Shown: one piece after another, positions 1 to 64,000 of the stretch
How the letters are laid out: each line of letters starts with the position of its first letter
Position numbering within the stretch: position 1 is the first letter of the stretch
Assembly (NCBI GenBank): GCA_030765065.1
Contig: CM060985.1
Location: 4,402,001-4,466,000, forward strand
Origin: Deroplatys truncata
Lineage: Eukaryota > Arthropoda > Insecta > Mantodea > Mantidae
Length of the DNA: 64,000 nucleotides
Direction: 5' to 3'
Notes under the pieces: model-generated
The model's input: only the letters and a program-made list of their open reading frames with translations
Told to the model about the DNA's origin: nothing
Databases searched by the model: none
Program-made: the position numbers and the translations under genes

Positions 1-365
1 ACTCTTAAGGGATTCCTGTCAAGGTGAGGGTGTAATATCTGGAGACATTAGGGGCACTGTTTGGTATAAGACAGAAACTCTTAAGGGATTCCTGTCAAGG
101 TGTGGATGTAATATCTGGAGACATTAGGGGCATTGTTTGGTATAAGACAGAAACTCTTATGGGATTCTTGTCAAGATCAGGATGTAATATCTGGAGATAT
201 TAAGGGCATTGTTTGGTGTAAGAAAGAAACTCTGGGGGCATTGCTGTCAATGTGAGGATGTAATATGTGGTGAGATTAAAGGCACTGTTTTGTGTAAGAA
301 AGAACCTCTGTGGGATTCCTGCCAGGGTCAGGGTGTAATATCTGGAGACATTAAGGAAACTGTCT
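1..365. repeat. 76-bp tandem repeat, about 4.8 copies
   Basis: The landmark AAACTCTTAAGGGATT and its variants recur at about 77, 153, 229 and 305, a 76-bp step. Each copy carries a GTAATATCTGGAGACATTA-like core. Copies diverge from left to right. The array probably extends left of the window and decays into unique sequence after about 365. It does not resemble the 81-bp or 39/40-bp units. Confidence 0.85.
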
Positions 366-1149
366 GTTCCTATATCTGACCATCCCCTCGTCCTGGAGGT
401 TCCCAGAAGGACACTAGCACCACGTTCCTCTTGTACTTTCTTATAACTACAAATATGAGCTGTGTAGTGTTGACAACTACAGGTCTACAAAACTATGTCA
501 TATGCACTCATTAACGCAAGAGTTTTCATGAAATTGGAGAAGTAATAAATGATTACCTTGCACAGTGTGAAATCAATGTTATAGAGAAACCTGTAGATAA
601 TATATAACCAATTTTATGTTTGGATAATTTGTAAACTTTAATGACACAAATGGATTAAGGGCATTGATCTTGGACATATGGTATTCACACTAGCTTTGTG
701 GTTGAGTTGTTCAGCATTCTCTTGGCAAATGTTGCTTTATGTATAATAATTCCTTGGCTTCGTACAGTCTGGTGGTATCATTGTGGGAGTGAACGTGTGT
801 TCAATGTTAACGCAGAAAGCCATACATTTCACAGAGTACATACACCATCAGTAAGTCTTTTCGAAGTCAAAGTCCTCAATTTGACCATAGAAGTTAAAGG
901 AGGCCATGCAAATGAAAGGAAAATGTTTTACTGCATTGTATTCACCTGACTTTTTTTACTCACTCTTCTTACAAAGGCTTAGTGTTCTACCTACTCCAGA
1001 TACACTTTCAATCGACATTTAGATATTTTGTTGTAGGTAAAGTGACACTGGATTTTTATAGAGTGTCGGTTTGTGATGACTTTGAAATTCCACGCTCTGT
1101 GTATCACTATGACAAATAAAGAATAACACTTCAAAACAGTTTTTGAAAA
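366..1149. other. AT-rich non-coding stretch
   Basis: I see no gene here. The open frame at 698-949 (+) has no recognisable domain, AT-biased codons and no splice or promoter context. Confidence 0.5.
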
Positions 1150-1565
1150 TTGAAACCAATTACAAAGAATATGTCAGAAATAATTAACTACACAAAAAAG
1201 TTTTATTTGAATAAACTGTATGATTTAACGAGAGGTTTGAATACTACGATTTTGTCTATCTCTTGTGGTTTACCAGTTATGCAAAAACCATTCTGAAGGA
1301 AGAGGACTTCACAGGCTATTCCCAGAAAACTCAAAATATACATTTTATCTCTCATGTAAATATCTTAAGATATGATTTTTTAATTAAAACTGTTGGAGGC
1401 ATTTTTGAGAAAATCAACAATGATGAAAAAGTTTACATGCAAAGTATAGTTTGGGGTGAGCAGATTTTTTTGAAAACCTACATGCCACATCCTTGGAAGG
1501 TGCTGCAATTTGGTAGTTAAGTGAGGTTTCGTTTTTGAGTTATGCTGTTCGCACAAAGACCTTTT
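1150..1565 (-). repeat. Dispersed repeat, copy 1 (inverted)
   Basis: CACAGGCTATTCCCAGAAAA at 1310-1329 is shared exactly with 14985-15004, and similarity extends on both sides. The copy lies in opposite orientation to the copy at 1710-2370, so the two form an imperfect inverted pair about 150 bp apart. Confidence 0.6.
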
Positions 1566-1709
1566 TCTAAAAAATTGTTTTTACTTTCTCTACCAATACC
1601 TAGTAGGTAGAGGAGGTATTGCATTCCACCCAAGAATTTGATAATGAGATCTCACCGGAAATACATGCTTTGAGGCACCTGAATCCAAATAAAGCATTTG
1701 TCCATGTGT

Positions 1710-2370
1710 GTGTTTGTGAAGAGCAAAACTCAAAAACAAAAAGTTGGGCAGGCAACAAACTTGGGTTTTGTTCAGTATCTTCCAAGCATGCGTCATGAAG
1801 ATTTTCAAGAAAATCCCCACCCCCAACTACCCTTTACATGGAACATTCTTCCAAAACTTTGAGTTTCTAAAAGAATAGTTCTAACAATTTTGATTAAAAC
1901 ACTGTATATTAAAGATATTTATATCATAAATATAATGTATATCTTAAATTTTCTGGAAATACCTTTGAAGTTCTCTTCATGTGGAAGGAATTTTGTATAA
2001 TCTTGTGTAACTGGTAAAGTTTAAGTGATAGACAAAAATGTAGGTAGGTACTGCACAAAAAGATCTCTTTAAAATGCACTATTTATTTCAAATAAGTTTT
2101 TTGGTGGCATAAGCCATTTATGAGATATCCATTATTAATGGTCTGAATTGTTCAATATTGAGCTATTCTATTACAGTGCTGTCCCCATTCAGTTGTTTCT
2201 CGCGATGTCATGGAAACAGTATGGAGCATATAGTGTCCAGTTGTTAAACATTTGACTATCGCTGTTCCCTTTGTATCTGTTTCTATAAAGTTTTATCTCC
2301 ATTAAAATGAAGTAGATAGAAAAATAAACTTTAGTAAGAATAGTTTGTATACTCAATAATAAAGGATAGA
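1710..2370 (+). repeat. Dispersed repeat, copy 2
   Basis: This is an unclassified interspersed repeat of about 0.65 kb. TGTTAAACATTTGACTATC at 2242-2260 recurs at 5869-5887 and, reverse-complemented, at 14683-14701. Flanking similarity includes TCTCGCGATGTCATGGAAAC (also in the 14.7-kb copy) and a TAATTTTGATTAAAA-like stretch. No transposase frame or clear terminal repeats are visible. Confidence 0.65.
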
Positions 2371-2621
2371 AGTCATCATCAGGCCTTTTAAATTTGTGCG
2401 GACCTCAGAGCATGTAGTTGCGGTGAAATGTCGAGATAGGTGTAAGTATGAGGGACAGCACGTCACACAAACAGTGGGCAGCTGTTTACCTCACTTCCAC
2501 ATACTGAACACTATGTTGTGCTGTGTGGGATAAAGGTAGAGCACCCTTTTTAAAGGTAAGGTCTTGGTTAAAACCAAAACAAGATGTGGTTGTGGTGTTA
2601 AAAAAACCCAATTCCTTGAGT
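2371..2621. other. Non-coding stretch downstream of ODAD4
   Basis: A somewhat GC-richer segment (2390-2500) with no convincing exon on either strand. No match to later TTC25 domains was seen. Confidence 0.4.
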
Positions 2622-2627
2622 TTTATT
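2622..2627 (-). promoter_or_regulatory. Poly(A) signal AATAAA downstream of the exon 5 stop
   Basis: A canonical AATAAA lies about 30 nt past the stop codon on the gene strand, followed by a T-run and a GT-containing stretch. It would allow a transcript ending here and so supports the short 369-residue form. AATAAA is common by chance in AT-rich DNA, so this is suggestive only. Confidence 0.45.
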
Positions 2628-2656
2628 TGCTGGTGAAGATCTGGCTGATGGTTACT

Positions 2657-2790
2657 TTAACAAGAGCTGATGACTCTGAATGACATTATCTGCTGTTGTC
2701 TCCAGAACTCTTCTCTCTTGCTGAGGAAGTCCACCCCTTCCTTAGCAAACGACGCTATCTTCTCGTCCTGCTGACTCTCGCACTTGATAT
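2657..2790 (-). CDS. ODAD4: ODAD4 exon 5 (last exon visible), with in-frame stop
   Basis: The acceptor CTTGTTACAG precedes ATATCAAG. The exon encodes residues 326-369, including a helical stretch ending EEFWRQQ, which aligns with the TTC25 sequence before its second TPR block. After FWRQQQ the family similarity ends. The frame continues for ten residues to TAA at 2659-2657 with no strong 5' splice site; only weak GTCATT and GTCATC sites are present. Either this is a short terminal exon or a weak donor is used and later exons lie left of the window. Confidence 0.75.
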
Positions 2791-5700
2791 CTGTAACAAG
2801 AGGCAAGCCTGTAACATGCACACAGGGATGCAGGGGCAAGTGAACGTCATGCACATACCTGGGTGTTTGAGAAGCTGCTCCAGATATTCCTTATCCACAC
2901 AAAGCTCTCCCAGCAGACGTCTCGACTGTTGGTGAATACGCTTGCTACTGCTAGAGGGCACTTTCTTCTTGATAGCTCCAGCTGTGAGCTTACGTTCTGT
3001 AACAACACAAGTGTGCACAGCATAATGTTTGATAAACTTGTTATTTAAGTTGAGCATCCTCCAAAGATGCAACACAAAATCTCCCATTGCAAACTATACT
3101 CTAAAAGGAAGATTTTCTGAAAAGTGCTCTAATTATTTTGATTAAAATACCATACAATCACAAATACAATGTGTATGGCAAGAGCCTGCTAAGTGTTCTT
3201 CACTTGAAAGCAACTTTCTATATTTGTAAAAGAAGCATCATGTTATTTTCTAAAACATTCAAGTTTATGTTTGATTTACTTCTCTTGTTTATTGACTTTA
3301 GCTATCTTAAGGTGTTTATAGACTCTTTTCTGTCCCTTTACATTAAAAACTTATATGATCCACATAATGGACACTGATTTTTGGGGAACTTTTTTTAATG
3401 TTTCTGTTTCTCATGTATGTTTTATTGTTATATATGATTCTAAGGATTCTTTTTTCTAAATCCAGCTAAACAATGTTTGTATTTCTATATCTTCAAGTCT
3501 CCTTTCCAGAAAACATTCACATTATTTTCTTGAAATTTCTCGCAGTGCATTATTGTCCAAGTAGCTGGACCGCTTTTCTTGATAGTGTTGTGTTAACAGA
3601 TGTAGAGGAATATTTAAGAGCTCTCTCTTCAACTTTGCTACGGCGTAACAAAACTTCCTGTGTGCAGGATGTCTAGTGACATATAAGATTTTTGCTTAAA
3701 CTGACATATTATATAACCATAAGAGAGATTAGATCTCGTTAAAGCACACAATTTATGTTATTGGTTTGGATTTTCAAACTACACTTGTTTCAAGTGGTAA
3801 GTCGCTACTTGTTTTTTCTGGTGGTCATACAAAGAACAGTGCCTACTCTATTCTTCTCATTCCTACAATGAAAGAGTAGGCAGTAGAAGAGCTGCAACAC
3901 ACATTGTCAGGAAATCTGGGTAAAACATGAAATTTGGTATTTATCCACAAAGTGGCTTGTGTTGGCCTACTCACTTCCAATAATATTCTCTATAGCCTCT
4001 TGTGCCTTCTGTACTCCGAGACGGAACCCCTGCAGTTCTGGACGCAGACGCAGACCTCTGTGGTAGTACATGAGACTATGTTCAAAGTCCCCCATGTGGT
4101 ACAGTGCCTCGGCCTTCTGGAAGATAGCTGCAACAGTGGGAGTAACTTCTCTACTACAGTATTACCTCCATTACTTCAATCACTTTAAATTATGTTATAT
4201 TGGCATGCCTTACATTTACATTACACATCTCATTGTAGATACAAGAGGAGGCCAGTCTGGCTTAGTATGACATCACTAGAAACAAAAGAATGGTATTGAA
4301 CGGTTGTTTAGAAACAGCTGATGGTATTGTTATTGCTCACACTCACATTGGGAATAGTTCTGTCCTTCTGAGGACTTCACATGTCATCCAAATGAAACAT
4401 TTTCCATGTAAGAGGTAGTTCAAGGCTTGGAGGATTCATTTTAAAAAACCTTTATGTCACATCCTTTACCTGACATTTCACATCCTTTTTCTAAACAATG
4501 CCTCTTTTATTTTTTAAACTCAGAAACTCAACTATGGTAAAAACTGAATATCAAATTTTTGGAATTGAATATAGTTAATGGTAGACAAAGTAAAAATTTG
4601 AACCTTTAAATGCAACTTATATTCAAAATACTACACATAAAAAAGCTGACAATTTTATGAAATTTGCCTAAGTTATGAAACTCACAAGATACAAAATATT
4701 AAAATTAGCCAAAACACGTTAACTGCATTGATTTGGTTCTTACAATTTTCTAAAGGAACTGACTACGCTGGTACGCAACCATTGTTGACTTGAATCCACA
4801 TTGTGTCGTTTGATACACATTTTCATCTTTTCTCTGGATGCACTGTCTACCTGTATCGTTTATGCCTGCTGCTGCTACTTTACCAAGAAATACAGTCTCA
4901 TAACAGATATGGTTTAAAATTCTTCTTGTTCTAAAAGCCAATGCCTCACAATGTACTGGGCTTTAAGTTGCTCAGAAACACTGCCACACGAGCATGTTCT
5001 CAGCTGAAGTAAGTAAGCTTTCAGCTCTTTTCTTACATGTTTGTCTCCTAGCCAGGTTTTGTTAATGTGGCCCAACAAATAGTGAAACTGCTCCTTGTCA
5101 TTTCCCTCTATGACCTAGCACCCACATGAGCATGTTCGGGCTATCTGAGCAGATAAGTGTCTGTTTACCAGTGTAAGTTTTTGTTTGAAGCACAGTAGCA
5201 TATTGCATCCTGTTGCTGAGCCATCTGTAAACCACATCAGCAGTTTTATTTACACAACATTCAGGATCAATGATGACCCTGCAGCTCTTCAGAAAGAGCA
5301 TTTCATTGGAATTACATATATAGTCTGATGTGTTTCCTAACTCTGAGTCAGGGCTTCTCTGAGATAATAAATATTCAGAGGACCCAACCTATCTGTCAAA
5401 ACCATAACTCAAAAATGAAAAAACAGATAAATATCAAATTTGGTATTTCAGGTCCACATCTTCTAAGCATGTGATACAGTAATTTTTAAAAAAATATACT
5501 CCCCAAAGCTACCCTTAACATGGAAAAAGTTTCGTTGGTTTTTATTATTTCAAAACTGGCTATAACAATTTTAATTAAAATACCACAAGTTTAGGATATT
5601 TTCGTGACAAATAAAATGCGTGTGTTGAAATTTGTGGAAGTTGTGCTCATTCTGAATGAGCTTTTGTGAATCATAAGAGACTGACAATGTAAAACAATAT

Positions 5701-8700
5701 AGATCTAAGTAAAACACACAACGTATATCAAATACATTTTTTGCGGCACTAACCATTTATTGCTCTTAATTTTCCAATATTTTTTGAAGCGCGAAGTCAG
5801 CATTGCTTTGTTTCTTGTGATGTTAGACAAACAGTATGGAATTTCAAAGCCAGCATTAGCGATGCACTTGTTAAACATTTGACTATCACTTCAGTCTCCT
5901 CTTGCACCTACAACGAAGCTATTTCTGTAAACATTTATCTTGATTAATGTCAAGTAGATAGAAAAGCAAACAGAGGTGAGTAGCAAAAGCCATATTTGTT
6001 TTAGAAAGTTTTACCTCAAAAACCTTTAAGTAGACGTTAACCTGCCTTATACGACATTTTAGGTGATATAAAATTAATTCATTAGATTTAAAATTTCAGA
6101 CCTAGTCGTCCCAAAGAAGTAAAAATACCCAAATTCTAGCAACCGCTAGCTGGCTCTGGGGAGGAGCAGACACTTGTGGGGTATGAAAACACTCAAGGTA
6201 TTACTTTAGTTTATCTGTGAATCACAAGGAAACAGAAACTTTACTTCCTTCATAAAGAAAGCTATGATAAGGAACTCTACGCATACGGAAACCCATTGTA
6301 TTGAATCTGTGACTTTATTGCAAAACACCAATCAACTTCTACCACTTAATTTTCAACTGAAAGCTGCAGGCTGCATCGAGCACATCAGTGTCTAGTACGA
6401 CGAACAAGTCATAGCAAAAAAACATACTTAGGGAGTTACGTTTGACAGCTTGCTACAATACTCTGAGGCTAACTGGCCCCAGGTTCATTTACTGGTGTTA
6501 TAATCACCTCTGATAAACTTCCGGTCAGACTTGATGGCACTCTAGGTGTTCTGGACGACCAGGCGAGGTTTCTCCAACAGATACTCCTCTCTGATAAACT
6601 TCCTGTCAGACTGGATTGCAGTCTGGGTGTCCTGGAGCGCCAGGTGAGGTTTTCCCAAAAGATACTCACCTCTGATAAACTTCCTGTCAGACTGGATTGC
6701 AGTCTGGGTGTCCTGGAGGGCCAGGTGAGGTTTTCCTAACAGATACTCACCTCTGATAAACTTCCTGTCAGACTGGATTGCAGTCTGGGTGTCCTGGAGA
6801 GCCAGGTGAGGTTTTCCCAACAGATACTCACCTCTGATAAACTTCCTGTCAGACTGGATTGCAGTCTGGTTGTCCTGGAGAACCAGGTGAGGTTTTTCCA
6901 ACAGATACTCACCTTTGATAAACTTCTTGTCAGACTTGATGGCAGTCTGGGTGTCCTGGAGGGCTAGGTGAGGTTTTCTCAACAGATACTCACCTCTGAT
7001 AAACTTCCGGTCAAACTGGATTGCAGTCTGGGTGTACTGGAGGGACAGGTGAGGTTTTCCCAACAGATACCCACCTCTGATAAACTTCCTGTCAGACTTG
7101 ACTGCAGTCTGGGTGCCCTGGAGGGTCAGGTGAGGTTTTCCCAACAGATACTCACCTTTGATAAACTTCCTGTCAGACTTGATGACTCTCCAGGTGTCCT
7201 GAAGGGCCAGGTGAGGTTTTCCCAACAGACTCATCTCTGATAAACTTTCTGTCAGACTTGATGACACTCTAGGTGTACCGAAGGGCCAGGTGAGGTTTTC
7301 CCAACAGATACTCACCTCTGATAAACTTCCTGTCAGATTTGATGACAATCTAGGTGTTCTGAAGGGCCAGGTGAGGTTTTCCCAACAGATACTCACCTCT
7401 GATAAACTTCCTGTCACACTTGATTGCAGTCTGGGTGTCCTGAAGAGCCAGGTGAGGTTTTCTCAACAGATATTCACCTCTGATAAACTTCCTGTCAGAC
7501 TTCATGACTTTCTAGGTGTTCTGGAGGGTAAGGTGAGCTTTTCCCAACAGATACTCACCTCTGATAAACTTCCTGTCAGACTTCATGACTTTCTAGGTGT
7601 TCTGAAGGGCCAGATGAGGTTTTCCTAACAGATACTCACCTCTGATAAACTTCCTGTCAGATTTGATGACAATCTAGGTGTTCTGAAGGGCCAGGTGAGG
7701 TTTTCCCAAAAGATACTCACCTCTGATAAACTTCCTGTCAGACTTGATGACACTCTAGGTGTTCTGAAGGGCCAGGTGAGGCTTTCCCAACAGATACTCA
7801 CTTCTGATAAACTTCCTGTCAGACTTGATTGCAGTCTGGGTGATCTGGAGAGCCAAGTGAGCTTCTTCCAACAGATACTCACCTCTGATAAACTTTCTGT
7901 CATACCTGATGGCAGTTTGGGTGTCCTGGAGAGCCAGGTGAGGTTTTCCCAACAGATACTCACCTCTGATAAACTTCCTGTCACACTTGATTGCAGTCTG
8001 AGTGTCCTGAAGAGCCAGGTGAGGTTTTCTCAACAGATATTCACCTCTGATAAACTTCCTGTCAGACTTGATGGCAGTCTGGGTGTCCTGGAGGGTAAGG
8101 TGAGCTTTTCCCAACAGATACTCACCTCTGATAAACTTCCTGTCAGACTTCATGACTTTCTAGGTGTTCTGAAGGGCCAGATGAGGTTTTCCTAACAGAT
8201 ACTCACCTCTGATAAACTTCCTGTCAGATGTGATGACACTGTAGGTGTACTGAAGGGCCAGGGTGAGGTTTGCCCAACAGATACTCACCTCTGATAAACT
8301 TCCTGTCAGACCTGATGCCACTCTAGGTGTTCTGAAGGGCCAGGTGAGGTTTTCCCAACAGATACTCACCTCTGATAAACTTCCTGTCAGACTTGATGGC
8401 AGTCTGGGAGTCCTGAGGGCCAGGTGAGGTTTTCCCAAAAGATACTCACCTCTGATAAACGTCCTGACAGACTTGATGACACTCTAGGTGTCCTGGAGGG
8501 CCAGGTGAGGTTTTCCCAACAGATACTCGCCTCTGATAAACTTCCTGTCCTACTTGATGGCAGTCTGGGTGTCCTGGAGGGCCAGGTGAGGCTTCCCCAA
8601 CAGATACTCACCTCTAAAAAACTTCCTGTCAGACGTGATGCCACTCTAGGTATCCTGGAACGCCAGACGAGGTTTCCACAACAGATACTCACCACTGATA

Positions 8701-11700
8701 AACTTCCTGTCATACTTGATGGCAGTCTGGTAGTTCTGGAGGGCCAGGTGAGGTTTCCATAACAGATACTCGCCTTTGATAAACTTCCTGTCATATTTGA
8801 TGGCAGTCTAGGTGTCCTGGAGGGCGAGATCAGGTTTTCCCAACAGATACTCACCTCTGATAAACTTCCTGTCAGACTGGATTGCAGTCTGGGTGTCCTG
8901 GAGAGCCAGGTGAGGTTTTCCCAAAAGATACTCACCTCTGATAAACTTCCTGTCAGACTAGATGACACTCTAGGTGTTCTGAAGGGCCAGGTGAGGTTTT
9001 CCCATCAGATACTCACCTCTGATAAACTTCCTGTCAGACTTGATGACACTCTAGGTGTTCTGAAGGTCCAGGTGAGGTTTTCCCAACAGATACTCACCTC
9101 TGATAAATTTCCTGTCAGACTTGATGGCAGTCTGGGGGTCCTTGAGGGCCAGGTGAGGTTTCCCGAACAGATTCTCACCTCTGATAAACTTCCTGTCAGA
9201 CTTGATGACACTCTAGGTGTCCTGGAAGGCCAGGTGAGGTTTTCCCAAAAGATACTCACCTCTGATAAACTTCCTGCCCTACTTGATGGCAGTCTGGGTG
9301 TCCTGGAGGGCCAGGTGAGGCTTCCCCAACAGATACTCACCTCTGATAAACTTTCTGTCAGACTTGATGGCAGTCTGTGAATCCTGGAGGGCCAGGTGAG
9401 GTTTTCCCAACAGATACTCACCTCTGATAAACTTCCTGTCAGACTTGATGACACTCTAGGTGTTCTGAAGGGCCAGGTGAGGATTTGCAAACAGATACTC
9501 ACCTCTGATAAACTTCCTGTTAGACGTGATGACACTCTAGGTGTTCTGAAGGGCGAGGTGAGGTTTTCCCAACAGAACTCACCTATGATAAACTTCCTGT
9601 CGGACTTGTTGGCAGCCTGGGAGTCCTGGAGGGCCAGGTGAGGTTTTCCCAACAGATACCTACTTCTGATAAACCTTCTGTCAGACTTGATGGCACTCTA
9701 GGTGTCCTGGAACGCCAGTCGAGGTTTCCCCAACAGATACTCACCTCTGATATAGTTCTTGTCAGACTTGAGGGCACTCTAGGTGTCCTGGAACGCCAGG
9801 TGAGGTTTTCCCAAACAGATACTCACCTCTGATAAACTTCCTGTCAGACTTGATGGCAGTCTGGGGGTCCTTGAGGGCCAGGTGAGGTTTCCCGAACAGA
9901 TTCTCACCTCTGATAAACTTCCTGTCAGACTTGATGACACTCTAGGTGTCCTGGAAGGCCAGGTGAGGTTTTCCCAAAAGATACTCACCTCTGATAAACT
10001 TCCTGCCCTACTTGATGGCAGTCTGGGTGTCCTGGAGGGCCAGGTGAGGCTTCCCCAACAGATACTCACCTCTGATAAACTTTCTGTCAGACTTGATGGC
10101 AGTCTGTGAATCCTGGAGGGCCAGGTGAGGTTTTCCCAACAGATACTCACCTCTGATAAACTTCCTGTCAGACTTGATGACACTCTAGGTGTTCTGAAGG
10201 GCCAGGTGAGGATTTGCAAACAGATACTCACCTCTGATAAACTTCCTGTTAGACGTGATGACACTCTAGGTGTTCTGAAGGGCGAGGTGAGGTTTTCCCA
10301 ACAGAACTCACCTATGATAAACTTCCTGTCCGACTTGTTGGCAGCCTGGGAGTCCTGGAGGGCCAGGTGAGGTTTTCCCAACAGATACCTACTTCTGATA
10401 AACCTTCTGTCAGACTTGATGGCACTCTAGGTGTCCTGGAACGCCTCGAGGTTTCCCCAACAGATACTCACCTCTGATATAGTTCTTGTCAGACTTGAGG
10501 GCACTCTAGGTGTCCTGGAACGCCAGGTGAGGTTTTCCCAAACAGATACTCACCTCTGATAAACTTCCTGTCAGACTTGATGGCAGTCTGGGTGTCCTTG
10601 AGGGCCAGGTGAGGTTTCCCGAACAGATACTCACCTCTGATAAACTTCCTGTCAGACTTGATGGCAGTCTGGGTGTCCTGGGGGACCAGGCGAGGTTTTC
10701 CCAACAGATACTCACCTCTGATAAACTTCCTGTCAGACTGGATTGCAGTCTGGGTGTCCTGGAGAGCCAGGTGAGCTTCGCCCAGAAGATACTCACCTCT
10801 GATAAACTTCCTGTCAGACTAGATGACACTCTAGGTGTTCTGAAGGGCCAGGTGAGGTTTTCCCAACAGATACTCACCTCTGATAAACTTCCTGTCAGAG
10901 TTGATGACACTCTAGGTGTTCTGAAGGTCCAGGTGAGGTTTTCCCAACAGATACTCACCTCTGATAAATTTCCTGTCAGACTTGATGGCAGCCTGGGGGT
11001 CCTTGAGGGCCAGGTGAGGTTTCCCCAACAGATTCTCACCTGTGATAAACTTCCTGTCAGACTTGATGACACTCTAGGTGTTCTGAAGGTCCAGGTGAGG
11101 TTTACCCAACAGATACTCACCTCTGATAAACTTCCTGTCATACTTGATGACACTCTAGGTGTTCTGAAGGTCCAGGTGAGGTTTCCCCAACAGATTCTCA
11201 CCTCTGATAAACTTCCTGTCAGACTTGATGACACTCTAGGTGTTCTGAAGGGCCAGGTGAGGTTTCCCCAACAGATTCTCACCTCTGATAAACTTCCTGT
11301 CAGACCTGATGACACTCTAGGTGTTCTGAAGGTCCAGGTGAGGTTTCCCCAACAGATACTCACCTCTGATAAACTTCCTGTCATACCTGATGGGAGCTTG
11401 GGTGTCCTGGAGAGCCAGGTGAGCTTCTCCCAACCGATACTCACCTCTAATAAGCTTCCTGTCATACTTGATGGCAATTTGGGTGTACTGGAGAGCCAGG
11501 TGAAGTTTCCCCAACAAATACTCACCTCTGATAAACTTGCTGTTTAGGTGTCCTGGAGGGCCAGGTGAGGTTTTCCCAACAGATACTCACCTCTGATAAA
11601 CTTCCTGTCATACTTGATGGCAGTCTGGGTGTCCTGGAGGGTCAGGTGTAGTTTTCCCAACAGATACTTACATCTGATAAACTTCCTGTCATACTTGATG

Positions 11701-13317
11701 ACACTCTAGGTGTCCTGGAGGGCCATGTGAGGTTTTCCAAAAAGATACTCACCTCTGATAAACTTCCTGTCAGACCTGATTGCAGTCTGGGTGTCCTGGA
11801 GAGGCAGGTGAGCTTATCCCAATAGATACTCACCTCTGATAAACTTCCTGTCAAATTTGATTGCAGTCTGGGTGTCCTGGAGAGCCAGTTGAGCTTCTCT
11901 CAACAGATAATCACCTGTGACATACTTCCTGTCATACTTGATGACACCCTAGGTGTCCTGGAGAGCCAGATGAGCTTCTCCCAACAGATACTCACCTCTG
12001 ATAAACTTCCTGTCAGACGTGATGCCACTCTAGGCGTCCTGGAACTCCAGGCGAGGTTTCTCCAACAGATACTCACCTCTGATAAACTTCCTGTCATACT
12101 TGATGGCAGTCTGGGTGTCCTGGAGGGCCAGGTGAGGTTTCCACAACAGATACTCGCCTCTGGTAAACTTCCTGTCATACGTGATGGTAGTCTGGGTGTC
12201 CTGGAGAGCCAGGTGAGCTTCTCCCAACAGATACTCACCTCTGATAAACTTCCGGTCAGACGTGATGCCACTCTAGGTGTCCTGGAACTCCAGGCGAGGT
12301 TTCCCCAACAGATACTCACCTCTGTTAAACTTCCTGTCAGACCTGTTGGCACTCTATGTGTCCTGGAACACCAAGCGGGGTTTCCCCAATACTCACCTTT
12401 GATAAACTTCCTGTCAGACTTGATGGCACTCTAGGTGTCCTGGCACGCCAAGCGAGGTTTCCCCAACACTCACCTTTGATAAACTTCCTGTCAGACTTGA
12501 TGGCACTCTAGCTGTCCTGGAACGTCAGACGAGGTTCCCCAACAGATACTCACCTCTGATATAGTTCTTGTCAGACTTGAGGGCAGTCTCGGCGTCCTGG
12601 AGAGCCAGCTGAGGTTCCCCCAAGAGCAGATAACATCTACTTCTTGCCACCAGGGCGTTCTTGTCGTTAGGATTCAACTCCAAAGCCTGTAAACACAGAA
12701 ATAAGCTGTCACCATGTGCCACATAATAATCCTCATACTTGCTGACCCTGGTACCCTGACCACACCTTGTGGACGAAGTTGATGGCGATACCCACGTCGC
12801 CACTCCTCAACTCCCTGCTCCCTAGAGCCAACAATGTCCCTGGCTCTGCCTCCTCGGGAAGCTGAAGAGCTTTACTTCTGTCCTGGCGTCTCTTTATCTT
12901 GAGACTTTGCTTGATGTCGTGGGAGCCCATGGCCACGGCGGCGGCCCTATCCTTGTCTGTATACACCTCTTCCTCTCTGCGCTGAGACCTTCCCCGACGA
13001 CGGCCCTTCTTGCTGGTCTTGGCATGCAGCTTGAGTTCCCGGGTCAGCTGCGAGAAACTCGTCTTGCCCGGACTCTTGTCTTCCTCGGGAGTGCGTCTGT
13101 CCTCGTCATCCACGACCGCAGGTTTCTCTGGGGTGGTAGACCTCCTGCGGCGCGGCGGCTTCTCCTCTGCATCCTCCAGGTTGACCCTGAGGAAACTGTG
13201 CAGGACCTCTGTGTCCCTGGATATGTTTAACATGTGGTGTAGCTTGGGTTCCTCCATCTCCGACATGTCAACACTTCTCCCATATGATCGATAGCTGTTG
13301 CTATGGAAACTAAACAT
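2657..13317 (-). CDS. ODAD4: ODAD4/TTC25-like outer dynein arm docking complex protein (5 exons, spliced)
   Basis: Joined exons 13317-12766, 12686-12554, 4127-3975, 2996-2859 and 2790-2657 give 1110 nt, which is 369 residues plus a stop, with matching phases at all four junctions (0,1,1,1). All introns are GT-AG. Three TPRs are visible: residues ~162-193, ~194-228 and ~229-262. They are followed by a helix (FRLGVQKAQEAI, ~265-275), the family motif LLGELCVDKEYLEQLL (307-322) and EEFWRQQ (352-358). This order matches vertebrate TTC25. Family knowledge: ODAD4 is part of the docking complex that anchors outer dynein arms on axonemal doublets, and its loss in humans causes primary ciliary dyskinesia. 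Odd points: an N-terminal extension of about 160 residues before the first TPR; no C-terminal TPR domain (the human protein is about 670 residues); and a short linker between the third TPR and LLGEL. The true 3' end may lie outside the window. The start is the first ATG after upstream non-coding sequence, with A at -3. Confidence 0.85.
2791..2858 (-). other. ODAD4 intron 4 (68 nt) with two in-frame acceptors
   Basis: Two TTACAG acceptors lie 18 nt apart. The downstream one starts the exon at 2790, the upstream one at 2808. The upstream site would add six codons (reading LPLVTD-like) without changing frame. The downstream site gives a spacing between the DKEYLE and FWRQQ motifs closer to that of vertebrate TTC25, so I chose it. 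Confidence 0.6.
2859..2996 (-). CDS. ODAD4: ODAD4 exon 4: linker and LLGEL/DKEYLE motif
   Basis: The acceptor TTGTTACAG precedes AACGTAAG and the donor is CCCAG|GTATGT. The exon is 138 nt, phase 1 at both ends, residues 280-325. A basic, serine-rich linker (KKKVPSSSSKR) leads into LLGELCVDKEYLEQLL, a signature of the TTC25 family. The vertebrate linker is about 30 residues longer and carries a GDLSF-type motif. I could not find an exon for that piece in intron 3, so it is either lost, diverged or missed. Confidence 0.85.
2997..3974 (-). other. ODAD4 intron 3, with dispersed-repeat fragments
   Basis: This is a 978-nt AT-rich intron. Parts at about 3090-3260 and 3690-3790 resemble the dispersed repeat seen at 1710-2370 and 5390-6050. 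Shared features are a TTTTGATTAAAA-type core and an AGATCTCGTTAAAGCACAC-like stretch. No additional in-phase exon is convincing. Confidence 0.55.
3975..4127 (-). CDS. ODAD4: ODAD4 exon 3: TPR3
   Basis: The acceptor TGTTGCAG precedes CTATCTTCC and the donor is GGAA|GTGAGT. The exon is 153 nt, phase 1 at both ends, residues 229-279. It encodes the third TPR (QKAEALYHMGDFEHSLMYYH) and then RLRPEL and a helix containing FRLGVQKAQEAI. This is the most diagnostic match to the vertebrate TTC25 N-terminal TPR block. Confidence 0.9.
4914..5388 (-). pseudogene. Decayed or unidentified coding-like segment inside intron 2
   Basis: On the minus strand a frame is open from 5388 to a stop at 5098. It includes FLKSCRVIIDPECCVN and DVVYRWLSNRMQYATVLQ. 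Coding-like sequence then continues in the +1 frame (EQFHYLLGHINKTWLGDKH, RKELKAYLLQLRTCSCG) to a stop at 4914. Two abutting open frames with protein-like composition, in otherwise AT-rich DNA, suggest one ancestral frame broken by a single frameshift near 5105. I do not recognise the family. It could be a fragment of a mobile element, a retrocopy, or a nested or alternative exon. Confidence 0.3.
5390..6050 (+). repeat. Dispersed repeat, copy 3 (in ODAD4 intron 2)
   Basis: The copy carries TGTTAAACATTTGACTATC at 5869-5887 and aligns over most of its length with 1710-2370. One shared part is ATCTTCTAAGCATG versus ATCTTCCAAGCATG. It is more diverged in its middle. Confidence 0.6.
6503..12553 (-). 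repeat. 81-bp minisatellite derived from ODAD4 exon 2 end plus its 5' splice site (~75 copies)
   Basis: The landmark GATAAACTTCCTGTCAGA recurs every 81 bp, for example at 9021 and 9102. On the gene strand a unit reads from TATCTGTTGGG through a copy of exon 2 codons (PHLALQDTQTAIKSDRKFIR, compare PQLALQDAETALKSDKNYIR in the exon) to AGAG|GTGAG. Each unit therefore carries an exon 2 half-TPR plus a donor site. The unit is three bases shorter than the matching exon/intron stretch: one CTC codon is missing. The array abuts the real exon 2 directly. 81 is 27 codons, so frames stay open for hundreds of residues on both strands, but point and indel changes break them. A few units near 12360-12480 lack 9 nt. 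The array lies wholly in intron 2. Confidence 0.92.
9005..10540 (-). repeat. 729-bp higher-order duplication inside the 81-bp array
   Basis: A block of nine 81-bp units near 9110-9830 recurs 729 bp further on (9840-10560) with only a few differences. One is GTCGGACTTG versus GTCCGACTTG. Another is a 2-nt deletion (CGCCAGTCGAGG versus CGCCTCGAGG). The same odd variants, such as the 3-nt-shorter CAACAGAACTCACC unit and GGATTTGCAAACAG, occur in the same order in both blocks. Confidence 0.85.
12554..12686 (-). CDS. ODAD4: ODAD4 exon 2: TPR1 end and TPR2
   Basis: The acceptor TTTACAG lies directly before GCTTTGGAG. The exon encodes residues 185-228 plus one base and covers ALELNPNDKNALVARSR and the second half of TPR2 (LGEPQLALQDAETALKSD). 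It ends AGAG|GTGAGT, a near-perfect 5' splice site. The 3' part of this exon and its donor are the parent of the 81-bp tandem array that follows directly in the intron. If the donor is not used, the frame stops within about 10 codons, near 12525. Confidence 0.9.
12687..12765 (-). other. ODAD4 intron 1 (79 nt)
   Basis: A short intron from GTGTGG to TTTACAG. Removing it joins phase 0 to phase 0 inside TPR1, at INFVHK|ALELNPND, which restores a continuous TPR. Confidence 0.85.
12766..13317 (-). CDS. ODAD4: ODAD4 exon 1: start codon, charged N-terminal extension, first TPR
   Basis: This exon encodes residues 1-184 and ends in phase 0 at CACAAG|GTGTGG. Residues ~50-150 are strongly charged: an RRRR run, EEDK stretches, a KKGRRRGR cluster and many E/D residues. 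That part is probably disordered. The first TPR begins at about residue 162 (LLALGSRELRSGDVGIAI) and is completed by exon 2. A second ATG at residue 18 (MSEMEEPK) is a possible alternative start. The exon is clearly more GC-rich than the flanking DNA. Confidence 0.85.
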
Positions 13318-14679
13318 TTTCTATCGCTGCGTGCTTTCACTTGTTATGCGCATTTAACAAAATGTTAAATAAAATTGCAAGCGAGGGCGATAGTGAGTAT
13401 TTGTAGAATGTCATGTTTGTAAAAAAGAAATGAAATTTGTTTATATTTGAGAGCTACTTTCTAATGTTTTGTTCGATTTCTCTAATACTTTGTTAATTAT
13501 GATCATTTAAAGGCTTTGTCTTCAACTTGAGAACATATGCGGTCATTAACGCCTAAACAATGTGAAGAAACGCATTTGGCGAGGAAACCCCATTTAGGGC
13601 AACAATTTATAATTGGAACAGCGAATTCAAAGAGATCTTTTTTTTCTTTTCTTTCTTTCTTGGTGATGAATTTCGTGAAGGACGCCCAAGAACTGCTGTT
13701 ACTGATTAAAATATTGCCGCTGCTTGAAGAAGATCGACAGACATGTTTTGAATTTATTCGGGCAGGCATTGTTACGGGTTAAATTCAAAACATTTTACAT
13801 CAACAGCTAGACATGATTCCACGTAAACTGACTCCCCAGGGAGCACTTCAAATTTGGTTTGGATTTATTGTTATGATGTTGAAAACAAAAGACAATCGGC
13901 TCGATGGGTCTTTCTATTAAAGTTCGATGAACTCGCAGTGCTGTCAAGAAGATGGTTGCTTCTAAACCGGGTCACATTGCTAATATAGACACAGCGTTAC
14001 CGCAAACAGCCAAAAGGAAAAATAATGTTACATGAGACAAGGCATCGTCGCAAAACTAACAACTGAATGCACCATACAGCCCTCGCGATTTTTTTTTCTT
14101 TCCAAAACTTAAAGTTAAAATGCGTGGGAAATTATAGAAACCTGGTTCTTTAAGTGCCTCAGAATTTCATCGAATGCAGAAATGTACTCAAGTTGGGGGG
14201 GGGGCATGTTTTGAAAAATAATAAAATAATTTTTTTTAAATTAATCCTTGTTCGATTTTCTAAAAGCTTTAAGTGTTGCCTCGTATAGCATATTTTTCAA
14301 AATAATTGTAACAAAATTAACTTTCATGATCCGGTGTACCTAAGCCTCCCATATATAACTGCTCATACAAACTCATTCTTGTTAATGCACTTTGATTGTT
14401 GTACATATAAAACAATACAGAAGGCTAAAGCGATAGCCAGATTTTCTAAGCCGGATCACTATTTGATGCTTTGAAACTATTCTCTTTGCATGACCATGAG
14501 AAATACGGACTTGCCGTGGAAAAGAATCTGATGTGTTACATTCACGTGAGTTTCTCTACCCACCATCGCTTATTACTGGGTATACAAGCTATTATTCTTA
14601 TGCAACTTTATTTTCCTATCTACTTCATTTTAATCCAGATAAACCTTTACAGAAACAGCTACATTACGTTATAGAGAAC
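13318..14679. other. ODAD4 upstream flank and presumed promoter region
   Basis: This AT-rich flank precedes the ODAD4 start codon. I see no convincing TATA box at a useful distance and no CpG-rich block beyond exon 1 itself. Low-complexity tracts are a T/C run at 13636-13661 and ten G at 14195-14204. The plus-strand frame at 13537-13782 (81 residues) begins about 220 bp upstream of the ODAD4 ATG in divergent orientation. It has no recognisable domain and I do not call it a gene. Confidence 0.5.
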
Positions 14680-15045
14680 AGCGATAGTCAAATGTTTAAC
14701 AACTGGACGCTATATGCTGGTCTTAAAATTCCGTACTGTTTCCATGACATCGCGAGAAAACAACTGAAAATCGACAGAACTTGAAAAGAATGACTAAGTG
14801 CTGAACAATTCGAACCATTAATAACGGATATCTCGGAAATGTCTGATGCTACAAAACAATTGTTTGAAATAAATTGTGTGTTTTAAAGAGATATACATTT
14901 CTTGTGTAGTATGTTTCCGTCTATCACTTAACGTTTACCAGTTACATAACATTATACAAAATTCCTTCGAAATGAAGAGGTCTTCACAGGCTATTCCCAG
15001 AAAATTGAAATTATACATTTTATTTGTCATGTACATATTTTTAAT
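14680..15045 (-). repeat. Dispersed repeat, copy 4 (inverted)
   Basis: The reverse complement aligns with 1710-2370. It shares GATAGTCAAATGTTTAACA at 14683-14701 and CACAGGCTATTCCCAGAAAA at 14985-15004, along with long flanking similarity. It ends at the (ATGA)n tract. Confidence 0.65.
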
Positions 15046-15067
15046 ATGAATGAATGAATGAATGAAT
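15046..15067. repeat. (ATGA)n microsatellite
   Basis: About five tandem copies of ATGA, at the edge of dispersed-repeat copy 4. Its position suggests an element tail, which is inference. Confidence 0.8.
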
Positions 15068-15907
15068 TCCCCCTACTCGTTAACTAATCTAGACAAAACT
15101 TGTAAGACCTGACTAAAATTATTCGCTACCTTATAGTTTCCAAAATTATTTTCATCATGTTTTCCCTTCTGCACAATTTGACCCCTAGGAGTTAAAGTTG
15201 TAGACATTTTCAACCCTTGCAAAACGCAAACATACAAAGCTGCACTAGAATAAAACAATTTGAAACAGAACCATCAAGAACAAAACTGCCAGTAAATAAA
15301 ATACAGGAAAATATTCTGCCTCAAATTATGAGCGTTTTCACAAAATATTATTAAGTATATCAGAGATTTATTGTGCTTATCCTAAAAGACAAAGCGGAAT
15401 GTGAAATCCCATGTTATTCGCCGTAGCAAGCTACCTACAGATGGTGACATCTGGTGTAAAGCAGGAGGTTACAAGCACACGTAAGCTCGGTAAAATAGCG
15501 CTCTGCAATACCATCAGGGATCTCAAAACCTCAATGCGCAAAACAGAAACGTTTCACGCGACCCTCTCTACCCACTCCAACTGTATAAAAGTTAGCTAGT
15601 CTCGTAAAAATGTGACTGTTTACTGCAAACTAACTACAATAAATTATCTGATAGAAAGTATTCTTTTAAGCAGAACGTTTAAAAACAATTCCTAATCGTA
15701 AGAAACTTTCATGCCTTTAGAAATACCCATTCAATCGTTCAAAGAATACTACTTGAATTAGAAAACATTTAAATATAGTAAATAATTATTAGTAAAAATC
15801 TAATTTGAGAGAAAGGGTTATTTTTCTGTACCAGTTCTGAATGTCACGTTCCCAAAAATATACCACGTTATGTCCAACTAAATGTTCGAGCTCAACGTAA
15901 CACAGCG
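15068..15907. other. AT-rich spacer between dispersed repeat and satellite
   Basis: I see no gene. Short frames such as 15411-15599 (+) lack any recognisable feature. Confidence 0.5.
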
Positions 15908-18900
15908 TTGACCGGAAGCAGGGACAGCACCAAGGTTTCACATAATTGTAGCTGGAAGCAGGGACAGTACCTAGGTGTCACATATTGTAACTGGAAGCAG
16001 GGACGGCACCAAGGTCTCACATAATTGTAGCTGGAAGTAGGGAAAGTACCTAGGTCTCACATATTGTAACTGGAAGCAGGGACAGTACCAAGGTCTCACA
16101 ACTTGTAACTGGAAGCAGGGACAGCACCTAGGTCTCACATAATTGTAACTGGAAGTAGGGACAGCACCAAGGTCTCACATAATGGTAGCTGGAAGCAGGG
16201 ACAGTACCAAGGTCTCACAACTTGTAACTGGAATCAGGGAAAGCACCTAGGTCTCACATAATTGTAACTGGAAGCAGGGACAGCACCAAGGTCTGACATA
16301 TTGTAACTGGAAGCAGGGACAGCACCAAGGTCTGACATATTGTAACTGGAAGCAGGGACAGTAGCAAGGTGTCACAACTTGAAACTGGAAGCAGGGACAG
16401 AACCTAGGTCGCACATAATTACACCTGGAAGCAGAGACAGTACCAAGGTCTCACAACTTGTAACTGGAAGCAGGGACAGCACCTAGGTCTCACATAATTG
16501 TAGCTGGAAGCAGGGACAGTACCAAGGTCTCACATAATTGTAACTGGAAGCAGGGACAGCACCAAGGTCTCACATAATTGTAACTGGAAGCACGGACAGT
16601 ACCAAGGTTTCACATAATTGTAACTGGAAGCAGGGACAGCACCAAGGTATCACATACTTGTAACTGGAAGCAGGGACAGCACCAAGGTCTAACATAATTG
16701 TAGCTGGAAGCAGGGACAGCACCAAGGTCTCACATACTTGTAACTGGAAGCAGGGACAGCACCAAGGTCTCACAACTTGTAACTGGAAGCAGGGACAGCA
16801 CCAAGGTCTCACATATTGTACCTGGAAGCAGGGACAGCAACAAGGTCTCACATACTGTAACTGCAAGCAGGGACAGCACCAAGGTCTCACAACTTGTAAC
16901 TGGAAGTAGGGACAGCACCAAGGTCTCACATACTTGTAACTGGAAGTAGGGACAGCACCAAGGTCTCACAACTTGTAACTGGAAGCAGGGACAGCACCAA
17001 GGTCTCACATACTTGTAACTGGAAGCAGGGACAGCACCAAGGTCACACATACTTGTAGCTGGAAGCAGGGACAGTACCAAGGTCTCACATAATTGTAACT
17101 GGATGCAGGGACAGCACCTAGGTTTCACATACTTGTAACTGGAAGCAGGGACAGCACAAAGGTCTCACATAATTGTAGCTGGAAGCAGGGACAGCAGCAA
17201 GGTCTCACATACTTGTAACTGGAAGTAGGGACAGCACCAAGGTCTCACATACTTGTAACTGGAAGCAGGGACAGCACCAAGGTCTCACAACTTGTAACTG
17301 GAAGCAGCGACAGCACCAAGGTCTCACATATTGTCACTGGAAACAGGGACAAGCACAAAGGTCTCACAACTTATAACTGGAAGCAGGGACAGCACCAAGG
17401 TCTCACATATTGTAACTGGAAGCACAGACAGCACCAAGGTCTCACAACCTGTAACTGGAAGTAGGGACAGCACCAAGGTCTCACATATTGTAACTGGAAG
17501 CAGGGACAGCACCAAGGTCTCACAACTTGTAACTGGAAGCAGGGACAGCACCAAGGTCTCACATATTGTAACTGCAAGCAGGGACAGCACCAAGGTCTCA
17601 CAACTTGTAACTGGAAGTAGGGACAGCACCAAGGTCTCACATAGTTGTAACTGGAAGCAGGGAGAGCACCAAGGTCTCACATACTTGTAACTGGAAGCAG
17701 GGACAGCACCAAGGTCTCACAACTTGTAACTGGAAGCAGCGACAGTACCAAGGTCTCACAACTTGTAACTGGAAGCAGGGACAGCACCAAGGTCTCACAA
17801 CTTGTAACTGGAAGCAGGGACAGCACATAGGTCTCACATATTGTAACTGGAAATAAGGAGAGCACCAAGGTCTCACATACTTGTAACTGGAAGTAGGCAC
17901 AGCACCAAGGTCTCACATACTTGTAACTGGAAGCAGGGACAGCACCAAGGTCTCACAACTTGTAACTGGAAGCAGGGACAGAACCAAGGTCTCACAACTT
18001 GTAACTGGAAGCAGGGACAGCACCAAGGTCTCACAACTTGTAACTGGAAGCAGGGACAGCACCAAGGTCTCACATATTGTAACTGGAACTAAGGAGAGCA
18101 CCAAGGTCTCACATACTTGTAACTGGAAGTAGGCACAGCACCAAGGTCTCACATAATTGTAGCTGGAAGCAGGGACAGCACCGAGGTCTCACATACTTGT
18201 AACTGGAAGCAGGGACAGCACCAAGGTTTCACATACTTGTAACTGGAAGCAGGGACAGCACCAAGGTCTCACATAATTGTAACTGGAAGCAGGGACAGTA
18301 CCTAGGTCTCACAACTTGTAACTGGAACTAGGGACAGAACCAACGTCTCACATAATTGTAGCTGGAAGCAGGGACAGCACCAAGGTCTCACATACTTGTA
18401 ACTGGAAGCAGGGACAGTACCAAGGTCTCACATACTTGTAACTGGAAGCAGGGACAGCACCAAGCTCTCACATAATTGTAACTGGAAGAAGGGACAGCAC
18501 CAAGGTCTCACATACTTGTAACTGGAAGCAGGGACAGTACCAAGGTCTCACATACTTGTAACCGGAAGCAGGGACAGCACCAAGGTTTCACATAATTGTA
18601 ACTGGAAGCAGGGACAGCACCTAGGTTTCACATAACTGTAACTGGAAGCAGGAACAGCACCTAGGTCTCACATACTTGTAACTGGAAGCAGGGACAGCAC
18701 CAAGGTGTCACAACTTATAACTGGAAGCAGGGACAGCACCAAGGTCTCACATGCTTGTAACTGGAAGCAGGGACAGCACCAAGGTCTCACATATTGTAAC
18801 CGGAAGCAGGGACAGCACCAAGGTCTCACAACTTATAACTGGAAGCAGGGACAGCACCAAGGTCTCACATAATTGTAACAGGAAGCAGGGAGAGCACCAA

Positions 18901-19800
18901 GGTCTCACATAATTGTAACTGTAAGCAAGGACAGCACCAAGGTCTCACATAATTCTAACTGGAAGCAGGGACAGTACCAAGGGCTCACAACTTGTCACTG
19001 GAAGCAGGGACAGCACCAAGGTCTCACACAATTGTAACACGAAGCAGGGAGAGCACCAAGGTCTCACAACTTATAACTGGAAGCAGGGACAGTACCAAGG
19101 TCTCACATAATTGTAACTGGAAGCAGGGACAGTACCAAGGTCTCACATAATTGTAATTGGAAGCAGGGACAGCACCAAGGAATCACATAATTGTAACTGG
19201 AAGCAGGGACAGCACCTAGGTCTCACATAAATGTAACTGGAAGACGGGACAGTACCTAGGTCTCACATATTGTAACTGGAAGCAGGGAAAGTGCCAAGAT
19301 CTCACATACTTGTAACTGGAAGCAGGGACAGTACCAAGGTCTCACAACCCGTAATTGGAAGAAGGGAACCACCAAGGTCTCACATAATTGTAACTGAAAG
19401 CAGGGACAGCACCAAGGTTTCACATAATTGTAACTGGAAGCAGGGACACCACCAAGGTCTCACATATTTGTAATTGGAAGCAGGGACAACACCAAGGTCT
19501 CACATAATTGTAGCTGGAAGCAGGGACAGCACCAAGGTCCCACATATTTGTAACTGGAAGCAGGGACAGTACTAAGGTCTCACAACTTGTAACCGGAAGC
19601 AGGGACAGCACCAAGGTCTCACATAATTGTAGCTAAAGCAGGGACAGTACCACGGTCTCACATATTGTAACTGGAAGCAGGGACAGTACCAAGGTCTCAC
19701 AACTTGTAACTGGAAGCAGGGAAAGTACCAAGGTCTCACATATTGTAACTGGAACCAGGGACAGCACCAAGGTCTCACATACTTGTAACTGGAAGCAGGG
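15908..19800. repeat. Left flank of the satellite: irregular monomer order
   Basis: From 15.9 to about 18.8 kb the units show no long-period copy elsewhere in the window that I could see. It includes a run at 17331-17690 where nearly all units are 39 bp, giving an unbroken GSRDSTKVS-type 13-residue repeat. From about 18.8 to 19.8 kb the variant order matches 23.75-24.75 kb, an offset of 4,950 bp. This is therefore a partial, out-of-register copy of the higher-order repeat. Confidence 0.6.
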
Positions 19801-19809
19801 ACAGCACCA

Positions 19810-22800
19810 AGGTCCCAAATATAGTTAACTGGAAGTAGGGACAGCACCAAGGCTTCACATATTGTAACCGGAAGCAGGGACAGTACCTAGCTCTCACAAC
19901 TTATAACTGGAAGCAGGGACAGCACCAAGGTTTCACATACTTGTAACTGGAAGTAGGGATAGAACCAAGGTCTCACATACTTGTAACTGGTAGTAGGGAC
20001 AGCACCAAGGTCTCACATATTGTCACTGGAAGCAGGGACAGCACCAAGGTCTCGCATACTTGTAACTGGAAGTAGGGACAGCACCAAGGTCCCACATACT
20101 TGTAACTGGAAGTAGGGAAAGCACCAAGGTCTCACATACTTGTAACTGGAAGGAGGGATAGCATCAAGGTCTCACAACTTGTAACTGGAAGCAGGGACAG
20201 CACCAAGGTCTCACATAATTGTAACTGGAAGCAGGGACAGCACCAAGGTCTCACATACTTGTAACTGGAAGCAGGGACAGCACCAAGGTCTCACATAATT
20301 GTAGCTGGAAGTAGGGCCAGCACCAAGGTCTCACATAATTGTAGCTGGAAGCAGGGACAGCAGCAAGGTCTCACATACTTGTAACTGGAAGCAGGGACAA
20401 CACCAAGGTCTCACAACTTGTAACTGGAAGCAGGGAGAGCACCAAGGTCTCACATAATTGTAGCTGGAAGCAGGGAAAGTACCAAGGTCTCACAAATTAT
20501 AACTGGAAGCAGGGACAGTACCAAGGTCTCACAACTTATAACTGCAAGCAGGGACAGCACGAAGGTCTCACAAACTTGTAACTGGAAACAGGGACCCCAC
20601 CAAGGTCTCACATACTTGTAACTGGAAGCAGGGACAGCACCAAGGTCTCACACACTGTAACTGGAAGCAGGGACAGTACCAAGGTCTCACATATTTGTAA
20701 TTGGAAGCAGGGACAACACCAAGGTCTCACATAATTGTAGCTGGAAGCAGGGACAGCACCAAGGTCCCACATACTTGTAACTGGAAGCAGGGACAGTACT
20801 AAGGTCTCACAACTTGTAACCGGAAGCAGGGACAGCACCATGGTCTCACATAATTGTAGCTAAAGCAGGGACAGTACCACGGTCTCACATATTGTAACTG
20901 GAAGCAGGGACAGTACCAAGGTCTCACAACTTGTAACTGGAAGCAGGGAAAGTACCAAGGTCTCACATATTGTAACTGGAACCAGGGACAGCACCAAGGT
21001 CTCACATACTTGTAACTGGAAGCAGGGACAGCACCAAGGTCCCACATACTTGTAACTGGAAGCAGGGACAGCACCAAGGTCTCAAAACTTATAACTGGAA
21101 GCAGGGACAGCACCAAGGTCTCACATAATTGTAGCTGGAAGCAGGTACAGTACCAAGGTCTCACAACTTGTAACTGGAACCAGGGAAAGCACCACGGTCT
21201 CACAACTTGTAACTGGAAGCAGGGACAGCACCAAGGTCTCACATAATTGTAGCTGGAGGCAGGGACAGTACCAAGGTCTCAAAACTTGTAACTGGAAGCA
21301 GGGACAGCACCAAGGTCTCACATATTGTAACTGGAACCAGGGAAAGCACCAAGGTCTCACATACTTGTAACTGGAAGCAGGGCAGCACCAAGGTCCCACA
21401 TACTTGTAACTGGAAGCAGGGACAGCACCAAGGTCTCAAAACTTCTAACTGGAAGCAGGGACAGCACCAAGGTCTCACATAACTGTAGCTGGAAGCAGGG
21501 ACAGTACCAAGGTCTCACAACTTGTAACTGGAAGCAGGGAAAGCACCACGGTCTCACAACTTGTAACTGGAAGCAGGGACAGCACCAAGGCCTCACATAA
21601 TTGTAGCTGGAAGCAGGGACAGCACCAAGGTCTCACATACTTGTAACTGGAAGCAGGGAAGGCACCAAGGTCTCACATATTGTAACTGGAAGCAGGGACA
21701 GCACCAAGGTCTCACATACTTGTAACTGGAAGCAGGGACAGTACCAAGGTCTCACATACTTGTAACTGGAAGCTGGGACAGCACCAAGCTCTCACATAAT
21801 TGTAACTGGAAGCAGGGACAGCACCAAGGTCTCACATAATTGTAACTGGAAGCAGGGACAGTAGCAAGGTCTCACATACTTGTAACCGGAAGCAGGGACA
21901 GCACCAAGGTCTCACATAATTGGAACTAGAAGCAGGGACAGCACCAAGCTCTCACATCATTGTAACTGGAAGCAGGGACAGCACCAAGGTTTCACATAAC
22001 TGTAACTGGAAGCAGGAACAGCACCTAGGACTCACATACTTCTAACTGGAAGCAGGGACAGCACCAAGGTCTCACAACTTATAACTGGAAGCAGGGACAG
22101 CACCAAGGTCTCACATACTTGTAACTGGAAGCAGGGACAGCACCAAGGTCTCACATATTGTAACCGGAAGCAGGGACAGCACCAAGGTTTCACAACTCAT
22201 AACTGGAAGCAGGGAAGGCACCAAGGTCTCACATAATTGTAACATGAAGCAGGGACAGCACCAAGGTCTCACATAATTGTAACTGTAAGCAGGGACAGCA
22301 CCAAGGTCTCGCATAATTGTAACGGGAAGCAGGGACAGTACCAAGGTCTCACATAATTGTAACTGGAAGCAGGGACAGCACCAAGGTCTCACAACTTATA
22401 ACTGGAAGCAGGGACAGTACCAAGGTCTCACATAATTGTAACTGGAAGCAGGGACAGTACCAAGGTCTCACATAATTGTAATTGGAAGCAGGGATTGCAC
22501 CAAGGACTCACATAATTGTTACTGGAAGCAGCGACAGCACATAGGTCTCACATAAGTGTAACTGGAAGACGGGACAGTACCTAGGTCTCACATATTGTAA
22601 CTGGAAGCAGGGAAAGTACGAAGGTCTCACATACTTGTAACTGGAAGCAGGGACAGTACCAAGGTCTCACAACCTGTAATTGGAAGAAGGGAACCACCAA
22701 GGTCTCACATAATAGTAACTGAAAGCAGGGACAGCACCAAGGTCTCACATAATTGGAACTGGAAGCAGGGACAGCACCAACGACTGACATATTTGTAATT

Positions 22801-25800
22801 GGAAGCAGGGACAACACCAAGGTCTCACATAATTGTAGCTGGAAGCAGGGACAGCACCAAGGTCCCACATACTTGTAACTGGAAGCAGGGACAGTACCAA
22901 GGTCTCAAAACTTGTAACTGGAAGCAGGGACAGCACCAAGGTCTCTCATACTTGTAACTGGAAGTAGGGACAGCACCAAGGTCCCACATATAGTTAACTG
23001 GAAGTAGGGACAGCACCAAGGTTTCACATATTGTAACCGGAAGCAGGGACAATACCTAGCTCTCACAACTTATAACTGGAAGCAGGGACAGCACCAAGGT
23101 TTCACATACTTGTAACTGGAAGTAGGGATAGAACCAAGGTCTCACATACTTGTAACTGGAAGTAGGGACAGCACCAAGGTCCCACATATTGTTACTGGAA
23201 GTAGGGACAGCACCAAGGTCTCACATATTGTCACTGGATGCAGGGACAGCACCAAGGTCTCGCATACTTGTAACTGGAAGTAGGGACAGCACCAAGGTCC
23301 CACATACTTGTAACTGGAAGTAGGGAAAGCACCAAGGTCTCACATACTTGTAACTGGAAGGAGGGATAGCATCGAGGTCTCACAACTTGTAACTGGAAGC
23401 AGGGACAGCACCAAGGTCTCACATAATTGTAACTGGAAGCAGGGACAGCACCAAGGTCTCACATACTTGTAACTGGAAGCAGGGACAGCACCAAGGTCTC
23501 ACATAATTGTAGCTGGAAGTAGGGCCAGCACCAAGGTCTCACATAATTGTAGCTGGAAGCAGAGACAGCAGCAAGGTCTCACATACTTGTAACTGGAAGC
23601 AGGGACAACACCAAGGTCTCACAACTTGTAACTGGAAGCAGGGGGAGCACCAAGGTCTCACATAATTGTAGCTGGAAGCAGGGACAGTACCAAGGTCTCA
23701 CAAATTATAACTGGAAGCAGGGACAGTACCAAGGTCTCACATATTGTAACCGGAAGCAGGGACAGCACCAAGGTCTCACAACTTATAACTGGAAGCAGGG
23801 ACAGCACCAAGGTCTCACATAATTGTAACAGGAAGCAGGGAGAGCACCAAGGTCTCATATAATTGTAACTGTAAGCAGGGACAGCACCAAGGTCTCACAT
23901 AATTCTAACTGGAAGCAGGGACAGTACCAAGGGCTCACAACTTGTAACTGGAAGCAGGGACAGCACCAAGGTCTCACACAATTGTAACACGAAGCAGGGA
24001 CTGCACCAAGGTCTCACAACTTATAACTGGAAGCAGGGACAGTACCAAGGTCTCACATAATTGTAACTGGAAGCAGGGACAGTACCAAGGTCTCACATAA
24101 TTGTAATTGGAAGCAGGGACAGCACCAAGGAATCACATAATTGTAACTGGAAGCAGGGACAGCACCTAGGTCTCACATAAATGTAACTGGAAGACGGGAC
24201 AGTACCTAGGTCTCACATATTGTAACTGGAAGCAGGGAAAGTACCAAGAATTAACATACTTGTAACTGGAAGCAGGGACAGTACCAAGGTCTCACAACCC
24301 GTAATTGTAAGAAGGGAACCACCAAGGTCTCACATATTTGTAACTGAAAGCAGGGACAGCACCAAGGTTTCACATAATTGTAACTGGAAGCAGGGACAGC
24401 ACCAAGGTCTCACATATTTGTAATTGGAAGCAGGGACAACACCAAGGTCTCACATAATTGTAGCTGGAAGCAGGGACAGCACCAAGGGCCCACATACTTG
24501 TAACTGGAAGCAGGGACAGTACTAAGGTCTCACAACTTGTAACCGGAAGCAGGGACAGCACCAAGGTCTCACATAATTGTAGCTAAAGCAGGGACAGTAC
24601 CACGGTCTCACATATTGTAACTGGAAGCAGGGACAGTACCAAGGTCTCACAACTTGTAACTGGAAGCAGGGAAAGTACCAAGGTCTCACATATTGTAACT
24701 GGAACCAGGGACAGCACCAAAGTCTCACATACTTGTAACTGGAAGCAGGGACAGCACCAAGGTCCCACATACTTGTAACTGGAAGCAGGGACAGCACCAA
24801 GTTCTCAAAACTTATAACTGGAAGCAGGGACAGCACCAAGGTCTCACATAATTGTAGCTGGAAGCAGGGACAGTACCAAGGTCTCACAACTTGTAACTGG
24901 AAGCAGGGACAGCACCAAGGTCTCACATAATTGTAGCTAAAGCAGGGACAGCACCAAGGTCTCGCATAATTGTAACTGGAAGCAGGGACAGTACCAAGGT
25001 CTCACATAATTGTAACTGGAAGCAGGGACAGCACCAAGGTCTCACAACTTATAACTGGAAGCAGGGACAGTACCAAGGTCTCACATAATTGTAACTGGAA
25101 GCAGGGACAGTACCAAGGTCTCACATAATTGTAATTGGAAGCAGGGGCTGCACCAAGGACTCACATAATTGTAACTGGAAGCAGGGACAGCACATAGGTC
25201 TCACATAAATGTAACTGGAAGACGGGACAGTACCTAGGTCTCACATATTGTAACTGGAAGCAGGGAAAGTACCAAGGTCTCACATACTTGTAACTAGAAG
25301 CAGGGACAGTACCAAGGTCTCACAACCTGTAATTGGAAGAAGGGAACCACCAAGGTCTCACATAATAGTAACTGAAAGCAGGGACAGCACCAAGGTCTCA
25401 CATAATTGTAACTGGAAGCAGGGACAGCACCAACGACTCACATATTTGTAATTGGAAGCAGGGACAACACCAAGGTCTCACATAATTGTAGCTGGAAGCA
25501 GGGACAGCACCAAGGTCCCACATACTTGTAACTGGAAGCAGGGACAGTACCAAGGTCTCAAAACTTGTAACTGGAAGCAGGGACAGCACCAAGGTCTCTC
25601 ATACTTGTAACTGGAAGTAGGGACAGCACCAAGGTCCCAAATATAGTTAACTGGAAGTAGGGACAGCACCAAGGTTTCACATATTGTAACCGGAAGCAGG
25701 GACAGTACCTAGCTCTCACAACTTATAACTGGAAGCAGGGACAGCACCAAGGTTTCACATACTTGTAACTGGAAGTAGGGATAGAACCAAGGTCTCACAT

Positions 25801-28800
25801 ACTTGTAACTGGAAGTAGGGACAGCACTAAGGTCCCACATATTGTTACTGGAAGTAGGGACAGCACCAAGGTCTCACATATTGTCACTGGAAGCAGGGAC
25901 AGCACCAAGGTCTCGCATACTTGTAACTGGAAGTAGGGACAGCACCAAGGTCCCACATACTTGTAACTGGAAGTAGGGAAAGCACCAAGGTCTCACATAC
26001 TTGTAACTGGAAGGAGGGATAGCATCAAGGTCTCACAACTTGTAACTGGAAGCAGGGACAGCACCAAGGTCTCACATAATTGTAACTGGAAGCAGGGACA
26101 GCACCAAGGTCTCACATACTTGTAACTGGAAGAAGGGACAGCACCAAGGTCTCACATAATTGTAGCTGGAAGTAGGGCCAGCACCAAGGTCTCACATAAT
26201 TGTAGCTGGAAGCAGGGACAGCAGCAAGGTCTCACATACTTGTAACTGGAAGCAGGGACAACACCAAGGTCTCACAACTTGTAACTGGAAGCAGGGAGAG
26301 CACCAAGGTCTCACATAATTGTAGCTGGAAGCAGGGACAGTACCAAGGTCTCACAAATTATAACTGGAAGCAGGGACAGTACCAAGGTCTCACAACTTAT
26401 AACTGGAAGCAGGGACAGCACGAAGGTCTCACAAACTTGTAACTGGAAACAGGGACCCCACCAAGGTCTCACATACTTGTAACTGGAAGCAGGGACAGCA
26501 CCAAGGTCTCACACACTGTAACTGGAAGCAGGGACAGTACCAAGGTCTCACATATTTGTAATTGGAAGCAGGGACAACACCAAGGTCTCACATAATTGTA
26601 GCTGGAAGCAGGGACAGCACCAAGGTCCCACATACTTGTAACTGGAAGCAGGGACAGTACTAAGGTCTCACAACTTGTAACCGGAAGCAGGGACAGCACC
26701 AAGGTCTCACACAATTGTAGCTAAAGCAGGGACAGTACCACGGTCTCACATATTGTAACTGGAAGCAGGGACAGTACCAAGGTCTCACAACATGTAACTG
26801 GAAGCAGGGAAAGTACCAAGGTCTCACATATTGTAACTGGAACCAGGGACAGCACCAAGGTCTCACATACTTGTAACTGGAAGCAGGGACAGCACCAAGG
26901 TCCCACATACTTGTAACTGGAAGCAGGGACAGCACCAAGGTCTCAAAACGTATAACTGGAAGCAGGGACAGCACCAAGGTCTCACATAATTGTAGCTGGA
27001 AGCAGGTACAGTACCAAGGTCTCACAACTTGTAACTGGAACCAGGGAAAGCACCACGGTCTCACAACTTGTAACTGGAAGCAGGGACTGCACCAAGGTCT
27101 CACATAATTGTAGCTGGAGGCAGGGACAGTACCAAGGTCTCAAAACTTGTAACTGGAAGCAGGGACAGCACCAAGGTCTCACATATTTTAACTGGAACCA
27201 GGGAAAGCACCAAGGTCTCACATACTTGTAACTGGTAGCAGGGCAGCACCAAGGTCCCACATACTTGTAACTGGAAGCAGGGACAGCACCAAGGTCTCAA
27301 AACTTCTAACTGGAAGCATGGACAGCACCAAGGTCTCACATAACTGTAGCTGGAAGCAGGGACAGTACCAAGGTCTCACAACTTGTAACTGGAAGCAGGG
27401 AAAGCACCACGGTCTCACAACTTGTAACTGGAAGCAGGGACAGCACCAAGGCCTCACATAATTGTAGCTGGAAGCAGGGACAGCACCAAGGTCTCACATA
27501 CTTGTAACTGGAAGCAGGGAAGGCACCAAGGTCTCACATATTGTAACTGGAAGCAGGGACAGCACCAAGGTCTCACATACTTGTAACTGGAAGCAGGGAC
27601 AGTACCAAGGTCTCACATACTTGTAACTGGAAGCTGGGACAGCACCAAGCTCTCACATAATTGTAACTGGAAGCAGGGACAGCACCAAGGTCTCACATAA
27701 TTGTAACTGGAAGCAGGGACAGTAGCAAGGTCTCACATACTTGTAACCGGAAGCAGGGACAGCACCAAGGTCTCACATAATTGGAACTAGAAGCAGGGAC
27801 AGCACCAAGCTCTCACATCATTGTAACTGGAAGCAGGGACAGCACCAAGGTTTCACATAACTGTAACTGGAAGCAGGAACAGCACCTAGGACTCACATAC
27901 TTCTAACTGGAAGCAGGGACAGCACCAAGGTCTCACAACTTATAACTGGAAGCAGGGACAGCACCAAGGTCTCACATACTTGTAACTGGAAGCAGGGACA
28001 GCACCAAGGTCTCACATATTGTAACCGGAAGCAGGGACAGCACCAAGGTTTCACAACTCATAACTGGAAGCAGGGAAGGCACCAAGGTCTCACATAATTG
28101 TAACAGGAAGCAGGGACAGCACCAAGGTCTCACATAATTGTAACTGTAAGCAGGGACAGCACCAAGGTCTCGCATAATTGTAACTGGAAGCAGGGACAGT
28201 ACCAAGGCCTCACATAATTGTAACTGGAAGCAGGGACAGCACCAAGGTCTCACAACTTATAACTGGAAGCAGGGACAGTACCAAGGTCTCACATAATTGT
28301 AACTGGAAGCAGGGACAGTACCAAGGTCTCACATAATTGTAATTAGGAGCAGGGATTGCACCAAGGACTCACATAATTGCTACTGGAAGCAGCGACAGCA
28401 CATAGGTCTCACATAAATGTAACTGGAAGACGGGACAGTACCTAGGTCTCACATATTGTAACTGGAAGCAGGGAAAGTACCAAGGTCTCACATACTTGTA
28501 ACTGGAAGCAGGGACAGTACCAAGGTCTCACAACCTGTAATTGGAAGAAGGGAACCACCAAGGTCTCACATAATAGTACCTGAAAGCAGGGACAGCACCA
28601 AGGTCTCACATAATTGTAACTGGAAGCAGGGACAGCACCAACGACTGACATATTTGTAATTGGAAGCAGGGACAACACCAAGGTCTCACATAATTGTAGC
28701 TGGAAGCAGGGACAGCACCAAGGTCCCACATACTTGTAACTGGAAGCAGGGACAGTACCAAGGTCTCAAAACTTGTAACTGGAAGCAGGGACAGCACCAA

Positions 28801-31800
28801 GGTCTCTCATACTTGTAACTGGAAGTAGGGACAGCACCAAGGTCCCACATATAGTTAACTGGAAGTAGGGACAGCACCAAGGTTTCACATATTGTAACCG
28901 GAAGCAGGGACAATACCTAGCTCTCACAACTTATAACTGGAAGCAGGGACAGCACCAAGGTTTCACATACTTGTAACTGGAAGTAGGGAAAGAACCAAGG
29001 TCTCACATACTTGTAACTGGAAGTAGGGACAGCACCAAGGTCCCACATATTGTTACTGGAAGTAGGGACAGCACCAAGGTCTCACATATTGTCACTGGAT
29101 GCAGGGACAGCACCAAGGTCTCGCATACTTGTAACTGGAAGTAGGGACAGCACCAAGGTCCCACATACTTGTAACTGGAAGTAGGGAAAGCACCAAGGTC
29201 TCACATACTTGTAACTGGAAGGAGGGATAGCATCGAGGTCTCACAACTTGTAACTGGAAGCAGGGACAGCACCAAGGTCTCACATAATTGTAACTGGAAG
29301 CAGGGACAGCACCAAGGTCTCACATACTTGTAACTGGAAGCAGGGACAGCACCAAGGTCTCACATAATTGTAGCTGGAAGTAGGGCCAGCACCAAGGTCT
29401 CACATAATTGTAGCTGGAAGCAGAGACAGCAGCAAGGTCTCACATACTTGTAACTGGAAGCAGGGACAACACCAAGGTCTCACAACTTGTAACTGGAAGC
29501 AGGGGGAGCACCAAGGTCTCACATAATTGTAGCTGGAAGCAGGGACAGTACCAAGGTCTCACAAATTATAACTGGAAGCAGGGACAGTACCAAGGTCTCA
29601 CATATTGTAACCGGAAGCAGGGACAGCACCAAGGTCTCACAACTTATAACTGGAAGCAGGGACAGCACCAAGGTCTCACATAATTGTAACAGGAAGCAGG
29701 GAGAGCACCAAGGTCTCATATAATTGTAACTGTAAGCAGGGACAGCACCAAGGTCTCACATAATTCTAACTGGAAGCAGGGACAGTACCAAGGGCTCACA
29801 ACTTGTAACTGGAAGCAGGGACAGCACCAAGGTCTCACACAATTGTAACACGAAGCAGGGACAGCACCAAGGTCTCACAACTTATAACTGGAAGCAGGGA
29901 CAGTACCAAGGTCTCACATAATTGTAACTGGAAGCAGGGACAGTACCAAGGTCTCACATAATTGTAATTGGAAGCAGGGACAGCACCAAGGAATCACATA
30001 ATTGTAACTGGAAGCAGGGACAGCACCTAGGTCTCACATAAATGTAACTGGAAGACGGGACAGTACCTAGGTCTCACATATTGTAACTGGAAGCAGGGAA
30101 AGTACCAAGAATTAACATACTTGTAACTGGAAGCAGGGACAGTACCAAGGTCTCACAACCCGTAATTGTAAGAAGGGAACCACCAAGGTCTCACATATTT
30201 GTAACTGAAAGCAGGGACAGCACCAAGGTTTCACATAATTGTAACTGGAAGCAGGGACAGCACCAAGGTCTCACATATTTGTAATTGGAAGCAGGGACAA
30301 CACCAAGGTCTCACATAATTGTAGCTGGAAGCAGGGACAGCACCAAGGGCCCACATACTTGTAACTGGAAGCAGGGACAGTACTAAGGTCTCACAACTTG
30401 TAACCGGAAGCAGGGACAGCACCAAGGTCTCACATAATTGTAGCTAAAGCAGGGACAGTACCACGGTCTCATATTGTAACTGGAAGCAGGGACAGTACCA
30501 AGGTCTCACAACTTGTAACTGGAAGCAGGGAAAGTACCAAGGTCTCACATATTGTAACTGGAACCAGGGACAGCACCAAGGTCTCACATACTTGTAACTG
30601 GAAGCAGGGACAGCACCAAGGTCCCACATACTTGTAACTGGAAGCAGGGACAGCACCAAGTTCTCAAAACTTATAACTGGAAGCAGGGACAGCACCAAGG
30701 TCTCACATAATTGTAGCTGGAAGCAGGGACAGTACCAAGGTCTCACAACTTGTAACTGGAAGCAGGGACAGCACCAAGGTCTCACATAATTGTAGCTAAA
30801 GCAGGGACAGCACCAAGGTCTCGCATAATTGTAACTGGAAGCAGGGACAGTACCAAGGTCTCACATAATTGTAACTGGAAGCAGGGACAGCACCAAGGTC
30901 TCACAACTTATAACTGGAAGCAGGGACAGTACCAAGGTCTCACATAATTGTAACTGGAAGCAGGGACAGTACCAAGGTCTCACATAATTGTAATTGGAAG
31001 CAGGGGCTGCACCAAGGACTCACATAATTGTAACTGGAAGCAGGGACAGCACATAGGTCTCACATAAATGTAACTGGAAGACGGGACAGTACCTAGGTCT
31101 CACATATTGTAACTGGAAGCAGGGAAAGTACCAAGGTCTCACATACTTGTAACTAGAAGCAGGGACAGTACCAAGGTCTCACAACCTGTAATTGGAAGAA
31201 GGGAACCACCAAGGTCTCACATAATAGTAACTGAAAGCAGGGACAGCACCAAGGTCTCACATAATTGTAACTGGAAGCAGGGACAGCACCAACGACTCAC
31301 ATATTTGTAATTGGAAGCAGGGACAACACCAAGGTCTCACATAATTGTAGCTGGAAGCAGGGACAGCACCAAGGTCCCACATACTTGTAACTGGAAGCAG
31401 GGACAGTACCAAGGTCTCAAAACTTGTAACTGGAAGCAGGGACAGCACCAAGGTCTCTCATACTTGTAACTGGAAGTAGGGACAGCACCAAGGTCCCAAA
31501 TATAGTTAACTGGAAGTAGGGACAGCACCAAGGTTTCACATATTGTAACCGGAAGCAGGGACAGTACCTAGCTCTCACAACTTATAACTGGAAGCAGGGA
31601 CAGCACCAAGGTTTCACATACTTGTAACTGGAAGTAGGGATAGAACCAAGGTCTCACATACTTGTAACTGGAAGTAGGGACAGCACTAAGGTCCCACATA
31701 TTGTTACTGGAAGTAGGGACAACACCAAGGTCTCACATATTGTCACTGGAAGCAGGGACAGCACCAAGGTCTCGCATACTTGTAACTGGAAGTAGGGACA

Positions 31801-34800
31801 GCACCAAGGTCCCACATACTTGTAACTGGAAGTAGGGAAAGCACCAAGGTCTCACATACTTGTAACTGGAAGGAGGGATAGCATCAAGGTCTCACAACTT
31901 GTAACTGGAAGCAGGGACAGCACCAAGGTCTCACATAATTGTAACTGGAAGCAGGGACAGCACCAAGGTCTCACATACTTGTAACTGGAAGAAGGGACAG
32001 CACCAAGGTCTCACATAATTGTAGCTGGAAGTAGGGCCAGCACCAAGGTCTCACATAATTGTAGCTGGAAGCAGGGACAGCAGCAAGGTCTCACATACTT
32101 GTAACTGGAAGCAGGGACAACACCAAGGTCTCACAACTTGTAACTGGAAGCAGGGAGAGCACCAAGGTCTCACATAATTGTAGCTGGAAGCAGGGACAGT
32201 ACCAAGGTCTCACAAATTATAACTGGAAGCAGGGACAGTACCAAGGTCTCACAACTTATAACTGGAAGCAGGGACAGCACGAAGGTCTCACAAACTTGTA
32301 ACTGGAAACAGGGACCCCACCAAGGTCTCACATACTTGTAACTGGAAGCAGGGACAGCACCAAGGTCTCACACACTGTAACTGGAAGCAGGGACAGTACC
32401 AAGGTCTCACATATTTGTAATTGAAAGCAGGGACAACACCAAGGTCTCACATAATTGTAGCTGGAAGCAGGGACAGCACCAAGGTCCCACATACTTGTAA
32501 CTGGAAGCAGGGACAGTACTAAGGTCTCACAACTTGTAACCGGAAGCAGGGACAGCACCAAGGTCTCACACAATTGTAGCTAAAGCAGGGACAGTACCAC
32601 GGTCTCACATATTGTAACTGGAAGCAGGGACAGTACCAAGGTCTCACAACTTGTAACTGGAAGCAGGGAAAGTACCAAGGTCTCACATATTGTAACTGGA
32701 ACCAGGGACAGCACCAAGGTCTCACATACTTGTAACTGGAAGCAGGGACAGCACCAAGGTCCCACATACTTGTAACTGGAAGCAGGGACAGCACCAAGGT
32801 CTCAAAACGTATAACTGGAAGCAGGGACAGCACCAAGGTCTCACATAATTGTAGCTGGAAGCAGGTACAGTACCAAGGTCTCACAACTTGTAACTGGAAC
32901 CAGGGAAAGCACCACGGTCTCACAACTTGTAACTGGAAGCAGGGACTGCACCAAGGTCTCACATAATTGTAGCTGGAGGCAGGGACAGTACCAAGGTCTC
33001 AAAACTTGTAACTGGAAGCAGGGACAGCACCAAGGTCTCACATATTTTAACTGGAACCAGGGAAAGCACCAAGGTCTCACATACTTGTAACTGGTAGCAG
33101 GGCAGCACCAAGGTCCCACATACTTGTAACTGGAAGCAGGGACAGCACCAAGGTCTCAAAACTTCTAACTGGAAGCATGGACAGCACCAAGGTCTCACAT
33201 AACTGTAGCTGGAAGCAGGGACAGTACCAAGGTCTCACAACTTGTAACTGGAAGCAGGGAAAGCACCACGGTCTCACAACTTGTAACTGGAAGCAGGGAC
33301 AGCACCAAGGCCTCACATAATTGTAGCTGGAAGCAGGGACAGCACCAAGGTCTCACATACTTGTAACTGGAAGCAGGGAAGGCACCAAGGTCTCACATAT
33401 TGTAACTGGAAGCAGGGACAGCACCAAGGTCTCACATACTTGTAACTGGAAGCAGGGACAGTACCAAGGTCTCACATACTTGTAACTGGAAGCTGGGACA
33501 GCACCAAGCTCTCACATAATTGTAACTGGAAGCAGGGACAGCACCAAGGTCTCACATAATTGTAACTGGAAGCAGGGACAGTAGCAAGGTCTCACATACT
33601 TGTAACCGGAAGCAGGGACAGCACCAAGGTCTCACATAATTGGAACTAGAAGCAGGGACAGCACCAAGCTCTCACATCATTGTAACTGGAAGCAGGGACA
33701 GCACCAAGGTTTCACATAACTGTAACTGGAAGCAGGAACAGCACCTAGGACTCACATACTTCTAACTGGAAGCAGGGACAGCACCAAGGTCTCACAACTT
33801 ATAACTGGAAGCAGGGACAGCACCAAGGTCTCACATACTTGTAACTGGAAGCAGGGACAGCACCAAGGTCTCACATATTGTAACCGGAAGCAGGGACAGC
33901 ACCAAGGTTTCACAACTCATAACTGGAAGCAGTCAAGGCACCAAGGTCTCACATAATTGTAACAGGAAGCAGGGACAGCACCAAGGTCTCACATAATTGT
34001 AACTGTAAGCAGGGACAGCACCAAGGTCTCGCATAATTGTAACTGGAAGCAGGGACAGTACCAAGGCCTCACATAATTGTAACTGGAAGCAGGGACAGCA
34101 CCAAGGTCTCACAACTTATAACTGGAAGCAGGGACAGTACCAAGGTCTCACATAATTGTAACTGGAAGCAGGGACAGTACCAAGGTCTCACATAATTGTA
34201 ATTAGGAGCAGGGATTGCACCAAGGACTCACATAATTGCTACTGGAAGCAGCGACAGCACATAGGTCTCACATAAATGTAACTGGAAGACGGGACAGTAC
34301 CTAGGTCTCACATATTGTAACTGGAAGCAGGGAAAGTACCAAGGTCTCACATACTTGTAACTGGAAGCAGGGACAGTACCAAGGTCTCACAACCTGTAAT
34401 TGGAAGAAGGGAACCACCAAGGTCTCACATAATAGTACCTGAAAGCAGGGACAGCACCAAGGTCTCACATAATTGTAACTGGAAGCAGGGACAGCACCAA
34501 CGACTGACATATTTGTAATTGGAAGCAGGGACAACACCAAGGTCTCACATAATTGTAGCTGGAAGCAGGGACAGCACCAAGGTCCCACATACTTGTAACT
34601 GGAAGCAGGGACAGTACCAAGGTCTCAAAACTTGTAACTGGAAGCAGGGACAGCACCAAGGTGTCTCATACTTGTAACTGGAAGTAGGGACAGCACCAAG
34701 GTCCCACATATAGTTAACTGGAAGTAGGGACAGCACCAAGGTTTCACATATTGTAACCGGAAGCAGGGACAATACCTAGCTCTCACAACTTATAACTGGA

Positions 34801-37800
34801 AGCAGGGACAGCACCAAGGTTTCACATACTTGTAACTGGAAGTAGGGATAGAACCAAGGTCTCACATACTTGTAACTGGAAGTAGGGACAGCACCAAGGT
34901 CCCACATATTGTTACTGGAAGTAGGGACAGCACCAAGGTCTCACATATTGTCACTGGATGCAGGGACAGCACCAAGGTCTCGCATACTTGTAACTGGAAG
35001 TAGGGACAGCACCAAGGTCCCACATACTTGTAACTGGAAGTAGGGAAAGCACCAAGGTCTCACATACTTGTAACTGGAAGGAGGGATAGCATCGAGGTCT
35101 CACAACTTGTAACTGGAAGCAGGGACAGCACCAAGGTCTCACATAATTGTAACTGGAAGCAGGGACAGCACCAAGGTCTCACATACTTGTAACTGGAAGC
35201 AGGGACAGCACCAAGGTCTCACATAATTGTAGCTGGAAGTAGGGCCAGCACCAAGGTCTCACATAATTGTAGCTGGAAGCAGAGACAGCAGCAAGGTCTC
35301 ACATACTTGTAACTGGAAGCAGGGACAACACCAAGGTCTCACAACTTGTAACTGGAAGCAGGGGGAGCACCAAGGTCTCACATAATTGTAGCTGGAAGCA
35401 GGGACAGTACCAAGGTCTCACAAATTATAACTGGAAGCAGGGACAGTACCAAGGTCTCACATATTGTAACCGGAAGCAGGGACAGCACCAAGGTCTCACA
35501 ACTTATAACTGGAAGCAGGGACAGCACCAAGGTCTCACATAATTGTAACAGGAAGCAGGGAGAGCACCAAGGTCTCATATAATTGTAACTGTAAGCAGGG
35601 ACAGCACCAAGGTCTCACATAATTCTAACTGGAAGCAGGGACAGTACCAAGGGCTCACAACTTGTAACTGGAAGCAGGGACAGCACCAAGGTCTCACACA
35701 ATTGTAACACGAAGCAGGGACAGCACCAAGGTCTCACAACTTATAACTGGAAGCAGGGACAGTACCAAGGTCTCACATAATTGTAACTGGAAGCAGGGAC
35801 AGTACCAAGGTCTCACATAATTGTAATTGGAAGCAGGGACAGCACCAAGGAATCACATAATTGTAACTGGAAGCAGGGACAGCACCTAGGTCTCACATAA
35901 ATGTAACTGGAAGACGGGACAGTACCTAGGTCTCACATATTGTAACTGGAAGCAGGGAAAGTACCAAGAATTAACATACTTGTAACTGGAAGCAGGGACA
36001 GTACCAAGGTCTCACAACCCGTAATTGTAAGAAGGGAACCACCAAGGTCTCACATATTTGTAACTGAAAGCAGGGACAGCACCAAGGTTTCACATAATTG
36101 TAACTGGAAGCAGGGACAGCACCAAGGTCTCACATATTTGTAATTGGAAGCAGGGACAACACCAAGGTCTCACATAATTGTAGCTGGAAGCAGGGACAGC
36201 ACCAAGGGCCCACATACTTGTAACTGGAAGCAGGGACAGTACTAAGGTCTCACAACTTGTAACCGGAAGCAGGGACAGCACCAAGGTCTCACATAATTGT
36301 AGCTAAAGCAGGGACAGTACCACGGTCTCACATATTGTAACTGGAAGCAGGGACAGTACCAAGGTCTCACAACTTGTAACTGGAAGCAGGGAAAGTACCA
36401 AGGTCTCACATATTGTAACTGGAACCAGGGACAGCACCAAGGTCTCACATACTTGTAACTGGAAGCAGGGACAGCACCAAGGTCCCACATACTTGTAACT
36501 GGAAGCAGGGACAGCACCAAGTTCTCAAAACTTATAACTGGAAGCAGGGACAGCACCAAGGTCTCACATAATTGTAGCTGGAAGCAGGGACAGTACCAAG
36601 GTCTCACAACTTGTAACTGGAAGCAGGGACAGCACCAAGGTCTCACATAATTGTAGCTAAAGCAGGGACAGCACCAAGGTCTCGCATAATTGTAACTGGA
36701 AGCAGGGACAGTACCAAGGTCTCACATAATTGTAACTGGAAGCAGGGACAGCACCAAGGTCTCACAACTTATAACTGGAAGCAGGGACAGTACCAAGGTC
36801 TCACATAATTGTAACTGGAAGCAGGGACAGTACCAAGGTCTCACATAATTGTAATTGGAAGCAGGGGCTGCACCAAGGACTCACATAATTGTAACTGGAA
36901 GCAGGGACAGCACATAGGTCTCACATAAATGTAACTGGAAGACGGGACAGTACCTAGGTCTCACATATTGTAACTGGAAGCAGGGAAAGTACCAAGGTCT
37001 CACATACTTGTAACTAGAAGCAGGGACAGTACCAAGGTCTCACAACCTGTAATTGGAAGAAGGGAACCACCAAGGTCTCACATAATAGTAACTGAAAGCA
37101 GGGACAGCACCAAGGTCTCACATAATTGTAACTGGAAGCAGGGACAGCACCAACGACTCACATATTTGTAATTGGAAGCAGGGACAACACCAAGGTCTCA
37201 CATAATTGTAGCTGGAAGCAGGGACAGCACCAAGGTCCCACATACTTGTAACTGGAAGCAGGGACAGTACCAAGGTCTCAAAACTTGTAACTGGAAGCAG
37301 GGACAGCACCAAGGTCTCTCATACTTGTAACTGGAAGTAGGGACAGCACCAAGGTCCCAAATATAGTTAACTGGAAGTAGGGACAGCACCAAGGTTTCAC
37401 ATATTGTAACCGGAAGCAGGGACAGTACCTAGCTCTCACAACTTATAACTGGAAGCAGGGACAGCACCAAGGTTTCACATACTTGTAACTGGAAGTAGGG
37501 ATAGAACCAAGGTCTCACATACTTGTAACTGGAAGTAGGGACAGCACTAAGGTCCCACATATTGTTACTGGAAGTAGGGACAACACCAAGGTCTCACATA
37601 TTGTCACTGGAAGCAGGGACAGCACCAAGGTCTCGCATACTTGTAACTGGAAGTAGGGACAGCACCAAGGTCCCACATACTTGTAACTGGAAGTAGGGAA
37701 AGCACCAAGGTCTCACATACTTGTAACTGGAAGGAGGGATAGCATCAAGGTCTCACAACTTGTAACTGGAAGCAGGGACAGCACCAAGGTCTCACATAAT

Positions 37801-40800
37801 TGTAACTGGAAGCAGGGACAGCACCAAGGTCTCACATACTTGTAACTGGAAGAAGGGACAGCACCAAGGTCTCACATAATTGTAGCTGGAAGTAGGGCCA
37901 GCACCAAGGTCTCACATAATTGTAGCTGGAAGCAGGGACAGCAGCAAGGTCTCACATACTTGTAACTGGAAGCAGGGACAACACCAAGGTCTCACAACTT
38001 GTAACTGGAAGCAGGGAGAGCACCAAGGTCTCACATAATTGTAGCTGGAAGCAGGGACAGTACCAAGGTCTCACAAATTATAACTGGAAGCAGGGACAGT
38101 ACCAAGGTCTCACAACTTATAACTGGAAGCAGGGACAGCACGAAGGTCTCACAAACTTGTAACTGGAAACAGGGACCCCACCAAGGTCTCACATACTTGT
38201 AACTGGAAGCAGGGACAGCACCAAGGTCTCACACACTGTAACTGGAAGCAGGGACAGTACCAAGGTCTCACATATTTGTAATTGAAAGCAGGGACAACAC
38301 CAAGGTCTCACATAATTGTAGCTGGAAGCAGGGACAGCACCAAGGTCCCACATACTTGTAACTGGAAGCAGGGACAGTACTAAGGTCTCACAACTTGTAA
38401 CCGGAAGCAGGGACAGCACCAAGGTCTCACACAATTGTAGCTAAAGCAGGGACAGTACCACGGTCTCACATATTGTAACTGGAAGCAGGGACAGTACCAA
38501 GGTCTCACAACTTGTAACTGGAAGCAGGGAAAGTACCAAGGTCTCACATATTGTAACTGGAACCAGGGACAGCACCAAGGTCTCACATACTTGTAACTGG
38601 AAGCAGGGACAGCACCAAGGTCCCACATACTTGTAACTGGAAGCAGGGACAGCACCAAGGTCTCAAAACGTATAACTGGAAGCAGGGACAGCACCAAGGT
38701 CTCACATAATTGTAGCTGGAAGCAGGTACAGTACCAAGGTCTCACAACTTGTAACTGGAACCAGGGAAAGCACCACGGTCTCACAACTTGTAACTGGAAG
38801 CAGGGACTGCACCAAGGTCTCACATAATTGTAGCTGGAGGCAGGGACAGTACCAAGGTCTCAAAACTTGTAACTGGAAGCAGGGACAGCACCAAGGTCTC
38901 ACATATTTTAACTGGAACCAGGGAAAGCACCAAGGTCTCACATACTTGTAACTGGTAGCAGGGCAGCACCAAGGTCCCACATACTTGTAACTGGAAGCAG
39001 GGACAGCACCAAGGTCTCAAAACTTCTAACTGGAAGCATGGACAGCACCAAGGTCTCACATAACTGTAGCTGGAAGCAGGGACAGTACCAAGGTCTCACA
39101 ACTTGTAACTGGAAGCAGGGAAAGCACCACGGTCTCACAACTTGTAACTGGAAGCAGGGACAGCACCAAGGCCTCACATAATTGTAGCTGGAAGCAGGGA
39201 AGGCACCAAGGTCTCACATATTGTAACTGGAAGCAGGGACAGCACCAAGGTCTCACATACTTGTAACTGGAAGCAGGGACAGTACCAAGGTCTCACATAC
39301 TTGTAACTGGAAGCTGGGACAGCACCAAGCTCTCACATAATTGTAACTGGAAGCAGGGACAGCACCAAGGTCTCACATAATTGTAACTGGAAGCAGGGAC
39401 AGTAGCAAGGTCTCACATACTTGTAACCGGAAGCAGGGACAGCACCAAGGTCTCACATAATTGGAACTAGAAGCAGGGACAGCACCAAGCTCTCACATCA
39501 TTGTAACTGGAAGCAGGGACAGCACCAAGGTTTCACATAACTGTAACTGGAAGCAGGAACAGCACCTAGGACTCACATACTTCTAACTGGAAGCAGGGAC
39601 AGCACCAAGGTCTCACAACTTATAACTGGAAGCAGGGACAGCACCAAGGTCTCACATACTTGTAACTGGAAGCAGGGACAGCACCAAGGTCTCACATATT
39701 GTAACCGGAAGCAGGGACAGCACCAAGGTTTCACAACTCATAACTGGAAGCAGGGAAGGCACCAAGGTCTCACATAATTGTAACAGGAAGCAGGGACAGC
39801 ACCAAGGTCTCACATAATTGTAACTGTAAGCAGGGACAGCACCAAGGTCTCGCATAATTGTAACTGGAAGCAGGGACAGTACCAAGGCCTCACATAATTG
39901 TAACTGGAAGCAGGGACAGCACCAAGGTCTCACAACTTATAACTGGAAGCAGGGACAGTACCAAGGTCTCACATAATTGTAACTGGAAGCAGGGACAGTA
40001 CCAAGGTCTCACATAATTGTAATTAGGAGCAGGGATTGCACCAAGGACTCACATAATTGCTACTGGAAGCAGCGACAGCACATAGGTCTCACATAAATGT
40101 AACTGGAAGACGGGACAGTACCTAGGTCTCACATATTGTAACTGGAAGCAGGGAAAGTACCAAGGTCTCACATACTTGTAACTGGAAGCAGGGACAGTAC
40201 CAAGGTCTCACAACCTGTAATTGGAAGAAGGGAACCACCAAGGTCTCACATAATAGTACCTGAAAGCAGGGACAGCACCAAGGTCTCACATAATTGTAAC
40301 TGGAAGCAGGGACAGCACCAACGACTGACATATTTGTAATTGGAAGCAGGGACAACACCAAGGTCTCACATAATTGTAGCTGGAAGCAGGGACAGCACCA
40401 AGGTCCCACATACTTGTAACTGGAAGCAGGGACAGTACCAAGGTCTCAAAACTTGTAACTGGAAGCAGGGACAGCACCAAGGTCTCTCATACTTGTAACT
40501 GGAAGTAGGGACAGCACCAAGGTCCCACATATAGTTAACTGGAAGTAGGGACAGCACCAAGGTTTCACATATTGTAACCGGAAGCAGGGACAATACCTAG
40601 CTCTCACAACTTATAACTGGAAGCAGGGACAGCACCAAGGTTTCACATACTTGTAACTGGAAGTAGGGATAGAACCAAGGTCTCACATACTTGTAACTGG
40701 AAGTAGGGACAGCACCAAGGTCCCACATATTGTTACTGGAAGTAGGGACAGCACCAAGGTCTCACATATTGTCACTGGAAACAGGGACAGCACCAAGGTC

Positions 40801-41200
40801 TCGCATACTTGTAACTGGAAGTAGGGACAGCACCAAGGTCCCACATACTTGTAACAGGAAGTAGGGAAAGCACCAAGGTCTCACATACTTGTAACTGGAA
40901 GGAGGGATAGCATCGAGGTCTCACAACTTGTAACTGGAAGCAGGGACAGCACCAAGGTCTCACATAATTGTAACTGGAAGCAGGGACAGCACCAAGGTCT
41001 CACATTCTTGTAACTGGAAGCAGGGACAGCACCAAGGTCTCACATAATTGTAGCTGGAAGTAGGGCCAGCACCAAGGTCTCACATAATTGTAGCTGGAAG
41101 CAGAGACAGCAGCAAGGTCTCACATACTTGTAACTGGAAGCAGGGACAACACCAAGGTCTCACAACTTGTAACTGGAAGCAGGGGGAGCACCAAGGTCTC
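19810..41200. repeat. Higher-order repeat A, period about 5.86 kb (about 3.6 copies)
   Basis: The rare variant ATAGTTAACT marks the register. One series is at 19821, 25643, 31502 and 37363 (steps 5822, 5859, 5861). A second series is at 22990, 28851, 34710 and 40531 (steps 5861, 5859, 5821). Variant order inside copies is the same and copies look nearly identical. Step differences are explained by visible indels: a unit missing in the first copy near 20.0 kb, a 2-nt deletion (GGTCTCATATTG) near 30.47 kb, and one 40-bp unit missing near 39.19 kb. Confidence 0.9.
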
Positions 41201-41449
41201 ACATAATTGTAGCTGGAAGCAGGGACAGTACCAAGGTCTCACAAATTATAACTGGAAGCAGGGACAGTACCAAGGTCTCACAACTTATAACTGGAAGCAG
41301 GGACAGCACGAAGGTCTCACAAACTTGTAACTGGAAGCAGGGACCCCACCAAGGTCTCACATACTTGTAACTGGAAGCAGGGACAGCACCAAGGTCTCAC
41401 ACACTGTAACTGGAAGCAGGGACAGTACCAAGGTCTCACATAATTGTAA

Positions 41450-44400
41450 CTAGAAGCAGGGACAGCACCTACTTCTCACGTAATTGTAAATGGAAGCAGG
41501 GACAGTACCTAGGTCTGACATATTGTAACTGGAAGCAGGGACAGTACCAAGGTCTCACAACTTGTAACTGGAAGCAGGGACAGCACCAAGGTCTCACATA
41601 ATTGTAGCTAAAGCAGGGACAGTACCACGGTCTCACATATTGTAACTGGAAGCAGGGACAGTACCAAGGTCTCACAACTTGTTTCTGGAAGCAGGGACAG
41701 TACCAATGTCTCACATATTGTAACTGGAAGCAGGGACAGCACCAAGGTCTCACAACTTATAACTGGAACCAGGGACAGCACCAAGGTCTCACATACTTGT
41801 AACTGGAAGCAGGGACAGCACCAAGGTCTCACAACTTTTAACTGGAACCAGGGACAGCACCAAGGTCTCACATACTTGTAACTGGAAGCAGGGACATCAC
41901 CAAGGTCTCAGATACTTGTAACTGGAAGCACGGACAGCACCAAGGTCTCAAAACTTATAACTGGAAGCAGGGACAGCACCAAGGTCTCACATAATTGTAG
42001 CTGGAAGCAGGGACAGTACCAAGGTCTCACAACTTGTAACTGGAAGCAGGGACAGCACCACGGTCTCACAACTTGTAACTGGAAGCAGGGACAGCACCAA
42101 GGTCTCACATAATTGTAGCTGGAAGGAGGGACAGTACCAGGGTCTCACAACTTGTAACTGGAAGCAGGGACAGCACCGAGGTCTCACATACTTGTAACTG
42201 GAAGCAGGGACAGCACAAAGGTCTCACATAATTGTAGCTAAAGCAGGGACAGTACCACGGTCTCACATATTGTAACTGGAAGCAGGGACAGTAGCAAGGT
42301 CTCACAACTTGTAACTGGAAGCAGGGACAGTACCAAGGTCTCACATATTGTAACTGGAAGCAGGGACAGCACCAGGGTCTCACAACTTATAACTGGAACC
42401 AGGGACAGCACCAAGGTTTCACATACTTGTAACTGGAAGCAAGGACAGCACCAAGGTCTCAGATACTTGTAACTGGAAGCAGGGACAGCACCAAGGTCTC
42501 AAAACTTATAACTTGAAGCAGGGACAGCACCAAGGTCTCACATAATTGTAGATGGAAGCAGGGACAGTACCAAGGTCTCACAACTTGTAACTGGAAGCAG
42601 GGACAGCACCACGCTCTCACAAGTTGTAACTGGAAGCAGGGACAGCACCAAGGTCTCACATAATTGTAGCTGGAAGCAGGGACACTACCAAAGTCTCACA
42701 ACTTGTAACTGGAAGCAGGGACAGCACCAAGGTCTCACATAATTGTAGCTGGAAGCAGGGACAGTACCAAGGTCTCAATCCTTGTAACTGGAAGCAGGGA
42801 CGGCACCACGGTCTCACAACTTGTAATAGGAAGCAAAGACAGCACCAAGGTCTCACATAATTGTAGCTTGAAGCAGGGACAGTACCAAGGTCTCACAACT
42901 TGTAACTGGAAGCAGGGACAGCACCAAGGTCTCACATACTTGTAACTGGAAGCAGGGAAGGCACCAAGGTCTCACTTATTGTAACCTGAAGCAGGGACAG
43001 TACGAAGGTCTCACAACTTGTAACTGGAGGCAGGGACAGCACCAAGGTCTCACATAATTGTAACTGGAAGCAGGGACAGCACCAAGGTCTCACAACTTGT
43101 AACTGGAAGCAGGGACAGCACCAAGGTCTCACATACTTGTAACTGGAAGTAGGGAAAGCACCAAGGTCTCACATACTTGTAACTGGAAGGAGGGATAGCA
43201 TCAAGGTCTCACAACTTGTAACTGGAAGCAGGGACAGCACCAAGGTCTCACATAATTGTAACTGGAAGCAGGGACAGCACCAAGGTCTCACATACTTTTA
43301 ACTGGAAGCAGGGACAGCACCAAGGTCTCACATAATTGTAGCTGGAAGTAGGGCCAGCACCAAGGTCTCACATAATTGTAGCTGGAAGCAGGGACAGCAG
43401 CAAGGTCTCACATACTTGTAACTGGAAGCAGGGACAACACCAAGGTCTCACAACTTGTAACTGGAAGCAGGGAGAGCACCAAGGTCTCACATAATTGTAG
43501 CTGGAAGCAGGGACAGTACCAAGGTCTCACAATATATAACTGGAAGCAGGGACAGTACCAAGGTCTCACAACTTATAACTGGAAGCGGGGACAGCACGAA
43601 GGTCTCACAAACTTGTAACTGGAAGCAGGGACGCCACCAAGGTCTCACATACTTGTAACTGGAAGCAGGGACAGCACCAAGGTCTCACACACTGTAACTG
43701 GAAGCACGGACAGTACCAAAGTCTCACATAATTGTAACTAGAAGCAGGGACAGTACCAAGGTCTCACATAATTTTAATTGGAAGCTGGGGACAGCACCAA
43801 GGTCTCACATAACTGTAACTGGAAGCAGGGACAGCACCTACTTCTCACATGATTGTAAATGGAAGCAGGGACAGTACCTAGGTCTCACATATTGTAAGTG
43901 GAAGCAGGGACAGTACCAAGGTCTCACAACTTGTAACTGGAAGCAGGGACAGCACCAAGGTCTCACATAATTGTAGCTAAAGCAGGGACAGTACCACGGT
44001 CTCACATATTGTAACTGGAAGCAGGGACAGTACCAAGGTCTCACAACTTGTAACTGGAAGCAGGGACAGTACCAAGGTCTCACACATTGTAACTGGAAGC
44101 AGGGACAGCACCAAGGTCTCACAACTTATAACTGGAACCAGGACAGCACCAAGGTCTCACATACTTGTAACTGGAAGCAGGGACATCACCAAGGTCTCAG
44201 ATACTTGTAACTGGAAGCACGAACAGCACCAAGGTCTCACATAATTGTAACTGGAAGCAGGGACAGAACCACGGTCTCACATAATTGTAACTGGAAGCAG
44301 GGACAGTACCAAGGTCTCACATACTTGTAACCGGAAGCAGGGACAGCACCAAGGTTTCACATAATTGTAACTGGAAGCAGGGACAGCACCTAGGTTTCAC

Positions 44401-47400
44401 ATAACTGTAACTGGAAGCAGGAACAGCACCTAGGTCTCACATACTTGTAACTGGAAACAGGGACAGCACCAAGGTCTCACAACTTATAACTGGAAGCAGG
44501 GACAGCACCAAGGTCTCCCATACTTGTAACTGGATGCAGGGACAGCACGAAGGTCTCACATATTGTAACCGGAAGCAGGGACAGCACCAAGGTCTCACAA
44601 CTTATAACTGGAAGCAGGGACAGCACCAAGGTCTCACATAATTGTAACAGGAAGCAGGGAGAGCACCAAGGTCTCATATAATTGTAACTGTAAGCAGGGA
44701 CAGCACCAAGGTCTCACATAATTCTAACTGGAAGCAGGGACAGTACCAAGGGCTCATAACTTGTAACTGGAAGCAGGGACAGCACCAAGGTCTCACACAA
44801 TTGTAACACGAAGCAGGGACAGCACCAAGGTCTCACAACTTATAACTGGAAGCAGGGACAGTACCAAGGTCTCACATAATTGTAACTGGAAGCAGGGACA
44901 GTACCAAGGTCTCACATAATTGTAATTGGAAGCAGGGACAGCACCAAGGAATCACATAATTGTAACTGGAAGCAGGGACAGCACCTAGGTCTCACATAAA
45001 TGTAACTGGAAGACGGGACAGTACCTAGGTCTCACATATTGTAACTAGAAGCAGGGAAAGTACCAAGAATTAACATACTTGTAACTGGAAGCAGGGACAG
45101 TACCAAGGTCTCACAACCCGTAATTGTAAGAAGGGAACCACCAAGGTCTCACATATTTGTAACTGAAAGCAGGGACAGCACCAAGGTTTCACATAATTGT
45201 AACTGGAAGCAGGGACAGCACCAAGGTCTCACATATTTGTAATTGGAAGCAGGGACAACACCAAGGTCTCACATAATTGTAGCTGGAAGCAGGGACAGCA
45301 CCAAGGTCCCACATACTTGTAACTGGAAGCAGGGACAGTACTAAGGTCTCACAACTTGTAACCGGAAGCAGGGACAGCACCAAGGTCTCACATAATTGTA
45401 GCTTAAGCAGGGACAGTACCACGGTCTCACATATTGTAACTGGAAGCAGGGACAGTACCAAGGTCTCACAACTTGTAACTGGAAGCAGGGAAAGTACCAA
45501 GGTCTCACATATTGTAACTGGAACCAGGGACAGCACCAAGGTCTCACATACTTGTAACTGGAAGCAGGGACAGCACCAAGGTCCCACATACTTGTAACTG
45601 GAAGCAGGGACAGCACCAAGTTCTCAAAACTTATAACTGGAAGCAGGGACAGCACCAAGGTCTCACATAATTGTAGCTGGAAGCAGGGACAGTACCAAGG
45701 TCTGACAACTTGTAACTGGAAGCAGGGACAGCACCAAGGTCTCACATAATTGTAGCTAAAGCAGGGACAGCACCAAGGTCTCACATATTGTAACTGGAAC
45801 CAGGGACAGCACCAAGGTCTCACATACTTGTAACTGGAAGCAGGTACAGCACCAAGGTCCCACATACTTGTAACTGGAAGCAGGGACAGCACCAAGGTCT
45901 CAAAACTTATAACTGGAAGCAGGGACAGCACCAAGGTCTCACATAATTGTAGCTGGAAGCAGGGACAGTACCAAGGTCTCACATTATTGTAACTGGAAGC
46001 AGGGAAAGCACCACGGCCTCAAAACTTGTAACTGGAAGCAGGGACAGCACCAAGGTCTCACATAATTGTAGCTGGAGGCAGGGACAGTACCAAGGTCTCA
46101 AAACTTGTAACTGGAAGCAGGGACAGCACCAAGGTCTCACATATTGTAACTGGAACCAGGGAAAGCACCAAGGTCTCACATACTTGTAACTGGAAGCAGG
46201 GCAGCACCAAGGTCCCACATACTTGTAACTGGAAGCAGGGACAGCACCAAGGTCTCAAAACTTCTAACTGGAAGCAGGGACAGCACCAAGGTCTCACATA
46301 ATTGTAGCTGGAAGCAGGGACAGTACCAAGGTCTCACAACTTGTAACTGGAAGCAGGGAAAGCACCACGGTCTCACCACTTGTAACTGGAAGCAGGGACA
46401 GCACCAAGGCCTCACATAATTGTAGCTGGAAGCAGGGACAGCACCAAGGTCTCACATACTTGTAACTGGAAGCAGGGAAGGCACCAAGGTCTCACATATT
46501 GTAACTGGAAGCAGGGACAGCACCAAGGTCTCACATACTTGTAACTGGAAGCAGGGACAGTACCAAGGTCTCACATACTTGTAACTGGAAGCTGGGACTG
46601 CACCAAGCTCTCACATAATTGTAACTGGAAGCAGGGACAGCACCAAGGTCTCACATAATTGTAACTGGAAGCAGGGACAGTAGCAAGGTCTCACATACTT
46701 GTAACCGGAAGCAGGGACAGCACCAAGGTCTCACATAATTGGAACTAGAAGCAGGGACAGCACCAAGCTCTCACATCATTGTAACTGGAAGCAGGGACAG
46801 CACCAAGGTTTCACATAACTGTAACTGGAAGCAGGAACAGCACCTAGGACTCACATACATCTAACTGGAAGCAGGGACAGCACCAAGGTCTCACAACTTA
46901 TAACTGGTAGCAGGGACAGCACCAAGGTCTCACATACTTGTAACTGGAAGCAGGGACAGCACCAAGGTCTCACATATTGTAACCGGAAGCAGGGACAGCA
47001 CCAAGGTTTCACAACTCATAACTGGAAGCAGGGAAGGCACCAAGGTCTCACATAATTGTAACAGGAAGCAGGGACAGCACCAAGGTCTCACATAATTGTA
47101 ACTGTAAGCAGGGACAGCACCAAGGTCTCGCATAATTGTAACTGGAAGCAGGGACAGTACCAAGGTCTCACATAATTGTAACTGGAAGCAGGGACAGCAC
47201 CAAGGTCTCACAACTTATAACTGGAAGCAGGGACAGTACCAAGGTCTCACATAATTGTAACTCGAAGCAGGGACAGTACCAAGGTCTCACATAATTGTAA
47301 TTGGAAGCAGGGACTGCACCAAGGACTCACATAATTGTAACTGGAAGCAGCGACAGCACATAGGTCTCACATAAATGTAACTGGAAGACGGGACAGTACC

Positions 47401-50400
47401 TAGGTCTCACATATTGTAACTTGAAGCAGGGAAAGTACCAAGGTCTCACATACTTGTAACTGGAAGCAGGGACAGTACCAAGGTCTCACAACCTGTAATT
47501 GGAAGAACGGAACCACCAAGGTCTCACATAATAGTAACTGAAAGCAGGGACAGCACCAAGGTCTCACATAATTGTAACTGGAAGCAGGGACAGCACCAAC
47601 GACTCACATATTTGTAATTGGAAGCAGGGACAACACCAAGGTCTCACATAATTGTAGCTGGAAGCAGGGACAGCACCAAGGTCCCACATACTTGTAACTG
47701 GAAGCAGGGACAGTACCAAGGTCTCAAAACTTGTAACTTGAAGCAGGGAAAGTACCAAGGTCTCACATACTTGTAACTGGAAGCAGGGACAGTACCAAGG
47801 TCTCACAACCTGTAATTGGAAGAACGGAACCACCAAGGTCTCACATAATAGTAACTGAAAGCAGGGACAGCACCAAGGTCTCACATAATTGTAACTGGAA
47901 GCAGGGACAGCACCAACGACTCACATATTTGTAATTGGAAGCAGGGACAACACCAAGGTCTCACATAATTGTAGCTGGAAGCAGGGACAGCACCAAGGTC
48001 CCACATACTTGTAACTGGAAGCAGGGACAGTACCAAGGTCTCAAAACTTGTAACTGGAAGCAGGGACAGAACCAAGGTCTCTCATACTTGTAACTGGAAG
48101 TAGGGACAGCACCAAGGTCCCACATATAGTTAACTGGAAGTAGGGACAGCACCAAGGTTTCACATATTGTAACCGGAAGCAGGGACAATACCTAGCTCTC
48201 ACAACTTATAACTGGAAGCAGGGACAGCACCAAGGTTTCACATACTTGTAACTGGAAGTAGGGATAGAACCAAGGTCTCACATACTTGTAACTGGAAGTA
48301 GGGACAGCACCAAGGTCCCACATATTGTTACTGGAAGTAGGGACAGCACCAAGGTCTCACATATTGTCACTGGAAGCAGGGACAGCACCAAGGTCTCGCA
48401 TACTTGTAACTGGAAGTAGGGACAGCACCAAGGTCCCACATACTTGTAACTGGAAGTAGGGAAAGCACCAAGGTCTCACATACTTGTAACTGGAAGGAGG
48501 GATAGCATCAAGGTCTCACAACTTGTAACTGGAAGCAGGGACAGCACCAAGGTCTCACATAATTGTAACTGGAAGCAGGGACAGCACCAAGGTCTCACAT
48601 ACTTGTAACTGGAAGCAGGGACAGCACCAAGGTCTCACATAATTGTAGCTGGAAGTAGGGCCAGCACCAAGGTCTCACATAATTGTAGCTGGAAGCAGAG
48701 ACAGCAGCAAGGTCTCACATACTTGTAACTGGAAGCAAGGACAACACCAAGGTCTCACAACTTGTAACTGGAAGCAGGGAGAGCACCAAGGTCTCACATA
48801 ATTGTAGCTGGAAGCAGGGACAGTACCAAGGTCTCACAAATTATAACTGGAAGCAGGGACAGTACCAAGGTCTCACAACTTATAACTGGAAGCAGGGACA
48901 GCACGAAGGTCTCACAAACTTGTAACTGGAAGCAGGGACCCCACCAAGGTCTCACATACTTGTAACTGGAAGCAGGGACAGCACCAAGGTCTCACACACT
49001 GGTACTGGAAGCAGGGACAGTACCAAGGTCTCACATAATTGTAACTAGAAGCAGGGACAGCACCTACTTCTCACATAATTGTAAATGGAAGCAGGGACAG
49101 TACCTAGGTCTGACATATTGTAACTGGAAGCAGGGACAGTACCAAGGTCTCACAACTTGTAACTGGAAGCAGGGACAGCACCAAGGTCTCACATTATTGT
49201 AGCTAAAGCAGGGACAGTACCACGGTCTCACATATTGTAACTGGAAGCAGGGACAGTACCAAGGTCTGACAACTCTTAACTGGAAGCAGGGACAGTACCA
49301 AGGTCTCACATATTGTAACTGGAAGCAGGGACAGCACCAAGGTCTCACAACTTATAACTGGAACCAGGGACAGCACCAAGGTCTCACATACTTGTAACTG
49401 GAAGCAGGGACACCACCAAGGTCTCACAACTTATAACTGGAACCAGGGACAGCACCAAGGTCTCACATACTTGTAACTGGAAGCAGGGACATCACCAAGG
49501 TCTCAGATACTTGTAACTGGAAGCACGGACAGCACCAAGTTCTCAAAACTTATAACTGGAAGCAGGGACAGCACCAAGGTCTCACATAATTGTAGCTGGA
49601 AGCAGGGACAGTACCAAGGTCTCACAACTTGTAACTGGAAGCAGGGACAGCACCACGGTCTCACAACTTGTAACTGGAAGCAGGGACAGCACCAAGGTCT
49701 CACATAATTGTACCTGGAAGGAGGGACAGTACCAGGGTCTCACAACTTGTAACTGGAAGCAGGGACAGCACCGAGGTCTCACATACTTGTAACTGGAAGC
49801 AGGGACAGCACCAAGGTCTCACATAATTGTAGCTAAAGCAGGGACAGTACCACGGTCTCACATATTGTAACTGGAAGCAGGGACAGAAGCAAGGTCTCAC
49901 AACTTGTAACTGGAAGCAGGGACAGCACCAGGGTCTCACAACTTATAACTGGAACCAGGGACAGCACCAAGGTTTCACATACGTTTAACGGAAGCAGGGA
50001 CAGCACCAAGGTCTCAGATACTTGTAACTGGAAGCAGGGACAGCACCAAGGTCTCAAAACTTATAACTGGAAGCAGGGACAGCACCAAGGTCTCACATAA
50101 TTGTAGATGGAAGCAGGGACAGTACCAAGGTCTCACAACTTGTAACTGGAAGCAGGGACAGCACCACGCTCTCACAAGTTGTAACTGGAAGCAGGGACAG
50201 CACCAAGGTCTCACATAATTGTAGCTGGAAGCAGGGACAGTACCAAAGTCTCACAACTTGTAACTGGAAGCAGGGACAGCACCAAGGTCTCACATAATTG
50301 TAGCTGGAAGCAGGGACAGTACCAAGGTCTCAATCCTTGTAACTGGAAGCAGGGACGGCACCACGGTCTCACAACTTGTAATAGGAAGCAGGGACAGCAC

Positions 50401-53400
50401 CAAGGTCTCACATAATTGTAGCTTAAAGCAGGGACAGTACCAAGGTCTCACAACTTGTAACTGGAAGCAGGGACAGCACCAAGGTCTCACATACTTGTAA
50501 CTGGAAGCAGGGAAGGCACCAAGGTCTCACATATTGTAACCTGAAGCAGGGACAGTACGAAGGTCTCACAACTTGTAACTGGAGGCAGGGACAGCACCAA
50601 GGTCTCACATAATTGTAACTGGAAGAAGGGACAGCACCAAGGTCTCACAACTTGTAACTGGAAGCAGGGACAGCACCAAGGTCCCACATACCTGTAACTG
50701 GAAGTAGGGAAAGCACCAAGGTCTCACATACTTGTAACTGGAAGGAGGGATAGCATCAAGGTCTCACAACTTGTAACTGGAAGCAGGGACAGCACCAAGG
50801 TCTCACATAATTGTAACTGGAAGCAGGGACAGCACCAAGGTCTCACATACTTGTAACTGGAAGCAGGGACAGCACCAAGGTCTCACATAATTGTAGCTGG
50901 AAGTAGGGCCAGCACCAAGGTCTCACATAATTGTAGCTGGAAGCAGGGACAGCAGCAAGGTCTCACATACTTGTAACTGGAAGCAGGGAAAACACCAAGG
51001 TCTCACAACTTGTAACTGGAAGCAGGGAGAGCACCAAGGTCTCACATAATTGTAGCTGGAAGCAGGGACAGTACCAAGGTCTCACAATATATAACTGGAA
51101 GCAGGGACAGTACCAAGGTCTCACAACTTATAACTGGAAGCGGGGACAGCACGAAGGTCTCACAAACTTGTAACTGGAAGCAGGGACGCCACCAAGGTCT
51201 CACATACTTGTAACTGGAAGCAGGGACAGCACCAAGGTTTCACACACTGTAACTGGAAGCACGGACAGTACCAAGGTCTCACATAATTGTAACTAGAAGC
51301 AGGGACAGTACCAAGGTCTCACATACTTTTAATTGGCAGCTGGGGACAGCACCAAGGTCTCACATAACTGTAACTGGAAGCAGGGACAGCACCTACTTCT
51401 CACATAATTGTAAATGGAAGCAGGGACAGTACCTAGGTCTCACATATTGTAAGTGGAAGCAGGGACAGTACCAAGGTCTCACAACTTGTAACTGGAAGCA
51501 GGGACAGCACCAAGGTCTCACATAGTTGTAGCTAAAGCAGGGACAGTACCACGTTCTCACATATTGTAACTGGAAGCAGGGACAGTACCAAGGTCTCACA
51601 ACTTGTAACTGGAAGCAGGGACAGTACCAAGGTCTCACACAATGTAACTGGAAGCAGGGAAAGCACCAAGGTCTCACAACTTATAACTGGAACCAGGGAC
51701 AGCACCAAGGTCTCACATACTTCTAACTGGAAGCAGGGACATCACCAAGGTGTCAGATACTTGTAACTGGAAGCACGAACAGCACCAAGGTCTCACATAA
51801 TTGTAACTGGAAGCAGGGACAGAACCACGGTCTCACATAATTGTAACTGGAAGCAGGGACAGTACCAAGGTCTCACATACTTGTAACCGGAAGCAGGGAC
51901 AGCACCAAGGTTTCACATAATTGTAACTGGAAGCAGGGACAGAACCTAGGTTTCACATAACTGTAACTGGAAGCAGGAACAGCACCTAGGTCTCACATAC
52001 TTGTAACTGGAAGCAGGGACAGAACCAAGGTCTCACAACTTATAACTGGAAGCAGGGACAGCACCAAGGTCTCACATACTTGTAACTGGAAGCAGGGACA
52101 GCACCAAGGTCTCACATATTGTAACCGGAAGCAGGGACAGCACCAAGGTCTCACAACTTATAACTGGAAGCAGGGACAGCACCAAGGTCTCACATAATTG
52201 TAACAGGAAGCAGGGAGAGCACCAAGGTCTCATATAATTGTAACTGTAAGCAGGGACAGTACCAAGGGCTCACAACTTGTAACTGGAAGCAGGGACAGCA
52301 CCAAGGTCTCACACAATTGTAACACGAAGCAGGGACAGCACCAAGGTCTCACAACTTATAACTGGAAGCAGCGACAGTACCAAGGTCTCACATAATTGTA
52401 ACTGGAAGCAGGGAAAGTACCAAGGTCTCACATAATTGTAATTGGAAGCAGGGACAGCACCAAGGAATCACATAATTGTAACTGGAAGCAGGGACAGCAC
52501 CTAGGTCTCACATAAATGTAACTGGAAGACGGGACAGTACCTAGGTCTCACATATTGTAACTGGAAGCAGGGAAAGTACCAAGAATTAACATACTTGTAA
52601 CTGGAAGCAGGGACAGTACCAAGGTCTCACAACCCGTAATTGTAAGAAGGGAACCACCAAGGTCTCACATAATTGTAACTGAAAGCAGGGACAGCACCAA
52701 GGTTTCACATAATTGTAGCTGGAAGCAGGGACAGCACCAAGGTCCCACATACTTGTAACTGGAAGCAGGGACAGTACTAAGGTCTCACAACTTGTAACCG
52801 GAAGCAGGGACAGCACCAAGGTCTCACATAATTGTAGCTAAAGCAGGGACAGTACCACGGTCTCACATATTGTAACTGGAAGCAGGGACAGTACCAAGGT
52901 CTCACAACTTGTAACTGGAAGCAGGGAAAGTACCAAGGTCTCACATATTGTAACTGGAACGAGGGACAGCACCAAGGTCTCACATACTTGTAACTGGAAG
53001 CAGGGACAGCACCAAGGTCCCACATACTTGTAACTGGAAGCAGGGACAGCACCAAGGTCTCGAAACTTATAACTGGAAGCAGGGACAGCACCAAGGTCTC
53101 ACATAATTGTAGCTGGAAGCAGGGACAGTACCAAGGTCTCACAACTTGTAACTGGAAGCAGGGAAAGCACCACGGTCTCACAACTTGTAACTGGAAGCAG
53201 GGACAGCACCAAGGTCTCACATAATTGTAGCTGGAGGCAGGGACAGTACCAAGGTCTCAAAACTTGTAACTGGAAGCAGGGACAGCACCAAGGTCTCACA
53301 TATTGTAACTGGAACCAGGGAAAGCACCAAGGTCTCACATACTTGTAACTGGAAGCAGGGCAGCACCAAGGTCCCACATACTTGTAACTGGAAGCAGGGA

Positions 53401-56400
53401 CAGCACCAAGGTCTAAAACTTCTAACTGGAAGCAGGGACAGCACCAAGGTCTCACATAATTGTAGCTGGAAGCAGGGACAGTACCAAGGTCTCACAACTT
53501 GTAACTGAAAGCAGGGAAAGCACCACGGTCTCACAACTTGTAACTGGAAGCAGGGACAGCACCAAGGCCTCACATAATTGTAGCTGGAAGCAGGGACAGC
53601 ACCAAGGTCTCACATGCTTGTAACTGGAAGCAGGGAAGGCACCAAGGTCTCACATATTGTAACTGGAAGCAGGGACAGTACCAAGGACTCACATACTTGT
53701 AACTGGAAGCAGGGACAGTACCAAGGTCTCACATACTTGTAACTGGCAGCTGGGACAGCACCAAGCTCTCACATAATTGTAACTGGAAGCAGGGACAGCA
53801 CCAAGGTCTCACATAATTGTAACTGGAAGCAGGGACAGTAGCAAGGTCTCACATACTTGTAACCGGAAGCAGGGACAGCACCAAGGTCTCACATAATTGG
53901 AACTAGAAGCAGGGACAGCACCAAGCTCTCACATCATTGTAACTGGAAGCAGGGACAGCACCAAGGTTTCACATAACTGTAACTGGAAGCAGGAACAGCA
54001 CCTAGGACTCACATACTTCTAACTGGAAGCAGGGACAGCACCAAGGTCTCACAACTTATAACTGGAAGCAGGGACAGCACCAAGGTCTCACATACTTGTA
54101 ACTGGAAGCAGGGACAGCACCAAGGTCTCACATATTGTAACCGGAAGCAGGGACAGCACCAAGGTTTCACAACTCATAACTGGAGGCAGGGAAGGCACCA
54201 AGGTCTCACATAATTGTAACAGGAAGCAGGGACAGCACCAAGGTCTCACATAATTGTAACTGTAAGCAGGGACAGAACCAAGGTCTCGCATAATTGTAAC
54301 TGGAAGCAGGGACAGTACCAAGGTCTCACATAATTGTAACTGGAAGCAGGGACAGCACCAAGGTCTCACAACTTATAACTGGAAGCAAGGACAGTCACAA
54401 GGTCTCACATAATTGTAACTGGAAGCAGGGACAGTACCAAGGTCTCACATAATTGTAATTGGAAGCAGGGAATGCACCAAGGACTCACATAATTGTAACT
54501 GGAAGCAGGGACAGCACATAGGTCTCACATAAATGTAACTGGAAGACGGGACAGTACCTAGGTCTCATATATTGTAACTGGAAGCAGGGAAAGTACCAAG
54601 GTCTCACATACTTGTAACTGGAAGCAGGGACAGTCCCAAGGTCTCACAACCTGTAATTGGAAGAAGGGAAACACCAACGACTCACATATTTGTAATTGGA
54701 AGCAGGGACAACACCAAGGTCTCACATAATTGTAGCTGGAAGCAGGGACAGCACCAAGGTCCCACATACTTGTAACTGGAAGCAGGGACAGTACCAAGGT
54801 CTCAAAACTTGTAACCGGAAGCAGGGACAGCACCAAGGTCTCACATAATTGTAGCTAAAGCAGGGACAGTACCACGGTCTCACATATTGTAACTGGAAGC
54901 AGGGACAGTACCAAGGTCTCACAACTTGTAACTGGAAGACGGGACAGTACCTAGGTCTCACATATTGTAACTGGAAGCAGGGAAAGTACCAAGGTCTCAC
55001 ATAATTGTAACTGGAAGCAGGGACAGCACCAAGGTCTCACATAATTGTAACTGGAAGCAGGGACAGCACCAACGACTCACATATTTGTAATTGGAAGCAG
55101 ATCACAACACCAAGGTCTCACATAATTGTAGCTGGAAGCAGGGACAGCACCAAGGTCCCACATACTTGTAACTGGAAGCAGGGACAGTACCAAGGTCTCA
55201 AAACTTGTAACTGGAAGCAGGGACAGCACCAAGGATTCTCATACTTGTAACTGGAAGTAGGGACAGCACCAAGGTCCCACATATAGTTAACTGGAAGTAG
55301 GGACAGCACCAAGGATTCACATATTGTAACCGGAAGCAGGGACAGCACCTAGCTCTCACAACTTATAACTGGAAGCAGGGACAGCACCAAGGCTTCATAT
55401 ACTTGTAACTGGAAGTAGGGATAGAACCAAGGTCTCACATACTTTTAACTGGAAGTAGGGACAGCACCAAGGTCCCACATATTGTTACTGGAAGTAGGGA
55501 CATAACCAAGGTCTCACATATTGTCACTGGAAGCAGGGACAGCACCAAGGTCTCGCATACTTGTAACTGGAAGTAGGGACAGCACCAAGGTCCCACATAC
55601 TTGTAACTGGAAGTAGGGAAAGCACCAAGGTCTCACATACTTGTAACTGGAAGGAGGGATAGCATCAAGGTCTCACAACTTGTAACTGGAAGCAGGGACA
55701 GCACCAAGGTCTCACATAATTGTAACTGGAAGCAGGGACAGCACCAAGGTCTCACATACTTGTAACTGGAAGCAGGGACAGCACCAAGGTCTCACATAAT
55801 TGTAGCTGGAAGTAGGGCCAGCACCAAGGTCTCACATAATTGTAGCTGGAAGCAGGGACAGCAGCAAGGTGTCACATACTTGTAACTGGAAGCAGGGACA
55901 ACACTAAGGTCTCACAACTTGTAACTGGAAGCAGGGAGAGCACCAAGGTCTCACATAATTGTAGCTGGAAGCAGGGACAGTACCAAGGTCTCACAAATTA
56001 TAACTGGAAGCAGGGACAGTACCAAGGTCTCACAACTTATAACTGGAAGCAGGGACAGCACGAAGGTCTCACAAACTTGTAACTGGAAGCAGGGACCCCA
56101 CCAAGGTCTCCTATACTTGTAACTGGAAGCAGGGACAGCACCAAGGTCTCACACACTATAACTGGAAGCAGGGACAGTACCAAGGTCTCACATAACTGTA
56201 ACTGGAAGCAGGGACAGCACCTACTTCTCACATAATTGTAAATGGAAGCAGGGACAGTACCTAGGTCTCACATATTGTAAGTGGAAGCAGGGACAGTACC
56301 AAGGTCTCACAACTTGTAACTGGAAGCAGGGACAGCACCAAGGTCTCTCATAATTGTAGCTAAAGCAGGGACAGTACCACGGTCTCACATATTGTAACTG

Positions 56401-59400
56401 GAAGCAGGGACAGTACCAAGGTCTCCCAACTTGTAACTGGAAGCAGGGACAGTACCAAGGTCTCACATATTGTAACTGGAAGCAGGGACAGCACCAAGGT
56501 CTCACAACTTATAACTGGAACCAGGGACAGCACCAAGGTCTCACATACTTGTAACTGGAAGCAGGGACAGCACCAAGGTCTCACAACTTATAACTGGAAC
56601 CAGGGACAGCACCAAGGTCTCACATACTTGTAACTGGAAGCAGGGACATCACCAAGGTCTCAGATACTTGTAACTGGAAGCACGGACAGCACCAAGGTCT
56701 CAAAACTTATAACTGGAAGCAGGGACTGCACCAAGGTCTCACATAATTGTAGCTGGAAGCAGGGACAGTACCAAGGTCTCACAACTTGTAACTGGAAGCA
56801 GGGACAGCACCAGGGTCTCACAACTTGTAACTGGAAGCAGGGACAGCACCAAGGTCTCACATAATTGTAGCTGGAAGGAGGGACAGTACCAAGGTCTCAC
56901 AACTTGTAACTGGAAGCAGGGACAGCACCGAGCTCTCACATACTTGTAACTGGAAGCAGGGACAGCACCAAGGTCTCACATAATTGTAGCTAAAGCAGGG
57001 ACAGTACCACGGTCTCACATATTGTAACTGGAAGCAGGGACAGTAGCAAGGTCTCACAACTTGTAACTGGAAGCAGGGACAGTACCAAGGTCTCACATAT
57101 TGTAACTGCAAGCAGGGACAGCACCAGGGTCTCACAACTTATAACTGGAACCAGGGACAGCACCAAGGTTTCACATACTTGTAACTGGAAGCAGGGACAG
57201 CACCAAGGTCTCAGATACTTGTAACTGGAAACAGGGACAGCACCAAGGTCTCAAAACTTATAACTGGAAGCAGGGACAGCACCAAGGTCTCACATAATTG
57301 TAGATGGAAGCAGGGACAGTACCAAGGTCTCACAACTTGTAACTGGAAGCAGGGACAGCACCACGCTCTCACAACTTGTAACTGGAAGCAGGGACAGCAC
57401 CAAGGTCTCACATAATTGTAGCTGGAAGCAGGGAGAGTACAATAGTCTCACAACATGTAACTGGAAGCAGGGACAGCACCAAGGTCTCACATAATTGTAG
57501 CTGGAAGCAGGGACAGTACCAAGGTCTCAATCCTTGTAACTGGAAGCAGGGACGGCACCACGGTCTCACAACTTGTAATAGGAAGCAGGGACAGCACCAA
57601 GGTCTCACATAATTGTAGCTTGAAGCAGGACAGTACCAAGGTCTCACAACTTGTAACTGGAAGCAGGGACAGCACCAAGGTCTCACATACTTGTAACTGG
57701 AAGCAGGGAAGGCACCAAGGTCTCACATATTGTAACCTGACGCAGGGACAGTACGAAGGTCTCACAACTTGTAACTGGAGGCAGGGACAGCACCAAGGTC
57801 TCACATAATTGCAACTGGAAGCAGGGACAGCACCAAGGTCTCACAACTTGTAACTGGAAGCAGGGACAGCACCAAGGTCCCACATACTTGTAACTGGAAG
57901 TAGGGAAAGCACCAAGGTCTCACATACTTGTAACTGGAAGGAGGGATAGCATCAAGGTCTCACAACTTGTAACTGGAAGCAGGGACAGCACCAAGGTCTC
58001 ACATAATATTAACTGGAAGCAGGGACAGCACCAAGGTCTCACATACTTGTAACTGGAAGCAGGGACAGCACCAAGGTCTCACATAATTGTAGTTGGAAGT
58101 AGGGCCAGCACCAAGGTCTCACATAATTGTAGCTGGAAGCAGGGACAGCAGCAAGGTCTCACATACTTGTAACTGGAAGCAGGGACAACACCAAGGTCTC
58201 ACAACTTGTAACTGGAAGCAGGGAGAGCACCAAGGTCTCACATAATTGTAGCTGGAAGCACGGACAGTACCAAGGTCTCACAATATATAACTGGAAGCAG
58301 GGACAGTACCAAGGTCTCACAACTTATAACTGGAAGCGGGGACAGCACGAAGGTCTCACAAACTTGTAACTGGAAGCAGGGACGCCACCAAGGTCTCACA
58401 TACTTGTAACTGGAAGCAGGGACAGCACCAAGGGCTCACACACTGTAACTGGAAGCACGGACAGTACCAAGGTCTCACATAATTGTAACTAGAAGCAGGG
58501 ACAGTACCAAGGTCTCACATAATTTTAATTGGAAGCTGGGGACAGCACCAAGGTCTCACATAACTGTAACTGGAAGCAGGGACAGCACCTACTTCTCACA
58601 TAATTGTAAATGGAAGCAGGGACAGTACCTAGGTCTCACATATTGTAAGTGGAAGCAGGGACAGTACCAAGGTCTCACAACTTGTAACTGTAAGCAGGGA
58701 CAGCAACAAGGTCTCACATAATTGTAGCTAAAGCAGGGACAGTACCACGGTCTCACATATTGTAACTGGAAGCAGGGACAGTACCAAGGTCTCACAACTT
58801 GTAACTGGAAGCAGGGACAGTACCAAGGTCTCACATATTGTAACTGGAAGCAGGGACAGCACCAAGGTCTCACAACTTATAACTGGAACCAGGGACAGCA
58901 CCAAGGTCTCACATACTTGTAACTGGAAGCAGGGACATCACCAAGGTCTCAGATACTTGTAACTGGAAGCACGGACAGCACCAAGGTCTCAAAACTTATA
59001 ACTGGAAGCAGGGACAGCACGAAGGTCTCACATAATTGTAGCTGGAAGCAGGGACAGTACCAAGGTCTCACAACTTGTAACTGCAAGCAGGGACAGCACC
59101 ACGGTCTCACAACTTGTAACTGGAAGCAGGGACAGCACCAAGGTCTCACATAATTGTAGCTGGAAGGAGGGACAGTACCAAGGTCTCAGAACTTGTAACT
59201 GGAAGCAGGGACAGCACCGAGGTCTCACATACTTGTAACTGGAAGCAGGGACAGCACCAAGGTCTCACATAATTGTAGCTAAAGCAGCGACAGTACCACG
59301 GTCTCACATATTGTAACTGGAAGCAGGGACAGTACCAAGGTCTCACAACTTGTAACTGGAAGCAGGGACAGTACCAAGGTCTCACATATTGTAACTGGAA

Positions 59401-62400
59401 GCAGGGACAGCACCAGGGTCTCACAACTTATAACTGGAACCAGGGACAGCACCAAGGTTTCACATACTTGTAACTGGAAGCAGGGACAGCACCAAGGTCT
59501 CAGATACTTGTAACTGGAAGCAGGGACAGCACCAAGGTCTCAAAACTTATAACTGGAAGCAGGGACAGCACCAAGGTCTCACATAATGGTAGCTGGAAGC
59601 AGGGACAGTACCAAGGTCTCACAAGTTGTAACTGGAAGCAGGGACAGCACCACGCTCTCACAACTTGTAACTGGAAGCAGGGACAGAACCAAGGTCTCAC
59701 ATAATTGTAGCTGGAAGCAGGGACAGTACCAAAGTCTCACAACTTGTAACTGGAAGCAGGGACAGCACCAAGGTCTCACATACTTGTAACTGAAAGCAGG
59801 GAAGGCACCAAGGTCTCACATATTGTAACTAGAAGCAGGGACAGTACCAAGGTCTCACAATTTGTAACTGGAAGCAGGGACAGCACCAAGGTCTCACATA
59901 ATTGTATCTGGAAGCAGGGACAGCACCAAGGTCTCACAACTTATAACTGGAACCCGGGACAGCACCAAGGTCTCACATCATTGTAACTGGAAGCAGGAAC
60001 AGCACCTAGGACTCACATACTTCTAACTGGAAGCAGGGACAGCACCAAGGTCTCACAACTTATGACTGGAAGCAGGGACAGCACCAAGGTCTCACATACT
60101 TGTAACTGGAAGCAGGGACAGCACCAAGGTCTCACATATTGTAACTGGAAGCAGGGACAGCACCAAGGTTTCACAACTCATAACTGGAAGCAGGGAAGGC
60201 ACCAAGGTCTCACATAATTGTAACAGGAAGCAGGGACAGCACCAAGGTCTCACATAATTGTAACTGTAAGCAGGGACAGCACCAAGGTCTCGCATAATTG
60301 TAACTGGAAGCAGGGACAGTACCAAGGTCTCACATAATTGTAACTGGAAGCAGGGACAGCACCAAGGTCTCACAGCTTATAACTGGAAGCAGGGACAGTA
60401 CCAAGGTCTCACATAATTGTAACTGGAAGCAGGGACAGTACCAAGGTCTCACATAATTGTAATTGGAAGCAGGGAATGCACCAAGGACTCACATAATTGT
60501 AACTGGAAGCAGGGACAGCACTTAGGTCTCACATAAATGTAACTGGAAGACGGGACAGTACCTAGGTCTCTCATATTGTAACTGGAAGCAGGGAATGTAC
60601 CAAGGTCTCACATACTTGTAACTGGAAGCAGGGACAGTACCAAGGTCTCACAACCTGTAATTGGAAGAAGGGAACCACCAAGGTCTCACATAATAGTAAC
60701 TGAAAGCAGGGACAGCACCAAGGTCTCACATAATTGTAACTGGAAGCAGGGACAGCACCAACGACTCACATATTTGTAATTGGAAGCAGGGACAACACCA
60801 AGGTCTCACAAAATTGTAGCTGGAAGCAGCGACAGCACCAAGGTCCCACATACTTGTAACTGGAAGCAGGGACAGTACCAAGGTCTCAAAACTTGTAACT
60901 GGAAGCAGGGACAGCACCAAGGTCTCTCATACTTGTAACTGGAAGTAGGGACAGCACCAAGGTCCCACATATAGTTAACTGGAAGTAGGGACAGCACCAA
61001 GGTTTCACATAATGTAACCGGAAGCAGGGACAGTACCTAGCTCTCACAACTTATAACTGGAAGCAGGGACAGCACCAAGGTTTCACATACTTGTAACTGG
61101 AAGTAGGGATAGAACCAAGGTCTCACATACTTGTAACTGGAAGTAGGTACAGCACCAAGGTCCCACATATTGTTACTGGAAGTAGGGACAGCACCAAGGT
61201 CTCACATATTGTCACTGGAAGCAGGGACAGCACCAAGGTCTCGCATACTTGTAACTGGAAGTAGGGACAGCACCAAGGTCCCACATACTTGTAACTGGAA
61301 GTAGGGAAAGCACCAATGTCTCACATACTTGTAACTGGAAGGAGGGATAGCATCAAGGTCTCACAACTTGTAACTGGAAGCAGGGACAGCACCAAGGTCT
61401 CACATAATTGTAACTGGACGCAGGGACAGCACCAAGGTCTCACATACTTGTAACTGGAAGCAGGGACAGAACCAAGGTCTCACATAATTGTAGCTAGAAG
61501 TAGGGCCAGCACCAAGGTCTCACATAATTGTACCTGGAAGCAAAGACAGCAGCAAGGTCTCACATACTTGTAACTGGAAGCAGGGACAACACCAAGGTCT
61601 CACAACTTGTAACTGGAAGCAGGGAGAGCACCAAGGTCTCACATAATTGTAGCTGGAAGCAGGGACAGTACCAAGGTCTCACAAATTATAACTGGAAGCA
61701 GGGACAGTACCAAGGTCTCACAACTTGTAACTGGAAGCAGGGACAGCACGAAGGTCTCACAAACTTCTAACTGGAAGCAGGGACTCCACCAAGGTCTCAC
61801 ATACTTGTAACTGGAAGCAGGGACAGCACCAAGGTCTCACACACTGTAACTGGAAGCAGGGACAGTACCAAGGTCTCACATAATTGTAACTAGAAGCAGG
61901 GACAGTACCAAGGTCTCACATAATTTTAATTGGAAGCTGGGGACAGCACCAAGGTCTCACATAACTGTAACTGGAAGCAGGGACAGCACCTACTTCTCAC
62001 ATAATTGTAAATGGAAGCAGGGACAGTACCTCGGTCTCACATATTGTAACTGGAAGCAGGGACAGTACCAAGGTCTCACAACTTGTAACTGGAAGCAGGG
62101 ACAGCACCAAGGTCTCACATAATTGTAGCTAAAGCAGGGACAGTACCACGGTCTCACATATTGTAACTGGAAGCAGGGACAGTACCAAGGTCTCACAACT
62201 TGTAAGTGGAAGCAGGGACAGTACCAAGGTCTCACATATTGTAACTGGAAGCAGGGACAGCACCAAGGTCTCACAACTTATAACTGGAACCAGGGACAGC
62301 ACCAAGGTCTCACATACTTGTAACTGGAAGCAGGGACATCACCAAGGTCTCAGATACTTGTAACTGGAAGCACGGACAGCACCAAGGTCTCAAAACTTAT

Positions 62401-64000
62401 AACTGGAAGCAGGGACAGCACCAAGGTCTCACATAATTGTAGCTGGAAGCAGGGACAGTACCAAGGTCTCACAACTTGTAACTGGAAGCAGGGACAGCAC
62501 CACGGTCTCACAACTTGTAACTGGAAGCAGGGACAGCACCAAGGTCTCACATAATTGTAGCTGGAAGGAGGGACAGTACCAAGGTCTCACAACTTGTAAC
62601 TGGAAGCAGGGACAGCACCGAGGTCTCACATACTTGTAACTGGAAGCAGGGACAGCACCAAGGTCTCACATAATTGTAGCTAAAGCAGGGACAGTACCAC
62701 GGTCTCACATATTGTAACTGGAAGCAGGGACAGTACCAAGGTCTCACAACTTGTAACTGGAAGCAGGGACAGTACCAAGGTCTCACATATTGTAACTGGA
62801 ACCAGGGACAGCACCAGGGTCTCACAACTTATAACTGGAACCAGGGACAGCACCAAGGTTTCACATACTTGTAACTGGAAGCAGGGACAGCACCAAGGTC
62901 TCAAAACTTATAACTGGAAGCAGGGACAGCACCAAGGTCTCACATAATTGTAGATGGAAGCAGGGACAGTACCAAGGTCTCACAACTTGTAACTGGAAGC
63001 AGGGACAGCACCACGCTCTCACAACTTGTAACTGGAAGCAGGGACAGCACCAAGGTCTCACATAATTGTAGCTGGAAGCAGGGACAGTACCATAGTCTCA
63101 CAACTTGTAACTGGAAGCAGGGACAGCACCAAGGTCTCACATAATTGTAGCTGGAAGCAGGGACAGTACCAAGGTCTCAATCCTTGTAACTGGAAGCAGG
63201 GACGGCACCACGGTCTCACAACTTGTAATAGGAAGCAGGGACAGCACCAAGGTCTCACATAATTGTAGCTTGAAGCAGGACAGTACCAAGGTCTCCCAAC
63301 TTGTAACTGGAAGCAGGGACAGCACCAAGGTCTCACATACTTGTAACTGGAAGCAGGGAAGGCACCAAGGTCTCACATATTGTAACCTGAAGCAGGGACA
63401 GTACGAAGGTCTCACAACTTGTAACTGGAGGCAGGGACAGCACCAAGGTCTCACATAATTGCAACTGGAAGCAGGGACAGCACCAAGGTCTCACAACTTG
63501 TAACTGGAAGCAGGGACAGCACCAAGGTCCCACATACTTGTAACTGGAAGTAGGGAAAGCACCAAGGTCTCACATACTTGTAACTGGAAGGAGGGATAGC
63601 ATCAAGGTCTCACAACTTGTAACTGGAAGCAGGGACAGCACCAAGGTCTCACATAATTGAAACTGGAAGCAGGGACAGCACCAAGGTCTCACATACTTGT
63701 AACTGGAAGCAGGGACAGCACCAAGGTCTCACATAATTGTAGTTGGAAGTAGGGCCAGCACCAAGGTCTCACATAATTGTAGCTGGAAGCAGGGACAGCA
63801 GCAAGGTCTCACATACTTGTAACTGGAAGCAGGGACAACACCAAGGTCTCACAACTTGTAACTGGAAGCAGGGAGAGCACCAAGGTCTCACATAATTGTA
63901 GCTGGAAGCAGGGACAGTACCAAGGTCTCACAATATATAACTGGAAGCAGGGACAGTACCAAGGTCTCACAACTTATAACTGGAAGCGGGGACAGCACGA
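41450..64000. repeat. Higher-order repeat B, period 7.2-7.6 kb shortening to about 5.7 kb
   Basis: A characteristic block (TACTTCTCAC then GTAAATGGAAG variants) occurs at about 41.47, 49.06, 56.22 and 61.99 kb, with a sister block at about 43.84, 51.39 and 58.59 kb. Steps are about 7,595, 7,157 and 5,769 bp for the first series and 7,555 and 7,196 for the second. ATAGTTAACT recurs at 48126, 55283 and 60971. Each period includes a segment (for example 44.5-48.5 kb) that matches parts of repeat A, so B is a mosaic of A-type and new blocks. Confidence 0.8.

Follow-up and report, generated by a model that had tools for sequence, protein, structure and literature searches.

The window analysed here, a 64,000-nucleotide stretch of the Deroplatys truncata genome, carries an ODAD4-like gene, a gene of cilia, on its minus strand. 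The second intron of this gene is 8.4 kb in length and begins with a long tandem array whose units resemble the end of exon 2 together with its 5' splice site. Coordinates of the gene, of the array and of the units discussed below are given in Table 1.

Table 1. Positions of the exons, the array and selected units within the window
Feature	Position	Strand	Evidence
Exon 1, coding part, from ATG to donor AAG|GTGTGG	12766..13266	-	Open translation; donor PWM score 8.05
Exon 2, 133 nt, acceptor TTTACAG|GCT, TPR segment	12554..12686	-	Acceptor score 10.44; Pfam TPR_17; ODAD4 chains
Parent unit: last 73 nt of exon 2 and first 8 nt of intron 2	12546..12626	-	Wrap-around alignment
Start of intron 2, true donor GAG|GTGAGT, +1 at 12553	12545..12553	-	PWM score 11.24; U1 duplex -12.7; ODAD4 frame across exons 2 and 3
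In-frame TGA, 26 nt after the end of exon 2, before every decoy donor	12525..12527	-	Translation; first decoy +1 at 12473
75 tandem decoy units of about 81 bp, exon-like sequence with an intact or mutated donor copy	6500..12545	-	TRF; alignment; donor scoring
Region of the 9-unit duplication, units 26-35 versus 35-44	9090..10626	-	Nine of ten unit pairs 98.8-100% identical, one 96.2%
Unit 27, exon sequence throughout columns 41-80 (40/40)	10464..10545	-	51-nt exact match to the exon/intron junction, from 10503 into unit 28
Unit 36, duplicate of unit 27, columns 41-80 exon-identical	9737..9818	-	51-nt exact match starting at 9776
Exon 3, 153 nt, acceptor GTTGCAG|CTA	3975..4127	-	Acceptor scoring; ODAD4 alignment
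Exon 4, 138 nt	2859..2996	-	Gene model; ODAD4 alignment
Exon 5, apparently terminal: TAA at 2659-2657, AATAAA starting at 2627	2627..2790	-	Gene model; ODAD4 alignment

Results

An open frame extends through exons 1-4 into exon 5, with fair scores for all four donors and all four acceptors. All donor and acceptor scores in this work rest on approximate scoring tables rather than on MaxEnt; by these tables the three other scored donors (8.05, 7.67 and 9.97) fall below the true donor of exon 2 (11.24). In a comparison with solved chains, the protein translated from exon 2 onward ranked the ODAD4 (TTC25) chains 7rro, 9cpc and 8j07 first, with E values of 6e-39 to 2e-37. For two other queries, engineered consensus TPR proteins outranked ODAD4, which was the best natural protein. 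The Pfam TPR_17 match in exon 2 was just above the cut-off. The identification of the gene as ODAD4 in a preliminary description of this DNA is upheld by these best natural matches, which are collinear over the TPR region, and so is its joining of exon 2 to exon 3, across which the alignment to the solved ODAD4 chains is free of gaps. Since this alignment fixes the join, 12553 is the +1 of the protein-preserving donor. The array is thereby placed between a donor and an acceptor that already yield an ODAD4-collinear protein.

The match to ODAD4 stops near residue 244 of the 683-residue 7rro chain and is followed by the TAA, with an AATAAA approximately 30 nt past it. Exon 5 appears to be the last, which would limit the gene to the N-terminal third of ODAD4, and the C-terminal two thirds were not found in the sequence from the window start onward. 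Because the match reaches only this far, we may be dealing with a short paralogue or else with a truncated copy.

TRF reported an 81-bp unit in 76 copies, with 85% matches, at 6500-12623. A wrap-around alignment was used in place of a fuzzy donor-core pattern, which gave only 45 matches, and it divided 12626-6500 into 76 units. The first of these, unit 1, is the end of the exon, and 75 more follow it without a gap, as the preliminary description had held. The mean pairwise identity of the units is 86%, with private and subfamily substitutions among them, so that the array has the tandem head-to-tail units, the many copies and the variant units of a minisatellite.

The consensus of the 75 units is 86% identical to the exon segment, and single units are on average 81% identical to it (range 74-89%). 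In the remainder of the window (positions 1-6499 and 12687-64000), no ungapped match to the exon segment on either strand was better than 49%, and a gapped search of that same sequence returned just one 12-nt word (E 0.2). The unit is therefore derived from exon 2, the adjacent exon. Such an alignment had been named beforehand as the result that could overturn an exon 2 origin, and the origin stood; the extent and composition first given for the array needed correction, in that the unit holds 73 rather than about 75 nt of exon and the original range took in exon 2 in full (12554-12686), whereas the decoys themselves occupy 6500-12545. The consensus differs from the exon at 11 of 81 columns, and eight of these differences would be protein-changing, including one GAG to TAG (codons read by eye), as expected for sequence freed from coding. 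The sequence is TTATCTGCTCTTGGGGG in the exon and GTATCTGTTGGGG at the intron start; TATCTG is common to both and could have mediated the initial duplication.

A protein-coding reading of the array was considered and rejected, as the exon frame hits a TGA 26 nt past the exon and only 35/75 units are free of stops in the exon phase. This TGA cuts every extended exon 2 at codon 221. It precedes every decoy donor, so the use of any decoy as the exon 2 donor would truncate the protein, and mRNAs arising from decoy donors would probably be degraded. At the exon's GAG codon, TAG is found in 37/75 units.

Exact AGAG|GTGAGT is present in 49/75 units and the GT in 70/75; when units 35-44, the second copies of the 9-unit duplication, are left out, the exact donor is present in 42/65. 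The sense-strand donor score is at least that of the true donor in 53/75 units, compared with a mean of 0.99 such sites (maximum 4) in 100 dinucleotide shuffles, and in 49/75 decoys the U1 duplex energy equals or betters that of the true site. CTCCAG occurs 34 times and CTTCAG 22 times in 6490-12700, exon included, and the AG at the unit-internal CTCCAG site is kept in 74/75 units. Both AG and GT are intact in 70/75 units, where they delimit 43 nt in 69 cases and 27 nt in unit 14. The earlier picture of dozens of near-perfect decoy donors, most with the full donor motif and an upstream CTCCAG or CTTCAG and each resembling a 43-nt exon, agrees with this scoring of every unit, which had been suggested as a check.

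Constraint on the donor copies was assessed from parsimony changes counted on a FastTree tree of the units, which is poorly resolved, being built from 81 columns. The ten donor columns carried 26 changes, where ten-column windows averaged 29.5 (rank 29/81 from the lowest; permutation p 0.35), and the nine-column donor core likewise showed no excess constraint (permutation p 0.51). The columns were thus no more constrained than the rest, when greater constraint would be expected of a selected array of functional 5' splice sites. Raw retention points the other way: the exact donor is seen in 49/75 units against 31 expected from mean divergence, so a weak donor constraint is possible. Donor retention showed no trend along the array (17, 16 and 16 of 25), and no link appeared between donor state and the presence of T or C in the stop-codon column (p 0.32, one gapped unit left out).

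Among nine-column windows, in which retention has a mean of 35.3 (s.d. 16.9), the sense donor is intact in 49/75 units (rank 23/81) and the opposite, plus-strand motif CAG|GTGAGG in 47/75 (rank 26/81). This motif is missing from the matching stretch of exon 2 and thus probably arose inside the array. On the plus strand of 6500-12553, 46 donor-like sites score at least as high as the true donor, versus a mean of 0.54 in 100 shuffles. On balance, the sequence does not support a maintained function of the decoys, and drift with turnover would suffice.

The 9-unit duplication shows that the array turns over in segments and, in this one haplotype, suggests recent segmental growth or length change. 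Units 27 and 36 match the exon/intron junction exactly over 12585-12535. Their patch contains four exon states, and the two at columns 45 and 62 are confined to these units. In its simplest reading the patch suggests gene conversion, or that the boundary was copied into the array anew; a surviving ancestral piece, or transfer in the reverse direction, is also possible. Transfer from array to exon would often be harmful, given the frequency of TAG at the GAG codon.

Other repeats occur in the window. A 40-bp satellite of approximately 1215 copies (also seen as a 79-bp dimer) occupies 15914-63998 and reaches the window end; its minus strand contains GTATGT 248 times and GTGAGT 26 times. A minisatellite with a 76-bp unit and 4.8 copies, whose consensus contains AAGGTGAGG, lies at 1-363 and reaches the window start. 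Counts of six donor motifs in these two repeats revealed nothing tying either to the exon 2 array. Members of a dispersed repeat family (1906-2362 and 14570-15047; 1244-1505 and 1773-2043; 5403-5971) are 67-77% identical and are found in both orientations around the gene. The region 13531-14035, which by eye we take to resemble a decayed transposase gene, gave no Pfam match at 0.1 for its three fragments.

Discussion

We consider it probable that the array is a neutral intronic minisatellite, founded from an exon end and its 5' splice site and now drifting, and that almost all functional mRNA is made with the authentic first donor. This reading builds on the origin of the unit, the copy number, the donor strength by a simple score, the lack of a detected selection signal and the stop; for the duplication mechanism, the choice of donor and the decay of mRNA, we infer the following course. 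The founding step would have been a tandem duplication of the exon end with its own 5' splice site, followed by expansion and homogenisation through unequal exchange and larger segmental duplications, with the copies drifting as non-coding sequence. Decoy donors would then persist through turnover of the array rather than through selection. Of all the donors the first is most likely the one used, since transcription reaches it before the others and it closes an ordinary 133-nt exon whose acceptor is good. Mistaken use of a decoy as the exon 2 donor would lead into the TGA just past the true exon end, to a truncated protein and probably to decay of the mRNA.

U1 may well bind many of the decoys. 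It is reported, with citation of other work, to protect approximately 35 nt (23 exonic and 12 intronic) (PMC6002489), and with a spacing of 81 nt all decoys could be occupied at once. The same source, again citing others, describes the intron-proximal of two comparable donors as favoured (PMC6002489). At this locus such a bias would pick the wrong end of the array and predicts trouble for the first donor, and this is why the locus merits testing.

A truncated or non-functional ODAD4 paralogue would leave the intron under little splicing constraint, so that an array could grow unchecked. This is compatible with a neutral minisatellite, and as an explanation in its own right we regard it as possible but doubtful. 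The apparent stop in exon 5, the AATAAA close behind it and a match that covers 7rro only to residue 244 all point in its direction; the frame that is open from exon 1 into exon 5, with fairly scoring donors and acceptors, speaks against it.

It is rather unlikely that the array is itself spliced, with decoy donors and the CTCCAG acceptors of the units serving recursive or nested removal of the 8.4-kb intron or giving poison isoforms that tune output. The joint retention of AG and GT is in keeping with splicing, and 56/74 unit acceptors reach or exceed the lowest score among the four real acceptors scored in the gene, versus 6/157 AGs in the rest of the intron, but these scores come from the approximate matrices. 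A single unit exon between exons 2 and 3 would bring a stop within the unit in 64/70 cases, or a frame shift and a stop in exon 3 in 5/70, and unit 14 alone would be open through exon 3; this suits poison isoforms, the output of which would be nearly uniform. Against splicing of the array stand the lack of a selection signal on the donors and the distance from a donor to the next acceptor, just 34-39 nt (38 nt in 64/75). Usual animal introns are longer, and units would therefore have to be skipped.

We think it very improbable that the donors form a selected U1-binding platform, for example one that shields the transcript from early polyadenylation at AATAAA sites past the array. The U1 duplex energies of the decoys would allow it, and all five AATAAA of intron 2 (6319, 5761, 5546, 5250 and 4511) lie 3' of the array, but AT-rich sequence would be expected to contain hexamers of this type anyway, the donor columns are without excess constraint, and the donor-like site on the opposite strand is kept equally well. 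Least probable of all is inflation of the copy number or misassembly of the array: near-identical 9-unit blocks and the adjacent 48-kb satellite are hard to assemble, but stutter would not produce private and subfamily substitutions at a mean pairwise identity of 86%, and the false part would be at most the 9-unit block.

The neutral minisatellite that we favour has partial counterparts. Intron gain by tandem duplication of AGGT-containing segments is described under the Rogers model, with ATP2A1 and a potato RdRp as examples (PMC4974935). There, as here, an exon-side AG|GT is duplicated in tandem, and the potato case crosses an intron-exon boundary; however, a new intron arises from one or a few copies, (PMC4974935), whereas the 75 copies found here are contained within an intron, of which they repeat the donor end only. 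The fission yeast genes SPOG_01682 and SOCG_00815 have introns of 24-nt tandem repeats that resemble the neighbouring exon (PMC3629103, PMC4974935). AGGT is contained in the repeated segment, of which the introns comprise four or two copies (PMC4974935); one of these repeat-built introns is said to need further checking (PMC3629103). They differ from the present case in having two to four 24-nt copies and new introns, as opposed to 75 copies of 81 nt beside an exon end.

VNTR6-1 in TERT intron 6 is likewise an intronic minisatellite of similar copy number, with a 38-bp unit in 24-66.5 repeats, and its deletion altered TERT isoform ratios (PMC11830802). Unlike the mantis array, it is linked to G-quadruplexes and lies approximately 3.5 kb upstream of exon 7, and the available text describes neither an exon-derived unit nor repeated donors (PMC11830802). 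GYNGYN tandem donors are also adjacent and competing, with U1 binding as one determinant, but they comprise two donors 3 nt apart and no repeat array (PMC1779574). Among the open-licence papers listed by exact-word searches, judged by titles and abstract starts, no description of a long array of exon-plus-donor units was found.

Conclusions

The locus shows that an exon boundary is able to seed a minisatellite. We put forward tentatively that the true 5' splice site is reliably chosen here despite approximately 50-60 equally strong copies, spaced by about 81 nt and each preceded by exon-like sequence, and that the array is a store of exon copies, half of them stop-bearing, which exchange with the live exon. 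The array and its parent exon may exchange sequence, a possible mutational hazard with about half of the units carrying TAG. How one of two comparable 5' splice sites becomes favoured is described as not known (PMC6002489). If the true donor is reliably chosen, neither nearness to the 3' splice site nor affinity for U1 can decide the choice, and first-come recognition or exon-defining context must do so. With dozens of matched competitor donors in their native context, the locus would be an unusually clean natural test of splice-site choice.
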